Shown: in pieces, positions 1 through 64,000 of the stretch
Numbering within the stretch: position 1 is the first letter of the stretch
Layout of the letters: every line of letters starts with the position of its first letter
Assembly (NCBI RefSeq): GCF_003386665.1
Contig: NZ_QTUB01000001.1
Coordinates: 2,976,001 to 3,040,000 of the forward strand
Direction of reading: 5' to 3'
Length of the DNA stretch: 64,000 nucleotides
Source: Xenorhabdus cabanillasii
Lineage (GTDB): Bacteria > Pseudomonadota > Gammaproteobacteria > Enterobacterales > Enterobacteriaceae
Made by a program: the position numbers and the translations under genes
Notes under the pieces: generated by a model
The model's database searches: none
What the model saw: the letters and a program-made list of their open reading frames with translations, nothing else
Told to the model about the DNA's origin: nothing

Positions 1-31
1 GTAAGGATGGTTGTTTGAACAGCCATCTTAC
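1..31. terminator. Hairpin at window edge, possible terminator of an upstream gene
   Basis: GTAAGGATGG pairs with CCATCTTAC around an 11-base loop, with small mismatches, and is followed by a weakly T-rich stretch. It may end a gene lying left of the window. No gene is seen between it and the start at 193. Confidence 0.35.
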
Positions 32-192
32 TGTTTAAAATAAAATCCCATCGGGATATCCTCCTAACCGTTAACAAAAGTCATTTCATAAAAAATTTCA
101 CCTCAAGTAAATTTATACCATCATTTCTTTTCCGAAGAGGATAAAGTACATCATTGACAACTAAATAAATTGGCTAACTATCCGAGGTGATT

Positions 193-1206
193 ATGGAAAG
201 CATTTCTTCTCAGCAATTAGTGCAAAGAAATACTATCAAAAAAGATAAAATAAAATCAGGTAATATACAGGTACAGGATGTCATTAATATAGATAAAATC
301 TTAGAAGATGTGAGGCGATTTAATTTAAATACCGTAAATGTACCTGTTGAAATCGATATTCCAGAGGTAACATCTTCTAAGTTTACTGTGAATCAATATC
401 AAAAACAGCATGCTATTAATCTGATTAAAGAATTATTAAAGCATGATATAAAAATCATCGTTGAGCCGTTCCCGTTCATCCAGCAAGGTTCCATTGGTGA
501 AACGGAATGGAATCCAAACGATATTAATGAATTCTTCTGGAATTGGAAAGCAGTTGTATTACAAGATATTTTTGATTCAATAACTAATAAATATAATATT
601 TATGGATTAAAAATTGCTTCTAATTTTATTCACATGGAGTATGCCGAAGGGTATTGGGATGATGTTATCGATTTTACCCGTAAGCAATATGATGGTAACG
701 TTATATATCAGATGAATTCGTGGATAACGGCGGTTTGGGATCCTTCCTATGAAGCTAAATTTATACAGAGGATAAACCGGCCTTATTTAAAGAAAGTGGA
801 TTTTGTCGGCATCGACTGCTGGTTTGAACTTTCAGATAAGAAAGTTCCATCTTATGAAGAAGTAATAGAATGTTTGTTTTCAACGACTATTTATAATCGT
901 GATCAAGAAGTTATTTACCAAATTGAACGGTTACATCGCTCAACTAAAAAACCGCTATATTTTGGTGGGTTTAATATTCCTGCATGTGAATATGGACTGC
1001 GAACTCCGTGGAATCCACTGACCTCAGATGTATTTTCGGCGGAAATACAAATTAATGGATGGCGTGCTTATAGAGAAACAATGGAACCAAAATCCTATTT
1101 TAAAGGTTTTTCCATATGGTTTATTGGATCTTATGATAAAAAACACCCATATCAGATCCATAGTAAAGAAGCGGAAATAATTATTAATGAGTGGTACAAG
1201 GGATAG
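193..1206 (+). CDS. GH113-like TIM-barrel glycoside hydrolase family protein
   Basis: A cytoplasmic-looking protein of 337 residues with no signal peptide or membrane segment. The pattern of alternating strands and helices, with motifs such as NWKAV near residue 120, GLKIASNFIHMEYAEGYWDD near 140-160 and VDFVGIDCWFEL near 205, resembles the TIM-barrel domain of glycoside hydrolase family 113 (beta-mannanase-like) and related phage/GTA barrel proteins. The acidic residues in HMEYAEG and GIDCWFEL are where such barrels carry catalytic acids, but I cannot assign them. GAGG at 184-187 favours ATG 193 over GTG 187. It stands alone next to a convergent cyclase-family gene. The substrate is unknown; the family call rests on pattern recognition only. 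Confidence 0.55.
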   Translation: MESISSQQLVQRNTIKKDKIKSGNIQVQDVINIDKILEDVRRFNLNTVNVPVEIDIPEVTSSKFTVNQYQKQHAINLIKELLKHDIKIIVEPFPFIQQGSIGETEWNPNDINEFFWNWKAVVLQDIFDSITNKYNIYGLKIASNFIHMEYAEGYWDDVIDFTRKQYDGNVIYQMNSWITAVWDPSYEAKFIQRINRPYLKKVDFVGIDCWFELSDKKVPSYEEVIECLFSTTIYNRDQEVIYQIERLHRSTKKPLYFGGFNIPACEYGLRTPWNPLTSDVFSAEIQINGWRAYRETMEPKSYFKGFSIWFIGSYDKKHPYQIHSKEAEIIINEWYKG

Positions 1207-1338
1207 TTTTAGATATTCGATATTCAAATATAGTGGTTTAAGAAAACATCTTAGTTTAAGAAATATGAGTAGTTCAAGCTTGTTATTTTCATCTGTCAAA
1301 TACCAGAAAGAGCCTGAACTACATTATAGGGTTGAGGG

Positions 1339-2076
1339 TTATGGAATTATTGCAAACGAACGTACCGGAAATCCCGCAGCTTTTTCTGGTTTAGCGACAA
1401 TATTAAAAATAACCGCTCCACGAGTTGGCACTTGATCTAAATTGGTCATCACTTCTATTTGATAAGTATCTTGTGCCAATACATAATTCTCGCTGAGTAA
1501 CCCATTATTCTTTCTGGAGTCTTTGGCTGAATCAGTATCAAAAGTCTCGTGCCCGATAGCTTTTATTTTTCTTTCTTCAAAAAGAAACTTAAGAGCATCT
1601 AATCCCCAGCCGGGCGTCTGGTTATTTCCGTTGATATCTTTATTACACATTTTTTCCTGAGATGGCCAGCGTTTACTCCAGTCCGTTCTTAGTGCGACAA
1701 AAGTATCCGCTTCAATAATGCCATGTGTAGCTTCAAACTGGAGAATATCATCTTTAGACAGTGAGAAATGAGGTTCTTGTTTTGCCCGTTCTGACTGGTC
1801 AATGACAATTAATGGTAATACTAGCTCTTTTAATTCCAATTCGTTCAGGAAACGAGCATCAGGTATAAAATGGCAAGGGGCATCAATGTGAGTACCATAT
1901 TGCCCAACAAAGGTAAATTGTTGAGCGAAGAATCCATCTGGATAACTAAACAGTGTTTTAATTTGAGCAGGGTCAAACATAAAAAAATGGGGTGAGTCTT
2001 GATCAAAACTATGTGTTAAATCGATCCATTTTTTAGATTTTAATAAAGTGAGTGCCTGTAAGATATCATTTGTCAT
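1339..2076 (-). CDS. Cyclase-family metal hydrolase (kynurenine formamidase-like)
   Basis: A 245-residue protein of the cyclase/KynB-like family (PF04199 type). The metal-binding signature HIDAPCH is at residues 63-69, WIDLTHSFDQDSP near residues 17-29 is the usual N-terminal start of the fold, and GHETFDTDS in the C-terminal half supplies the second ligand region. Known members hydrolyse N-formylkynurenine, isatin or cyclic amides, or serve in antibiotic biosynthesis, so the substrate cannot be given from sequence. There is no signal peptide, unlike some secreted members. GAGG with five bases to ATG supports the start. It is a single gene convergent with the TIM-barrel gene; no kynureninase or tryptophan dioxygenase is nearby. 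Confidence 0.7.
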   Translation of the reverse strand: MTNDILQALTLLKSKKWIDLTHSFDQDSPHFFMFDPAQIKTLFSYPDGFFAQQFTFVGQYGTHIDAPCHFIPDARFLNELELKELVLPLIVIDQSERAKQEPHFSLSKDDILQFEATHGIIEADTFVALRTDWSKRWPSQEKMCNKDINGNNQTPGWGLDALKFLFEERKIKAIGHETFDTDSAKDSRKNNGLLSENYVLAQDTYQIEVMTNLDQVPTRGAVIFNIVAKPEKAAGFPVRSFAIIP

Positions 2077-2756
2077 AACAGCCTCATTTTGTTTAATTGT
2101 AGGGGAATTTTTGAGAAAGACAGGTTCATTTTCAATCGCAGGTGACTGCTTAAGCAGCCACCAAGACCTGTCTGTTTATGAATATTAATGACTTCCAGGA
2201 GTGATATCAATATACCCGTCGTCTTTCAAGTTGCATCTTGAAATCCACAGGGTATATAGGTGGGATTGGTAAATGAATCCTCCTTCTCTGAGATAATTGA
2301 TGAGGCCAATAATAACCATTGGCGATTTGTTATTATCGATAAAGGAGGGGCTGCTATTGTTTGGGAATAAAGTGGTCCCTATTCTGAATAGATTGTCGGT
2401 AACTTATTTTTTGCCAGTGGATGCCTGTCGGTTAATATCGTAAAATTAAAAAAATTCTTCATATCATTCCGTTGAATATCTGGGTTTTAATTAATAATAA
2501 ATTTTGATTATTATTCTGACTGCTTATTGTCTGAAAAATTCATTACCATCATCCATGAGTTAATTTTTTGTTTTGAAAATGTTTGTATTTTTATATTGAT
2601 AGTTTGCAGGTTATGCATAAAATATAATGCCAAATTAGACTACCCGAAAAAGGGATGGTGACTAAATGACACCACCTGAAATGAATATCAATAAACTATA
2701 CCACTAATTAATATTATATTAATAAAATATCAAATATCATGGTGCCGTTGTTATAT
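2077..2756. other. Gene-free AT-rich spacer between cyclase gene and fliT
   Basis: About 680 bases without a supportable gene on either strand. It holds the short palindromic repeat at 2211-2256 and otherwise AT-rich sequence. The promoter of the leftward cyclase gene should lie at its left end and the end of the fliDST transcript at its right end; I see no convincing terminator there. Confidence 0.6.
2211..2256. repeat. Short dispersed palindromic repeat, copy 1
   Basis: Outer arms TATACCC and GGGTATA enclose an inner inverted repeat TTTCAAG/CTTGAAA around TTGCAT. Elements with the core CTTTCAAGTTGCA are common between genes in Photorhabdus, Xenorhabdus and relatives. Related degenerate copies lie at 14113-14157 and 54776-54801. 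No coding capacity. Confidence 0.65.
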
Positions 2757-3137
2757 TTATGTCTTCTCTGTTGTAGGGGTTAGCTCCATTTCATAATCAC
2801 TGATAGGGAATTGCCCATAAGTATCATGTAATAATTGCTTACAGCTTTCCTGTTTAATCAGATCGCTAAGTTCATCTAATCGTTTTTGCAATAACCTCCT
2901 GGTTTCTTTTTCATTATCTAAGACGGTTTGCAAAATTTTGGTTAATTTCTGCTGCAATGAAATAGGAGCATCTGAATCTTCTGATAATAGAGTAACCACT
3001 TCTACTGTTTTCAGGTAGGTGATTTCCATATCAACAAGTACATCCCACTTTTCATTTCTAGCTAAATCAAGCATCTGCTCACTTAAATTAAGGATCTGCT
3101 GGTAAGCTGACAAAAGATCCAGATCATTTTTCATCAA
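2757..3137 (-). CDS. fliT: Flagellar export chaperone FliT
   Basis: A 126-residue, mostly helical protein last in the fliDST operon. FliT is the cytosolic chaperone of the filament cap protein FliD and, when free of FliD, inhibits the FlhDC activator. Its start overlaps the fliS stop by four bases, which suggests translational coupling. Sequence conservation in this family is low, so the call depends largely on position after fliS, size and the helical, charged N-terminal half (LSAYQQILNLSEQMLDLA). No alternative is apparent. Confidence 0.85.
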   Translation of the reverse strand: MMKNDLDLLSAYQQILNLSEQMLDLARNEKWDVLVDMEITYLKTVEVVTLLSEDSDAPISLQQKLTKILQTVLDNEKETRRLLQKRLDELSDLIKQESCKQLLHDTYGQFPISDYEMELTPTTEKT

Positions 3138-3544
3138 ACAATATCCTGACTAGCGTTGTAATGAGGACCTATTTGCCGCCAAGAATCTGAAATCTCGGTA
3201 AGTAAATCAATCACTTCGGTAATAGCCTTCTCATCGTTGCGTAAATTAGCATGGAGTAAACGACGACTCATATAATCATATAAAGCAAAAAGATTTTGGG
3301 CAATCTCTCCGCCTTTTTCGAAATCAAGCCCCTCTTTGAGACCATTATCAATGATATTTATCGCCTTTGAAATAGCTAAACCTTTTTCCGGGATATTCCC
3401 CTGCTGCATCAGAATAATTGCACGACGCAGGGCGCTGAGCGCCCCATTGAACAATATCTGAATCAACTGATAAGGAGAGGCATTCGTAATTTCGCTTTCA
3501 AGATCTACCTGAGCGTATAACTGGCTTGCCGAACGTTGATACAT
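3134..3544 (-). CDS. fliS: Flagellar export chaperone FliS
   Basis: A 136-residue protein that binds the C-terminal part of flagellin in the cytosol and prevents early polymerisation. The N-terminal YAQVDLESEITNASPYQLI and the following LFNGALSALRRA helix are typical of FliS. The length equals that of enteric homologues. It lies eleven bases after the end of fliD and overlaps fliT, so it should be co-transcribed from the FliA promoter upstream of fliD. Confidence 0.95.
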   Translation of the reverse strand: MYQRSASQLYAQVDLESEITNASPYQLIQILFNGALSALRRAIILMQQGNIPEKGLAISKAINIIDNGLKEGLDFEKGGEIAQNLFALYDYMSRRLLHANLRNDEKAITEVIDLLTEISDSWRQIGPHYNASQDIV

Positions 3545-3555
3545 AATATCCTTTA

Positions 3556-5017
3556 TTATTTTAAAAGCTGGGCCAAGGATAAACTTGATTGGTTCATTGA
3601 AGTGACAAGTTTATCCAGTGCTGTAAATTGTTTTTTATAGCGCGCCATCGTAGCATCAATGTTTCTGTTGGTCTGTTCTACTTGCCTTTCTAGTGTTTTC
3701 AGACTTTTATTGATACCTTCGGTTACTGTTGCGATAGTTCCTTCATGGCTATCCAACGTTTTTTTTAATAAATTATAAGTCTGGGTTGCAAAACCCGTTT
3801 TTTTTCCATCACCCATAAAGAAAGCCTTAACGTTGGCAGGTTTTTCTTTCAGGTTTTTTTTCCAGTTTTTCGTTACTGATTTCCAGCGTACCATCTAATT
3901 TCTGTTTGATACCTAATTTATTCAGGGTAGCAATATCAGCAACATTTTGGGCTGTAAATAATTGATGCCTTAGCTGGCTTTGAATGCCTTTTAAAGTACT
4001 GTCACCAAGTAAGGGACCATTGTCTTTCGAAGCCGCTTCACCTTTTCCAACCGGTTTAAATTTGGTCAGTGAATCAAAAGTAGTTTGTACTTCATTATAA
4101 GCATCAACCCACTTTTTGATCGCTTCTTTCATTGGTTCGATATTACGGGATACAACCAAAGTTTCTGGTTTAACCACTTCCTGAGTTTCGCCACTTTTTC
4201 CCGGGACTTTTTCTGTGACTTTTTCCGAGACTTTTTTCAGGATTAGGGTAATACCTTCCGGTGCATCTTTTATCTCATTAGTTTGGCGTTCAATCTCAAT
4301 GCCATTGACTGTTAATTTCGCATTGGTTGCTTCCACCGTTTGTGTCATTGCACCCGTGCCGCCACCTTTGCCGTCAGATGTATAGTTCAGCAATTTACCC
4401 AACTGATCATCACCTTCAACTTTGATGGTGATGACGGATTTTGTGCCGGCTTTTTTCGAAGTCAGGAGCAGATAGCTCTTATTATCTTTATCCTTATCTT
4501 CTGCTTTGATGATACTGGCGCTAACATTGCCCTCTTTTTTATTGATGGCATCATGGATTTCAGTCAGAGAAGTTTCATTATCTTTCAGGGAAATGCGCAT
4601 GGGTTCTTTTTCACCTGGTTGTTCGATAATAATGGTACGAGTGCCTTTACCTTGTTCTCCTTGTTGGGCTTTTACATCAGCAACTGCCGTCGAGCGCAGA
4701 GACTGAGCCTTTGCAAGTTGTTTGACTTCAATAACATAGTTACCCGGACTGGCTTTAGAATCTGTACTGGGAGTAAACGTTTTATGATCTTCGCTTGTTT
4801 TGGTCGTATTGAGCTTATCGAATTTTTTCAGTTCTTCGGATGCACTTTTTAACTTTTCCAAACTACCTTTTAGTGTACCGAAACCGGTTAGCTTAGCTTT
4901 ATAGCTGCTTTGTTGTTGGGTTAATGGTTGTAAACGTTTTCTTTCTTGTGCTTCAAGTTTATCCAGTAAGTTTGGATCTATCCCAGATGCGATTCCTACT
5001 GAGGAAATGCTAGCCAT
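3556..5017 (-). pseudogene. fliD: Flagellar filament cap FliD, interrupted by a +1 frameshift in A8
   Basis: FliD caps the growing filament and places flagellin subunits. Frame one (start ATG 5017, AAGGAG five bases upstream) gives 396 residues beginning MASISSVGIASGIDPN, with the normal N-terminal and central domains. It then runs through a tract of eight A on the coding strand (T8 at 3844-3851) into unrelated residues and stops. The adjacent frame continues the family sequence (NLKEKPANVKAFFMGD) to the C-terminal coiled coil ending SLAQLLK at 3556. With seven A the protein would be one polypeptide of about 486 residues, normal for the family. Sequencing error, a real null mutation, a phase-variable tract or slippage rescue are all possible. 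Without the C-terminal coiled coil the cap should not assemble. Confidence 0.85.
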
Positions 5018-5053
5018 ATTGACTCCTTTTAATAAAAAGCATCACTGGACTTG

Positions 5054-5080
5054 TTATCGGATTAATTTGTGAAAAGTTTA
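5054..5080 (-). promoter_or_regulatory. FliA (sigma-28) promoter for fliDST
   Basis: On the minus strand TAAA, 15 bases, then TCCGATAA, against the consensus TAAA-N15-GCCGATAA: one mismatch. It lies about 37 bases upstream of the fliD start, the expected place for a class 3 flagellar promoter. Confidence 0.88.
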
Positions 5081-5187
5081 CTGACAAAATGATTTTTTTG
5101 ATGGACGGAATAATTGATGAGAACAGGCGCTGTTTGGCTTATCGGGGAAAAGGGAGAAAAAAATAAAAAACTTTTTTCAAGAAATAT

Positions 5188-5214
5188 TAAAGGTTCTTTT
5201 TAAGGGGCCGATAA
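5188..5214 (+). promoter_or_regulatory. FliA (sigma-28) promoter for fliC
   Basis: TAAA, 15 bases, then GCCGATAA: an exact match to the sigma-28 consensus, 80 bases upstream of the fliC start. It is divergent from the fliD promoter, so both late units should fire when FliA is freed from FlgM. Confidence 0.93.
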
Positions 5215-5293
5215 AACTGTTGGCGGTGATGAACACCGTGAGCAAACAGGCTCAGACTAATTATATCGACTTGATTTTAAAAGGAACTCTACT

Positions 5294-6373
5294 ATGGCAT
5301 CAGTCATTAATACTAACTATTCATCTCTGCTGGCTCAGAACAACCTGACCAGATCTAAAGGCGTTTTAGGTTCTGCTATTGAGCGTCTGTCTTCTGGTTT
5401 ACGTATTAACAGCGCGAAGGATGATGCTGCTGGTCAAGCGATCGCTAACCGTTTTACTGCTAACGTTAAAGGCCTGACTCAGGCTGCCCGTAACGCAAAC
5501 GATGGTATTTCTATTGCTCAGACTACCGAAGGTGCTCTGAACGAAATCAACAATAACCTGCAACGTATCCGTGAACTGACTGTTCAGGCACAGAACGGCA
5601 GCAACTCTAAGAGCGATATCACTTCTATTCAGGACGAAGTTAAACAGCGCCTGAGCGAAATCGACCGTATCTCGGAACAAACTCAGTTCAACGGCGTGAA
5701 AGTTCTGAGCAAAGATAGCAAAATGAAGGTTCAGGTTGGTGCTAACGACAACGAAACTATCGCTATCGATCTGAAAAAAATTGACAGCACTGTTCTGAAA
5801 CTGAATGAATTTGATGCGACTAAAGGTTCTGCTTTTGGCAAAGAGAAAGAATCCATTGTGGTTACTACTGCTGCCACAGGTTCGGCACCTGCAAAAACAG
5901 AAGAAAAAGCTCTGGACAAGTCAGGTCTGACAGGGATGACGGATGTTAAGGTTTTTGAAAAAGAAGGAAGTACTCCTGCTAAACCTGAATACCTGATGTC
6001 TTATAAAGATGGAAAGGGTGAAGTCAAATATGCTACTGCAACCATTGATGACAAAACTGGCGCAGTTAAGAAAGGGGCTGATTATACTCCAACCGTTAAC
6101 GATCGTCCTTTGGATGCGTTGGACAGCGCTTTGGCACAAGTCGACAGCCTGCGCAGCTCCCTGGGTGCGGTACAAAACCGTCTGGAATCCACCGTTAACA
6201 ACCTGAACAACACTGTTAACAACCTGAGCGCTGCTCGTAGCCGTATCGAAGACGCTGACTACGCGGTGGAAGTTTCTAACATGAGCCGTGGTCAGATCCT
6301 GCAACAAGCTGGTACTGCTGTTTTGGGTCAAGCCAACCAGATCCCACAAACCGTTATGTCTCTGCTGCGTTAA
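5294..6373 (+). CDS. fliC: Flagellin FliC
   Basis: The filament subunit, 359 residues, which is short for an enteric flagellin (often near 500). The conserved N-terminal D0/D1 region spans roughly residues 1-170 ([39 protein letters not shown]) and the C-terminal D1/D0 roughly 270-359, ending VMSLLR. The central variable region, about 175-270, is lysine- and glutamate-rich and small, so a large outer D2/D3 is lacking. It is exported unfolded by the flagellar type III system with FliS as chaperone. The unit has a sigma-28 promoter upstream and a strong hairpin terminator after the stop, so it is monocistronic. Confidence 0.98.
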
Positions 6374-6430
6374 TTTTTATTTTCCAGCATAAAGGTTTAT
6401 GCAGGGTAACCTGCATAGATCTCGCCTGTA

Positions 6431-6463
6431 AAATAAGGATCGGCTTGCCGATCCTTATTTTTT
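6431..6463 (+). terminator. Rho-independent terminator after fliC
   Basis: AAATAAGGATCGG pairs perfectly with CCGATCCTTATTT around a four-base loop, followed by TTT. It lies 58 bases after the fliC stop. Confidence 0.92.
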
Positions 6464-6668
6464 AGTCTCAGTTTTATAGAAATTGTTTGATAAAAACGGT
6501 TTTCTAACGTTTGTCAGGGACAGCCTGAAACTTGCGATGCATTTGGGCGGACAACAAAAATTTCGCATAGGTGAAAAAGAAGCGCTTTTACTTCATTGTT
6601 CAAACGATTGTACCGATTAGGTGATTGGATAATGGTATCCAGTCTCTTATCCAAAGGTGTCTGTTGTT

Positions 6669-7391
6669 GTGAGCGATTTGTATACCGCCGAAGGCGTGAT
6701 GGACAAAAATAGCCTCTGGAAGCGCTATGTACCACTGGTTCGCCATGAAGCACTGAGGCTACAGGTAAGGTTGCCTGCCAGTGTAGAGCTTGATGACCTG
6801 CTTCAGGCCGGTGGCATAGGGTTGCTGAATGCGGTGGAACGTTATGATTCCTTACAGGGAACGGCGTTTACCACCTATGCGGTGCAGCGCATCAGAGGTG
6901 CAATGTTGGATGAGCTGAGAAGCCGTGATTGGGCGCCGCGTAGTGTGCGCCGCAATGCACGGGAAGTCACGCAAACCATCCGTAAACTTGAGCAAGAGTT
7001 AGGCCGTCCAGCTAGTGAGCAGGAAGTTGCTAAAGAATTAAAGATTAATCTGATAGAATATCGGCAAATACTGTTAGAAACCAATAACAGTCAACTATTT
7101 TCTTATGACGAATGGCACGAAATTCATGGTGAAAGCTGTGAGCCGGTGATTGAAGAAGAGCATGAAACAAATCCTCTCCAACAGTTACTGGAAGGTGATC
7201 TCCGTCAGCGGGTTATCGATGTCATTGAGTCGTTGCCTGAAAGGGAAAAAGTAGTTCTGACGCTGTATTATCAGGAAGAACTTAATCTTAAAGAGATTGG
7301 CGCGGTGCTTAATGTGGGGGAATCTCGCGTGAGTCAGCTCCACAGCCAGGCAATAAAAAGGCTGCGGGCGCGTTTGAATCCAGAGAAGTAA
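6669..7391 (+). CDS. fliA: Flagellar sigma factor FliA (sigma-28)
   Basis: The sigma factor for class 3 flagellar and chemotaxis promoters. It is 240 residues from GTG 6669, with AAAGG upstream; a GTG at 6657 in the same frame is less likely because homologues begin near SDLYTAEGVMDK. Region 2 (YVPLVRHEALRLQVRLPASV; DELRSRDWAPRSVRRNAR), region 3 and region 4 (LPEREKVVLTLYYQEELNLK, then the HTH LKEIGAVLNVGESRVSQLHS) are complete. fliZ follows within about 50 bases. Its targets in the window include the promoters before fliC and fliD. Confidence 0.97.
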   Translation: MSDLYTAEGVMDKNSLWKRYVPLVRHEALRLQVRLPASVELDDLLQAGGIGLLNAVERYDSLQGTAFTTYAVQRIRGAMLDELRSRDWAPRSVRRNAREVTQTIRKLEQELGRPASEQEVAKELKINLIEYRQILLETNNSQLFSYDEWHEIHGESCEPVIEEEHETNPLQQLLEGDLRQRVIDVIESLPEREKVVLTLYYQEELNLKEIGAVLNVGESRVSQLHSQAIKRLRARLNPEK

Positions 7392-7442
7392 CTTTTTGCT
7401 TATTTGTTTTTTGTTAAGACTACACACAGGGCTTTATCTCTT

Positions 7443-7958
7443 ATGTCTGTTACAACACAAAAGAAACGGCCTCTCAGCCGTTATATTAAGGACTATAAAC
7501 ATAGTCAGACTCATTGTTTGCATTGTCATAAGACGCTTGACCGTATTTCCCTTGTTTTTAACGGTCAGGTCATCAATAAAGAAGCCATTTCTGAGATGAC
7601 TGAATTGGTGGATGACAAAACATGGAGTGAGTTACAGGGTAAATTTGTAGCGCTGTGCCGCTTCTGTAGTGAAATTTATTGCAATAGCCAAACTGATTAT
7701 TTCGACATAATGTCATTTAAACAGTATCTGTTTGAACAAACAGAGATGAGCCATAGCACAGTACGTGAATATGTAGTTCGTTTGCGGAGACTGGATGAAT
7801 TATTGACATCAAGTAATTATCCTGAAGAAGAGTTTACACCAGAAAAAATTCAGGAAAAATTGAGTGAGAAATTGTCTCAGTCCGCTTTCAGTAACTACAA
7901 TATCGCGTTGCGTAAATATGAACAATATCTGAGCTGGCAACAGAACGGACATTGTTAA
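7443..7958 (+). CDS. fliZ: Flagellar regulator FliZ
   Basis: FliZ is a DNA-binding regulator co-transcribed with fliA that links motility to other programmes; in Xenorhabdus and enterics it affects FlhDC output, haemolysins and RpoS-type promoters. The 171-residue product from ATG 7443 begins with the conserved RPLSRYIKDYKHSQTHC and has CLHC and CRFC cysteine pairs. The C-terminal half resembles the core-binding domain of tyrosine integrases (FKQYLFEQTEMSHSTVREYV). A longer start at 7404 adds residues not found in homologues. It ends before a hairpin at 8001-8037. Confidence 0.94.
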   Translation: MSVTTQKKRPLSRYIKDYKHSQTHCLHCHKTLDRISLVFNGQVINKEAISEMTELVDDKTWSELQGKFVALCRFCSEIYCNSQTDYFDIMSFKQYLFEQTEMSHSTVREYVVRLRRLDELLTSSNYPEEEFTPEKIQEKLSEKLSQSAFSNYNIALRKYEQYLSWQQNGHC

Positions 7959-8000
7959 TTAGACAAAGACATAGCGTCTGTCGGGCTGAACAATTTTAGA

Positions 8001-8037
8001 AGGGGATGCGATAATAACGCATTCCCCTCTGTTTTTT
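8001..8037. terminator. Terminator between convergent fliZ and putA
   Basis: AGGGGATGCG pairs with CGCATTCCCCT with one bulge, followed by CTG and T6 on the plus strand. It ends fliAZ and may also act on putA, which converges from the right. Confidence 0.85.
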
Positions 8038-8049
8038 AACCCGTCTTTT

Positions 8050-11000
8050 TTATCCAATAGTCATTAAGCTGGCATTACCACCTGCCGCCGCAGTATTAAT
8101 GCTTAAAGAACGCTCGTGCAATAAACGCTCCAGTAGCAGATGAGTTTCACCACGGGCAAAGCTCTGTACAGAAATAATCGGCCCTTTACGTTGTGCGACA
8201 GCTTCACAAACATAGCGAAGTTGATCACAATCACCATGATAAATAACCGCTTCCATTGTTGTGTCTTCATTCTGCCAGTCATTGACCAAATGAATGGAAT
8301 AACGAATTTCATCCGGTAACTGTTGCAGCAATTGCTGGTGCAGATCATCTTTTTCCCAAATAGCCTGACAGCCGACAGAAAGCACCGCTGCTAATTGGGT
8401 TAGCGCATCCTGCTCATTATCCGCGAGACAAAGGACTTGACCACGCGGTAACAGCGTATAGGTATTACGTTCTCCCGTAGGTCCCGGTAATACGCGCGTT
8501 GTTCCTCCCTGAGCCAGTAAACTATATTCCTGAATAACTTTGTTCAGTTCTGAATGATTATGTGCAATTGCCCATTCAGCCAGTTTGTTGAAAGGAGAAT
8601 GCAAGGCAGTACGGGCTTTGGCATCCAGTAAATATTCCTCATCCTGTCGTGCCAGTGTTTGAGTCGCGGCATTGACTGGACGTTGGGACAACAGGCGATA
8701 AAGATAGAGTGGCCCGCCTGCTTTTGGCCCTGTTCCCGATAATCCTTCACCACCAAATGGTTGTACGCCGACGACAGCACCGACCATATTGCGGTTAACA
8801 TATAAATTCCCGACTTTCGCTTTACTGGTGACTTGAGCGATAGTTTCATCAATGCGTGTGTGAACACCCAATGTTAAGCCGTAGCCGGAGGCGTTAATCT
8901 GATCCAGCAACTTATCCAATTCATCCCGCCTGAAGCGCACAACGTGCAGAACCGGGCCGAAAATCTCTTTCTTCAATTCATCAAAACTGTCCAGTTCAAT
9001 AAGTGTTGGTTTGATAAATGTACCTTGCGACCATTCCTGGCTGTCTGCTGTATTTTGATGTACAGCCTGATAAATCGTCCTGCCTTTGGTGCGCATGGCT
9101 TGAATATGGCGTTCGATATTTGCTTTTGCTTCAGCGTCAATCACCGGGCCGACATCTGTAGCCAAGTGTTCAGGGTTGCCCATCCGGCATTCAGCCATCG
9201 CACCTTTCAACATAGTGAGTGTTCTGTCGGCTACGTCATCTTGTACGCAGAGAATACGCAGGGCAGAACAGCGTTGACCAGCACTGTCAAAGGCAGACGC
9301 AATAACATCGGTAACAACCTGTTCTGTCAGAGCAGAAGAATCGACAATCATCGCATTCATGCCACCTGTTTCTGCAATCAATGGCGTGGGACGCCCTTGT
9401 GCGTCGAGGCGACCGGCTATATTGCGTTGTAACAGGCTGGCAACTTCGGTAGAGCCGGTGAACATCACCCCACGTACGCGCTCATCACCTACCAGCATTG
9501 CGCCGACGGTTTCTCCTTGCCCCGGTAGTAATTGCAGGACGTCGCGGGGAATACCTGCCTGATGCAGCATTTTAACGGCAACCGCTGCAATCAGCGGTGT
9601 TTGCTCTGCCGGTTTTGCCAATACACTGTTACCAGCGGCTAATGCTGCGGCAATCTGACCGGTGAAAATTGCCAGCGGGAAGTTCCACGGGCTGATACAA
9701 ACTACAGGCCCAAGCGGGCGATGAGTATCATTGGCGAAATCCTGACGAACCTGATCCGCATAATAATAGAGGAAGTCCACCGCTTCACGGACTTCTGCGA
9801 TAGCATTGTTGAACGTTTTACCCGCTTCCCGCACCAGAATGCCGAGCAGGGATTGCAGGTTGTTTTCCATCAACTCCGCAGCACGCACTAAGATAGCTGC
9901 TCGCTCTGATGGTGGTGTTGCAAACCAGATTGTTCCTGCATTAGCGGAAATTTCCAGCGCATGGTTGACTTCCTGCTCTGTGGTTTCACGGACATAACCA
10001 ACGGTATCAGAAGATTTGGCCGGATTATTGACGGGTCTGGCCACAGGTAACTCTCCGGTGTGAGCGTAATCACTACCCAATAGCGGTTCACTATTCCATG
10101 TTTCCATTGAAGAACTCAGCAGGGCACTGGAAAGTGAAGCCAGACGGTGTTCATTAGAAAGATCAAGCCCCGCTGAATTGACGCGGTTTTTACCATACAA
10201 ATCAATTGGCAATGGAATTTTCGGATGCGGCAGACCGATTTGCCCTTCGGATTTAGCCAGCTCTTGTACCACCTTCACCGGATCGGCAACCAGTTCATCA
10301 ATCGGTAGGGATGTATCTGCTATGCGGTTGACGAACGATGTATTAGCCCCATTTTCCAGCAGGCGGCGCACCAGATAGGCTAATAACGTCTCATGTGTTC
10401 CGACGGGGGCATAAATGCGGCATGGACGATTGAGCTTGCCATCAGCAATTTTACCAACCACTTGTTCATAAAGCGGCTCACCCATACCATGCAGGCACTG
10501 GAATTCATATTGGCCCGGATAGTAATTTTGCCCCGCAAGATGGTAGATAGCAGACAGAGTGTGAGCATTATGAGTAGCAAATTGTGGATAAATAAGATTA
10601 GGAACAGATAGTAACTTGCGGGCGCAGGCAAGGTAAGAAACATCGGTATACACTTTGCGGGTATAGACCGGATATCCTTCCAGCCCATCGACTTGGGCGC
10701 GTTTGATTTCGCTGTCCCAATATGCGCCTTTTACCAGACGGATCATCAACCTGTGACGGCTACGTTGTGCCAAATCGATAATATTGTCGATCACGAAAGG
10801 ACAGCGTTTCTGATAAGCCTGAATTACAAAGCCAATCCCGTTCCAGCCTTCCAGTTGTGGTTCAAAACAGAGTTTTTCCAGCAAATCGAGAGAAATTTCC
10901 AGACGATCAGCTTCTTCTGCGTCAATATTGATACCAACATCGTACTGGCGAGCCTGTAAGGTTAATGCAAGTAAGCGCGGATAGAGTTCATCTATAACGC

Positions 11001-12030
11001 GCTCATACTGAGCACGGCTATAGCGGGGATGCAGGGCAGAGAGTTTGATGGAAATTCCCGGTCCCTCATAAATGCCACGCCCGTTTGATGCCTTACCAAT
11101 CGCATGGATAGCCTGCTGATAAGAAACCATATAAGCCTGTGCATCTTCTTCAGTCAGAGCGGCTTCACCAAGCATGTCATAAGAATAGCGGAACCCTTTT
11201 TCTTCCAGCTTGCGCGCATTGGCGAGAGCCTGAGCAATAGTTTCCCCTGTCACAAACTGCTCTCCCATCAGGCGCATTGCCATATCCACGCCTTTGCGTA
11301 CTAATGGTTCACCGCTCTTGCTGATGATCCGATTTAAAGATTTGGAGAGTTTGGCTTCATTGTGGGTAGAGACCAATTTACCTGTAAACAACAATCCCCA
11401 TGTAGCGGCATTGACGAACATAGACGGGCTTTGACCAAGATGTGAATACCAATTGCCATTACTGATCTTGTCACGTATCAGAGCGTCACGGGTTGCTTTA
11501 TCGGGAATGCGTAACAGCGCTTCGGCAAGGCACATTAATGCAACACCTTCCTGTGAAGAAAGTGAAAACTCTTGTAATAACCCCTGAACCAGACCGGAAC
11601 GACCAATACCCTGTTTCTGCTGGCGTAATTTCTCTGCGATAGAATAAGCAAGTTTATGGGTTGCCTTAGCTTGTTCTTCTGATAATTGAGCCCGTTGCAG
11701 CAACATAGGAACTGCTTGCGTTTCGGGCAGGCGATAGGCAGCAGTAATTGCGGAACGTTTCACCGATTGGGGTAAAATATGTTCGGCAAAATCCAGAAAT
11801 GGTTGATAAGAGACCTCAATCTGTGATTCTTCTTCGGAAATCTTTTCTTCTTTGTTATTCTGAGCGGCTGATATTTCTGGGATCTTTTCCTCATTTTCCA
11901 GACGTTCAAGATAATTAAAGATGGCTTGCTTAATCAGCCAGTGTGGTGTGCGTTCAATTCGTTGTGCAGCAGCTTTAATACGATCACGCGTTGCTTCATC
12001 GAGCTTCACGCCCATAGTGGTACTACCCAT
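8050..12030 (-). CDS. putA: Trifunctional PutA: proline dehydrogenase, P5C dehydrogenase, put repressor
   Basis: PutA oxidises proline to glutamate in two steps and represses put genes when not membrane-bound. The product is 1326 residues from ATG 12030, which has GGAG six bases upstream; the GTG six bases earlier has no room for a ribosome site. Domains in order: N-terminal ribbon-helix-helix (TTMGVKLDEATRDRIKAAAQ), proline dehydrogenase barrel at about 250-570 (DAEEADRLEISLDLLEKL; RLVKGAYWDSEIKRAQ), and aldehyde dehydrogenase at about 640-1130 (ISPWNFPLAIFTGQ; catalytic Cys in SAGQRCSALR), then the C-terminal domain ending GGNASLMTIG. Length and ends match E. coli PutA. It is divergent from putP, with operator-like sites between. 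Confidence 0.97.
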   Translation of the reverse strand: MGSTTMGVKLDEATRDRIKAAAQRIERTPHWLIKQAIFNYLERLENEEKIPEISAAQNNKEEKISEEESQIEVSYQPFLDFAEHILPQSVKRSAITAAYRLPETQAVPMLLQRAQLSEEQAKATHKLAYSIAEKLRQQKQGIGRSGLVQGLLQEFSLSSQEGVALMCLAEALLRIPDKATRDALIRDKISNGNWYSHLGQSPSMFVNAATWGLLFTGKLVSTHNEAKLSKSLNRIISKSGEPLVRKGVDMAMRLMGEQFVTGETIAQALANARKLEEKGFRYSYDMLGEAALTEEDAQAYMVSYQQAIHAIGKASNGRGIYEGPGISIKLSALHPRYSRAQYERVIDELYPRLLALTLQARQYDVGINIDAEEADRLEISLDLLEKLCFEPQLEGWNGIGFVIQAYQKRCPFVIDNIIDLAQRSRHRLMIRLVKGAYWDSEIKRAQVDGLEGYPVYTRKVYTDVSYLACARKLLSVPNLIYPQFATHNAHTLSAIYHLAGQNYYPGQYEFQCLHGMGEPLYEQVVGKIADGKLNRPCRIYAPVGTHETLLAYLVRRLLENGANTSFVNRIADTSLPIDELVADPVKVVQELAKSEGQIGLPHPKIPLPIDLYGKNRVNSAGLDLSNEHRLASLSSALLSSSMETWNSEPLLGSDYAHTGELPVARPVNNPAKSSDTVGYVRETTEQEVNHALEISANAGTIWFATPPSERAAILVRAAELMENNLQSLLGILVREAGKTFNNAIAEVREAVDFLYYYADQVRQDFANDTHRPLGPVVCISPWNFPLAIFTGQIAAALAAGNSVLAKPAEQTPLIAAVAVKMLHQAGIPRDVLQLLPGQGETVGAMLVGDERVRGVMFTGSTEVASLLQRNIAGRLDAQGRPTPLIAETGGMNAMIVDSSALTEQVVTDVIASAFDSAGQRCSALRILCVQDDVADRTLTMLKGAMAECRMGNPEHLATDVGPVIDAEAKANIERHIQAMRTKGRTIYQAVHQNTADSQEWSQGTFIKPTLIELDSFDELKKEIFGPVLHVVRFRRDELDKLLDQINASGYGLTLGVHTRIDETIAQVTSKAKVGNLYVNRNMVGAVVGVQPFGGEGLSGTGPKAGGPLYLYRLLSQRPVNAATQTLARQDEEYLLDAKARTALHSPFNKLAEWAIAHNHSELNKVIQEYSLLAQGGTTRVLPGPTGERNTYTLLPRGQVLCLADNEQDALTQLAAVLSVGCQAIWEKDDLHQQLLQQLPDEIRYSIHLVNDWQNEDTTMEAVIYHGDCDQLRYVCEAVAQRKGPIISVQSFARGETHLLLERLLHERSLSINTAAAGGNASLMTIG

Positions 12031-12580
12031 TCTCACTCCTTAATAGGTAAGACTAATCAAGTTACAGGACAATATCTTTCATGTTGCAACTTTGTGCAAC
12101 TCTGTTAAAAGCTGTTGTTTGGAATTTGTGAAATTAATCTGGTTTTGATGATGTAGTTGGTGAGCTTATGATTATTAATGAATTATCCATATGATACATA
12201 AGAGTTTGTTATCATATTTCTGAGTCAAATCATAATCGATCGTTTTATAAAAGGTGCAACTTCTGGAACATAAATGTGACTTGGCGTGCGTTTCTTGTAA
12301 AAAATGCCGTTAATCAGTTGTTAAAAATGTTTTAGCTAATCTAGGATAGAGAGTGATTTAAAAACAATTACAAATATAAACTATACATATCGGAACAACG
12401 CCACCTTCAGTGAAATTATCTTCAGGTACAACTCTGGTATAACCGGATAAGTGAATACCTGCTTTGAAGATATATTGTGCTGAAGGGGGAAATTTTAAGT
12501 ACAGATAACATCATTGACGCAAATCAGACCGTCTGAATAAACAGGATTTGCAAAAAAAAATACTATGGAGAAGAACCTGC
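12031..12580. promoter_or_regulatory. putA-putP divergent control region with PutA operator motifs
   Basis: The PutA ribbon-helix-helix recognises GTTGCA. Here GTTGCAAC, itself palindromic, is at 12083-12090, the reverse-oriented TGCAAC at 12095-12100, and another at 12255-12260. Two sites within 18 bases near the putA start and a third towards putP fit cooperative repression of both genes by PutA. The rest of this 550-base spacer is AT-rich, with no open frame I would call. Confidence 0.78.
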
Positions 12581-14066
12581 ATGACAGTAAATTCACCAAT
12601 GCTAATTACCTTCATTGTCTATATTGCTGCGATGCTGCTGATAGGCTTCATGGCTTACCGTGCCACCAAGAATTTCGATGATTATATTCTAGGTGGCCGG
12701 CGATTAGGTAGTGTGGTAACAGCATTATCTGCTGGCGCTTCTGATATGAGTGGCTGGTTATTAATGGGGCTACCGGGGGCGATTTTTTTTAGCGGGTATT
12801 TCCAAAGCCTGGATTGCGTTAGGCTGTCTGCTTGGTGCATACCTGAACTGGCGATGGGTTGCAGGGAGATTACGTGTACATACTGAAGCTAATAATAACG
12901 CTTTAACATTACCGGACTATTTTGCCAATCGTTTTGAAGATAAAAGTAAACTTCTGCGTATTATTTCCGCGTTAGTCATTTTGATTTTCTTCACAATTTA
13001 TTGCGCATCTGCTGTTGTGGCTGGTGGATTATTGTTCGAAAACTCATTTGGTATGAGTTATGAAAAAGCGATTTGGCTTGGTGCATTAGCTACCATCGCT
13101 TATACCTTTCTCGGTGGTTTTCTGGCGGTAAGCTGGACTGATACAGTTCAGGCATCTTTAATGATTTTTGCTTTGATTCTGGTGCCTGTTTTGATCCTTT
13201 TTAAACTTGGTGGATTTGAATCAGCTATTGATATTATCAAAGCAAAAGACCCTGCTTATCTGGATATGTTTCAGGGTGTACAGACCGTTACTATTATCTC
13301 CTTATTAGGGTGGGGATTCGGTTATTTTGGTCAACCACATATTCTGGCTCGTTTTATGGCGGCTGATTCTCATCAGACTATCCATAAAGCCCGTCGTATC
13401 AGTATGACCTGGATGTTTTTATGCCTCGCAGGAACAGTTGCGGTTGGCTTCTTCGGTATTGCCTATTTTGAGCAAAATCCAGCGCAAGCTGGGAATGTTA
13501 TGCAAAATAGTGAACGTATTTTCATGGAGCTGGGGGTAATTTTATTCAATCCGTGGATTACTGGGGTATTACTGTCTGCTGTTCTGGCTGCGATTATGAG
13601 TACCTTGAGTTGTCAATTGCTGGTTTGTTCCAGTGCATTGACAGAAGATCTCTATAAAGCGTTTATACGGACTAAAGCAAGTCAAAAAGAATTGGTGTGG
13701 ATTGGTCGTTTGATGGTTCTGATGGTTGCAGCTATCGCGATAGCTATAGCAACCAACCCGAACAACAAAGTATTGGCTTTGGTCAGTAATGCCTGGGCTG
13801 GCTTTGGGGCTGCATTTGGCCCGGTAGTATTAATTTCAGTACTCTGGAAACGGATGACACGTAATGGAGCATTGGCTGGTATGGTGGTGGGGGCAATCAC
13901 GGTACTGGTGTGGATGGAATACCAATGGCTTGGTTTGTATGAAATCATCCCTGGGTTTATTTTTGCTTCTCTTGCGATTGTGGTAGTGAGTTTGTTAGGT
14001 AAAACTCCAAACCAGGCCATTCAGCAGCGTTTTACTGAAGCAGAAGCTCAGTATAAGACTAAATAA
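12581..14066 (+). pseudogene. putP: Sodium/proline symporter PutP, interrupted by a +1 frameshift in T8
   Basis: PutP is a 13-helix Na+/proline symporter of the SSS family that supplies PutA. Frame one begins MTVNSPMLITFIVYIAAM at 12581 and is normal through the family motif SAGASDMSGWLLMGLPGAIF. It then crosses T8 (12783-12790) and reads out of frame to a stop at 12886. The other frame carries the expected continuation, including RVHTEANNNALTLPDYF, FFTIYCASAVVAGG, SWTDTVQASLMIFALIL and GYFGQPHILARFMAADS, to the normal C-terminus. With seven T the frame is intact, at about 494 residues. No other disruption is seen, so the lesion is recent, erroneous, or tolerated by slippage. Confidence 0.88.
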
Positions 14067-14112
14067 ATTCGACTAAAAAGCCTCTGATATTTCGGAGGTT
14101 CATTCATTAGTT

Positions 14113-14157
14113 ATCCCCTGTATCTTTCAAATTACAGTTGAAAGGTGGAGGGGTTAT
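14113..14157. repeat. Short dispersed palindromic repeat, copy 2 (degenerate)
   Basis: The same plan as the element at 2211: outer ATCCCC/GGGG arms, inner TCTTTCAA and TTGAAAG arms. It lies 46 bases after putP and might double as its transcript-end structure. Confidence 0.5.
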
Positions 14158-14238
14158 TATCAATTAATCATTTCATGTCCATATATTTATATATATGTAG
14201 CGGACATTAGTGAGAATATATCTTTTTATCTCAAACGA

Positions 14239-14272
14239 AGCTGGTCTCCAAAAATTTATTGGAGAACCAGCT
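14239..14272. terminator. Long hairpin after the GhoS-like gene
   Basis: AGCTGGT-CTCCAA pairs with TTGGAG-A-ACCAGCT over a seven-base loop with one bulged A: 13 pairs. It sits just past the stop of the leftward gene at 14287. There is no clear T-run on either side, so it could be an mRNA-stabilising end rather than an intrinsic terminator. Confidence 0.5.
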
Positions 14273-14286
14273 TGCCTAAATTTTAA

Positions 14287-14595
14287 TTAGGACTCTGATG
14301 CAGATCCAGACATGGATGCAGGATAAAGATAAGCAGACCAATCATTATACTGACAAACAAATATAGAAGCATATTTTGCTGACAATGGGTTAGCTAAATT
14401 AAAAACTTTGTTTCTTAAATCAGCAGCAGAACTTAGCGATTTTCCAATATAAGTTCCGGCAGGTAAAGCCATAATTTCGCCGCTGTTGTATCTGACTGTT
14501 CTATGAAAATCAATTATTTTCATGGATTCATTAAGAGCATTATGCTCTTTTGGACCTGCACCAAAAATTTCAACACGAATCAGATAATTATTCAT
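14287..14595 (-). CDS. Small protein resembling the GhoS/DUF2622 family
   Basis: A 102-residue protein starting MNNYLIRVEIFGAGPKEHNA, with MKIIDFHRTVRYNSGEIMAL and LPAGTYIGKS. This layout, an N-terminal strand with VE, a FxRT strand and LPAGTY, resembles the DUF2622/GhoS family, whose E. coli member is the endoribonuclease antitoxin of GhoST. GAGAGA lies eight bases before ATG. No GhoT-like small membrane toxin is found beside it, so it is either an orphan or has another role. The C-terminal tail is Ser/Ala-rich. The family call is tentative. Confidence 0.5.
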   Translation of the reverse strand: MNNYLIRVEIFGAGPKEHNALNESMKIIDFHRTVRYNSGEIMALPAGTYIGKSLSSAADLRNKVFNLANPLSAKYASIFVCQYNDWSAYLYPASMSGSASES

Positions 14596-15183
14596 ATATC
14601 GTCTCTCTTTTATTTAAGAAAATATCAGTTATCCACTTTTTTTGACCACAGAATGTTATAACTACATCCAATCCCTTTCCGAGGCTGGTGTGCCGGTGAA
14701 TTTAACAGGTATTAATGATGTTTTGCCATATCAATAAATCACAGTTATTTGAGGAAATAGTCATGTAAATGGAAATAGCAAAGTATAGGAAATGAAAATA
14801 GCATTTTCTGCGGTTTTTAATATTCTGAAAAATGAATATTTAATTATGAAGTTAAGAAATAAAATAACTTTGCGATAATGAGTAAATAAAAGAACCTGAT
14901 TTCTGGGAATATGTAGGTTAGGGTATATCGCTATTTTGGTTGGATTATTTACTCCGATGGATACATTAGAACCCGTAATTCGGTTTATAAAATCAGGAAG
15001 TCCAATATATTCGCTCGTTATTGAGACAATATTGTGTCCGCCAGGCATGAAAAAACGGTAAAAATCATCGAGATCACAGAAAATTTCAGCTAACTTGACA
15101 ATAGCCTGTTCCTTTTTAGTCGTCTAAAATTCTGATCTTGGAACAGGCTTTTAGTTCAATTTCTTACCCAGAATTCGGGGTAA
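14596..15183. other. Gene-poor spacer with a long-armed inverted repeat
   Basis: About 590 bases. A leftward frame of 95 codons (14761-15048) has no ribosome site and no recognisable family, so I do not call it. At 15103-15112 and 15140-15149 are perfect 10-base arms (AGCCTGTTCC/GGAACAGGCT) with a 27-base interior followed by TTTT on the plus strand; they lie past the loiP stop and may help end its transcript. Confidence 0.5.
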
Positions 15184-15936
15184 TTATTTCTTTTCTGCTG
15201 CAATACGATCACGAATGTGTTGAGCACGCTCCTGTGAAGGCGGGTGTGAATCAAACATACTGGTTTCACCACTGCCCAGTTTAGCCAGTTTCTCGAAGCT
15301 GGTTGCTAAACCTTCAGTTTTGATATTGCGTTTTTTCAGCAGATCATAAGAGAAGTCATCAGCCTGACTTTCCTGATGCTGTGAGAACTGCGAGTTGATC
15401 AGGTTTTCACCCAGTGCTGCAAGTTGAGAATCACTCAGCTGTGCGGCTACACCACCGGCTGATGCAGCTGCGGTACGTGCAGCAACTGTAGCATAAGCAA
15501 CCTGCATTGCTTTACGGGTGTGGCCGAGTGCAACGTGGCCCATTTCGTGGCCCAGAACGCCTTCGACTTCATTGTTGTTCATCATGTCCATCAGGCCGCT
15601 GTATACGCGCACACAACCGTTAGCCATTGCCCATGCGTTCACATCATCAGTCAGATAAACTTTATAGTTAACCGGTGTACCGTTAACTTCGTTACCTAAT
15701 GCTTTGGCGATTTTGTTCAGACGCTTAGTGTATTGGCTGGATGCCGGTGCAATTTTATTCTGTGCATCCATATCATTACATGTTTGGTCAGATAACTGTT
15801 TGACATCAGAATCACTTAATGTCGCCGCCTGGAATAGTTGCATTCCGGAGTGAACCAGCATCCCTTGATCAATATTCTTACAACCTGTCAGAATTACAGC
15901 AGAAACAGCTACTGCAACAAGAGTCTTAATTTTCAT
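15184..15936 (-). CDS. loiP: Outer-membrane M48 metalloprotease lipoprotein LoiP
   Basis: A 250-residue lipoprotein. The signal peptide MKIKTLVAVAVSAVILTGC ends in lipobox LTGC with Cys19 as the acylated residue. The M48 zinc motif HEMGHVALGH lies near residues 129-138, and the downstream glutamate is in the QESQADDFSYD segment. Size and sequence match LoiP (YggG), a zinc endopeptidase for quality control at low osmolarity that works with the chaperone BepA in E. coli. It is a single gene, divergent from cycA. Confidence 0.88.
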   Translation of the reverse strand: MKIKTLVAVAVSAVILTGCKNIDQGMLVHSGMQLFQAATLSDSDVKQLSDQTCNDMDAQNKIAPASSQYTKRLNKIAKALGNEVNGTPVNYKVYLTDDVNAWAMANGCVRVYSGLMDMMNNNEVEGVLGHEMGHVALGHTRKAMQVAYATVAARTAAASAGGVAAQLSDSQLAALGENLINSQFSQHQESQADDFSYDLLKKRNIKTEGLATSFEKLAKLGSGETSMFDSHPPSQERAQHIRDRIAAEKK

Positions 15937-16424
15937 AATGTTTTTTTCCTTTGCAATACATGCAACTATAGTATTTTCAGAGCATTAAAAGATTATGAAT
16001 TTTGCTAAAAATAACAATAGAAATAAACTCCAATAGTTATGATTATGTGAATTTGGTAACATTTTTAAAAAATAATCAAAATCTTAAGCAGAGTAATTTA
16101 GTTTAATTTTTTTAACAAAATGACTTTTTGTCTATTTAATATGAATTCTCAAAATGTAAGATCACTTTCTTACTTCTCACATCGCGAGGAACTCAGGGGA
16201 TTTGAAAGCTAAATGTATCGCTATTATGAAAAGGCATTTATACGCTCTCAGTAATTGAATAAAATAAATACAGTATCTAATTTTGTGAGTAGCGTAAAAT
16301 ACAACCTATTGGTTTTTCGTGTAAATTCGTTCTGTTAATACTGTAGTTGTCTATGTCACAATGGCTCCTTAAACACAGCTTGCTGCTATTGAAGTCATGC
16401 TGTGAGAATAAACTGGATACAACT
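15937..16424. other. loiP-cycA divergent promoter spacer
   Basis: About 490 AT-rich bases holding the two divergent promoters. An in-frame upstream start for cycA at 16347 would add 26 residues absent from homologues. No other gene or clear operator is seen. Confidence 0.5.
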
Positions 16425-17825
16425 ATGGAAGAAAAAATACAATCTACATACCCACCTGAAACTGAGGGTTCTCACCTTCAGCGAAGTCTTACTAACCGAC
16501 ATATACAGCTTATCGCTATTGGAGGAGCTATCGGAACTGGTCTGTTTATGGGATCAGGTAAAACTATCTCTCTGGCAGGGCCATCGATCATTTTTGTCTA
16601 TATGATCATTGGATTTATGCTGTTTTTTGTGATGCGTGCAATGGGAGAGTTATTACTTTCCAACCTGCATTATAAGTCATTCAGTGACTTTGCCGCAGAT
16701 CTACTTGGGCCATGGGCCGGTTTTTTTGTGGGCTGGACTTATTGGTTCTGCTGGGTGATTACTGGTATCGCGGATGTTGTCGCTATTACCTCTTATGTTG
16801 GATATTGGACACCTGATTTTCCTGAATGGGCCACCTCACTTCTATGTGTTTTAGTATTGCTGACTCTGAATCTCGCGACAGTAAAATTGTTCGGAGAATT
16901 GGAGTTTTGGTTTGCGATGATTAAGATTGTTGCCATTGTTGCTCTGATTGTAATAGGGGGAGTATTAATTGGCATTCAATTCCAGTCACCTTCGGGGCAT
17001 ATTGCCTCCTTTACCAACGTTTGGAATGACGGAGGTATGTTCCCAATGGGGCTGAGTGGCTTCTTTGCGGGCTTTCAAATCGCTATATTTGCTTTTGTTG
17101 GAATTGAATTGGTAGGAACCGCTGCTGCGGAAACAAAAAATCCAATGAAATCATTGCCGAAAGCAATTAATGCCATTCCGATCCGAATTATCACATTTTA
17201 CGTGTTAGCCTTGGTTGTTATTATGTCGGTTACTCCATGGCGCGCGATTGTGGCAGATAAAAGCCCATTTGTGGAATTGTTTGTCCTGATTGGGTTACCG
17301 GCAGCAGCCAGTATTGTAAATTTTGTGGTTCTGACTTCTGCTGCTTCCTCAGCAAACAGTGGGGTTTTCTCCACTAGCCGGATGCTATTTGGTTTGGCAA
17401 AAGAGGGGGATGCACCAAAACAGTTCAGCCGTCTTTCCCGACGATCGGTTCCTGCATCGGGTCTGATATTTACGTGTTTATGCCTCTCCTGTGGCGTCAT
17501 TTTGATCTATTTTATCCCCGATGTAATGCATGTCTTTACATTGGTAACGACAGTATCTGCCATTCTGTTTATGTTTATCTGGAGCATGATTTTGTGTTCC
17601 TATCTGGTTTATCGTAAACGTCGGGCTGAGTTGCATAAGGCATCTGTTTATAAAATGCCATTCGGTATTGTCATGTCGTGGGTATGCTTAGCCTTCTTTG
17701 CTTTTGTTTTAGTATTGTTGTCGTTGCAGCCAGATACCAGGCAGGCACTGATTGTTACACCAGTCTGGTTTATTATTTTAATGATTGGGTTTCAGGTTGT
17801 GAAAAAGCGCAGAGCCCGTCTTTAG
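16425..17825 (+). CDS. cycA: D-serine/D-alanine/glycine:H+ symporter CycA
   Basis: An amino-acid permease of the APC family with 12 membrane helices in 466 residues. The start of the transporter body, LTNRHIQLIAIGGAIGTGLF, and the segments GWTYWFCWVITGIADVV and GLSGFFAGFQIAIFAFVGIE are nearly identical to E. coli CycA. CycA imports glycine, D-alanine, D-serine and D-cycloserine across the inner membrane. I chose ATG 16425 because homologues start here, although the ribosome site is weak. It is monocistronic with a GC-rich terminator 30 bases after the stop. Confidence 0.95.
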   Translation: MEEKIQSTYPPETEGSHLQRSLTNRHIQLIAIGGAIGTGLFMGSGKTISLAGPSIIFVYMIIGFMLFFVMRAMGELLLSNLHYKSFSDFAADLLGPWAGFFVGWTYWFCWVITGIADVVAITSYVGYWTPDFPEWATSLLCVLVLLTLNLATVKLFGELEFWFAMIKIVAIVALIVIGGVLIGIQFQSPSGHIASFTNVWNDGGMFPMGLSGFFAGFQIAIFAFVGIELVGTAAAETKNPMKSLPKAINAIPIRIITFYVLALVVIMSVTPWRAIVADKSPFVELFVLIGLPAAASIVNFVVLTSAASSANSGVFSTSRMLFGLAKEGDAPKQFSRLSRRSVPASGLIFTCLCLSCGVILIYFIPDVMHVFTLVTTVSAILFMFIWSMILCSYLVYRKRRAELHKASVYKMPFGIVMSWVCLAFFAFVLVLLSLQPDTRQALIVTPVWFIILMIGFQVVKKRRARL

Positions 17826-17853
17826 TCGTCGAATATTCATTCTGTATAACTGA

Positions 17854-17872
17854 TGGCCCCGTGTTGGGGCCA
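17854..17872 (+). terminator. Rho-independent terminator after cycA
   Basis: TGGCCCC pairs with GGGGCCA around a five-base loop, followed by TTTCTTTG. It is GC-rich against an AT-rich background. Confidence 0.85.
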
Positions 17873-17935
17873 TTTCTTTGTCGTCCCTAAATCGCTTACT
17901 TTTTACTACAGCTTTGTGAAAGATAGATTGTGTTG

Positions 17936-18319
17936 TCAGTCTGACATTTTTGTTCCTTGATGGAATCTTAGTTGCCATGTACCAGATGCCGATAACTGCC
18001 AAATGGATGAACGTAGCACTTTGTTATATGGATGTCCTGACTTATCCATTTCATAAGATTGATAAGTAAGAAGTACAATATTTTTATCCAAATTCTGCAT
18101 ATTAAAGTTTTTTGAAAAAATCTGTGAAATAGTACTTTTTTCTTCTTTTAATGCATCTTCCACAATTTTTTTAGTATAAACATAATCTGACTTTCCTATT
18201 TCCAGAAAATGATCATGTAAAATGGTATTTATCCATTTATTATCATTTCTTTTTTCTCTATGCAGGCTTACTTCAAGACTTTTTATCAATGCAAAAATAG
18301 TTGAGTTTTCCTGCTTCAT
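17936..18319 (-). CDS. NTF2-like (DUF4440/SnoaL-type) small protein
   Basis: A 127-residue protein with the ordinary layout of DUF4440 proteins: an N-terminal helix, HDHFLEIGKSDYVYTKKIVE, then KNIVLLTYQSYE and the closing strands LRSSIWQLSASGTWQLRFHQ. The fold is a small cone-shaped barrel used as a binding pocket or isomerase; no specific reaction can be given. AAGGTG lies four bases before the start. It is 88 bases after the polyamine fusion gene and on the same strand, so it is probably the third gene of that operon. It may bind a polyamine-related ligand, but that is only a guess from position. Confidence 0.7.
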   Translation of the reverse strand: MKQENSTIFALIKSLEVSLHREKRNDNKWINTILHDHFLEIGKSDYVYTKKIVEDALKEEKSTISQIFSKNFNMQNLDKNIVLLTYQSYEMDKSGHPYNKVLRSSIWQLSASGTWQLRFHQGTKMSD

Positions 18320-18407
18320 AGATCACCTTAAAAAATTAATGGATCAGTAAAAATAGCTATATTTATTTGTTAAATAATCTATTTACATTTAATGTATTAT
18401 CAGATAA

Positions 18408-19913
18408 TTAAAAACCTCGTTGTAGTATTTTACACTCATACTCTTGTGAATTTAATTGGCTTTGTAGCTGTTTCATAAGAGTCTCATGATGCTCAAAATC
18501 ACTACATATTAGTAAATCAAGAGCTGCATAGTTATATTCAGGCCAGGTATGTATAGTAAAATGTGACTCTGCTAATATCACAGCTCCACTAACTCCCCTG
18601 AATTTGGATTGATGAAAATGGCAATTGATAATATTAAACTTACACTTATCAGCAATATCAATCATCATGGTTTCGATAGCTGATACAGACTTTAATTTAT
18701 CTGTTTCACAATTTTTCATCCCTATAACAAGATGAGTACCGAGCTGTTTTGTGCCTGTGGAGAGACTGATTTTTTCTTGTCCACGGTATTGGAACTTAGT
18801 CCCTTTACATCTATTGCAACCGACCTCGATAAGCTGTTCTATTGTTAATATGCTTTTTCCATATCCAATAGTAAGTTGGTTATCACATGATTTGCATTGA
18901 TAAAATTTTACACGAGGATTAATTTCTCCGGTATATATTTTGTTGGAGTAAGAACTATCTTCTGAAATCATAGAATATGAACTTTGTGTAACAGAGAGAA
19001 TGTATAGATCACTGACATTCCCAATAATACTTCCACCATGGTATTGATTGAATTGTGGATAAATATTTTTGATAAAAAGGTTTTGATCGCTAAACAATTT
19101 TTGTACTTCTTGGTTTTCTTTAGGTTTTTTTTGTCCAAATGATAGTAATATTTCACTACCGTCATTTTTAGCAAAACTAATTGCCCGTGATAAAAATAAC
19201 TTTAACCCACTGAAAGTATATGGTGGATCTGTCAAGATAACGTCAAAGTATTTAGCATATTTATCTGAGTGTTTCAGGTCTACGTATTCAGTATTAATGA
19301 TAAAATTATTTTCTTTTGATACCTCTTTAATAAACTCCAATAGTTCTTTATCTATGTCTTTGACATAAATATTATCTTTGCAATAATTGCCTAGTTTTTT
19401 AAATGCCATCATTAAAGCTAACGATGTTAAATCATCATCCCCCAAAAAGAGAATTTTTTGTTTAAATACTATTGGATTATTCAGTAATAACATGACCCTG
19501 CGTATTGATGTATCCAGAGTCGCATGGGCTTGGTCTAACAGTACATTGACGCGTGGACGTTTAGCATATATAGGTGAAAGTAAATTGACTAATTCATCTT
19601 TAAAATTTCTATTTTTTTCTTTTGAAAATAATGACCTATATAATTCAGTGTCAACCAATTTGTAATTAAGTTCATTCTGTACAAACTGGATGCCTGATGG
19701 AGTTAATTTAAAAACACCTTTTTTATCAGCGTAATTTGTTTTTATTAACTCTTTTTTGAATGCAGATACTATAGGAATAGGTAATCCTGTTTTTAACGAG
19801 AGATCTTTATTTGAAGTGCGCTTTTCCAAATATAAGTGTACAAATAATTTTTCCAGTACTTCAATCGGTTGAGACAAATTCATATTGTTTTTTATAGTGT
19901 AGAGTATATTCAT
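18408..19913 (-). CDS. Fusion: BpsA-like branched-polyamine synthase + class 1b AdoMet decarboxylase
   Basis: A 501-residue two-enzyme protein. Residues about 1-335 match the BpsA family (N4-bis(aminopropyl)spermidine synthase): an N-terminal winged-helix-like part, the nucleotide/AdoMet loop FLGDDDLTSLAL near 152-163 and LTDPPYTFSG near 225. A CxxC...CxxC pair (CKSC near 338, CNRC near 367) forms a possible zinc ribbon linker. Residues about 378-501 are a SpeD domain of class 1b type: GVSGAVILAESHFTIHTWPE has the self-cleavage Glu-Ser, the following His, and the later Cys in DLLICSD. SpeD would make the aminopropyl donor used by BpsA. Enteric SpeD is class 1a, so this part is foreign to the lineage. 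AAGAGA precedes ATG 19913. Some SpeD relatives decarboxylate ornithine or arginine instead, which cannot be excluded. Confidence 0.82.
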   Translation of the reverse strand: MNILYTIKNNMNLSQPIEVLEKLFVHLYLEKRTSNKDLSLKTGLPIPIVSAFKKELIKTNYADKKGVFKLTPSGIQFVQNELNYKLVDTELYRSLFSKEKNRNFKDELVNLLSPIYAKRPRVNVLLDQAHATLDTSIRRVMLLLNNPIVFKQKILFLGDDDLTSLALMMAFKKLGNYCKDNIYVKDIDKELLEFIKEVSKENNFIINTEYVDLKHSDKYAKYFDVILTDPPYTFSGLKLFLSRAISFAKNDGSEILLSFGQKKPKENQEVQKLFSDQNLFIKNIYPQFNQYHGGSIIGNVSDLYILSVTQSSYSMISEDSSYSNKIYTGEINPRVKFYQCKSCDNQLTIGYGKSILTIEQLIEVGCNRCKGTKFQYRGQEKISLSTGTKQLGTHLVIGMKNCETDKLKSVSAIETMMIDIADKCKFNIINCHFHQSKFRGVSGAVILAESHFTIHTWPEYNYAALDLLICSDFEHHETLMKQLQSQLNSQEYECKILQRGF

Positions 19914-19924
19914 TGTAATCTCTT

Positions 19925-20438
19925 TTATATTTTCCTAGCCATATTGGTGATATAATCGAAGTGGTTTTTTATTAATTCAGTTGTTAAAATTCCTGTCAAC
20001 GCCATTGCAGTCAGTCCCTCTAAAATAAGGAAGGTTTGTTCTGCCTGCTTTTGATTAAAATCAGTTAATTTAAGAATGATTTTTATATTGGATTCATATA
20101 TTTCACGTGCAATACTATTATTGTCTGTCTGTGATTCCTGGATCATAAATTCATATCCGGCAACTCGGATAGTTTTACGGATATTTAATAATTCTGTTTT
20201 TTCATGTTCCAGATATTCAATAAATGTACTAAAATTACGTTCTGATTTCTGTAAGTTCATTTGCCGAACAAGCGCGATAAAAAATATCTTTAGTGGATTG
20301 GAAATAGCGATAAACACCACCACGACTGATTTCACATTCAGTAATAATATCAGTCATTGTAACTTGACTATACCCTTTTTTAATAAAGACTTTGTATGCT
20401 TGTTCTAAAATATATTGATGCTTTTTCTGTGCTTTCAT
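19925..20438 (-). pseudogene. TetR-family regulator of the polyamine operon, +1 frameshift in T6
   Basis: Frame one (start 20438) encodes a TetR HTH: YILEQAYKVFIKKGYSQVTM, then EISRGGVYRYFQSTKDIF. It runs out of frame at coding-strand T6 (20280-20285) and stops at 20235. The next frame continues the helical ligand-binding part (ALVRQMNLQKSERNF to NMARKI) to 19925. With five T the protein would be one chain of about 170 residues, normal for TetR. It is 11 bases upstream of the fusion gene, so it probably regulated it. If the shift is real, the operon may be constitutively expressed. Sequencing error is an alternative. Confidence 0.78.
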
Positions 20439-20887
20439 TTCATTACCTTTGAAAACGACATCAATGTCACTTTTGGAATAATCTATGTTAAATATTTTGC
20501 TTTTGCAATAAGAATATTGTCCATAAATAAGTATGAGGTTATTTTTATATAGTGATTATTATAAACTTTACTATAACGGTAGGATTAACGAACCATATAA
20601 TGTTTATTACAAGCACTTTGTAGTAGACATTATAGACAAATAGTGAAAGGGGGCTTGCGGGCAAGAAAAGAGAGATTAAGTTTAAACATGGTAAAGATGC
20701 AAGTCACATTGTTGAATATGAATTTATTTTCGTTATTACTTTCAAATGATAATTAAAATGAGAAAACTATAAGCCAGTATACATATATCATAAATAAATG
20801 AGATCTATTTATATTTGGGGGTATTTTTATGTAATGTGAATATTGTTAAAGATGGTTTGATTTCTTTATCTTTTTCGTGATTTTTAT
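20439..20887. other. AT-rich spacer between tetR and the LysR gene
   Basis: About 450 bases without a gene. It must hold the leftward promoter of the tetR-polyamine operon. I see no clear palindromic TetR operator and no terminator for the LysR gene, which reads into this region. Confidence 0.5.
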
Positions 20888-21775
20888 TTACCCGGAGAGT
20901 TGCTTTCGATTTTGAGAAACAACATCTGTTAGAAAGTCTGCGACTTTCCTTATCCTGGGAGAGTGTGCCAAATCTGCCTGAATAACAAGCCAAAGAGGTC
21001 GTTCTAATTCCGGTTGCTGTGAAACACAAATAAAATCTGTAGTGTTGGCAATAAAGTGGGGCAGTATTGCCAATCCTAAACCTGCTTTTACCGCTGCAAT
21101 TTGGGCTGAAAGTGAAGTTGTAGCTATAGAGAGTGGGCGGCCTTTCAGGATTTTCTCTATCCATTTGGATGATGGGAGTTGCAGGTATTCATCAGTCCAA
21201 CTGATAAAGTGGAAGTTATCATATGTGCCTTCAGATATCTTAGCCGGATGATTTATAAAATATTTTTCACTGGCATATAATCCAAAACCCAATATACCTA
21301 ATTGACGTACTGTAACATGACCTTGTTCAGGTCTGATAAGACGAAGGGCTAAATCAGCATCACGGCGATGAAGATTTATAGTATGTACATCAGTAATGAT
21401 TTCCAGCGTCAGATCTGGGTAGTTTTTTTGTAAGGTTGACAGATTAGGAATAATTAAATTATTGGCAAGAAGTTCGGTTGTTGCGAGGCGGACTTTACCA
21501 GCGATTTTTGTACGTATGTCAGCTTCAGTCAGAAATGAATTGGCAGCTATTTCCATTATCTTGGCTTTTTCCAGTAGTTCTCTTCCATCTTCCGTTAACT
21601 GATAACCTGTCTGATGACGGAGGAATAAAGGCATTCCGAAAGTTTTTTCAAGCCGTTCAATTTTTCGCGATACCGTTGCGATACCAACACTAAGGAGCGT
21701 TGATGCATTACTGATAGTTCCGGTTTGTGCGACTGCCAGGAATACTCGAATATCATCCCAACTAAATGATTGCAT
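20888..21775 (-). CDS. LysR-family transcriptional regulator
   Basis: A 295-residue LysR protein. The N-terminal winged HTH is clear (WDDIRVFLAVAQTGTISNAS; VGIATVSRKIERLEKTFGMP), followed by the periplasmic-binding-like effector domain (LATTELLANNLIIPNLSTLQ; VKAGLGLAILPHFIA). The subgroup has ADLALRL and begins with WDDIRVFLAV. It is divergent from an EamA-type exporter 126 bases away, which is the most probable target. The ligand is unknown. The stop is just upstream of an AT-rich spacer with no gene. Confidence 0.88.
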   Translation of the reverse strand: MQSFSWDDIRVFLAVAQTGTISNASTLLSVGIATVSRKIERLEKTFGMPLFLRHQTGYQLTEDGRELLEKAKIMEIAANSFLTEADIRTKIAGKVRLATTELLANNLIIPNLSTLQKNYPDLTLEIITDVHTINLHRRDADLALRLIRPEQGHVTVRQLGILGFGLYASEKYFINHPAKISEGTYDNFHFISWTDEYLQLPSSKWIEKILKGRPLSIATTSLSAQIAAVKAGLGLAILPHFIANTTDFICVSQQPELERPLWLVIQADLAHSPRIRKVADFLTDVVSQNRKQLSG

Positions 21776-21901
21776 ATTATGATTTCCGTTTTTGGAAAAT
21801 TATCTTCTAATTATGACTAAATATTTCATTTTTGAACTATGCCACAATAATTCCAGTAAAAACAACCCAGTTATCTTTTTAAAAATTAAGAGGGTTAAAT
21901 C

Positions 21902-22819
21902 ATGAACATACGAATAACGCCACAGTTAGCGGTTATTCTGACGTTGATTGCGACATTTTTATGGGGTTCAAACTTTCAGGTCACCAAAATAGTTCTTGTA
22001 GATCTCCCTCCGTGGACAGCTTCTGGTGAGCGTTTTGTTTTTGCTGTCTTATGTATTTTCATTTTTATGATGTTCAGAAGAAAAATTAATGGCAGGGTGT
22101 TTAAGAAAAACTGGCTGGCTTTTATTTGCCTTGGAGGAATTGGTATCGCGGGGTTTAATGGAGCATTGTTTGTTGGTCTCCAACATGGACATCCCGTGAC
22201 TGCTGCATTAATAATGGCAACGACACCAGTTTCTGCCAATATTTTAGAAGCCATTATTAACCGCCATTTTCCTGAAATAATACGAGTGGTCGGAATGATT
22301 ATTAGCTTACTTGGTGTGGCACTAGTAATTACCAATGGTCAGTTGATTTTTGGTAGCACGCTTCATATAGAAAAAGGGGTATTGATTATTTTTGTCGGGA
22401 GTCTCGGTTGGGCAATTTATACCGTTGGAATTCGTGTATTTGTTACAGAAGCAACTCCACTTGAAACCACCAGTTGGACAATGTTTTTTGGCATGATTAT
22501 ATTGGTAATAGTTGCAATTTCTGTTGAATCTCCTGTTCCTGCATTATTATCAGCACCACTTGAGAGCCATTTGGCGAGTATTTATATGGGTATTGCTGGT
22601 TCTTTTCTTGCCTATCTTTTTTGGAATATAGGCATTACTGTTCGTGGGGCAGGTAAGACAGCAATATTTTTTAATTTTGTACCTATTTTTGCATTGATGA
22701 TACAGATAATTGTAGAGAACAGGTTCAGCTTAATTCAGTTTATTGGTAGTACTCTTACTATTATAGGCGTCCTGTTGGGGCAAGGTACTATCAAAATATT
22801 CCAAAGAACGCTGCTGTGA
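21902..22819 (+). CDS. EamA/DMT-family metabolite exporter
   Basis: A 305-residue inner-membrane protein with ten predicted helices in two EamA repeats, roughly 1-145 and 155-300. It starts MNIRITPQLAVILTLIATFL and has the usual WGSNFQVTK after helix 1. RhaT/YdcZ-like members export amino acids, drugs or nucleotides; substrate cannot be given. AGAGGG lies seven bases before ATG. It is divergent from a LysR regulator that probably controls it. Confidence 0.85.
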   Translation: MNIRITPQLAVILTLIATFLWGSNFQVTKIVLVDLPPWTASGERFVFAVLCIFIFMMFRRKINGRVFKKNWLAFICLGGIGIAGFNGALFVGLQHGHPVTAALIMATTPVSANILEAIINRHFPEIIRVVGMIISLLGVALVITNGQLIFGSTLHIEKGVLIIFVGSLGWAIYTVGIRVFVTEATPLETTSWTMFFGMIILVIVAISVESPVPALLSAPLESHLASIYMGIAGSFLAYLFWNIGITVRGAGKTAIFFNFVPIFALMIQIIVENRFSLIQFIGSTLTIIGVLLGQGTIKIFQRTLL

Positions 22820-23131
22820 TATTGACATTATTGTGGTATCTGGCGAATTGTGGTAACCAACGAAAAAATGAATGCGATGAAACTAATTAATGACCTATGA
22901 CACACTTTGAGGAACATTTGATTGTGTGATTTAGTACTGAGTAAGACACAAGTATATGACAGTGTGGTTGCTATATGCTGACGTTAATATGGATATATAC
23001 AAAACGTCACTCAGTACTGGATCAATCCCTGTCTGACCGATTCTGGTTTGGGCAATATTATGCAGAAACCGTGATTGAACCGCCAGAAATAGCTTTGTAT
23101 CTGTGACGTCAATTATTCAATTATGGGACTA
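22820..23131. other. Scrap region with a spaced inverted repeat
   Basis: About 310 bases. Perfect 10-base inverted arms AGTACTGAGT (22933-22942) and ACTCAGTACT (23009-23018) enclose 66 bases. A short plus-strand frame after the right arm (reading ...SDRFWFGQYYAETVIEP) ends at 23106 and looks like a broken coding remnant of unknown origin. Confidence 0.4.
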
Positions 23132-23458
23132 ATGATGAAAGAACATCCTGATTTATGGATTGAACTTATGGATAGCCTGAGAAATGCTTGGCCACAGATA
23201 TCCGGTTCCTTGCTGGCTATTATGATCTGTTATGGACGTCTGATTTATGATGGTGTAGAACGAAAAAACCGCTGGGTTGAACCTTTTTTATGTGGGGCGT
23301 TGTCATGGGGATTCTCAAGCGTACTGGAGCTGGTTGGTATTCCCAGCAGTATGTCACCCGCACTTGGTGGTGCTGTGGGCTTTATTGGTGTAGAAAAATT
23401 ACGCGAAATTGCGATCCGTATCATTGATAAGCGTTTGGATGAAAAATCACATAATTAG
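23132..23458 (+). CDS. Lambda-type phage holin, orphan
   Basis: About 108 residues with three hydrophobic segments: QISGSLLAIMICYGRLIY, FLCGALSWGFSSVLELVGI and MSPALGGAVGFIGVEKL. The pattern LLAxxxxYxRxxYDG and GFIGVEKLREIAIRIIDKR matches lambda S-type holins (Phage_holin_3). Holins permeabilise the inner membrane to release an endolysin. No endolysin, Rz or other phage gene is beside it, so it is probably a prophage leftover, although an intact frame may have been kept for toxin secretion as holin-like genes have been in relatives. Starts at 23123, 23132 and 23135 are all possible. Confidence 0.72.
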   Translation: MMKEHPDLWIELMDSLRNAWPQISGSLLAIMICYGRLIYDGVERKNRWVEPFLCGALSWGFSSVLELVGIPSSMSPALGGAVGFIGVEKLREIAIRIIDKRLDEKSHN

Positions 23459-23549
23459 AGGCTATTGATATTTTGTGGCCGATAATGGGAAGGTTATCGG
23501 TCACTGCGGGGCAGGTATAAGGCCCGTCAATAAAGACGTGGCCACCCTG

Positions 23550-23766
23550 AGTTTGCTACATTCTGGTATTTACCTGCCAAAGTTTAATCAACATGCGAGT
23601 CAGATAACTATCTCTATAATTACCTTAGCTGAATTGATCTTTAGTACAGAAAAAGCTCAAATCCTGAAATAAACCTTGCAACAGTCGAGAAGTTTACATC
23701 AAGATCAACAATCTTTCCTTATGATGCACAAGCCGCATTTCACTACGGTAATTTAGCATATGCCAG
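23550..23766 (+). pseudogene. vapC (PIN-domain toxin) fragment, frameshifted
   Basis: The frame ending at 23672 carries FNQHASQITISIITLAELIF and STEKAQ, matching the central part of VapC toxins. After a one-base deletion near 23660 the next frame continues the family: NPEINLATVEKFTSR, then FPYDAQAAFHYGNLAYA. The N-terminal metal-binding part (MxxLDTN) is missing and no C-terminal part or vapB antitoxin is found. It is a dead remnant. Confidence 0.75.
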
Positions 23767-23798
23767 CTAATCAGCCTCCGAGGTATTCTGACATACCA

Positions 23799-24581
23799 TT
23801 ATTGCCGGAGGTAAATTTGCGGCTGGTAAGTTTCAGGATGTTGGGTTACGCCTAAATCAGCCCGATACCATTGTTTAAGGATATCATCCCGCAGGACATC
23901 CTGTGGTGTGCCGGATGCGACTAACTTTCCTTGATGTAATAGGATAATTTTATCCGCATAGAGTGCAGCCAGATTTAGATCGTGCAATACGCAGCAGACA
24001 GCAAGAGGGCGTTGGCGGGTCAGGTTATGAACAAGTCGCAATGTATGCTGTTGATGGTAAAGATCCAATGCTGAGGTTGGTTCATCCAAAAACAGACAGG
24101 ACTCTGTTGGCTCTGGATGCCAGAGTTGAGCCAGAGTCCTTGCCAATTGAACACGTTGTTGTTCTCCGCCAGAGAGTTGCTGATAATTCCGATACCTCAG
24201 TTCATTACACTCTGTTAATGCAATTGCATCATCAATAGCGATTTGTTTATGTGCGTTTTCATGGGGGACTCGCCCCATTGCAATAATTTCTTCCACGCTG
24301 AAAGGAAAAGAAAGCGAACTGTATTGCCGCATTACTGCACGGATCCGTGCAAGTTTTTGGGTTGGCCATTGGGACAGCGGGATCCCTTGTAACAGGCATT
24401 CGCCACTGTTTGGTGAAACATAACCGGTTAACAGCCGTAATAGCGTGGATTTACCTGCGCCATTGGGGCCAATAATTGCAACAATTTCTCCTTGATGGAT
24501 AGAGAGCGAAACCTCTTTGATGATTTGGCGCTGCCCAATAAAGTAGTTCAGATTTTTGGCTTCAAGTAAACTTTTTGACAT
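23799..24581 (-). CDS. hmuV: Haem ABC transporter ATPase HmuV
   Basis: The ATPase of the inner-membrane haem importer, 260 residues from ATG 24581, which has GGAG six bases upstream; a longer start at 24593 overlaps the hmuU stop. It has Walker [10 protein letters not shown], the signature [16 protein letters not shown], Walker B CLFLDEP and the H-loop in [13 protein letters not shown]. It is the last gene of hmuRSTUV. It pairs with HmuU and drives release of haem from HmuT into the cytosol. Confidence 0.95.
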
Positions 24582-24592
24582 TATCGGCTCCA

Positions 24593-25621
24593 TTACAAAC
24601 GGCCTTTTGATGGTTTAAGGATTAACCCTAAGAAATAAGGGGCACCAATTAAACCGGTAATCAGACCGACCGGCATTTCAGCGGGAGCAACTAACGTTCT
24701 GGCCAATGTATCCGCAGTTAACAAAAGACATGCTCCACCCAGTGCTGATATTGGTAATAACCAGGAATGGTCGCCGCCAAACCGCAATCTGGCAAGGTGG
24801 GGAATAACCAAACCAATAAAGCTGATAACACCACTCAACGCGACTGCACAGCCAATCAGCAAGGCACTAAGCAGAAGTAACTGAAACTTAGTTTGTTGGA
24901 CATTAATGCCTAAATAGTGGGCTTCTTCATCGCCCAATTGCAGCAGATTGAGTTTTCGAGACTGACTGAGTGCTAACAGGCTGACGGGAATAATAATAGA
25001 AGCTGCAATAATCAGTGTCGGCCATTCAATCTGGCTCAGTGAACCCATCATCCAAATGGTAAACTGACGTAATTGTTGGTCATTACTGATATAGCTCAAT
25101 ACACCGATAAATGACATACATAGTGCATTAATGGCGATACCTGCAAGCAGCAATTTCGATAAATTGCCGTGGCTATATTTATTTAATGAAAAGATCAGTA
25201 ATGAGACTAATAAACTACCACTAAAAGCTGCAATAACATGACCGTACAACGCAATACTTTCAGGTAACATGTCATCTGGTAAAGAGAAAGGCAAAAAGGT
25301 GGGCACAACAATGGTTATTGCCACAGTCAGTGCCGCACCACTGCTGATCCCTAATAATCCGGGATCAGCAAGAGGATTACGAAATAATCCCTGCATTATG
25401 GCACCGGAAACAGCCAGTGCACCGCCAATCAAAATCGCCAATAGAATACGCGGCAGCCGGATATTTAACCAGATTTGCCACTGTGGGTCATCCAAAGAGG
25501 ATTCCCACAGAGTTTTAAAAGAAAGAGGCAATGCCCCCATATTGGCTGAACTGATTGCCAGAATAAATAGCAATACGCCCAGTAACATCAAACCAAAGCT
25601 GGGGGATTGGGTTCGACTCAT
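24593..25621 (-). CDS. hmuU: Haem ABC transporter permease HmuU
   Basis: A FecCD-family permease of 342 residues with nine or ten membrane helices. Typical segments are [40 protein letters not shown] and the [19 protein letters not shown] coupling region. It overlaps the hmuT stop by four bases, which suggests coupling. It forms the channel through which haem passes from HmuT. Confidence 0.95.
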
Positions 25622-26436
25622 TGCACTTTCTCCGCAGCCTCACGGACTTGTTTCATCACTTCCGGGGTGTGGATACCGAATCCGAGCAAGCTCATTTCAT
25701 CCACAACGACAACCTGTTTTTTCTTTCCTGCCGGAGTAAAGTTCAAGCCCGGAAGTTGCCATAGTTTTTCCTCACCACCCAGCGTTTTCAGTCCTTCGGT
25801 GCTGACCAGCAGCAAATCAGGCTGGCTGGCGATAACTCCTTCCTGAGATAAAGGGCGGTATCCTTTAAATCCCTGCATGGCATTTTTGGCACCAATGGCA
25901 TGAATAATCTTATCCGCAGCGGTTTGTTGGCCGGCTGCCATTGGCATAATCCCTCCGTGACTCATAACAAACATCACTTTTGTGGGAATGTCTGACGTAG
26001 GGATTGCGGCCAATTGTCGTTGATATTGAGTGATTAGCTCTTCACCACGTTTTTCCTGGTTGACCGCCTTGGCGGCGGTCTTGATTTTTTCAGGAACGGC
26101 TTCTAACGAGGCTTTGCTGGTCACTTTAATAACTTTTATACCGGAATCTTCGACTTGCTTGAGTGCCAGAGAAGGTTGGGCCAATTCACTAGTGATCACC
26201 AGTGACGGGCGCATAGACAAAATCCCTTCTGAATTCAGCATTCGCATATACCCCACATCTGGCAATGAGAGTATTTCCTTAGGGTTCTGACTGGTACTAT
26301 CCCTGGCAACAACATGCTGTCCTTCGCCAAGTGCAAAAACGATTTCAGACACATCACCGCCAATTGTGACAATACGTTCAGCGGAGAACGCACTGGAGGA
26401 GATGGCAAGCATAAATGTTAGAAGCCACTTTTTCAT
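25618..26436 (-). CDS. hmuT: Periplasmic haem-binding protein HmuT
   Basis: The periplasmic substrate-binding protein of the haem importer, 272 residues from ATG 26436, which overlaps the hmuS stop as ATGA. Signal peptide MKKWLLTFMLAISSSAFSA is followed by ERIVTIGGDVSEIVFALG, the usual start of a class III binding protein. YxxMLNSEGILSMRPSLVI and the C-terminal VDEMSLLGFGIHTPEVM fit HmuT. It hands haem from the TonB-dependent receptor to HmuU. Confidence 0.94.
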   Translation of the reverse strand: MKKWLLTFMLAISSSAFSAERIVTIGGDVSEIVFALGEGQHVVARDSTSQNPKEILSLPDVGYMRMLNSEGILSMRPSLVITSELAQPSLALKQVEDSGIKVIKVTSKASLEAVPEKIKTAAKAVNQEKRGEELITQYQRQLAAIPTSDIPTKVMFVMSHGGIMPMAAGQQTAADKIIHAIGAKNAMQGFKGYRPLSQEGVIASQPDLLLVSTEGLKTLGGEEKLWQLPGLNFTPAGKKKQVVVVDEMSLLGFGIHTPEVMKQVREAAEKVQ

Positions 26437-27506
26437 GCTACACAAGTTTCCTTTTCTGGTTGCAGTTTAGGTAGTGCGGCAATTTGTTCACGCCACTGTG
26501 CTTGCTCAGGCGTACCTTCGGTACGCTGACCATACAGTTGGGCGATTTGGTTACCATCCGCATCGAACAACTCAAGGCTGGTGACGAAACCATCTGTTGT
26601 TGGCTTGCGTGTGATCCAGCTTTCAGCAATAGCACTTTCAATCAGGTGTAAGGTGAAGTTACGATTAAAAATATTAGCCCATTTCTGGGAAGAGTTTTCT
26701 TCCTGATACGGCATCAGACGCTCAAGTTTACCAGTAAAGATCTGGATACAACCGCGATTTCCGACGAAGATCATAATTTCATTTTGGTCTTTGTGTGCAA
26801 CTTCAAGGATCTGAGTCAGGGCGGAATTCTCTACACGGTAAGCCAAATCATCTTTGACAGCATTGAAAATCTGCTGGCGATTGAGATTATGACGTTTCAT
26901 CATGATGAAGAACTGGTGAACGTCGGTCATTGCACGCCACTCTTCATCTAATTGTGCTTTCAGCTCTTCAGTCACTTCTGCATATTCAGGGACTTCTTCA
27001 GGTTTCACTTCCAGCGCAGGGTTTTCATCTGTCTGATATTTCTCAATCAGGGCTTCCCATGCAGCCATATCAGTATTTGCGGTTGTATACACTTTGTGCA
27101 GAGCATCACCCTGGCGATCAAAGAACTGGATACTGTGACGCATACCATTTTTCGCAGGTTCTACCAGAGAGAAAACACAGCTCCAATGATCAAAGAACGT
27201 ACGTAAATCTAGTTCACGTGGGTTTAGGATCAGACCAACATGCTGACTGAACTTTGTGTTTTCGTAACGACCAACCTGTTCATGAACAGCAAAATCATTG
27301 CGGGTAATGGCCTTGGTTTCACCGACTGTTGCCAGTTCTTGCAGCAGGGTAGGAGCATCAACGTTCAGACGTTTTGCGTCGATACCGACACGACTGTGCA
27401 GTAATTCTCCTTCACTGACATTAAGATAAGTGGCCAGGTCGCGTGCATATTTAGCTTTATTATCCGCTTTTGCCTGTAGGTAACGTTCATAAAGTGACTG
27501 ATTCAC
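26433..27506 (-). CDS. hmuS: Haem degradation/trafficking protein HmuS
   Basis: A 357-residue cytosolic HemS/ChuS-family protein made of two similar halves. It begins MNQSLYERYLQAKADNKAKY and carries paired motifs such as NRQQIFNAVKDDLAYRVENS and IMIFVGNRGCIQIFTGKLER. The family binds haem on entry and in ChuS/HmuS releases its iron. It is second in the operon, 57 bases after hmuR and overlapping hmuT. Confidence 0.94.
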   Translation of the reverse strand: MNQSLYERYLQAKADNKAKYARDLATYLNVSEGELLHSRVGIDAKRLNVDAPTLLQELATVGETKAITRNDFAVHEQVGRYENTKFSQHVGLILNPRELDLRTFFDHWSCVFSLVEPAKNGMRHSIQFFDRQGDALHKVYTTANTDMAAWEALIEKYQTDENPALEVKPEEVPEYAEVTEELKAQLDEEWRAMTDVHQFFIMMKRHNLNRQQIFNAVKDDLAYRVENSALTQILEVAHKDQNEIMIFVGNRGCIQIFTGKLERLMPYQEENSSQKWANIFNRNFTLHLIESAIAESWITRKPTTDGFVTSLELFDADGNQIAQLYGQRTEGTPEQAQWREQIAALPKLQPEKETCVA

Positions 27507-27563
27507 AGATATTAGCTCCTTAAAAAAACTGCGTTAAAGGTTAAAAATTAGTGCTGTTATTCT

Positions 27564-29609
27564 TTACCACTGATAGCTGACAAACAGTCTGGCATTGCGG
27601 CCATTCTGCGGTGCGCCCAGTGATGAGTAATATTGCTTGTCGAAAGCGTTGCCGAGTACGACAGAGGTTGTTACACCTTTTAGCTGGCCTTCACCGTGGT
27701 AACTGATGTAGAAATCATTGACACCATAGCCTGCATATTTGGAAACTTTTCTTCCATATTCATCTTTATCACCACCATTAACCCCTTTGAACTGGGTACG
27801 TTGAGTGAATTTACCGATCCAACCAATAGAAAAACCGCTACTGGAAAGAGGGATATCTAGCGTACTGGTCACTGTATCAGGGCTGAGGGCATCAATAGAT
27901 TTGCCGGTTTGCTCATCTTTACCGGCAGTGCGGTTATATGCCAGATCCCATGAGAACCAATCTGTGTCATAAGTCATCGAAACATCCCAGCCCCAGATTT
28001 TGGCTCTTGGGATATTTATTGATGTTGTGAACTTCCAATCAGCGGTTATATTGGTAGAAATATAATCTTTCGCTTTGGTATCAAAATAGCTGGCTTTGAA
28101 TTTCAGCCCATCATTGTTGGTAAGTAATTCATCGAAACGTAACCCGAAGCCATATTCCTGAGTTTCATTACTCTCAGGACGCAAGTTTGGATTAGGTTTC
28201 CAGTAATTTCTACCAAAGTGTCTGGAATCGTTATACATCTCTCCCATTGTCGGAGAACGGAATGCCTGAGAATAAGAAGCAAACAGCATCGACCAATCTG
28301 TTGGGGTGATACTGATAGCGCCTTTTGATGACCACTTATCAGCATTGATATCTTTGTATTTATCGTTTGATGCTTTGTAATTGTCATAACGTGTACCGAC
28401 GATAAATGAAACCGGCAAATCACGAATAGTTATTTCGTCTTGCAACCAACCAGATGCAAAACGGATATCCGCATTCGGGAATCCATTTATATCATTGCTG
28501 CTTGGTTTTTGTTTCTGTTTATATATTTCGCTACCATAAATAAATTGATGTGCAGCAAAGGCACTTGCATTCAAGTGAGAACGGTTTTCCAGTTTGAACC
28601 CATAAGTTTCCTGTTTACGGCCTTCAAAGCCATCTATTTTAGTTTTGGTATTGATGGTTACATCAGAATAATAAACGTCATTCCTTAGGTTCAGCCAGCT
28701 ATACTCTGAAGGGTTGAGTTTATAAGTCAGTTGTACATCACGTTGTGTCGTTGTGCGATCTGCCCGCAAGTTTCTGCTATGGTCAGTGATATCTTGTGGA
28801 TTTTTCGGCTCATCAGCTTTATTGCGGTAATAACGCAGCTCGCCGCCAAGTGACTGGTTGTCATCAATTGTCCATGTCCCTTTTGCCAGCATATTGCCGA
28901 TAGTTTCATCATTCTGGCCTTTTACCCCGCCACCGTAACGAATATTGCCAACACCACGGGTGCTGAAACTGAATAAACCATCAAGATTATCGGTTTTACC
29001 AAATGCGGCTCCGCCGAATCCCCAACTGTGATCCCCGGTTCCGGCACGACTAAAAACACGAAAGCCCGTATTTTGTCCCGCCTGTAAGAGATCTGCTGCA
29101 TCAACCGTCTGATAGGCAATGACCCCACCTAATGCACCACTGCCATAGAGCAGGGCGGATGGGCCACGGACAACTTCAACTTGTTTAATCAGTGAGGGAT
29201 CAAGGAAAATGCCATTAATGTGCTTGGTATCAGTACCCTGACGAACGCCATCAACCAGCATTAAAACGCCTTTTTGAGAGTAACCACGCAGACTGATTTC
29301 TTGCCCGTTAGCACGCCCGTAATCCACAGTATTAATCCCGGGGATCTTGCGCAGTAAGTCATTTGCATTGCCTGCAACTTTACTGTTGGCTGAGTTACCT
29401 TCAACAACTGTTACCATCATAGGTGCTTCAAAACTGTCGCGCTGATTCCCTGTGGCATAAACCGTCAGCGTATCTTTATGATGTTTGTTATTCTCTGCTG
29501 GAACTGTTTTTTCAGCTTGGATGGTTGCTGCGTGAGCAGAAGACAACCCTGTCAGAATGACAATACTTAGTGCAGACAATTTCAGGTTTGGTGGTTGAAT
29601 TCGGGTCAT
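27564..29609 (-). CDS. hmuR: TonB-dependent haem/haemoprotein receptor HmuR
   Basis: An outer-membrane 22-strand barrel receptor, 681 residues from ATG 29609 with GGAG eight bases upstream; two earlier in-frame ATGs (29624, 29666) lack ribosome sites. Signal peptide ends near AHA. A TonB-box-like DTLTVYATG follows. The plug has IPGINTVDYG and EISLRGY. The barrel has the haem-receptor motifs FRSPTMGEMY (FRAP-like) and NPNLRPE (NPNL), and the C-terminus is aromatic (SYQW). It imports haem with TonB-ExbBD energy. A Fur-box-like site lies upstream. Confidence 0.95.
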   Translation of the reverse strand: MTRIQPPNLKLSALSIVILTGLSSAHAATIQAEKTVPAENNKHHKDTLTVYATGNQRDSFEAPMMVTVVEGNSANSKVAGNANDLLRKIPGINTVDYGRANGQEISLRGYSQKGVLMLVDGVRQGTDTKHINGIFLDPSLIKQVEVVRGPSALLYGSGALGGVIAYQTVDAADLLQAGQNTGFRVFSRAGTGDHSWGFGGAAFGKTDNLDGLFSFSTRGVGNIRYGGGVKGQNDETIGNMLAKGTWTIDDNQSLGGELRYYRNKADEPKNPQDITDHSRNLRADRTTTQRDVQLTYKLNPSEYSWLNLRNDVYYSDVTINTKTKIDGFEGRKQETYGFKLENRSHLNASAFAAHQFIYGSEIYKQKQKPSSNDINGFPNADIRFASGWLQDEITIRDLPVSFIVGTRYDNYKASNDKYKDINADKWSSKGAISITPTDWSMLFASYSQAFRSPTMGEMYNDSRHFGRNYWKPNPNLRPESNETQEYGFGLRFDELLTNNDGLKFKASYFDTKAKDYISTNITADWKFTTSINIPRAKIWGWDVSMTYDTDWFSWDLAYNRTAGKDEQTGKSIDALSPDTVTSTLDIPLSSSGFSIGWIGKFTQRTQFKGVNGGDKDEYGRKVSKYAGYGVNDFYISYHGEGQLKGVTTSVVLGNAFDKQYYSSLGAPQNGRNARLFVSYQW

Positions 29610-29846
29610 ATAGGTTATCTCCATAATTTTGCTGTGTTTTAAAGCACACGAATGGTTTTGAAACATACATATATCGTTTTAAAACCATTGAGATGCATCA
29701 CGGTGAATTCTCTGAATTGTTATTAAGTCAGAGTAAAGTTATCGGGTTGTGTCGAATCACGATGTAACGCAAGAAGGATCTGTTGTTGCAAAGGATTGAT
29801 GTAGTAGCACAGGCAATCAGTTAATTTTTTCATAACCCAATATGAA

Positions 29847-29880
29847 CAATAATTATTCTAGTATTGAGAATAATTATCGT
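29847..29880 (-). promoter_or_regulatory. Fur-box-like site upstream of hmuR
   Basis: On the minus strand GATAATTATTCTCAAT followed by AGAATAATTATTG gives overlapping matches to the NATWAT hexamers of the Fur site GATAATGATAATCATTATC. It is about 240 bases upstream of the hmuR start, in a spacer of some 400 bases (29610-30010) with no other gene. Iron control of haem uptake is known in relatives. Confidence 0.68.
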
Positions 29881-30010
29881 TTCTGTGTTGATTAACTTCA
29901 AGTTATTTTTTTATGTAGGTATAACTGACTCAATAGATTGGTTTTGTATGATTTTTCGAAAGGGAACTGGCTCCTATTTCCACGTGAACAGAAGCCAATA
30001 AAAACGATAT

Positions 30011-31057
30011 TCAGAACCGACTTTCAACTGCTTCAGCCAGAATATTAAGGAATTGTTCGGTATCTTGCCAGCTAAGGCATGGGTCAGTAATAGATTGTCC
30101 GTAGGTCAGAGGTTCTCCCTGCATGATTTTTTGAGAACCTTCGACTAAAAAACTTTCTGCCATGACACCCGCAATAGCCGTTGAACCAGACTGGATCTGT
30201 TGGCTGATATTTCTGGCTATATCCAGTTGTCGGCGGTGAACTTTCTGACAGTTTCCATGACTGCAATCTACGATCAAGTGTTCTGGCAGGTTGAATTCGC
30301 GTAATTTCTGACAAACTGCTGTAATATCTTCAGCACTGTAATTCGGTTTTTTTCCACCACGCATAATGATATGCCCATAAGGATTTCCGCTGGTCTGATA
30401 GATGGTCATCTGTCCATTTTTATCGGGTGACAAGAACATATGTCCGGCACGTGATGCCCGTATTGCATCAATAGCAATATGAATATTACCGTCAGTACCA
30501 TTTTTAAATCCGACCGGACATGACAGTGCAGAGGCCATTTCCCGGTGGATTTGGCTTTCTGTTGTTCTTGCACCGATTGCTCCCCAGCTAATTAAATCTG
30601 CAATATATTGCCCGATGACCATATCCAAAAATTCTGTGGCAGTGGGCATTCCCAACTCATTAATATCAATTAATAACTTACGGGCGAGTGAAATCCCTTT
30701 ATTGACCTGACAGGAGCCATCCAACATAGGGTCTGAAATTAACCCCTTCCAGCCAACAACAGTACGAGGTTTTTCGAAGTAGGTTCGCATTACGATTTCC
30801 AGACTGTGCTGATATTTTTTACGCAATACGTGCAGACGCGAGGCATAATCAAGGGCGGCATCAACATCATGAATAGAGCAGGGCCCAATGATGACCAGCA
30901 AACGTTGGTCGTTGCCTGTAATAATAGCTTCAATACGTCTGCGTGATACCGTCACATTTTGCAAAGTTTTTTCTGATATAGGATATAGCTCAGAAAGTGT
31001 TTTAGGTGTTATTAATCTGTCAATTGGGTGGGTTCTTAACTCATCTGTTTTGTGCAT
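30011..31057 (-). CDS. aroH: DAHP synthase, Trp-type (AroH)
   Basis: 3-deoxy-D-arabino-heptulosonate-7-phosphate synthase, condensing PEP and erythrose-4-phosphate in the first step of the shikimate pathway. The product is 348 residues, as in E. coli AroH, with VIIGPCSIHD, RTYFEKPRTVVGWKGLISDP, IGARTTESQIHREMASALSC and the DCSHGNCQK segment. It is closest by pattern to AroH rather than AroF/AroG: it has ITDPCLSWQDTE and sits beside ppsR-ppsA as in E. coli. E. coli AroH is repressed by TrpR and inhibited by tryptophan; no obvious TrpR operator is seen here, but a perfect inverted repeat lies upstream. Confidence 0.92.
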   Translation of the reverse strand: MHKTDELRTHPIDRLITPKTLSELYPISEKTLQNVTVSRRRIEAIITGNDQRLLVIIGPCSIHDVDAALDYASRLHVLRKKYQHSLEIVMRTYFEKPRTVVGWKGLISDPMLDGSCQVNKGISLARKLLIDINELGMPTATEFLDMVIGQYIADLISWGAIGARTTESQIHREMASALSCPVGFKNGTDGNIHIAIDAIRASRAGHMFLSPDKNGQMTIYQTSGNPYGHIIMRGGKKPNYSAEDITAVCQKLREFNLPEHLIVDCSHGNCQKVHRRQLDIARNISQQIQSGSTAIAGVMAESFLVEGSQKIMQGEPLTYGQSITDPCLSWQDTEQFLNILAEAVESRF

Positions 31058-31101
31058 ATATTTTCTCGAATTCTACTTCTCTTGAGGCGCAGTCTGGCGT
31101 A

Positions 31102-31121
31102 ATTGTAATTGAAATTACAAT
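31102..31121. promoter_or_regulatory. Perfect inverted repeat upstream of aroH, candidate operator
   Basis: ATTGTAAT, TGAA, ATTACAAT: an exact 8+4+8 palindrome 45 bases before the aroH start. A further AATTACAATT lies at about 31151-31160. It is close to but two bases shorter in spacing than a TyrR box (TGTAAA-N6-TTTACA), and it does not match the TrpR operator. The regulator is unknown. Confidence 0.55.
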
Positions 31122-31224
31122 AACTCAACTTCCAGCAAATTCAACAAACAATAATTACAATTACATGAGAAATCGTGAATATAAGATTGTAACGATATTC
31201 TGAGATGTGCTGGTATTTCCGGGA

Positions 31225-32088
31225 TCAGAACATGCGCCGTTTCAATCCCATACTGTCAATAATTTTGGTTGAAATCTCTTCGACAGAATAATTGGTGGTA
31301 TTTAAGTAATTAATTTTGTTTTTGCGGAATAGGGCTTCAACCTCAGTAATTTCTATCCGACATTGCCGTAATGAAGCATAACGACTATTTTCTCTCCGTT
31401 CTTCCCGGATAGCGGCCAGTCTTTCCGGGCTTATTGTCAATCCGAACAGTTTCTGCTGGAAAGGTTTTAGATCGGCAGGCAATTGCAGATTATCCATATC
31501 ATCAGCAGTGAAAGGATAGTTTGCGGCTTGAATGCCGAATTGCATGGCAAGATAGAGGCTGGTGGGTGTTTTTCCACAGCGGGAAACACCCAGAATAATC
31601 ACCTGAGCCTGATCGAGATTGCGTAATGAAATACCATCATCGTGTGCGAGGGTGTAATCAATGGCTGCGATACGGGCATCATATTGACTCAGATTTTTTT
31701 CAGATAAACCATGGGTACGGTGTAATTCAGGTTTAGGTTCCAGTCCGATTTCTTGCTGTAATGGTGCTACGAGAGTCTGGACAATATCCAGGCAAAAACC
31801 TTTACTGCTGGTGATAATATTTTTAACTTCACTGGAAATGATGGAATAAAAAACTAATGGCCTGATTTGTGTTGCCTGATAGATGGTATTTATCTGGTTC
31901 CTGATTTCTTCTGCTCTTATTTTGTTGGTTACAAAGGGTAAGGTATAAGACGTGATAGTAATCGGGAATTGGGACAATACAGCATGACCCAAAACTTCTG
32001 CCGTAATTGCTGTACCATCGGAAATGAAAAATACACTGCGTTCCAGAATTTCATTGTCCTGAATCTGAGGAAGTTGGATCTCTATCAT
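31225..32088 (-). CDS. ppsR: PEP synthase regulatory protein PpsR (kinase/phosphorylase)
   Basis: A bifunctional enzyme that inactivates PpsA by ADP-dependent phosphorylation of a threonine and restores it by phosphorolysis. ATG 32088 gives 287 residues; an earlier in-frame start at 32130 adds residues not present in homologues. [20 protein letters not shown], the P-loop-like [17 protein letters not shown] and the C-terminal [14 protein letters not shown] match the family. It is divergent from ppsA, its target, as in E. coli. Confidence 0.94.
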
Positions 32089-32137
32089 TGTGCTTTTCTT
32101 TATATTGTTGAGTTTATAGGGAGTTATCAAAATATTA

Positions 32138-32151
32138 GCTGAATCGTTTTT
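32138..32151. promoter_or_regulatory. Cra (FruR) consensus site upstream of ppsA
   Basis: GCTGAATCGTTTTT fits RSTGAAWCSNTHHW at every position. It lies 177 bases before ppsA and 50 before ppsR, in the shared control region. Cra activates ppsA in E. coli. Confidence 0.75.
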
Positions 32152-32327
32152 ATTACAAATTACAGCTATCGATAACGTTCCAGATTATACGTGTAAAAAA
32201 ATAATATTGTTGGGTTGATCGATTCACCTTTCCATATGCAGCAAGACATTGTGCTAGGCTATTTCTTGCTGTAAAAATAGTTTTAATTTTCCGAGTTGTA
32301 CCTCCGAATATAAAAAGGATAGTTTCA

Positions 32328-34706
32328 ATGTCCAATAATGGCCTTACCCCATGTAATGTGCTTTGGTATAACCAATTAGGCATGGATGATGTTAGTCGGG
32401 TCGGTGGTAAAAACGCCTCTCTTGGCGAAATGATCACTAATCTGGCTGACCTTGGTGTATCTGTCCCCAATGGTTTCGCTACGACTGCACAAGCATTTAA
32501 TGATTTTCTGGAACAAAGCGGTGTTAACCAGCGTATTTATCAATTACTGGATGAAGTTAATGTTGATGATGTTAATCAATTAGCTAAGGCTGGCGTACAG
32601 ATCCGCCAGTGGGTGATTGATACACCATTTACGGCGCAACTGGAGAAAGATATCCGCGATGCTTATTTGCAATTGTCTGAAGGTGAGCCGGATGCTTCTT
32701 TCGCTGTCCGCTCCTCTGCGACTGCTGAAGATATGCCGGATGCTTCTTTTGCCGGGCAGCAAGAGACTTTTTTAAATGTGCAGGGCATTGATGCCGTGAT
32801 GATTGCCATTAAACATGTTTTTGCATCTCTCTTCAACGATCGGGCCATCTCCTACCGTGTCCATCAGGGCTATGACCACCGTGGTGTTGCATTATCAGCC
32901 GGGGTACAGCGTATGGTGCGTTCTGATCTGGCATCATCGGGTGTGATGTTTACGATTGATACTGAGTCTGGTTTTGATCAAGTCGTGTTTATTACATCTG
33001 CCTATGGTTTGGGTGAAATGGTTGTGCAGGGAGCTGTGAACCCTGATGAGTTTTATGTCCATAAACCTACATTAAAAAATAACCGCCCTGCGATCGTCCG
33101 TCGTAATTTGGGCTCTAAAAAAATACGTATGGTCTATGCAGACAACAAAGAGCATGGTCAGCAGGTACGTACAGAAGATGTCTCTGAGGAGTTACGCAAT
33201 CGTTTCTCTCTTACTGACAGTGAAGTTGAAACACTGGCAGGGCAAGCATTACTGATTGAAAAACATTATGGTCGTCCGATGGATATTGAGTGGGTGAAAG
33301 ACGGGCACAATGGCAAGCTGTATATTGTACAGGCACGTCCTGAGACAGTCCGCTCAAATCAGCAGGTGATGGAACGTTATCAACTGAATGAACAGAGCCG
33401 TGTGCTGGTGGAAGGTCGTGCGATTGGGCACAAAATCGGTGTCGGTATGGTTAAAGTTATCCACAATCTCAGCGAAATGGATCGTATCCAGGTAGGGGAT
33501 GTGTTGGTAACAGATATGACCGATCCAGATTGGGAACCAATCATGAAAAAAGCGGCAGCGATTGTTACCAATCGTGGAGGCCGTACTTGTCATGCTGCTA
33601 TTATTGCTCGTGAATTGGGTATTCCTGCGGTAGTGGGTTGTGGTGACGCGACAGAACGCTTAAAAGAAGGTGAGCAGGTGACTGTTTCTTGCTCTGAAGG
33701 GGATACCGGTTTCGTTTATCAGAATAAACTGGATTTCAGCATTCAAAGTTCTCAGGTTGATGAGCTGCCAAAGTTGGATGTTAAGATCATGATGAATGTG
33801 GGCAATCCGGATCGGGCGTTTGACTTTGCCTGCCTGCCGAATGAAGGTGTAGGTCTGGCACGTTTGGAATTCATTATAAACCGTATGATTGGTGTGCATC
33901 CCCGTGCCCTGATTGAGTTTTCTGAACAATCCCCTGAACTACAGGAACAGATTAAATCATTAATGGCAGGCTATGATGATCCTGTTGAGTTTTATGTCGG
34001 ACGTCTGACGGAAGGTATTGCGACGTTGGCGGCGGCATTTTGGCCTAAGCGTGTTATTGTACGTTTATCTGACTTCAAATCTAATGAGTATGCGAATTTA
34101 GTTGGCGGTGATTTATACGAACCACACGAAGAAAACCCGATGCTTGGTTTCCGTGGTGCTGGTCGCTATGTTTCTGACAATTTCCGTCAATGTTTTGCTC
34201 TGGAATGTGAAGCGGTCAAACGGGTGCGTAATGTTATGGGGTTAACTAACGTCGAAGTGATGATCCCATTTGTACGTACAGTAGCACAGGCCGAAGCTGT
34301 AATTTCAGAATTGGCATTACAGGGTTTGAAACGTGGTGAGGATGGGTTGAAAGTCATTATGATGTGTGAAATTCCATCAAATGCATTATTAGCAGAACAA
34401 TTCCTTGAGTATTTTGATGGTTTTTCTATCGGTTCAAATGATATGACTCAATTAGCATTAGGACTAGATCGTGATTCGGGTGTCGTATCTGAATTATTTG
34501 ATGAACGTAATGATGCAGTGAAACAATTACTTTCTATGGCAATTCAGGCAGCTAAGCGACAAGGAAAATATGTCGGTATTTGTGGTCAGGGGCCTTCTGA
34601 TCATGAAGATTTCGCTGAGTGGCTAATGAAAGAAGGGATTGACAGTTTATCATTGAATCCTGATACCGTTGTAAAAACCTGGCTTTCTTTAGCAAGAAAT
34701 AGTTAA
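32328..34706 (+). CDS. ppsA: Phosphoenolpyruvate synthase PpsA
   Basis: It converts pyruvate and ATP to PEP, AMP and phosphate during growth on three-carbon compounds. The product is 792 residues, the same as E. coli. The N-terminal ATP-grasp domain ([30 protein letters not shown]), the swivelling phosphohistidine domain with [17 protein letters not shown] near residue 415-425, and the C-terminal PEP-binding barrel ([29 protein letters not shown]) are complete. PpsR is divergent, and a terminator follows. Confidence 0.97.
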
Positions 34707-34730
34707 TTACAGCTTATCCAGGCATGAATT

Positions 34731-34764
34731 AAAAAGCCTGTTAAAAGTATTCTCAGGCTTTTTA
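34731..34764 (+). terminator. Rho-independent terminator after ppsA
   Basis: AAAAAGCCTG pairs with CAGGCTTTTT around a 13-base loop, 24 bases after the stop, with the T-run inside the right arm. Confidence 0.88.
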
Positions 34765-34828
34765 TTCTTTATAACATGATCTTTTTTAATATGGGCGATA
34801 TATTATATAGAATAAATGGAATTTTTCC

Positions 34829-34925
34829 AAAAAAAAAGCCTATCATGGGCTGACAGGCAAAGACTACACACAGCAATATATATTACTTCACTTATCCCAG
34901 TTTGTGGCGTTTACAAACTAAGACA
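34829..34925 (-). ncRNA. rprA: Small RNA RprA
   Basis: The minus strand reads TTGCTGTGTGTAGTCTTTGC, identical to the 3' part of E. coli RprA, followed by a terminator hairpin (GCCTGT, nine-base loop, ATAGGC) and T9. Upstream is a 5' stem-loop AGTTTGT/ACAAACT and an AAGTGAAGTAA stretch resembling the rpoS-pairing part of RprA. The position between ppsA and ydiK fits E. coli, where rprA is next to ydiK. RprA is an Hfq RNA that activates rpoS translation and is induced by RcsB; an AAGAATACTAA near 34957 is a weak RcsB-box candidate. The 5' end is approximate. Confidence 0.88.
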
Positions 34926-35167
34926 GCAATTCACGGGAAACATTGTTTCGATGAAAAGAATACTAATTTAATAAGTGAGTTTATTCATTAAGAATTCTCT
35001 TAATAAATCAGAATTAAGAAAACAAAATTAAAAAATAACTTTTTTGTAACAAGTTCTTGAAGAATTTATTTACTGGCGGGATGAATTTCTATTTTTTATA
35101 GAAACGAGATTATCTATTTACTTTAATGATAGTTGCGCGGAAAAATCATATTCCGCGCTATCATTTA

Positions 35168-36277
35168 TTATTGTAGAGGGTCTTTTTTGAAATATTGTTC
35201 TATATGTTCTATTTTATTTTCGGGTTTAGGAACTTCATCCATCCAGGCCAGCAGCAAGCTATAAGAGACAGCTAATACCACCGGGCCGATAAATAATCCA
35301 ATCACACCCAGTGAAAGTATACCTCCGATAACACCGGTGAGAATTAAAACCATAGGTAAATCGGCACCAAGACGAATAAGGAAAGGACGAAGAACACCAT
35401 CCATTGTGACCAGAATTAAACTCCAGACAACTAAAATAGTTCCCCAGGTCGTTTCTCCTGTCCAATAAAGCCAAACAATGGATGGGATAAGGACGAGTAA
35501 AGGGCCTAATTGAGCAACACAGAGTACAAACATTATGACTGTTAGGATCATTGCATAAGGAATACCTGCGATTGCTAACCCAATTCCACCAGCGATAGCC
35601 TGTACGAGTGCTGTAACAACCACACCTAAAGCAACAGCACGAATGGAACGAGCAGCCAGTAGTACAACTGCATCACCACGTTTACCCGCCAGTCGGATAG
35701 CGAAATGGCGAATGCCTAGCATAACGTGTTCACCTTTCCAATAAAGCAGGACACTGAACAGTACCATGAGTGCCAGGTGGAACAGAAAACGGCCTGCATT
35801 GGCGGCCTGAGCAAAAAACCATGTTGCTGCTTTACCAATATAAGGCGGAATTTTGGCCAGAAGCATGTTACTGCCTTCAGCAATGGTGTCTTGCCATTTA
35901 ATATATAAGTCATTGCCAATGATCGGGATTTTATTGAGCCATTCCAATTGAGGCAGGTGTATATTGGATGGAGATTTTGCCCATGAAATTAGTGGAGTGC
36001 TGTTTTCCAGCAGGCTGCTAACCAGTAAGGCAATAGGAATAACAAATAATAAAATCAATATTAGTGTCATGATGGAAACCGCGATCCAGCGTTTTCCCCA
36101 TAAATGTTGTTGTATTTTTTCCATTAGCGGCCAAGTTGCGATAACCACCATTCCTGACCAGATGAACCCTAAAATAAATGGACTCAAAACCCAAAAGCTG
36201 GTCGTAATGAGTAGTAAAATGAAGAACAGTACAAATAGCAGTTTGGGTAAATCGTGGCGTGGTTGCGATTTTTCCAT
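35168..36277 (-). CDS. ydiK: AI-2E family transporter YdiK
   Basis: An inner-membrane protein of 369 residues from ATG 36277 (GAGAGA upstream); the upstream in-frame start at 36322 adds unrelated residues. It has about eight helices with the family's extracytoplasmic loop after helix 3 and the C-terminal pattern GGILSLGVIGLFIGPVVLAV. Members are putative exporters; the role of YdiK is not established. Its place next to ydiJ and menI is the same as in E. coli. Confidence 0.9.
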   Translation of the reverse strand: MEKSQPRHDLPKLLFVLFFILLLITTSFWVLSPFILGFIWSGMVVIATWPLMEKIQQHLWGKRWIAVSIMTLILILLFVIPIALLVSSLLENSTPLISWAKSPSNIHLPQLEWLNKIPIIGNDLYIKWQDTIAEGSNMLLAKIPPYIGKAATWFFAQAANAGRFLFHLALMVLFSVLLYWKGEHVMLGIRHFAIRLAGKRGDAVVLLAARSIRAVALGVVVTALVQAIAGGIGLAIAGIPYAMILTVIMFVLCVAQLGPLLVLIPSIVWLYWTGETTWGTILVVWSLILVTMDGVLRPFLIRLGADLPMVLILTGVIGGILSLGVIGLFIGPVVLAVSYSLLLAWMDEVPKPENKIEHIEQYFKKDPLQ

Positions 36278-36483
36278 GAAATGATTTCTCTCGGCAATTA
36301 AAAATATTGTTAGAATCAACAATGGTAAATAAATATAACGTTATTTCACAGATTGCTCAAAATTGTTAAATATTGTGATATTGTTGAAAAACCGTCTGTT
36401 CAGATCCCTGTCTGAATTGACTATTAAGGTAGTATATAAATAAAGCAATGTGGACACTTATTAGAAAAAGGGGCAATGAGCCA

Positions 36484-39400
36484 ATGATCCCACGTATACC
36501 ACAAGCCCCCCAAGTCAGTGAACTGGTAAAGGAATATTTGACTGTATTGAAGGAAACTGGTTTTACAGGTGATACTGCCAGCAATTACGCAGACAGACTG
36601 ACTATGGCGACAGATAATAGTATTTATCAGTTGTTACCACAAGCGGTTATCTTTCCGCGTTCCAGTGCCGATGTTGCATTGTTGGCGAGGATTGCAGGAG
36701 AAGAACGCTTCCATTCTCTGACATTCACACCCAGAGGTGGGGGAACTGGTACGAATGGCCAGGCCCTCAACGAGGGTATTGTTGTAGATATGTCCCGGTA
36801 TATGAAAAGGATTCTGGAAATTAATCCAGAACAAGGGTGGGTTAAAGTTGAAGCCGGTGTTATTAAGGATCAACTCAACCAATATCTAAAACCTTTCGGT
36901 TATTTTTTCTCTCCTGAACTATCAACCAGTAATCGCGCCACATTAGGCGGTATGATCAATACTGATGCATCCGGTCAAGGATCGTTGGTGTATGGTAAAA
37001 CGTCGGATCACGTACTTGGTGTCCGTGCTGTTTTACTGGGGGGAGAAATGCTTGATACCCGCCCTATGAGTACAACACTGGCAGAATCGATTGCAGAAGA
37101 GAAATCTGTTATCGGCCATGTCTATAAAACGGTACTTGAGCGTTGTCGTGAACAACGGGAATTAATTGTTGAGAAGTTCCCGAAACTCAATCGATTTCTG
37201 ACAGGTTATGATTTGCGTCATGTTTATAGTGATGATATGCAAACATTTGACCTGACGCGCATATTAACGGGATCTGAAGGCACTCTGGCTTTTATTACCG
37301 AAGCAACATTAGATATTACACCATTACCGAAAGCCAGACGGCTCGTGAATGTAAAATATGATTCTTTCGATTCAGCCCTGCGTAATGCTCCGTTTATGGT
37401 TGAAGCCAAAGCGCTTTCTGTTGAAACGGTAGACTCAAAAGTTCTTAACCTCGCACGTGAAGATATTATTTGGCATTCAGTAAAAGAATTGATTGCTGAT
37501 GTTCCGGACAGGGATATGCAAGGCTTGAATATCGTTGAATTCAGCGGAGACAATGAGCAGCAAATTGATCAACAGGTTAACGCTCTCTGCTTGCGCCTTG
37601 ATGAATTGATGGCAAACAATCAGGCAGGTGTTATCGGTTACCAGACTTGCCACCATTTGGATGATATTGAACGCATTTATGCCATGCGGAAAAAATCTGT
37701 CGGATTGTTGGGTAACAGTAAAGGTGCAGCTAAACCTATCCCGTTTGTTGAAGACACTTGTGTACCTCCTGAACATCTTGCTGATTATATTGTCGAATTT
37801 CGCCAGCTTCTTGATAGCCATCAACTTGATTATGGTATGTTTGGTCATGTGGATGCTGGAGTTTTGCATGTCCGGCCTGCATTGGATATGTGTGATCCTC
37901 AGCAGGAAATTCTTATGAAGCAGATTTCCGATGATATAGTCCGCTTGACAGCTAAATATGGCGGGTTGTTATGGGGAGAGCATGGCAAAGGTTTTCGGGC
38001 AGAGTACAGTCCGGCTTTTTTTGGCGAAATCCTGTACGATGAATTACGTCAGGTAAAAGCGGCATTTGATCCACTCAACAGGTTGAATCCGGGAAAAATT
38101 TGTCCGCCAATGGGAATTGACGCCCCGATGATGCAGGTCGATGCCGCTAAGCGTGGCACTTATGACAGAATTATTCCTGTTAATGTCCGAAACATATTCC
38201 GTGGGGCAATGGAATGTAATGGTAATGGTTTGTGTTTCAACTTTGATGTAAAAAGCCCGATGTGCCCTTCAATGAAAATCAGCCAGCATCGCATTCATTC
38301 GCCTAAAGGTAGAGCAACCCTTGTCAGGGAGTGGTTGCGGCTTCTAACGGAGCAAGGCGTTGAACCTAAGTTATTAGAACAAGGATTTGATCAGGCCCGA
38401 TCCGGTTTACATGGAGTAAGTTTGCGTGGATTGATTGAAAAAACGCGTTATAGCTGGAAAGCATGGCGGGGAGAGTATGATTTTTCCCATGAAGTAAAAG
38501 AGGCGATGTCGGGTTGTCTGGCATGTAAAGCTTGTTCAACACAATGCCCGATTAAGATTGATGTACCATCATTTCGTTCCCGGTTTTTGGCTCTGTACCA
38601 CAGCCGTTATTTACGTCCGTTGCGTGATCATATTGTTGCCAATGTAGAAAGCAGTACCCCGTTAATGGCAAAGGCTCCCCGGATATTTAACTTCTTCTTG
38701 CGGCAGCCATGGCTGCAAAAACTCAGTCAACATACTATTGGTATGGTTGATTTGCCACAGCTTTCCTATCCGACATTACAGCAGCAACTCGCAAGTCATT
38801 ATGCAGCCCGGACGACATTAGAACAGCTCGAAATGTTATCTACAATCCAACGTAAGCAGCATGTACTTATCGTCCAGGATCCTTTCACCAGTTATCACGA
38901 TGCAAAAGTTGTCACTGATTTTGTGCGGCTGATCGAGAAGCTAGGATATCAGCCAGTATTGTTACCATTTTCTCCGAATGGAAAAGCACAACACGTTAAA
39001 GGATTTTTAAATAAATTTGCCAGAACTGCCGGGAAAACGGCTGATTTCCTGAAACGGGTAGCACAACTGGATATTCCTATGGTGGGTGTTGATCCTGCTT
39101 TGGTTCTGTGTTATCGCGATGAATACAAAGATATTCTGGGTGAACGGCGGGGGAATTTTAACGTTCAACTGGTTCATGAATGGCTGGTGAACGTGTTGCC
39201 GGAAATTGCCTCAAAAGGAAAACGTGACGAGGTAACATCTGGTCATGATTGGTATTTATTGGGGCATTGTACAGAAGTGACAGCGTTACCTAATAGCGGT
39301 AAACAATGGATTGATATTTTTCACCATTTTGGCTGTAAGTTAAACAACATCAATGTGGGATGTTGTGGTATGGCAGGCACATATGGTCATGAGAAAAAGA

Positions 39401-39570
39401 ACCTTGATAATTCTATTGGCATTTACAGACTTTCGTGGGCGCCTGTACTGAATAATCTGGCTTTGGAACATTGCCTCAGTACTGGATATTCATGCCGTAG
39501 TCAGGTGAAGCGCATAGAAGGAAAAGTACTTAAACACCCATTACAAGCTTTATTGGAGATAATGCAGTGA
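36484..39570 (+). CDS. ydiJ: FAD/Fe-S D-2-hydroxyglutarate dehydrogenase YdiJ
   Basis: A large flavoprotein of 1028 residues from ATG 36484; homologues start MIP, and an in-frame upstream ATG at 36448 is less likely. Domains: FAD-binding type 4 at about 30-270 (FPRSSADVALLARIA; TPRGGGTGTNGQAL), the FAD-linked oxidase C-terminal domain to about 560, a 4Fe-4S region CLACKACSTQCPIKID near 690, and a C-terminal CCG-type domain with NVGCCGMAGTYGHEKKN. E. coli YdiJ oxidises D-2-hydroxyglutarate and passes electrons to the respiratory chain. It overlaps menI by four bases. Confidence 0.95.
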   Translation: MIPRIPQAPQVSELVKEYLTVLKETGFTGDTASNYADRLTMATDNSIYQLLPQAVIFPRSSADVALLARIAGEERFHSLTFTPRGGGTGTNGQALNEGIVVDMSRYMKRILEINPEQGWVKVEAGVIKDQLNQYLKPFGYFFSPELSTSNRATLGGMINTDASGQGSLVYGKTSDHVLGVRAVLLGGEMLDTRPMSTTLAESIAEEKSVIGHVYKTVLERCREQRELIVEKFPKLNRFLTGYDLRHVYSDDMQTFDLTRILTGSEGTLAFITEATLDITPLPKARRLVNVKYDSFDSALRNAPFMVEAKALSVETVDSKVLNLAREDIIWHSVKELIADVPDRDMQGLNIVEFSGDNEQQIDQQVNALCLRLDELMANNQAGVIGYQTCHHLDDIERIYAMRKKSVGLLGNSKGAAKPIPFVEDTCVPPEHLADYIVEFRQLLDSHQLDYGMFGHVDAGVLHVRPALDMCDPQQEILMKQISDDIVRLTAKYGGLLWGEHGKGFRAEYSPAFFGEILYDELRQVKAAFDPLNRLNPGKICPPMGIDAPMMQVDAAKRGTYDRIIPVNVRNIFRGAMECNGNGLCFNFDVKSPMCPSMKISQHRIHSPKGRATLVREWLRLLTEQGVEPKLLEQGFDQARSGLHGVSLRGLIEKTRYSWKAWRGEYDFSHEVKEAMSGCLACKACSTQCPIKIDVPSFRSRFLALYHSRYLRPLRDHIVANVESSTPLMAKAPRIFNFFLRQPWLQKLSQHTIGMVDLPQLSYPTLQQQLASHYAARTTLEQLEMLSTIQRKQHVLIVQDPFTSYHDAKVVTDFVRLIEKLGYQPVLLPFSPNGKAQHVKGFLNKFARTAGKTADFLKRVAQLDIPMVGVDPALVLCYRDEYKDILGERRGNFNVQLVHEWLVNVLPEIASKGKRDEVTSGHDWYLLGHCTEVTALPNSGKQWIDIFHHFGCKLNNINVGCCGMAGTYGHEKKNLDNSIGIYRLSWAPVLNNLALEHCLSTGYSCRSQVKRIEGKVLKHPLQALLEIMQ

Positions 39571-39980
39571 TTTGGAAACGTCATCCAGATGTAAACATGT
39601 TAAATCAATTGGGTATTGATTGTATTTTGAATCATATGGGAATAGAAATCACTCAACTTGGAGATGATTTCATTGAGGGAACAATGCCTGTTGACCAACG
39701 AACTAAACAGCCATTTGGTATCTTGCATGGTGGAGCATCGGTGGTATTAGCTGAGACTCTGGGCTCCTTTGCCGGTTATCTCTGTTCTGAAGGAGAACAG
39801 AAAGTTGTGGGGGTTGAAATTAATGCCAATCATATTAAAGCTGTGCGCGGGGGAATAGTTAAAGGGATCTGCAAACCAATCCATCTTGGGCGTACTCATC
39901 AGGTCTGGCAAATTGATATCTATAATGGACAACAGCAATTATGTTGTACATCCCGCCTGACTACAGCTATTTTATCTTAA
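39567..39980 (+). CDS. menI: 1,4-dihydroxy-2-naphthoyl-CoA thioesterase MenI
   Basis: A 137-residue hotdog-fold thioesterase of the menaquinone pathway, formerly YdiI. It starts at GTG 39567 overlapping the ydiJ stop, giving MIWKRH as in E. coli. The active-site helix HGGASVVLAETLGSFAG, with its glutamate, and the GVEINANHIKAVRGG strand are intact. A 10-pair hairpin follows 35 bases after the stop. Confidence 0.94.
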   Translation: MIWKRHPDVNMLNQLGIDCILNHMGIEITQLGDDFIEGTMPVDQRTKQPFGILHGGASVVLAETLGSFAGYLCSEGEQKVVGVEINANHIKAVRGGIVKGICKPIHLGRTHQVWQIDIYNGQQQLCCTSRLTTAILS

Positions 39981-40014
39981 TATTCAATATATTATAACGT
40001 AAGTTGATTAGTTT

Positions 40015-40048
40015 AAGTTCCTGCTGATATTTGTTGGCAGGAACTTTT
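40015..40048 (+). terminator. Rho-independent terminator after menI
   Basis: AAGTTCCTGC and GCAGGAACTT are perfect 10-base arms followed by TT. This 326-base gap between menI and ldtE is where E. coli has the suf operon; it holds no gene here. Confidence 0.82.
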
Positions 40049-40306
40049 GGGGTTTATCTGATTATTTGGTTGATTTCAGCCAATTCATTCTGAATATGGC
40101 TGAAAATAACACATAGCCTGTTTTACGCCAGGTTTTGACTATTGATATGTTAGTCTGGTGTAATTACGTTGCCATCAGTTGTAAGATGCGTTGTAGTCTG
40201 AATACTGTTCAAATTTAGCTTTGATTGTGGCAAAGGGAATAGAATAGTCTCCCAGAATAGGCTATTAATTAACCACCGGCATTCAAATAACATTGAGGAA
40301 GTGTGT

Positions 40307-41371
40307 ATGAAGCGATTTTTGACTTTTATCAGTACTTTCTTGATCGGCATGTTGTCGTTCTGTGGGGCAGTTAATCTAGCTTATGGAGTGGAATATCCAT
40401 TGCCACCAGCTAACAGCCGCCTGATTGGTGAGAACTCCATCTATGTCGTACCTGATGATGGTCTCCCGTTAGAAGCCATTGCCGCCAAATACCAAATAGG
40501 TTTGCTGGCTATGTTGGAAGCCAATCCTGGTGTTGATCCTTATCTACCCAAACCCGGTACAAAACTCATTATTCCGTCACAGATGTTACTTCCCAATGCC
40601 CCTCGTCAGGGGATTGTTATTAACCTGGCTGAACTGAGACTCTATTATTATCCAAAAGAGAAGGATCATGTCATTGTTTACCCAATTGGAATTGGGCAGC
40701 TTGGGCGCAATACACCAACAATGACGACATCGGTTAGCCAATTAATCAAACATCCGACATGGACACCTACTGCTAATATCCGCAAAGATTATGCAAGTCG
40801 CGGTATTATCTTGCCAGCGGTAATACCCGCAGGCCCGGATAATCCGATGGGTGATTTTGCTCTGCGTTTGGCAGCAGGGCGTGGAGAATATCTGATACAT
40901 GGTACTAATGCGAATTTTGGTATTGGTATGCGGGTCAGTTCGGGTTGTATCCGCTTGCGTCCTGATGATATTGAGGCACTATTTTACAACGTTCCGAAGG
41001 GAACCCGTGTGCAGATTATTAATGAACCAATCAAATATGCGGTAGAACCAAATGGCAAACGCTATGTTGAGGTTCATCAACCACTTTCAAAGACAGATGC
41101 TGATGATCCTCAAACAATACCAATTAAGCGTACAGAAGGGCTATTAAAATTTATTGAGAATAATAATACGAATGCTGTCTTGGTGGATCAGGAGATAATT
41201 CGTCGTTCTGGCATGCCTGTGGTAGTCAATAAGGGAACTATTTTGTCCGGTGAGAAGGGAAGAGAGCTCCGAAGGTTGACGGAAGAACGTGAAGAAGTTA
41301 CTCTCAATATTCAGCCCATTAAATTACCACCGTTGAGCCAGCCTGCTCCAATTTATCAGACTAAATCCTGA
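40307..41371 (+). CDS. ldtE: L,D-transpeptidase LdtE (YnhG)
   Basis: A periplasmic enzyme that makes 3-3 crosslinks in peptidoglycan. ATG 40307 has GAGGAAG six bases before; GTG 40301 is too close. The 354-residue protein has a signal peptide (KRFLTFISTFLIGMLSF to about residue 25), a LysM-like domain at about 40-90 (LPLEAIAAKYQIGLLAMLEA) and the YkuD catalytic domain at about 95-235 with HGTNANFGIG and SSGCIRLRPDD, containing the active-site Cys. It stands beside lpp as in E. coli. Confidence 0.93.
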   Translation: MKRFLTFISTFLIGMLSFCGAVNLAYGVEYPLPPANSRLIGENSIYVVPDDGLPLEAIAAKYQIGLLAMLEANPGVDPYLPKPGTKLIIPSQMLLPNAPRQGIVINLAELRLYYYPKEKDHVIVYPIGIGQLGRNTPTMTTSVSQLIKHPTWTPTANIRKDYASRGIILPAVIPAGPDNPMGDFALRLAAGRGEYLIHGTNANFGIGMRVSSGCIRLRPDDIEALFYNVPKGTRVQIINEPIKYAVEPNGKRYVEVHQPLSKTDADDPQTIPIKRTEGLLKFIENNNTNAVLVDQEIIRRSGMPVVVNKGTILSGEKGRELRRLTEEREEVTLNIQPIKLPPLSQPAPIYQTKS

Positions 41372-41398
41372 CCGAAACAGTGAATTGAGAATATAAAG

Positions 41399-41426
41399 AA
41401 TGGCGTACTTACCAAAGTACGCCATT
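41399..41426. terminator. Bidirectional terminator between ldtE and lpp
   Basis: AATGGCGTACTT pairs perfectly with AAGTACGCCATT around four bases. On the minus strand it is followed by CTTTATATTC and ends lpp; on the plus strand it ends ldtE. Confidence 0.88.
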
Positions 41427-41444
41427 CTTGGATATGCTACAAAT

Positions 41445-41681
41445 TTATTTTTTGTAGGAACGAACTTGGTTGTCAAGACGTTGATTTGCACGAGCGGCTT
41501 CGTCTCTAGCTGTTTGTACATCAGAACGCACTGAACTAACCTCATTGCTCAGTTGGTCAACTTTTGAACCCAGAGTTTGAATCTGAGAGGAAAGCTGGTC
41601 AACTTTAGTCGTGCTTGTACAACCCGCTAACATAGTAGAAGCAAGAATTACTGCGCCAAGTACAACTTTAGTACGATTCAT
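41445..41681 (-). CDS. lpp: Major outer-membrane (Braun) lipoprotein Lpp
   Basis: A 78-residue lipoprotein, the same length as in E. coli. Signal peptide [21 protein letters not shown] ends in lipobox LAGC; the mature chain is a heptad coiled coil ([20 protein letters not shown]) that forms a trimer. The C-terminal VRSYKK keeps the terminal lysine joined to peptidoglycan by L,D-transpeptidases. ATG 41681 is used; an ATG three bases earlier is also in frame. Confidence 0.97.
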
Positions 41682-42172
41682 CACAATACCCTCTAGATTA
41701 AGTTAATCCCCAAGTAGCTATCTAATTATTACACAAACTTTTTTGGAAAGAGAATAAATTTTTGTCTGGATAAACAAATTCTACTGTTTTTTATTCTAAA
41801 ATAAGTTAATAATTTTTAGATAATCGCAATAAAACGGTAATATGATGAGTAATTAAATCAGAAAAATCTCAAACATTACGTGATGTATCTTCCAGTTTTC
41901 ACCACTTGAATGAAATAAACCAGAACTATCTATTTTCCCTTCTGTGTCAAATTATTAGCTACCAGTATCTGAAAATTAAGCAAATTAGACGCTATTATGA
42001 TCTGTATTAGTATAAATGATTTTAAAATAAACGGAGGTTTTTTATACTCAGTGTTTTGGATTATTTCAATGTGAACGTTTGTTTATTATTGAGGTGTAGC
42101 TAAAAGGCAGGCATTATTTTTGCCTGACAAGCTGCTCATTAATTGGGCAGCTTGTCTTGTGTTCAAAAATAA
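41682..42172. promoter_or_regulatory. lpp upstream region and pykF transcript-end hairpins
   Basis: About 490 AT-rich bases between two leftward genes. At the right are two hairpins past the pykF stop: ACAAGCTGC/GCAGCTTGT at 42127-42155, and AGGCA/TGCCT at 42109-42125 followed on the minus strand by GCCTTTTA, the likely pykF terminator. The left part is the lpp promoter with long A and T runs. Confidence 0.6.
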
Positions 42173-43582
42173 TTACAGTACATGAACAGAAGAAGTATTT
42201 GTTGTACCGCTTGGTACTAATGCACCGGATACCATCACAACTATATCTCCTTTGCTTGCCATACCGCTGGCTAATGCAGCTTCTTTACCAATACGGTAGA
42301 AATCATCAGTAGAAGCAATTTCTTTGACAACTTGCGTAGAGACACCTTTAACCAGCAATAACTGACGAGCAGTAATTTCATTGGTAGTCAGTGCAAGGAT
42401 AGTAGCATTAGGGAAGTATTTACGGATAGATCTTGCAGACTTACCACCATAAGTCGCCACAACAATCAGAGGTGATTCCAATTTTTCGGCAATTTCTACC
42501 GCTCCACGGCAAACCGCTTCGGTAACTCGCAACTTCTGAGTTTTAGTATTTTCGATTCGGCTACCCATGACACGATCTGTACGTTCACAGATGGTTGCCA
42601 TAATGGAAACGGCTTCAACAGGGTATTTCCCTTTAGCACTTTCGCCGGAAAGCATCACTGCGTCAGTACCATCCAAGATTGCATTGGCAACGTCGCCTGC
42701 TTCAGCACGAGTAGGACGTGGATTTTTGATCATGGAATCCAGCATTTGAGTTGCAGTGATGACAATTTTGCGTGCAGAATTACATTTTTCTATCATCATT
42801 TTTTGCGCAAAAATCACTTCTTCTACGGGGATCTCAACACCCAAATCACCACGGGCAACCATGATGCCGTCTGAAGCTTCCAGAATTTCATCAAAATTAT
42901 TCAGGCCTTCCTGATTTTCAATTTTGGAAATAATTTGAATGTGCTCGCCACCGTGGGCTTTTAAGTGTTCGCGGATTTCCAGAACATCAGAACGCTTACG
43001 AATGAAAGACGCTGCAATAAAATCGACACCTTGCTCACAACCAAAGATAAGGTCTTGCTTGTCTTTTCCTGCCAGTGCAGGCAGGTTGATAGAAACATTT
43101 GGCAGATTGACGCCTTTGTTTTCACCTAAGTCACCGTTATTTAACACCTCACAAATGACTTCTGTTTCGGTGATACCTTTTACTGTCATGGCAATCAGGC
43201 CATCGTCAACCAATACTGTATTACCCACAGATAAATCCGCTGGTAAACCTGAATAGGTTACGGCAACACATTCTTTATTACCGATGACGGATTGATCTGT
43301 TGTGAAGGTGAAAGTCTGACCAGATGTTAGAGAAACATCATTACCACCTTCCAGTTTCATGGTTCGGATTTCAGGGCCTTTGGTATCCAGTAAGATAGCT
43401 GCCTTTTTACCGGTTTTTGCAGTAACTGCACGAAGATTTTTAATGCGTTGACCATGTTCTTCGTAGTCGCCGTGAGAAAAATTCAGGCGCATAACATTCA
43501 TGCCTGAGTTAAGCAGTTCGGTTAGTTTTTCCTCGGATTCAGTTTTTGGTCCGATAGTACAAACAATTTTGGTTTTTTTCAT
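42173..43582 (-). CDS. pykF: Pyruvate kinase I PykF
   Basis: Catalyses PEP + ADP to pyruvate + ATP, the last glycolytic step. The 469-residue protein starts [20 protein letters not shown] and carries [23 protein letters not shown], the catalytic-lysine strand [10 protein letters not shown] and [13 protein letters not shown]. coli PykF is a tetramer activated by fructose-1,6-bisphosphate and repressed by Cra; a Cra consensus is present upstream. The gene lies between lpp and two tRNA-Val genes. Confidence 0.97.
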
Positions 43583-43802
43583 GACAATCTATCTACTGGT
43601 TTTTATGAATTAAAAAGAGTGAATCACCAACCATTGACATTATAAGCCAGTATCATTTGGCATTGTTAGTTGCGCAACATAATGGAAAACGGGTGGCAGA
43701 AAATGTCAAATGGTTGTTTTTCATGAAGCCAGGCATGTATGGACATGTGGACTTGGAACGATTAATCATTTGTAACTTTTTCTGAGTTCGGTAAATCAAT
43801 TG

Positions 43803-43816
43803 GCTGAAACCATTCA
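43803..43816. promoter_or_regulatory. Cra (FruR) consensus site upstream of pykF
   Basis: GCTGAAACCATTCA fits RSTGAAWCSNTHHW at all 14 positions, 221 bases before the pykF start. The spacer (43583-44099) holds no gene. Cra represses pykF in E. coli, opposite to ppsA. Confidence 0.75.
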
Positions 43817-44099
43817 ACTTATGACAATGCGTATTATAGAGACTAATTTCTGTGAAATGAATTAAAAAAAATAGTTCTCGAAAAGATTTATGTAAAAGAA
43901 CAAAAAATACTCACGTGCAAGTTAGGAAAATCAGCAAGTTGTTGCGCAATAGTATCGAATCGGATAGTTGTTATTTCGGTTAGGCGTGAGAATAAGTATG
44001 GGACATACCAGTACCAAATTGTGACAATTAATAAACGGGATAACCAGATTAGAAATGAAGAGAGTTAAAAGTAAAAAATAAGAGAAAACCATAAAGATA

Positions 44100-44176
44100 T
44101 GGTGCGTCCGAGTGGACTCGAACCACCGACCCCCACCATGTCAAGGTGGTGCTCTAACCAACTGAGCTACGGACGC
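44100..44176 (-). tRNA. tRNA-Val (anticodon GAC), copy downstream in the pair
   Basis: On the minus strand the cloverleaf runs from GCGTCCGTAGCTCAGTTGG to GGACGCACCA, 77 bases with CCA encoded. The anticodon stem CCACC/GGTGG holds loop TTGACAT, anticodon GAC, reading GUC/GUU. Acceptor GCGTCCG pairs with CGGACGC. Equivalent to valV/valW beside mdtK in E. coli. Confidence 0.98.
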
Positions 44177-44209
44177 ACATAAACTGAATTTTTTTGTCAA
44201 CCGGATATT

Positions 44210-44286
44210 TGGTGCGTCCGAGTGGACTCGAACCACCGACCCCCACCATGTCAAGGTGGTGCTCTAACCAACTGAGCTACGGACGC
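44210..44286 (-). tRNA. tRNA-Val (anticodon GAC), copy upstream in the pair
   Basis: Identical over its 77 bases to the copy at 44100-44176, with the spacer of 33 bases differing. The pair is probably one transcript, read leftwards. The identity shows recent duplication or gene conversion, as in E. coli. Confidence 0.98.
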
Positions 44287-44445
44287 AATCTAAATTTCCG
44301 TGGCTGACAACGGGAACGAATATTAACGATCACTGAGCTGTCTGGCAAGGGGAAAAATGCAAATTCGTGTTCGATTGCTCGCATTTACATCTATCAGTGT
44401 GAATTTACAACTTTTCCCCTTGGGATGATAATCTAATATACTGAA

Positions 44446-45819
44446 TTAACGAGTAGAATATGCCAGAACAGTATGGTCAGGCTGCTTTTGTAACCACCAA
44501 ATCCGGCTGCCCATCATGATTGCAGCTACAGTTAATCCGATAATAAACCCAATCCAGAAACCTTGTGGCCCCATCGGTTCAGTAACATAGTTGGTCAATG
44601 CCAATATATAACCACTAGGTAATCCGAAACCCCAATATGCGATGAAAGTAATAAAGAAAATGGAACGTGTATCTTTATATCCGCGCAATACCCCGGAACC
44701 AATCACCTGAACTGAATCAGAAAGCTGATAGATAGCAGTGAACAGCATCAAATGAGATGCCAAAGCGACAACTTCAGAATTATTGTTGTACATTGTTGCA
44801 ATTGGTTCACGGAATAGAATCGTGAAGGTTGCTGTTATACAGGCAATTGCCAAGCCAACAACAAGGCTGGTATAAGCTGATATTTTGGCACCTTCGGTTG
44901 ATTCCTGCCCAAGGTTATAACCTACACGGATAGTTGCCGCTATGCCAAATGACAATGGGAACATAAACATCAATGAACTGAAATTGAGAGAAATTTGATG
45001 CCCTGCAACGGCAATTACGCCGAGAGGGGAGATCAGTAGGGATACAACAGCAAATAACGTAACCTCAAAGAACATAGCCAGAGCGATGGGTAAGCCAAGC
45101 AGAGTAATGCTTTTTTGAGTATACCAGTTAGGACGGGCAAAATTGTCAAACGTATGGATATCTTTCTGAGAAGGTGAGTGTTTGACATATGCAAGCAGTA
45201 ACAGGAACGTTACCCAGTAAACGGCTGCTGTTGCAACACCACAACCTACACCACCAAGTTCCGGTGCGCCGAATTTACCGTAAATAAAAATGTAGTTGAC
45301 GGGGATATTAACCAATAATCCTAAGATACCAATAACCATTGCTGGTTTGGTTTTTGACAGCCCTTCACACTGACTGCGTAAAACTTGGTAATACAGGAAA
45401 CCAGGCGCTCCCCACATAATAGCGTGAATAAAATCTACAGCTTTTTGTGCCAGGATAGGATCCACATTATGTTGCGCTTCTATAATGAAGCGGCAGTTAT
45501 ACAATATTATAATAATGAAAATAGCGAGGAACGTTGCCAGCCAAAAACCCTGTTGGATTTGGCTGGCGACATTTTTTCTCTGGCCTGAGCCATTCATATG
45601 TGCAACGATTGGTGTTAAGGCCATCAACAAGCCTTGACCAAACAGAATCGCCGGCAGCCATATTGATGTCCCGATAGCAACTGCTGACATCTCGATTGCG
45701 CCAGCTTTACCGGCCATAACTGTATCTACGAAACCCATCGCAGTTTGTGAAAATTGAGCGATGATGACGGGGATGCCCAGAGCGAGCAAACTACGCGCTT
45801 CATTTAAATATTTCTGCAC
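44446..45819 (-). CDS. mdtK: MATE multidrug efflux protein MdtK (NorM)
   Basis: An inner-membrane Na+/H+-driven exporter of cationic drugs with 12 helices in 457 residues. The start [20 protein letters not shown], the conserved [20 protein letters not shown] and the repeated-half motif [18 protein letters not shown] are typical. It is divergent from ribE with 240 bases between, as in E. coli. Confidence 0.94.
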
Positions 45820-46059
45820 GTACTACACCTTTTTTGATTAAAAATTAATTAGAAGAACAAGGAGCATTTCTGTGAGCAAACGAAGTTGTTTGAAAAGTAA
45901 TCTCTTGTTAACTCAAGTATTGTATAGAACTCATTTTATTAAGCCAATCATTGCACGATATTTATGCCTAATCGAAGATAACTCTCAACCGAAATAGTGT
46001 CTAAAAGAGATGAGTGCGTTACACTAACTTATCATGCAAAACGATGAAAGAGGTTTCCC

Positions 46060-46701
46060 ATGTTTACAGGTATCGTCCAGGGAAAAGCGCCTATAGTTGC
46101 TATTGAAGAAAAAACACACTTTCGGACTCATGTAGTTAAATTTCCGGCTGAATTATTACCTGAAATTGAAACGGGAGCTTCCGTTTCCCATAATGGCTGT
46201 TGTTTGACTGTCACTAAAATAGATGGCGATTTGATTAGTTTCGATTTGATGAAAGAGACACTGCGTTTGACTAATCTCGGTGAGCTTAAGGTTGGCGATT
46301 TAGTGAATTTGGAAAGAGCAGCAAAATTTGGTGATGAAATTGGTGGGCATTTGATGTCCGGTCATGTCATTACAACGGCTGAAATTGCTAAAATTTTTAC
46401 TTCGGAAAATAACCATGAAATATGGTTCCGTGTTTATGATAAGCAGTTAATGAAATATATCCTGCATAAAGGTTTTATTGGTATTGATGGGATTAGCCTG
46501 ACAATTGGAGATGTCGTGAATAATCGTTTCTGTGTTCATTTGATTCCAGAAACATTGGAACGTACGACACTCGGTAAAAAACGCATTGGTCAAAAAGTAA
46601 ATATTGAAATTGACCCACAGACACAAGCAATTGTAGATACTGTTGAACGGCTCATGGCGCAAAAAGAACAGCAAAGAGTATTATCCCAATTGGAAGAGTA
46701 G
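46060..46701 (+). CDS. ribE: Riboflavin synthase alpha chain RibE (E. coli RibC)
   Basis: Converts two 6,7-dimethyl-8-ribityllumazine molecules to riboflavin. The 213-residue protein has two lumazine-binding repeats, each starting with the family pattern: [15 protein letters not shown] at residue 1 and [15 protein letters not shown] near 94. N-terminal MFTGIV and SHNGCCLTV are conserved. No FMN riboswitch is visible upstream, which is usual for this gene. Confidence 0.95.
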
Positions 46702-46736
46702 TTAACGTTACTTATCTTAATAAAGAATATTAATGA

Positions 46737-46767
46737 AAAAGCTACAGAGGTGTTCACTGTAGCTTTT
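46737..46767. terminator. Bidirectional terminator between ribE and cfa
   Basis: AAAAGCTACAG pairs with CTGTAGCTTTT around nine bases, giving A-rich and T-rich ends that work in both directions for the convergent genes. Confidence 0.9.
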
Positions 46768-46798
46768 CAACAGCCTTAGAAAGCTGTTGTAAACAATA

Positions 46799-47950
46799 TT
46801 ATCGAGGAACTCTCAGCCCATTTTCAATTCCATGCGGGCTGAACATAACTTGCCATAGTTGAATATCTCTGGCACGGAATGCGCCAGCGCAGGCATTCAG
46901 ATAATAGCTGAACATTCGTTTGAAGCGAGGGCTATAGTTATTTTCTATCTTACTCCAGTTCGCGATAAAACGTTCATACCATGCCATCAGGGTACGATCA
47001 TAATCAGCCCCAAAGTTATGCCAATCTTCCATAACGAACTTGCCTGTGTTGGCTTTGGCGATCTTTGCAATTGATGGTAAGTGGCCATTAGGGAAAATAT
47101 ATTTGCTGATCCATGCATCGACATTTACTTTATCTCGATTGGAACCAATAGTATGAAGTAAGAAAAGCCCATCAGGTTTCAGGTTTTTACGTACTATATC
47201 GAAATAATTGGCGTAATTTTTATGGCCAACGTGTTCAAACATGCCAACGGAAACAACTCTGTCAAACTGGAGATTCAGGTCACGATAATCTTCGAGAATG
47301 ATTTTAACATCCAGATCTTTACAGCGGTCTTGAGCGTATTTCTGTTGCTCTACAGAAATGGTAACACCAGTAACGGAGGCATCATAGTGTTTGGCAGCAT
47401 AGGCGGCTAGTCCACCCCATCCACATCCGATATCCAAAAGAGTCATGCCCGGTGATAACTGTAGTTTTTCGCAAATTAACCGGAGCTTATTAGATTGAGC
47501 TTCTTCCAGAGTATTTGCATCTTTCCAGTAGCCACAGGAATATTGCATGTAGGGATCAAGCATGAGCGTGAACAGGTCATTACCTAAATCATAATGCTCT
47601 TCACCCACAATCCAAGCTCGTTTGGGAGATTGTAAATTAAACACGCGGGAGGTAATAATCTTCAGGATATCTTTGATATTTTTAGGGATTCTGTGTTCCA
47701 GACCCGCTTTTAAGACTTTATAAAAGAAGATGTCCAAACGTTCACAATCCCACCAACCATCCATATAACTTTCGCCCAATCCCAAAGAGCCTTGTTTTAA
47801 CACTCTTTTATAAAAATCACGGTTTTTGACTTGTATATCAAAAGGACGTTTACCGTTGATTTCAATACCAGCTTCTTGAAGCAAGTCATTGGCGATCCTA
47901 TGCCACTGGTCAGTAATTGTTTTTTTTCCTTCAACGAAAGATGAACTCAT
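46799..47950 (-). CDS. cfa: Cyclopropane-fatty-acyl-phospholipid synthase Cfa
   Basis: It methylenates membrane unsaturated fatty acids using AdoMet. ATG 47950 has GGAG six bases upstream and gives 383 residues, the family length; the frame is open further upstream to 48067 but without support. The AdoMet loop LLDIGCGWGGLAAYAAKHYD is near residues 170-190, GESYMDGWWDCERLD near 60, and the C-terminal YYLNACAGAFRARDIQLWQV is complete. Gene order ribE-cfa-punC is as in E. coli. Confidence 0.96.
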   Translation of the reverse strand: MSSSFVEGKKTITDQWHRIANDLLQEAGIEINGKRPFDIQVKNRDFYKRVLKQGSLGLGESYMDGWWDCERLDIFFYKVLKAGLEHRIPKNIKDILKIITSRVFNLQSPKRAWIVGEEHYDLGNDLFTLMLDPYMQYSCGYWKDANTLEEAQSNKLRLICEKLQLSPGMTLLDIGCGWGGLAAYAAKHYDASVTGVTISVEQQKYAQDRCKDLDVKIILEDYRDLNLQFDRVVSVGMFEHVGHKNYANYFDIVRKNLKPDGLFLLHTIGSNRDKVNVDAWISKYIFPNGHLPSIAKIAKANTGKFVMEDWHNFGADYDRTLMAWYERFIANWSKIENNYSPRFKRMFSYYLNACAGAFRARDIQLWQVMFSPHGIENGLRVPR

Positions 47951-48188
47951 AGACTCTCCAACATTTGTTTGATGGAATTTTGAGGTATATCTTTGTGATA
48001 GGCTGTTTATTATCCTAAAACAAAAATGGATTGACTTGAAATTAAGCAGAAAATGTTTCAAAGGCATAGATGCCGATTCATCCTGAAATTAAAGAGAGCT
48101 TCATTGCCTTTAGAAACCTCAAATTCCGAGTTTTTTAGAATAATGAATCTGTATGAGTATATGAGTGAAATAATATTTAAACAATAAT

Positions 48189-48218
48189 CTAAAGGCCATA
48201 TTATGATATGGCCTTTAG
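48189..48218. terminator. Hairpin after punC
   Basis: CTAAAGGCCATAT and ATATGGCCTTTAG are perfect 13-base arms around TATG. It ends the punC transcript and lies upstream of cfa; the spacer 47951-48290 holds the cfa promoter and no gene. Confidence 0.8.
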
Positions 48219-48290
48219 ATGAGAACATTCTTAGTTATTATCTTTAGGAGTAATTTATTAATATATAACTAATGACTATTGTTTACTTTT

Positions 48291-49448
48291 TTACTTTTGC
48301 AAGTAATAACCTATTATCATTGGGATAATAGTCGAAACCATTACTGTTGTGGTGGACAGAAGAGGATCTTTCATGAACATAGCAACAAACATGCTGGCAA
48401 TAAAGCAAAGACCCAATTGTAAAGCATTTTGTAATGCAGCCGCTTTACCGCCGTCTTTTGGATAAACAGAAAGTGCATTTGCTACGGCAATAGGGTAAGA
48501 AGCACCATTCATGACGGCCATAAAACAAAAAGGAATAAGAATAAGCATGAAAGAAGGATAAATTAGGGCAATTAAATAGATGAGTGCCATGCTTACAGCA
48601 TAGCCTGTCAGTAAAATTGGAAATATAGTTTTACTTTTGACTTTTTCCAATAAAATGCGGCAACCATATCCACCGAGCATAAATGCTAAAGTTTGTGGAA
48701 TATAGCTTAAGCCGATATCTGTGGCATCATAACCCATATTGATCAAAATCGTTGGTGAACCTGTTAGCCAGGCAAAAAAACCAGCACTACAAGAAGCATA
48801 AATCAACACATTTCCGCTGAAGGTTGAAGACCTCAATAAGGTGAAGAAAGAAACTTTATTTTCATTAAGGTTGGTGTCAATAGGTGCGCGTTTACTGGAC
48901 AGTAAAAATGTTGGTACGAGCAGAGCCAGTGTTACAGCCATTAAAACAAGAAAAATAGTTCTCCAACCTGTATGTGACAATAACCATGCACCGAGTAAAG
49001 GAGCAAGGGCAGGGGAAAGTGCGACCAGCGGCATAATCATGGCAAAAACGCGTTTTGTGCGTTCTGCGTCATATCTATCAACGACTAAAGCTTGCCAGGA
49101 AACAGCAGCAGAACAGACACCCACAGCCTGAATAAATCTCAGAATAAGTAATTGAGTTGCATCTGTTATCCAAAGTATTCCTAAACAGCTAAGACAAAAC
49201 AGAGACAAGCCGATAAGCAGAACAGGTTTTCTTCCCAGACGATCAGACAGTTGTCCCCATAAAAGCTGGGCAATAGCAAAACCAGCAAGAAAAACGCTGA
49301 GGCTTGCACTAACAGCCCCTTCTGATGTACCTAAGTCTTTTGCCATAGCATCAAAAGCGGGCAGATACATATCAATGGCTAAGTAGCCAAGCATACTTAG
49401 GCCAGCGAGATAAAACATAAATGGCCTGGAATTTTTATTTGTTGTCAT
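48291..49448 (-). CDS. punC: Purine efflux MFS transporter PunC (YdhC)
   Basis: A 12-helix Bcr/CflA-type MFS exporter, 385 residues. The loop 2-3 motif GQLSDRLGRKPVLLIGLSLF and RFIQAVGVCSAAVSWQALVV are typical. E. coli PunC exports or takes part in transport of purine nucleosides and is controlled by PunR, which is divergent here with 123 bases between. purR follows punR, so a purine-related group is kept together. Confidence 0.88.
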   Translation of the reverse strand: MTTNKNSRPFMFYLAGLSMLGYLAIDMYLPAFDAMAKDLGTSEGAVSASLSVFLAGFAIAQLLWGQLSDRLGRKPVLLIGLSLFCLSCLGILWITDATQLLILRFIQAVGVCSAAVSWQALVVDRYDAERTKRVFAMIMPLVALSPALAPLLGAWLLSHTGWRTIFLVLMAVTLALLVPTFLLSSKRAPIDTNLNENKVSFFTLLRSSTFSGNVLIYASCSAGFFAWLTGSPTILINMGYDATDIGLSYIPQTLAFMLGGYGCRILLEKVKSKTIFPILLTGYAVSMALIYLIALIYPSFMLILIPFCFMAVMNGASYPIAVANALSVYPKDGGKAAALQNALQLGLCFIASMFVAMFMKDPLLSTTTVMVSTIIPMIIGYYLQK

Positions 49449-49571
49449 TGTGTCAATAAATCGATGTGATAATTGATAAGAAAATATAAGGTTTATTTTA
49501 TATGGCGTAATTTTTGGTTGTGAAACGGTATTATTTGCATAATGCTGTGAAAAAAATTAAAAGGAAGAAAT

Positions 49572-50480
49572 ATGTGGTCTGAATATTCTCTGGAAGTTGT
49601 TGATGCTGTAGCCAGAACAGGAAGTTTCAGTGCAGCTGCATCAGAGCTTCATCGCGTACCTTCTGCCATCAGTTATACAATAAAACAACTTGAAGAATGG
49701 TTGGCAGTGCCCCTATTTAAACGTCGTCATCGCGATGTGGAATTAACCGAGGCAGGGGCTATCTTTGTAAAGGAAGCACGTTCTGTTATCAAAAAAATGT
49801 ATCATACTCGTCATCAATGTCAGCAAGTGGCTAATGGTTGGCGTGGGCAGCTCAGTATTGCTGTTGATCAAGTGGTGAAACCAGAACGGACACGCCAGCT
49901 TATTCTGGATTTTTACCGCCATTTTCCGGATATCGAGTTATTTATTTATCCTGAAGTTTTTAATGGGGTATGGGATGCGCTGGTGGACGGGCGCGTTGAT
50001 GTTGCTATTGGTGCCACTAGCGCCTCTCCGGTCGGGGAACGATATAGTTTCAGGAACATGGGGTTCATGCCGTGGCTGTGTGTTGCCAGTCCAGAGCATG
50101 AATTGACCTCTATAACAGAAAGATTAAATGATGACCAATTGAGGGCTTACCCTAGCTTGTGCATTGAAGATACTTCACGTAATTTGCCCAAGCGTAATAC
50201 ATGGGCTTTGGATAATCAACGGCGGTTAGTTGTCCCTGACTGGAGTGCGGGGTTGGCTTGCCTGATGGATGGGCTGTGTGTGGGAATGGTGCCCAAACAT
50301 AGTGCTTTGCCGCTTATTCGTCAAGGAAAACTCAGCTTGCTTGAACTTGAGCAACCATTACCTGATAGCCCATGTTGCCTGACATGGTCGCAAAAAAGCC
50401 ATTCACCTGCATTAAACTGGTTGCTTGATTATCTTGGAGATAGTGCAACACTCAATGCTGAATGGCTACAAGAGGATTAA
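49572..50480 (+). CDS. punR: LysR-family regulator PunR (YdhB)
   Basis: A 302-residue LysR activator. HTH residues 5-60 read YSLEVVDAVARTGSFSAAAS and RVPSAISYTIKQLEEWLAVP, and the effector domain follows (VDQVVKPERTRQLILDFYRH). In E. coli PunR activates punC for adenosine use. AAGGAAG lies before the ATG. The stop is just four bases from the end of the convergent purR, so there is no room for a separate terminator. Confidence 0.9.
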   Translation: MWSEYSLEVVDAVARTGSFSAAASELHRVPSAISYTIKQLEEWLAVPLFKRRHRDVELTEAGAIFVKEARSVIKKMYHTRHQCQQVANGWRGQLSIAVDQVVKPERTRQLILDFYRHFPDIELFIYPEVFNGVWDALVDGRVDVAIGATSASPVGERYSFRNMGFMPWLCVASPEHELTSITERLNDDQLRAYPSLCIEDTSRNLPKRNTWALDNQRRLVVPDWSAGLACLMDGLCVGMVPKHSALPLIRQGKLSLLELEQPLPDSPCCLTWSQKSHSPALNWLLDYLGDSATLNAEWLQED

Positions 50481-50483
50481 TCA

Positions 50484-51509
50484 TTAACGGCGATAATCAA
50501 TGAAAGGGCCATCTACAACAGAGCGACGCTCAACAAGACGCGGATGGACTTCGATAGTTTGTGCATCTTCACGTTTATTGATAATCCTATCAAGTAACGT
50601 GGAGAAAGCCATCTGTCCCAGACGCTCTTTAGGCTGATGAATCGTTGTCAGTGCTGGTGTGAAATAACGGGCATTGCGAATATTGTCATAACCAATGACA
50701 GAAATATCTTGTGGAACGCGTAACCCCATCTCGTCAGCAGCACAGATCGCCCCCATTGCCATCACATCTCCCCCACAAAACACGGCCGTAGGGCGATGTT
50801 TTTGGCTTAAGATTTTATACATCGCCTGATATCCGGATTCAGGCTCAAAATCCCCCTGAACAATCCATTCTTCCCGAATAGTGATATTTGCTTCTTTCAA
50901 CGCTTTAAGGAAACCTTGATGACGCCCGCCTCCGGTATTTCTGGCCAATGGTCCGGGAATAGCAGCAATATCACGGTGACCACGTTCTATCAGATATCGA
51001 CCGGCCAAATAACCACCATGGAAGGCATTGTCGATAATTGCATCAGTGAAATCCCCTCTGGACTCACCCCAATCCATGACCACCATGGGAATGTTGCGAT
51101 AGTCTTCCAGCATTCCCAACAGTTGTTGGGGATATTCAGAACACATAACCAGTAAACCATCGACGCGTTTTTGCGCCAGCATAGCGAGATAAGCTTTTTG
51201 TTTGTCGAGATTGTTATGGGAATTACATAAAATCAATGTATAACCTTTGCTATAACAACTATTTTCGACAGACTCGATGATTTCAGCAAAATAAGGTGCT
51301 TCACTTGACGTTGCCAGTAGTCCGATAGATTTGGTGTGATTAACCTTTAAGCTACGGGCAACAGCACTGGGGGAATAATTCAGTTCCTTAATGGCAGCCC
51401 ATACTGTGGCCTTTGTATCTTCGGCGACGAAACGGGTTTTATTGATAACATGGGATACGGTTGTGGTTGAAACACCAGCGTGTTTAGCCACATCTTTAAT
51501 CGTTGCCAT
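50484..51509 (-). CDS. purR: Purine repressor PurR
   Basis: A LacI-family repressor that binds hypoxanthine or guanine and represses purine synthesis genes. ATG 51509 gives 341 residues starting [20 protein letters not shown], exactly as E. coli PurR; the frame extends upstream to 51581 without support. The hinge helix [18 protein letters not shown] and the ligand domain ([20 protein letters not shown]) are complete. Confidence 0.96.
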
Positions 51510-51796
51510 GATAAAAAGGACTCCTGACCTTAGGTCTAAATTTGTATACCCTTCATCTGGATATAGATCTTTGTTAATCATTTGCCAGTATTATATTTTA
51601 TATATAGGAAGATAACTGACAATAATTTAGCGATAAACCTTGGATTTTGTCTGATCTAGCTCAAAAGTGAAAGTAGTAATCGATGCTATAAAGTATATGC
51701 ATTAAATACCACAGTGTGGTTTTTAACCTCTGAGGTAAATAGCCAATCAAAATTTATGGTGTTGCTGAGTCTTAATTTTCATGGTGAGGATGGCTT

Positions 51797-51883
51797 ATGG
51801 ATACAGATCTGAAATTGGGATTATTGACTGCCTGTAGCGCATTAATCATGATTGTTTTTCTGGGGGTGCTTTGCTTGATCTAG
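51797..51883 (+). CDS. ynhF: Small membrane protein YnhF
   Basis: A 28-codon gene: MDTDLKLGLLTACSALIMI... ending LGVLCLI. E. coli YnhF is 29 residues, begins MSTDLKFSLVT and has one membrane helix, and its gene lies between purR and sodB-ydhP. The match in N-terminus, length, single hydrophobic segment and position is good. GAGG lies nine bases before ATG. Its role is not known; it is a stress-regulated inner-membrane peptide in E. coli. Confidence 0.85.
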   Translation: MDTDLKLGLLTACSALIMIVFLGVLCLI

Positions 51884-52028
51884 TCAAGGTCGAGAAATAA
51901 TATCAAGGTGAATTGCTGTCTGTTTTACTTTAAAGGTAAGTTTTTCACTACTTAAAGGGCACTTATAAATGAAATTAAGTGCGTTGAATCGGAAAAACTT
52001 ACCCTTGTCATTTTAACTGGCGGGTTAA

Positions 52029-52607
52029 TTAGGCCAGATTTTCTTCCACAAATTTCCAGTTAACCAGAGCCCAGAAATGCTCCAGATATTGAGGGCGTGC
52101 ATTGCGGTAATCGATGTAATAGGCATGTTCCCAAACGTCAACAGTCAGAACAGGCTTATCTTCACCAGCCAATGGAGTTGCTGCGTTGGAGGTATTGACG
52201 ATAGCCAGACTGCCGTCGGCTTTCTTAACCAGCCATGTCCAGCCAGAACCGAAGTTTTTCAATGCTGCATCAGTAAGTTGCTGTTTAAATTCAGCAAAAG
52301 AACCGAAAGAATTATTGATAGCTTCTGCAACTTTACCAGTTGGTTCACCACCACCATTTGGTGACAGACTATGCCAGTAGAAGGTATGGTTCCAGACTTG
52401 TGCTGCGTTATTAAAGATACCGCCTTCAGAGGATTTAATAATTTCTTCCAGTGATTTTCCGGCAAACTCGGTATCTTTAATCAGATTATTCAGGTTCACA
52501 ACGTAAGTGTTGTGGTGTTTGCCGTAATGATATTCCAGAGTTTCTGCTGAGATGTGGGGTTCTAAGGCATCTTTAGCATAAGGTAATGCTGGTAATTCAA
52601 AAGACAT
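52029..52607 (-). CDS. sodB: Iron superoxide dismutase SodB
   Basis: Cytosolic Fe-SOD, 192 residues. Metal ligands are in HISAETLEYHYGKHH (first His region), AQVWNHTFYW, and DVWEHAYYIDY (Asp and His). The NHTFYWHSLSPNGGGEPT segment is of the iron type. AAGGAG lies six bases before ATG. E. coli sodB is a RyhB target; the leader here was not resolved. Confidence 0.97.
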   Translation of the reverse strand: MSFELPALPYAKDALEPHISAETLEYHYGKHHNTYVVNLNNLIKDTEFAGKSLEEIIKSSEGGIFNNAAQVWNHTFYWHSLSPNGGGEPTGKVAEAINNSFGSFAEFKQQLTDAALKNFGSGWTWLVKKADGSLAIVNTSNAATPLAGEDKPVLTVDVWEHAYYIDYRNARPQYLEHFWALVNWKFVEENLA

Positions 52608-52971
52608 TGCATACTCCTTTTAATATCGGGTTTTTGGCTTTATAAACCATGACTTGTGTTTATTAATCATGGATAGAGCAAATTTTAGCTTATTATCATG
52701 TTGCTATTTTGTTTGGTAATTATCTTAACAACTTTTCTGCTAAATAACAGGAGAAATGATGTTATTTAGTGGCGAATTGACGTAGAAGCATCCAATTTTA
52801 CTGATTTTAATATTTATTAAGGATGAGAATACCAACTAGTTACAACTTATTGTTCAGAATAAAAAATTTGCAGGAGCATGTTCACGGTAGCAAATCTGCA
52901 TCAGAAAGTGGTATTCTGAATTAATCTTTTCTGATGCTGATAAACAGCGCCTGCCGTTTAAGGAAGTAAAA
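52608..52971. promoter_or_regulatory. sodB-grxD divergent promoter spacer
   Basis: About 360 bases carrying the two divergent promoters. No gene is seen and no operator stands out. Confidence 0.5.
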
Positions 52972-53313
52972 ATGACGACAATTGAGAAAATCGAACGCCA
53001 GATTCAAGAAAACCCAATCCTGCTGTATATGAAAGGTTCGCCAAAATTGCCAAGCTGTGGTTTTTCTGCTCAGGCAGTTCAGGCTTTGTCTGCTTGTGGT
53101 GAACGTTTTGCCTATGTAGATATTCTGCAAAACCCTGATATCCGCGCAGAGTTGCCTAAATATGCGAACTGGCCAACATTCCCTCAGCTTTGGGTTGAAG
53201 GTGAGTTAATTGGGGGATGTGACATTCTGATTGAAATGTATCAACGCGGTGAATTACAGGTTCTGCTCAAAGAGACTGCGGATAAATACCGTGAGCAGGA
53301 AGATAATAAGTAA
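52972..53313 (+). CDS. grxD: Monothiol glutaredoxin 4 GrxD
   Basis: A 113-residue monothiol glutaredoxin with the active site CGFS at residues 29-32 and WPTFPQLWVEGELIGGCDI after it, which bind glutathione. It carries [2Fe-2S] clusters with BolA. AAGGAAG lies six bases before ATG. The missing neighbouring suf operon in this segment would make GrxD-Isc traffic more important, but that is inference. Confidence 0.96.
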   Translation: MTTIEKIERQIQENPILLYMKGSPKLPSCGFSAQAVQALSACGERFAYVDILQNPDIRAELPKYANWPTFPQLWVEGELIGGCDILIEMYQRGELQVLLKETADKYREQEDNK

Positions 53314-53452
53314 TTCGTTGTCTCAGTGAAGTTTTGAATCAACAAAGCCCCATACACAATTAATATTAATAATCATATTTATTGGCGGTAATATTTCATG
53401 GCAATTTTAGGTTGTGGCAACCGGTATGGGGTGATAATCGTTATATAGTTAT

Positions 53453-53486
53453 AAAGTAAGAGCCTGGTGGGATAGGCTCTTACTTT
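53453..53486. terminator. Bidirectional terminator between grxD and rnt
   Basis: AAAGTAAGAGCCT and AGGCTCTTACTTT are perfect 13-base arms around eight bases, between convergent genes. Confidence 0.92.
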
Positions 53487-53487
53487 G

Positions 53488-54144
53488 TCAGGTTTCATTA
53501 TCTGGATCTGGCACAGCCAACGGCCAACCACCAAGCCGTTTCCAGCGATTAACCAATTCGCAGAAAAGCAGGGCAGTCCGGTCTGTATCATACAGAGCAC
53601 TATGTGCCTGATTGCTATCAAAAGGTATTTCTGCCGTAATACAAGCTTTAGCCAGAATTGTCTGGCCTAGCACTAATCCACTCAATGCGGCAGTATCGAA
53701 AGTGGCAAAAGGGTGAAATGGATTGCGTTTTAAACCAGAGCGTTCTGCTGCTGCCATGACAAAATTGTGATCAAAACTGGCGTTGTGGGCAACTATAATT
53801 GCACGGTTGCAATTACTGTCTTTCATGCCCTTGCGGATCATTTTGAAAATAGCATGTAACGCTGTATATTCACTGACAGCTCCACGTAATGGGTTAGTAG
53901 GGTCAATACCTGTAAATGCTAAAGCTGCCGGGTCAAGGTTGGCTCCTTCAAACGGTTCAATGTGGAAATGTAGCGTATCAGCAGGTGCCAGCCAACCTTC
54001 TTCATCCATTTTTAAAGTAATTGCAGCGATTTCGAGTAAAGCATCTGTCCGTGCATTAAAACCAGCAGTTTCTACATCAATGACAACAGGATAATAGCCA
54101 CGAAAACGTCCGCTTAGTATATTTTGATCTTTTGTATTAGACAT
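53488..54144 (-). CDS. rnt: Ribonuclease T
   Basis: A 218-residue DEDDh exonuclease that trims the 3' ends of tRNA, 5S and 23S r[23 protein letters not shown] holds the first Asp-Glu pair, [15 protein letters not shown] the second Asp, and [14 protein letters not shown] the His and last Asp. It follows gloA with a hairpin between, the same order as in E. coli. Confidence 0.96.
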
Positions 54145-54232
54145 CTGATTTTGTTCTTAACTTCAGGATAGCCGATATTATGACAAAATTTATGGTGTCT
54201 TGCAGAAGTAATATCTATCCAGTTGAGAAATG

Positions 54233-54253
54233 AAGGGCATGCAAGATGCCCTT
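54233..54253. terminator. Hairpin after gloA
   Basis: AAGGGCAT pairs with ATGCCCTT around five bases, in the gloA-rnt gap. It may end part of the gloA transcript; T-runs are present on both strands within the arms. Confidence 0.65.
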
Positions 54254-54269
54254 TTGTAGAGAGGAATAA

Positions 54270-54677
54270 TTAGTGCCCTAATGCACTGGTGGCACTTTTA
54301 TTTTCGATTAACTCGATCTTATAGCCATCAGGATCTTCAACAAAAGCAATAATAGTTGTTCCGCCTTTAACTGGCCCTGCTTCACGAGTGACTTTTCCGC
54401 CAGCAAGTTTGATACGTTCACAAGTTGCGGAAACATCATCAACGCCTAAGGCGATATGACCGAATGCTGTTCCCATTTCGTAGCTTTCAACCCCCCAATT
54501 ATAGGTCAGTTCGATAACAGCACCTTGACTTTCATCGGCATAACCTACAAAAGCGAGGGAATATTTATACTCTGGATTTTCACTAGTACGAAGTAGACGC
54601 ATGCCCATTACTTTAGTATAAAAATCAATCGAGCGTTGCATGTTGCCAACACGGATCATTGTATGAAGTAGACGCAT
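54270..54677 (-). CDS. gloA: Lactoylglutathione lyase (glyoxalase I) GloA
   Basis: A 135-residue Ni-dependent glyoxalase I that converts the methylglyoxal-glutathione adduct to lactoylglutathione. All four metal ligands are seen: His5 ([11 protein letters not shown]), Glu in AVIELTYNW, His in FGHIALGV and Glu in [14 protein letters not shown] lies five bases before ATG. It is the last gene of the conserved enteric block; the sequence to the right is mobile-element debris. Confidence 0.96.
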
Positions 54678-54775
54678 GATTACCTCTTTAGTTTATGGTT
54701 TTATAATCAAATAGCGATATCGCGAAATGACGTAGTGGTGAAATTTTGTGTTCTGACTGCATATGTTTGATTAAC

Positions 54776-54801
54776 TATACCCATCGTAATTGAAGATGCT
54801 T
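54776..54801. repeat. Truncated dispersed repeat, copy 3, at the IS630 remnant
   Basis: TATACCCATCGTAATTGAAGATGC resembles one arm of the repeat at 2211-2256. It ends a short way before the transposase start, so it may be the outer end of the insertion or an earlier repeat split by it. Confidence 0.45.
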
Positions 54802-54823
54802 GATTTTTCACTCACATTAGCTC

Positions 54824-55322
54824 ATGTTAACAACCCTGAAAATTCATCTGACTGAAGACCAAAAGAAAGCCCTCGAATTGATGCATGATACGACTCGCGA
54901 TAGCCGAGTTTGTGATCGCATCAAAGCTGTTCTTCTCGCTTCCGAAGGCTGGGTAGCCCTCAAGCCTTACGGATCCATGAAAGTACAGTGAGTCGCCATT
55001 TGAAGGATTATTTCTCCGGGGAAAAGCTCGCCCCTGAAAATGGCGGCTCTGAAAGTCGTTTGCTTGCCGAACAAACCACCGAATTGATTGAGTATCTGAC
55101 GGTAAATTTGATGCAGATAAACAGCAACAGTTTATTGAGACCTACAACGCGCTGAAAGCTGAATGTGGCCAGCATGAGCCCATTTTGTTTAAGGATAGCG
55201 TTGCATCGGCCAGTTGAACTCACAGTGAATATCCGACGATTAACGCGAAAAATGTCGTCCTGTTTTTCGGTGCAATCCGGGAAACGTATCCGCTTTCACA
55301 AAAAATCCATCTCATCACTGAA
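54824..55322 (+). mobile_element. IS630-family transposase remnant
   Basis: The frame from ATG 54824 (MLTTLKIHLTEDQKKALELM) is the N-terminus of an IS630-type transposase, stopped at 54991 by small indels. The following frame shows ALRIHESTVSRHLKDYFSGE and SRLLAEQTTELIEYLT. An internal deletion then joins to KFDADKQQQFIETYNALKAE, and later [20 protein letters not shown]. The catalytic DDE region is largely lost. It is not functional. Confidence 0.85.
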
Positions 55323-55802
55323 AAGGCGTTACCTGTCAGTGACATCATTGCACCTAATTTACCGGAACTTGAAACACTCACTATGCGGGAAATCAAAGAC
55401 GTAGAGCAAGCAATATCCGCAGCTCGTTTACTGTGTGAAAAAGGCCCTGAAATTGTTTTAGTTAAACATCTCAGTCGTGCAGGATACCGAAAAGATAATT
55501 TCGAAATGTTACTGGTGACTAAAGAAAATAGCTGGCATATCAGCCGGCCACTGATCGATACCGGTGAACGTCAACCTGTTGGAATAGGTGATTTAACCAG
55601 TGGCTTATTCCCCGTTAACCTGCTGAAAAGCCCGTCTTTAACAAATTCAGTATTACAGGCTGCGTTGGAACATGTTACCGCAGGAGTTTATGAAGTCATG
55701 CTGGAAACGCAAAAAAGAGGGGAATTTGAGTTACAGCTTGTTGCTACTCAGGACAAGATGGTGACCCCGACCTATAAATTCAAAGCCGTACAAATTGATT
55801 AA
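55323..55802 (+). pseudogene. pdxY: pdxY (pyridoxal kinase) C-terminal fragment
   Basis: From about 55323 the frame reads [20 protein letters not shown], then [63 protein letters not shown] and [13 protein letters not shown], to a normal end. This is the C-terminal 55 percent of PdxY (287 residues in E. coli). The N-terminal half, which binds pyridoxal, has been replaced by the IS630 remnant, and the two are fused in frame near [15 protein letters not shown]. An ATG at 55383 could start a 139-residue peptide but it would lack the active pocket. PdxY lies in the same general region in E. coli. Confidence 0.9.
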
Positions 55803-55849
55803 GCATAAAAACAACCGGTATGTTCGTGCTTATCAACATAGTTCAAGGA

Positions 55850-55992
55850 AAATGAAGCTATCGGTAAGAGTCAGGGAAAGTGTCCATATATTCATTTAGC
55901 TGTAGACAGTTACGGTTTGCCCGTGCATTGAAGAACAAGGAGCAACAGCTGTCATTCCTTACCGAAAGTCAATATTGATTTTGGGAAAACCA
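55850..55992 (+). mobile_element. Degenerate DDE transposase scrap (IS4/IS5 type)
   Basis: Short broken frames read YIHLAVDSYGLPVH, then EEQGATAVIPYRKS. The first is the strand with the first catalytic Asp and the second the ADKGYDS-downstream part of IS4/IS5-type transposases. Stops and gaps show it is dead. The rest of 55803-56056 has no gene. Confidence 0.6.
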
Positions 55993-56056
55993 GACATAAC
56001 TCTGGCTTTCCCGGAGGGATTGTTACTATAGCGTTGTGGCTTACTTCAATAGACTC

Positions 56057-59047
56057 TCAGTCTTTTTTGTCAGAATAAGGGCGGACATATTTAATAATGC
56101 ACTCAAGTTTTTCGCAGGTTTCCTGCCATTCTCTTCCTGGTTTTGAATCTCTGACCAGTCCGGCACCAGCCTGTAGCCAACAGTGTTCTTTATGTTGATA
56201 AAGAGAACGTAATACCAGTGCTGCGTCTAATTTACCTGAGCTATCCAATAACATGACACAACCACTATAAAGCCGACGAGGTTCACCTTCATAATGTGAA
56301 ATAGCTTGTAAAGAAGGTTTTTTCGGAATCCCTGAAGCGGTTACTGCCGGGAATAAGGCAATGAATGCATCCCAACGATTTTTGCCTGTTTGCAGTAATC
56401 CTTTTACCCGTGATGCCAAATGTTGTACCGAACCACGTTCACGAATAACCATAAATTCTGATACACAAAGCGTGTTTGCCTGACAAATCGGGGCCAATTC
56501 TTCTAATGCGAGTTTGGCTGACACCGCGTGCTCAGCGATTTCTTTCGGATCAGAAAGTAAATCTGCGCGCAGCTTTTGATCTTGTATCTTGTCATGTGTC
56601 AATGCTCTGGTGCCTGCTAATGGTTGGCTATTAACCCAACCAGAACCATCTGCCTCAACCACGGTTTCTGGGCTGAAACCGTAAGCAGAAAATTCTTCAT
56701 CCCGTAAGAAGAAAGAGCGGGCAGGGGTGTTAGCCTGACGGCCTAACCAGTAACTGTGTGTTATATCCACATTTGAACCAAGCTGAACTTTGCGTGAGAG
56801 GATCACTTTTTGGTAGTGTCCTGTGACAATATCTTCAACTGCATTGGCTACGTTATCTTGATAATTCTTTGCTGCGTCTGCTGTATTGATAATTTCCAGC
56901 TCTTTTGTATATGGGAAAGTTGGTGTACCGGCTTGATCAGCTTGTCTGATTTTTTCGCTTAATATAGTGAGCTGGTTTTCTTCAAGTGTTCGTATCAGAA
57001 CTTGCCCTTGAATTATGCGTAATTCATGCTGTGGAACAGTGATTTTTATTAATGCTTCTTGCTGTTCTAATGATGGAGCTAATGGTATCCCGTATGTCAT
57101 ATGAGAAAACTCAAATAATGCTCTGCCATAAGCACGCCAGTCTTTGATAGAAAGGTCATTGAGAACCTGCTCAAGTTTTTGGCTTAACGTACTGATATCG
57201 TATGGATGTCGATTGCCCTTTGAATCAATTAGTTGTCCAGATGCATTTGCACTTATAGTGGCTGCACAGCCAATCCCCAATGACCATTCACCGTTGATCT
57301 CATAGAGTGTACAAGGTTGTGTATTATTATCTGTAAGATCTGCAAGTAAATGAGTGACCAGATCTAATGGAGTGCTGGTAATAGCGATAGTGTGTTCATG
57401 ATATTGCTGTATTGGACTATTATTTTCTTCTGCTTGTTTTGTTTGCTCTGTATGTTCTGTTTGTGCCATCTGTACCAACTGACGTTTGTCTATTTTTCCC
57501 ACTGTGGTTAATGGCCAATACGCCACAAACAACCATTGATCAGGGATCTTATGGCGCTGAACGCCTTTCTGATGTAAAAATGCCTGTATCTGTGTAGGTT
57601 CCGGTTGGTTGATACTCTTTGGTATGCAAGCGCAAATTCGTTCACCCAAGAGTTCATCAGGAACAGCGATGATAACTGCGTCATCAATATTTGGATGTTG
57701 CAGCAGTAATGTTTCAACTTCTTGCGTTGAAATTTTCTCTCCACTGCGGTTGATCTGCTCTTTAATGCGTCCCTCAACGATCAGGTTGCCATCTGATCTC
57801 ATACGAACCAGATCGCCGGTACGATAGAATCCGTCAGTGGTGAAGGCGATGGTATTATGTTGATCAGCGCGGTAGTATCCCGTAATAGTGTAAGGGCCTC
57901 GTGTAATCAGTTCGCCTACTTCACCGGAGGGAACAGATTGCAGATTAGCGTCAACAATTTTGATCTCATCTTCTTCTGATAATGGACGACCTTGGGTGTT
58001 AATAATGACCTCATAAGGATCATCCAGTCGGGTATAGCAAAGTAATCCTTCCGCGGTGCCAAATACCTGTTGCAAAGGCCCAAGGCGTGTCATCACCTGT
58101 TTTGCCAGTTCTGGTGTAAGTCTGCCTCCACCGACTTGTAAACAACGCAGGGAGGAAAGATCGCTTTGTTCCCAGTCACGAGCCTGTTCCCAGAGTCGGG
58201 CAAGCGCCGGAACTAACGCAACATGTGTCACCTTATGTTGTTCAATCAATGGCATGACTTCTTCGCAACTGGCGGTATCACTTAAGAGGACACATCCTCC
58301 CTGAGAAAATGTGCCCAGAATACCGGGGCTGCCTAAGGTGAAATTATGTGCAACGGGCAATACCGCTAAATAAACGCTTTCGGTATTGATTGTGCATAAG
58401 CGAGCTGACAGCACAAAGTCATAAGTATAGGCATCGTGAGTACGTGGAATTAATTTCGGTGTACCTGTTGTTCCCCCAGAAAGTAGGAGTATGGCAATAT
58501 CACCGTAACATGAGCCAGGGACAGAGATATCGAGTGGTTCACCATCAATGGAGGATAAAGCAGTAAATTCCTCGGCTTCACCATCAACAATAATATGTTT
58601 CATTTCAGGGCAAGATGCTGCCACTTGCCGTGCCATTTCTCGGTAATCAAAACCATAAATACAATCAGGGATAACGTAAGCCACCGGACGGGCAATCTGG
58701 CAAAGTGCATGAACATCATGAGCCCGTTGTGTCGGCATTAATAATACTGGATGAGCACCTAATCTGAACAGAGCAAAACAGGTGACAACAAAGGAGATGC
58801 AGTTAGGCAATTGTACCATGACGTTGTCACCACGACGTATTCCCCGCTGAGATAATCCACTTGCCAGCCTTTCCGCAAGTTGATGGAGTTCATGGTAAGT
58901 CAGATGTTGTTCTTGATAGATCAGCGCTGTTTTATTCCCCCAGGTTTTCGACCATCCGGTAAGCTGTTGGTCTATGGTTTTGCCATTCCAAAGATAGTCT
59001 GGAGTTATAGTAAAATTTCTTCCTGGGATTGAATAAGATGCCATCAT
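56057..59047 (-). CDS. Fusion: salicyl-AMP ligase (YbtE-type) + salicylate synthase (Irp9/YbtS-type)
   Basis: A 996-residue two-enzyme protein starting at ATG 59047, which overlaps the thioesterase stop as ATGA and has GGAG before it. Residues about 1-535 are an aryl-AMP ligase: LLLSGGTTGTPKLIPRTHDA (ATP loop), FYRTGDLVRMRSDGNLIVEG and VGKIDKRQLV. Residues about 560-996 are a chorismate-utilising salicylate synthase: KVILSRKVQL, the active-site VTASGIPKKP and GCVMLLDSSGKLDAALVLRS. It would make salicylate from chorismate, adenylate it and load the first carrier domain. In Yersinia these are separate proteins, YbtS and YbtE. No isochorismate-pyruvate lyase is seen, which fits an Irp9-type one-step synthase. 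The activities are inferred from family. Confidence 0.9.
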   Translation of the reverse strand: MMASYSIPGRNFTITPDYLWNGKTIDQQLTGWSKTWGNKTALIYQEQHLTYHELHQLAERLASGLSQRGIRRGDNVMVQLPNCISFVVTCFALFRLGAHPVLLMPTQRAHDVHALCQIARPVAYVIPDCIYGFDYREMARQVAASCPEMKHIIVDGEAEEFTALSSIDGEPLDISVPGSCYGDIAILLLSGGTTGTPKLIPRTHDAYTYDFVLSARLCTINTESVYLAVLPVAHNFTLGSPGILGTFSQGGCVLLSDTASCEEVMPLIEQHKVTHVALVPALARLWEQARDWEQSDLSSLRCLQVGGGRLTPELAKQVMTRLGPLQQVFGTAEGLLCYTRLDDPYEVIINTQGRPLSEEDEIKIVDANLQSVPSGEVGELITRGPYTITGYYRADQHNTIAFTTDGFYRTGDLVRMRSDGNLIVEGRIKEQINRSGEKISTQEVETLLLQHPNIDDAVIIAVPDELLGERICACIPKSINQPEPTQIQAFLHQKGVQRHKIPDQWLFVAYWPLTTVGKIDKRQLVQMAQTEHTEQTKQAEENNSPIQQYHEHTIAITSTPLDLVTHLLADLTDNNTQPCTLYEINGEWSLGIGCAATISANASGQLIDSKGNRHPYDISTLSQKLEQVLNDLSIKDWRAYGRALFEFSHMTYGIPLAPSLEQQEALIKITVPQHELRIIQGQVLIRTLEENQLTILSEKIRQADQAGTPTFPYTKELEIINTADAAKNYQDNVANAVEDIVTGHYQKVILSRKVQLGSNVDITHSYWLGRQANTPARSFFLRDEEFSAYGFSPETVVEADGSGWVNSQPLAGTRALTHDKIQDQKLRADLLSDPKEIAEHAVSAKLALEELAPICQANTLCVSEFMVIRERGSVQHLASRVKGLLQTGKNRWDAFIALFPAVTASGIPKKPSLQAISHYEGEPRRLYSGCVMLLDSSGKLDAALVLRSLYQHKEHCWLQAGAGLVRDSKPGREWQETCEKLECIIKYVRPYSDKKD

Positions 59048-59847
59048 GCGAACTCCTGTGGATAAACATATTGCATAAATTGTGTAATGTGACGAATAAA
59101 ACGTTGAGGTTTTTGCGTGACATAAAAATGATTGCCGACAATCTCCTGGCAGCAATGCGAAAGGTTTTGTTTGTCACCGGCAAGCCAGTGATGCCACTGC
59201 TGAACTTCCAGAGCGGAGGCCTCTTTGTCTTCGTTGCCATAAAGCAACAAGGTTGGTGTTTGCAGTTTTATTGAGCCAGATTGAATAGCCTGGTGATAAT
59301 GTTCCGTAGCCCAGAAATCAGCACGTAGCATAGGTAAGAACAGCGCCAGCAATCCGGGATCTTCGCGTAACATCGGGCTGCAACCGCCAATATCAATGAG
59401 TTGTTCAATGAATTCATGATCAGGTAATCCACTCAATTGACGGCGGGATTGAAGATGGGGAGCATGACACCCCGAAAGTACCAGTGCTTTAGGAGAGCAA
59501 TTATGTTGTTCAAGGCGTTGGCAAGTTTCAAAAGCGACTTGAGCTCCCATACTGTGACCGATCAGTATCAGGTTTTTTCTCTGGGCAGGTGTTAGCGATA
59601 CGAGCAGATCAGAAAGTGATTGCGCTAATGAGGCAATGCTGGTGACTGCACGTTCATTCATACGGCTGTCACGACCGGGATAAGTCACCAGCGAAACGGC
59701 AATATCTGGATCTTCCAGAGTAGTCCATTGGCGAAATGCACTGCTGCTGCCCCCAGCAAAGGGGCAGATTAATAGAATGTATTTGGGTTCGTCACGAGGT
59801 GTCAGGCACGGGCGAATCATCGGATGTGCAGGGAGTACCCACTTCAT
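59044..59847 (-). CDS. Type II thioesterase (YbtT/Irp4-like)
   Basis: A 267-residue alpha/beta hydrolase that clears wrongly loaded carrier domains. It has LLICPFAGGSSSAFRQW at residues about 25-41 and the nucleophile elbow GHSMGAQVAFE near 100, with the His in VGNHFYVTQKP. It is 12 bases after the imide reductase gene and overlaps the fusion gene. Its place is the same as ybtT in the ybt operon. Confidence 0.93.
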   Translation of the reverse strand: MKWVLPAHPMIRPCLTPRDEPKYILLICPFAGGSSSAFRQWTTLEDPDIAVSLVTYPGRDSRMNERAVTSIASLAQSLSDLLVSLTPAQRKNLILIGHSMGAQVAFETCQRLEQHNCSPKALVLSGCHAPHLQSRRQLSGLPDHEFIEQLIDIGGCSPMLREDPGLLALFLPMLRADFWATEHYHQAIQSGSIKLQTPTLLLYGNEDKEASALEVQQWHHWLAGDKQNLSHCCQEIVGNHFYVTQKPQRFIRHITQFMQYVYPQEFA

Positions 59848-59859
59848 CAGTATTCTTCC

Positions 59860-60969
59860 TTAATTAACATCATCATTAGCATCAGTAGTCAGCATCAATT
59901 GAGCCGGATCAATCCAGACTGGAGGCTGTAAATCCTGAGTAACAGGCTCTCCCATCATGCGCAGAATTTGTTGCCACAAGCCTGCCAACCGTCGTTGATA
60001 TTCGTCACTAAAAGCTGGAGGACAGAGTGCGCCATTCAATACAGAACTTAATGTATTGAGCAGAAATGCCGCACCTTCAGCACCATCACATTCAAATGCC
60101 GTTATCCAGTCTTTGGTTGCCGGGCAAAGAATTTGCGATGTTGTTTGGTGTTGATAAGCACCATTCGGTTGACTGGCAGTCAGATAGAGACTCTGATTAT
60201 TATTCAGATGATTTGGGGCATGAAGAACGGGTGTCCAAATCACCGGCCCGTAACTGGCTTCTTGCGTCAGATAACCCGCAGGCCAGACCAGCGTCATCTT
60301 GTGCATGACAAGATTGTGCATATCGGGATCTTTTGGATCGAGATAGGATTGAACGTCTAACGCTATGGTCGTCCCTGCCAAACACAATTCAAAACAATGA
60401 AATGCATTACTCCGTTGGCCCACATAGGCTATCTCTATCTGTTCCGGGCAATGGCAGGCTTGTAGCAACAGGTCGAGGGCCGAAAACAGTAACTGACGGC
60501 TGGTTGTCAGGTAGCCATTTATCGGACGTTGCTGTGATAAGCGGCTAATTTGATGTGCTGCATGTAACCAACTTCTGCCGGCATGGCATTGGCTGTAAAA
60601 GCTATTTACCCAAAATATAACCCCTTGCTTTTCAGCGGCTGATTGGTGCCGTTTGATGGTTTCTGCATCAAGGGGGTGTTCCTGAATAACAGAAATACCC
60701 CGTGCCAATAATGCTTGGGTTAATTGATCACCTTTGCCACCAATCACTTCTGCGCGTATGACGACACAGGCAATATCAATGTCGTCCGGTAATTCATCCA
60801 ATGAACGAAATAACGGCACATTGAAATCACGAGCCAGTTGCTGCGAGCGAAGGCTTCCTTGTGCCAGAATACCGGCCAGCTCCAGATCTGGCCGAGGTTG
60901 CAGGAATGCATTAAGGTACAGTTCGCCAAATTTGGCACCGACAATTAGAACCCGCCGTGGCTTTATCAT
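59860..60969 (-). CDS. Thiazolinyl imide reductase (YbtU/Irp3-like)
   Basis: A 369-residue NAD(P)H-dependent enzyme that reduces one thiazoline ring of the enzyme-bound chain to thiazolidine. It starts MIKPRRVLIVGAKFGELYLN with the nucleotide loop, then VIQEHPLDAETIKRHQSAAE and FWVNSFYSQCHAGRSWLHAA, as in Irp3. Its ATG overlaps the NRPS stop. Its presence predicts a thiazolidine in the product, as in yersiniabactin and pyochelin-type compounds. Confidence 0.94.
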   Translation of the reverse strand: MIKPRRVLIVGAKFGELYLNAFLQPRPDLELAGILAQGSLRSQQLARDFNVPLFRSLDELPDDIDIACVVIRAEVIGGKGDQLTQALLARGISVIQEHPLDAETIKRHQSAAEKQGVIFWVNSFYSQCHAGRSWLHAAHQISRLSQQRPINGYLTTSRQLLFSALDLLLQACHCPEQIEIAYVGQRSNAFHCFELCLAGTTIALDVQSYLDPKDPDMHNLVMHKMTLVWPAGYLTQEASYGPVIWTPVLHAPNHLNNNQSLYLTASQPNGAYQHQTTSQILCPATKDWITAFECDGAEGAAFLLNTLSSVLNGALCPPAFSDEYQRRLAGLWQQILRMMGEPVTQDLQPPVWIDPAQLMLTTDANDDVN

Positions 60970-63900
60970 ATGTTCTCCTTAACAGGCTCAATAGTTAGGG
61001 CTGAATTCAGGATGTTTTTCAGACAAATAACCAAAGAGCTGACATGTTTGTGTTGGAATAAGCTGTAGTGATTACCATCAAGTTGTGTCACGTTGACAGG
61101 CCCGAAAACTTGCCAGCCGAGCGCCATTGAGGTGATTGTTGTTGGATCGAGATAATCCATAAAATCAGGTAACGCCTGCGCAGCCCGGATAAGGGCGAAA
61201 GTCTGTGAAGTCCGTGGTGGGCAGTAATCAAGTAATGCACGCAGATTATGGCGCCACACGGTGTAGAGTTCAGTCAGCAGCGAGCTGTCAATCTGTGCAG
61301 ATTGTGGCAGGGCCTCATGCAGAGTTTGCAGGAATGTCCCGGTATTGGCCGCTATCGTGCGATTATCCAGCGCCAGATCTGGGAATTGTCCCTGTAAATC
61401 AAGCAGGAAATGACGGTGGCAGAATGCATCATCCAAAATCAGATCAGGGCGTACGTTTGGAGCGCAACTATCGATCAGGATGCAATGAGAAACGTTTTCA
61501 CCCGTAGCGCGTAATTGATGCGCCATTTCATAGGCCACCAATCCGCCAAAAGACCAACCTGCCAGTGCATAAGGCCCTTTAGGCTGGAAGATACGGATTT
61601 GATTGATATAATCAGCCGCCAACGCTGCAACGGCAGGGCTATCGGTATTCAGGTTATCTGGGGAAAATGCTAACCCAATCAGGCGCTGATCGCCGAAATT
61701 AGCTGCCAGATGACGATATCCCAGCAGATGCCCGCCAATAGGATGGACGATAAATAAAGCAGGTTTTTCAGTGCTTCCCTCGTTTAAGATTACCCCTTGG
61801 CAGGTATTTTCCGGTTGATGTTCAATAAATTCAGCCAATGAATGTACTGTATCGTAAGTTTGCAGCAGGCTGAGCGGATATTGGCGATTGAAGGTCTGGT
61901 TGATTTTCACCATTAACCGTACTGCTGCCAGAGAATCTCCTCCAAGAGTAAAGAAACTCTCATGCACGTTGATACCTTGTTGCTCTAATACTGATTCCCA
62001 AAGGCTTAATACCGCTTGTCCTGTCGAGTTAAGAGTCACCGCCGATGGTATTGAATTAACTTCTTGCGCTTCTTCAACCAGAGTAACCAACGTGTGTCTG
62101 TCGATTTTACCGTTGTCGGATACAGGTATCGTATCGAGAATAATAAATCGCTGCGGACACATCCAAATAGGTAAGGTTTGCTGTAACCAGTGAGGCAGTA
62201 TTGGTAAAAGTTCGGTAGATAGCGGCGCGTTGTCAGTTAAACGTAAGCCCGCAACCAGTTGCAATGCGCCGGTTGACGTTGTATGAGCAAATACTAACGC
62301 TTGTTGTATCGCAGGATGTTCGCATAAACGGTGCTCAATTTCGCCTAACTCAATTCGGTAGCCACGGATTTTAATCTGGTGATCATTGCGCCCCAGAAAT
62401 TCGATATTCCCGTCTGGTAGCCAGCGCCCCAAATCACCCGTACGGTAAAGCCGCTCACCTGTTTGAGGATGTGTGATAAAAGCATGTTTCGTTTTTTCAG
62501 CATCGGCCCAATAACCCAGTGCCAGACCTTGTCCACCAATATACAATTCACCGGTTACCCAGACAGGACAGGGTGAAAGCACTGTATTAAGCACATGGAA
62601 AGTCTGATTAGCCAGAGGCTTACCATATGGAATGCTGCGCCAGTCTGGATCGACTTGTACAATAGGATAGGTAATAGACCAGATTGATGCTTCAGTTGCA
62701 CCTCCTAAACTAAGGAGGTTTAACTCAGGGTGAAGCGTATGTAATTTGGCCGGCAAATTGATTGGTATCCAGTCACCACTCATCAATACCCAACGCAGGT
62801 TGTGTAGGGAATGGGGATAGCTACGGGCATATTCCTCAAGCAGTTGCACAAATGCGGGAACGGAGTTCCAGACAGTCACCGATTCTTGTTGTAACCATGC
62901 TAATAATTTGTCCGGCTGCCTATTGTCACCCGCAGCAGGCATTACCAGTTTTGCCCCACAACTTAGCGTGCCGAACAGGTCATAAACGGAGAGATCGAAG
63001 GTTAACTCTGAAATTGCCAATACGCTATCGTGCTCATTGAGTGCAATGCGCTGGTTAATATCGAGAATAGTATTGACCGCACCTTGATGATCAATCATTA
63101 CGCCTTTTGGTGTTCCGGTAGAACCGGAGGTGAAGATAACATAAGCCAGATCTTCAGGGTGTACGGATAAACTTGGTTTGCTGGTGGCTGGCAACTTGTT
63201 GAGTAGTGTTTTATCCAGAGGGATGATCTGGACATTGTCGGGCCAGTTCAACTGTTGAGCGAACTTAGTTTGAGTCAATACAGTATCAACTTCCCCTGAT
63301 GCTAATAGCTGATGAATCCGTTGTTGCGGATAGCTGGCATCAATAGGCAGATAAGCACGTCCTGCTAATAAAATTGCAATAACTGCAATAACCTGTTCCC
63401 GGCCTTTTTCCATCACCACACCAACCAGAGGTGAAGTCTGATTTTCTTGTGCTTGCAGATGAGCCGCCAGTGTCAGGCTTTGTGACCACAAAGTGCGATA
63501 GTCTAACTGACAGCAGGCATCGACAACGGCGATATGTTGTGGATAACGATTTACTGCCTGTTCAATCAACGAGCAAAGAGTATGTGGCGGAAAATCACTT
63601 GTTGTCGCATTACTATTCTGGCACAAAGCGCGATCATGCGTCGGGAACCAGTCAGGAAGCGGAGTACTCCATAGGTAGTCTGGTTCAAGCAGGGTAGCGA
63701 TACCGGCCTGATAGTGAGCAAACATGTTTTCTGCTACTTGAGGCTGGAACAGTTGCGGCAAGATCGCCCATTGTATGGTGACACCACCTTCTGCACCGGA
63801 AATTAGCATACAGTCAAGATAAACATGAGGTGTTTGCGCACCAAAAAGATTGAGTGTTCCTAATCCTGATGGCGCTTTACCCGCAGTACCGGTTGTATCG

Positions 63901-64000
63901 TTGAATACGATTGGCATACCGGCATTCAGGTTGTGGCGATGCTGATTTTTCTCCCTGAGTACCAATTGCCCGTCAAACAGTGCGTGTTGAAGATCAGCTA
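60966..64000 (-). CDS. NRPS, terminal module Cy-A-PCP-TE (partial, 5' end beyond window)
   Basis: The last 1011 residues of a larger siderophore synthetase; the frame is open to the window edge. In the numbering from 63965: the end of a heterocyclisation (Cy) domain (NAGMPIVFNDTTG; GAQTPHVYLDCML) at 1-110; an adenylation domain at about 140-640 (YVIFTSGSTGTPKGV; YRTGDLGRWLPDGN; IKIRGYRIELGEIE); a carrier domain with LGGDSLAAV near 675; and a thioesterase with GWSFGGLVAYE near 806. Pocket residues read by hand from motif spacing are D-L-Y-N-L-S-L-I-W, the cysteine code. There is no methyltransferase inserted between A8 and A9, unlike pyochelin PchF. It would add, cyclise and release a cysteine-derived ring. 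Confidence 0.93.
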   Translation of the reverse strand, partial: ADLQHALFDGQLVLREKNQHRHNLNAGMPIVFNDTTGTAGKAPSGLGTLNLFGAQTPHVYLDCMLISGAEGGVTIQWAILPQLFQPQVAENMFAHYQAGIATLLEPDYLWSTPLPDWFPTHDRALCQNSNATTSDFPPHTLCSLIEQAVNRYPQHIAVVDACCQLDYRTLWSQSLTLAAHLQAQENQTSPLVGVVMEKGREQVIAVIAILLAGRAYLPIDASYPQQRIHQLLASGEVDTVLTQTKFAQQLNWPDNVQIIPLDKTLLNKLPATSKPSLSVHPEDLAYVIFTSGSTGTPKGVMIDHQGAVNTILDINQRIALNEHDSVLAISELTFDLSVYDLFGTLSCGAKLVMPAAGDNRQPDKLLAWLQQESVTVWNSVPAFVQLLEEYARSYPHSLHNLRWVLMSGDWIPINLPAKLHTLHPELNLLSLGGATEASIWSITYPIVQVDPDWRSIPYGKPLANQTFHVLNTVLSPCPVWVTGELYIGGQGLALGYWADAEKTKHAFITHPQTGERLYRTGDLGRWLPDGNIEFLGRNDHQIKIRGYRIELGEIEHRLCEHPAIQQALVFAHTTSTGALQLVAGLRLTDNAPLSTELLPILPHWLQQTLPIWMCPQRFIILDTIPVSDNGKIDRHTLVTLVEEAQEVNSIPSAVTLNSTGQAVLSLWESVLEQQGINVHESFFTLGGDSLAAVRLMVKINQTFNRQYPLSLLQTYDTVHSLAEFIEHQPENTCQGVILNEGSTEKPALFIVHPIGGHLLGYRHLAANFGDQRLIGLAFSPDNLNTDSPAVAALAADYINQIRIFQPKGPYALAGWSFGGLVAYEMAHQLRATGENVSHCILIDSCAPNVRPDLILDDAFCHRHFLLDLQGQFPDLALDNRTIAANTGTFLQTLHEALPQSAQIDSSLLTELYTVWRHNLRALLDYCPPRTSQTFALIRAAQALPDFMDYLDPTTITSMALGWQVFGPVNVTQLDGNHYSLFQHKHVSSLVICLKNILNSALTIEPVKENI

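Follow-up and report, generated by a model that had tools for sequence, protein, structure and literature searches.

A BpsA-like aminopropyltransferase fused to a class 1b AdoMet decarboxylase in Xenorhabdus: a probable transferred cassette and candidate SpeE substitute

The window, a 64,000-nucleotide stretch of the Xenorhabdus cabanillasii genome, encodes on its minus strand a 501-residue protein (18408..19913) that joins four parts in one chain. A winged helix (residues about 1–100) precedes a BpsA-like aminopropyltransferase catalytic domain (18900..19613, residues 101–338) bearing GDDD (158–161), TDPPYT (228–233, with DPPYT from 229), FNQY (288–291), and IYTGE (326–330). A ribbon (18750..18899, residues 339–388) with CxxC at 340–343 and again at 366–369 leads into an AdoMet decarboxylase (SpeD) domain (18411..18749, residues 389–501), in which the motif ESHFTIHTWPE starts at 449 and E449, S450, H455, and C470 are kept. 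The best protein match to the whole fusion, from Xenorhabdus sp. Flor, is 97% identical; source databases label the protein "adenosylmethionine decarboxylase".

Profile and fold searches support both catalytic assignments. Pfam BpsA_C matches residues 111–338 (E 4.9e-38, 131.2 bits against a cutoff of 27) and AdoMet_dc residues 394–500 (E 7.6e-29, 100.6 bits against a cutoff of 25), while the Bacillus-type NCBIfam model TIGR03330 (SAM_DCase_Bsu) scores 107.7 bits against a cutoff of 75.65, which places the decarboxylase in class 1b. No SpeE-type Spermine_synth match (PF01564/PF17284) appears in the Pfam listing up to E 0.1. BpsA is both the closest solved fold and the best curated family for the transferase half; next in the fold ranking comes 2qm3, which carries the title "predicted methyltransferase" and which we group with the BpsA-type proteins, since its match resembles that of 5xnc. 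The SpeD half superposes on the AdoMet decarboxylase of T. maritima (1tlu/1vr7) with an rmsd of 1.7 over 113 residues, and Ser63, His68, and Cys83 of the class 1b enzyme correspond to S450, H455, and C470. These results bear out the central claim of the initial annotation, that a BpsA-like aminopropyltransferase and a class 1b SpeD share one 501-residue chain in an enteric, insect-associated host, here Xenorhabdus. The same annotation took the CxxC/CxxC segment for a linker, which did not hold: a similar cysteine-pair tail (CxC or CxxC, then CxxC) ends the aligned stand-alone relatives of Bacillota and archaea, ruling out a fusion-specific linker, and both pairs are missing from the fusions of Vagococcus silagei and Erysipelothrix anatis.

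Upstream of the fusion lies a TetR-family regulator in two minus-strand pieces, an N-terminal HTH part (20235..20438; TetR_N, E 1.1e-13) and a C-terminal part (19925..20335) in another frame, as expected of the frameshifted gene that had been proposed. Unbroken TetR homologues of 170–185 residues occupy the same place in the regions of four relatives (L044, L045, L046, and L050); in X. beddingii (L056/L080) the gene is split too, and no TetR ORF was seen beside the fusion in two close relatives (L036 and L037). Within Xenorhabdus, the TetR and fusion genes either share a few bases or are separated by 12. On the other side, an NTF2-like gene (17936..18319, minus strand; DUF4440, E 4.2e-8) is a neighbor at this site in Xenorhabdus. 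The gene is real, but its suggested membership of the operon is unsupported: in most relatives having the window's site, a GNAT gene in convergent orientation lies between it and the fusion. Nor is it among the neighbors listed for loci L109 and L111, so that its inclusion in a transferred cassette is likewise unsupported. GC content is 31% for the fusion, 31% for the TetR pieces, and 30% for the NTF2 gene in a window of 41%; since the NTF2 gene is as AT-rich as the fusion, its separate arrival is possible.

Comparison with characterized BpsA reveals which parts of the catalytic apparatus are retained. According to the accessible text of PMC12979288, the GDDD residues, a hallmark of BpsA, hold the aminopropyl group of decarboxylated AdoMet (dcSAM); Asp225, Glu259, Tyr290, and Tyr316 lie on the acceptor side; and a C-terminal acidic cluster (Glu339–Glu345 in the T. 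kodakarensis enzyme, Tk) serves as carrier of the aminopropyl group in a ping-pong mechanism. GDDD is invariant in a 65-row alignment, and Tk Asp225 and Tyr290 are kept in the fusion as D229 and Y291. In contrast, Lys263 occupies the position of Glu259 (Tyr316 falls outside the aligned part), DPPYT replaces the DPPET of Tk-BpsA, and a CxxC ribbon stands in place of the acidic carrier cluster, with residues 331–388 holding just D344, E359, E363, and E380, scattered in the ribbon. In the alignments, the subfamily of the fusion thus has neither the acidic carrier nor the acceptor-side Glu of BpsA. A further difference from the N4-bis(aminopropyl)spermidine synthases of T. kodakarensis (5xnc) and T. 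thermophilus (6j27) is the attached SpeD. Judged by its sequences, given the absent cluster, the Glu259-to-Lys263 replacement, and DPPYT for DPPET, the subfamily is a relative of BpsA and not a proven BpsA.

Full-length copies of the fusion were found in 21 of 30 Xenorhabdus genomes searched, one of which has two; four others hold broken pieces only and five gave no match. A sample of the wider family yielded matches in 6 of 295 genomes, full-length solely in four Xenorhabdus, the window's included. The copies occupy several sites. At the window's site the gene order is LysR/EamA, TetR, fusion, convergent GNAT, NTF2, and amino-acid permease, a third site is one that we take to adjoin frmA/frmB-like genes, and there are further sites. 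A second site has the fusion next to a PKS, along with a desaturase and another small gene that look like XcnN and XcnM from the xenocoumacin cluster; the naming of the small gene rests on gene order and the accessible parts of PMC5688692 and PMC5055758, with Pfam run on L049 only and the small gene giving no match there. Seven Xenorhabdus regions (L039, L043, L047, L049, L051, L053, and L054) have the fusion next to a gene of the PKS/NRPS BLAST cluster; in six of them desaturase-cluster and XcnM-like genes lie between, and the opposite flanks differ. In one genome, a second fusion copy (L050) is interrupted by transposase-like ORFs. Broken fusion pieces occur at the window's kind of site in L058–L061 and remnants near such a site in L062, which indicates frequent loss at that site.

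Relatives were also surveyed beyond the genus by a scan of genome contigs, which returned 282, the best 80 of which were kept; together with the window and one interrupted copy they make 82 rows. Automatic labeling gave 41 fused, 11 adjacent, and 30 neither. After correction of L050 (a fusion with a transposase-like insertion), L086 (a fusion with a stop), and L123 (which has an adjoining SpeD), the rows comprise 43 fused (two broken), 11 adjacent, and 28 stand-alone; because the alignment used as the scan query consisted mostly of fusions, the fused share is inflated, stand-alone forms are under-counted, and these shares are uninformative for the family at large. Among the best 80 of 282 relatives, then, the fused form recurs in Xenorhabdus and beyond, and uniqueness to this bacterium is ruled out. 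Hosts of the fusion include Enterococcus, Vagococcus, Pediococcus, Erysipelothrix, Lysinibacillus, Bacillus/Cytobacillus kin, clostridial MAGs, and Dysgonomonas. Adjacent BpsA-like/SpeD pairs occur in Tissierella, Metaclostridioides, Halanaerobium, Clostridium, Anaerocolumna, Siminovitchia, and Bathyarchaeota, so that fused or adjacent relatives span Bacillota, some Bacteroidota, and Bathyarchaeota. The stand-alone BpsA-like proteins (Bacillota, Bathy- and Promethearchaeota) share with the fusion GDDD, DPPYT or close variants, and the cysteine-pair tail, and the aligned rows have no acidic tail cluster; unlike the fusion, they are not joined to a SpeD. BpsA relatives thus occur in many mesophilic Bacillota, and the earlier view that a mesophilic host is odd for BpsA does not stand.

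A clue to function comes from the genomes that carry the pair. Canonical SpeE was sought with the Spermine_synt_N profile in 38 hand-chosen genomes spanning the hosts, some of them MAGs, and absence here means absence in profile searches at the stated thresholds. The profile matched in 3 of 18 genomes with a fusion (the broken L086 included), 1 of 11 with an adjacent pair, 6 of 6 with a stand-alone protein, and 3 of 3 Xenorhabdus. Canonical SpeE is accordingly missing from 25 of the 29 sampled non-Xenorhabdus genomes with a fused or adjacent pair and present in four. The difference between paired (4/29) and stand-alone (6/6) genomes has a Fisher p of 1.3e-4 that is not independent of descent, there being only two phylogenetically independent contrasts linking SpeD pairing to SpeE loss, and we place no reliance on it. 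In all 25 SpeE-less paired genomes, the fused or adjacent domain is the sole AdoMet_dc match found. PF01564 is above cutoff in eight of them (best 1.6e-29), each time weaker than the SpeE matches of the Spermine_synt_N-positive genomes; NspC is above cutoff in two, both Dysgonomonadaceae with the fusion; and 15 have neither. An OKR_DC_1 decarboxylase is present at E ≤ 1e-50 in 13 of the 25, nine of these among the fifteen, and the six carriers nearest to Xenorhabdus, from Enterococcus, Vagococcus, Pediococcus, and Erysipelothrix, gave no strong OKR_DC_1 match.

Phylogeny supports the earlier suggestion that the gene arrived by transfer and adds the TetR gene to what was moved. In a tree of 41 rows, the Xenorhabdus copies join those of Enterococcus, Vagococcus, Pediococcus, and Erysipelothrix with support of 100/99, and a quick tree of all 82 rows gives the same grouping (26 rows, support 95); both trees are unrooted, and the program warns that long branches meet at this grouping. 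In Vagococcus silagei and Erysipelothrix anatis, the gene immediately upstream of the fusion, at distances of 36 and 17 bases respectively, encodes a TetR protein of 43–45% identity across about 165 residues, which indicates an old pair and a two-gene cassette that moved together. Probably, then, a lineage akin to Lactobacillales/Erysipelothrix passed the ancestor of the fusion to Xenorhabdus as a TetR-plus-fusion cassette; the broader distribution among Bacillota, together with the low GC content, suggests the direction from Bacillota into Xenorhabdus. Two carriers, Enterococcus larvae and Vagococcus allomyrinae, come by name from insect larvae, which may hint at the habitat of the donor. No plasmid record covered 80% of the fusion query, and a 4.3-kb record titled "Bacteriophage sp." (MT839461.1, human feces; taken by its title) encodes a full-length fusion at 100% coverage and 34% identity; with this single phage-named record, neither a plasmid nor a phage vehicle is claimed. 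Upstream of the BpsA/SpeD pair of Siminovitchia fordii, 3 bases away, lies a regulator-like gene (L123:7543–7983; MarR type by eye), so BpsA/SpeD modules may have other dedicated regulators.

Taken together, the domains, folds, motifs, gene linkage, distribution, and SpeE absence at the stated thresholds lead us to favor, by a modest degree, a transferred cassette in which a BpsA-fold aminopropyltransferase and a class 1b AdoMet decarboxylase substitute for SpeE, acting on a linear amine, where SpeE is missing. The SpeD half would cleave itself at E449–S450 to yield its pyruvoyl group and then decarboxylate AdoMet; the resulting dcSAM, perhaps channeled, would bind the GDDD pocket of the BpsA half, and the aminopropyl group would pass to a simple linear amine, either putrescine or another diamine, or spermidine. 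Expression would presumably be repressed by TetR. We infer that the enzyme takes the place of SpeE in hosts without it from the 25 paired genomes that lack canonical SpeE, their sole AdoMet_dc in the pair, and the fifteen of them with neither PF01564 nor NspC above cutoff; the simplest reading is that the pair makes a triamine from a diamine, although import of spermidine by SpeE-less hosts would leave spermidine as the acceptor. Counting against this reading are the weaker PF01564 matches in eight of the 25, NspC in the two Dysgonomonadaceae, SpeE in four paired genomes, the want of a strong OKR_DC_1 match in the six carriers nearest to Xenorhabdus, the MAGs in the sample, and the small number of independent contrasts. 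In Xenorhabdus, the fusion would supplement the native SpeD and SpeE, and because the genus has SpeE, spermidine could well serve as the acceptor there. To our knowledge, no activity is known for any member of the fusion subfamily. A broader proposal, which we put forward tentatively and hold somewhat short of evenly balanced, is that SpeD-paired BpsA-like proteins constitute a second, non-SpeE class of spermidine-type synthase, replacing SpeE in many Bacillota and perhaps Bathyarchaeota, with a diamine acceptor and without an acidic covalent carrier, and that this one- or two-gene module, in some cases with its own TetR, reached a genus of insect-pathogenic enterics.

A first alternative is that the fusion is a true branched-polyamine synthase (EC 2.5.1.128), as the initial annotation allowed, adding aminopropyl groups in a mesophile to the secondary amine of host-made or imported spermidine to give N4-aminopropylspermidine and higher products. 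The BpsA fold and family, the conserved GDDD, and the retained counterparts of Tk D225 and Y290 speak for it, as do the spermidine available in Xenorhabdus via SpeE and the two Dysgonomonadaceae that have the fusion and NspC but no SpeE. A branched product is nevertheless unsupported, and this reading is doubtful, because the carrier cluster of Tk-BpsA and the acceptor Glu (replaced by Lys263) are missing and 25 of 29 non-Xenorhabdus pair carriers have no canonical SpeE; branched polyamines, moreover, come consistently from thermophiles and hyperthermophiles in the accessible text of PMC12979288. A role in supplying a polyamine unit to an antibiotic or other secondary metabolite is unlikely: stand-alone relatives in five Paenibacillus loci sit in PKS/NRPS operons with GNAT and HAD genes (Pfam run on L137 only among these five) and seven Xenorhabdus fusions adjoin a PKS/NRPS-cluster gene (Pfam on L049 only), but the window's copy has no PKS/NRPS gene among its neighbors, the PKS neighbors in Xenorhabdus are convergent with a variable other flank in a genus rich in such clusters, and the accessible literature on xenocoumacins gives only arginine, leucine, and acetate as their units. 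Least probable is a different activity for either half, with an RNA or DNA methyltransferase at the N terminus or an arginine or ornithine decarboxylase at the C terminus. The DPPY motif resembles that of N6-adenine methyltransferases, and METTL5 is the next fold; the N6-adenineMlase profile (PF10237), however, scores 17.2 bits, below its cutoff of 23.2, against 131 for BpsA_C, and GDDD is invariant alongside repeated pairing with SpeD, so that profile scores, fold ranking, and SpeD linkage rule out the methyltransferase reading. Neofunctionalized SpeD enzymes of the decarboxylase kind are known, and were sought in genomes without spermidine synthase (accessible text of PMC10407285), but an arginine or ornithine decarboxylase here would leave the BpsA partner with no dcSAM source found in 25 SpeE-less genomes, where no second AdoMet_dc domain was detected, and the pairing would be hard to explain.

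A separate question is whether the attached SpeD still works in the window's clade. It shares the fold, the E–S cleavage site, and the His68/Cys83 equivalents of the T. maritima enzyme (1tlu/1vr7; TIGR03330) but is C-terminal in a larger chain, and the Phe-x-Pro-Tyr segment before GVSG is altered in this clade: in the window, S436, F438, and R439 replace the Phe-x-Pro-Trp/Tyr usual in the family, the HTWPE proline being kept. At position 438, Pro is found in 45 of the 50 rows having a residue there, against Phe in the window. In T. maritima AdoMetDC, the family Phe of this segment presumably contacts the adenine. All 19 rows of the Xenorhabdus clade retain the BpsA motifs GDDD, DPPY, Y291, and Y327, whereas the catalytic Cys of SpeD (C470) is lost in four and the cleavage-site Glu in three; E449G and C470Y occur in the rows of X. 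innexi and X. stockiae. X. hominickii is an example of a relative with every SpeD motif intact. Between the window and Flor fusions there are 13 residue differences, with six in residues 1–80, none in 81–343, one at 344, and six in SpeD, including a change in Flor at the His that follows the pyruvoyl Ser; SpeD (6/113) against BpsA core (0/240) gives a Fisher p of 0.001 for a split chosen after the differences were seen. Median identity among the rows of the window, X. innexi, and X. stockiae is 82% in the BpsA core (minimum 77), and SpeD identity is 73%. Median dN/dS in the window's clade is 0.13 for SpeD and 0.12 for the BpsA core, and the medians for each of four domains in three clades all fall between 0.06 and 0.20, dS being mostly close to 1 and so near saturation; values this low in every domain indicate that the whole protein is still under selection. 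The genome, one 4.34-Mb contig, also has adjoining class 1a speD and speE domains (951792–952169 and 952469–953011, both minus strand). We conclude that the conserved function is the transferase, and the attached SpeD may be weak or inactive in this clade. That the SpeD half is now poor at making dcSAM and persists, if it does, in a structural or regulatory role, with dcSAM probably drawn from the chromosomal class 1a SpeD, seems to us an even call between the altered segment, lost residues, Flor differences, and native speD and speE on one side and, on the other, the intact E449, S450, H455, and C470 of the window and the low SpeD dN/dS. Of the "self-contained" pathway once proposed, the attached donor-making domain stands, but self-sufficiency is doubtful here given the eroding SpeD half and the native pair. 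The window's genome also has OKR_DC_1-type decarboxylases, broken at 2170828–2171261 and intact at 3738675–3740024.

Fusion of the two activities has a precedent in Ca. Pelagibacter, where, in the accessible text of PMC11107197, AdoMetDC-aminopropyltransferase fusions yield spermidine and spermine or thermospermine in E. coli. They likewise join a class 1b AdoMetDC and an aminopropyltransferase in a single chain, but the AdoMetDC is N-terminal there and C-terminal in the Xenorhabdus fusion; we take their transferase to be of SpeE type, not BpsA, which implies a separate fusion origin. No description of a BpsA–SpeD fusion was found in the listed titles and abstract beginnings of open-licence PubMed Central literature, none of those papers mentions BpsA, AdoMetDC, and fusion in combination, and the accessible texts of PMC11107197 and PMC10407285 do not mention BpsA, nor does that of PMC12979288 mention "fusion". 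If the SpeE-substitute reading is correct, a group of genomes seemingly unable to make spermidine has an unrecognized route in a single protein, mesophiles use a family until now classed with "branched, thermophile-only" polyamines, and new names are needed for proteins called "predicted methyltransferase" or plain "adenosylmethionine decarboxylase".

The fusion and the operon pairing also provide a handle on the stand-alone members in Paenibacillus PKS/NRPS clusters. Source names for stand-alone BpsA-like proteins are "bis-aminopropyl spermidine synthase family protein" and "predicted methyltransferase", and some of them lie in PKS/NRPS operons. In five Paenibacillus loci (L124, L129, L135, L137, and L138), a PKS/NRPS gene of about 2160 aa precedes the BpsA-like gene, and downstream come a GNAT gene and then a gene of the BLAST cluster represented by a HAD protein in L137 (FkbH-like by eye). 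Pfam was run on L137, L084, L116, and L142 only among the GNAT/HAD-type loci. A SpeD-fused form followed by GNAT and two further proteins (without a Pfam match in L084) is found in L084 and L085, and a polyamine-bearing natural product is possible at the PKS/NRPS- and GNAT/HAD-type loci. The BpsA-like gene is likewise accompanied by GNAT and HAD genes in L116 and L142.
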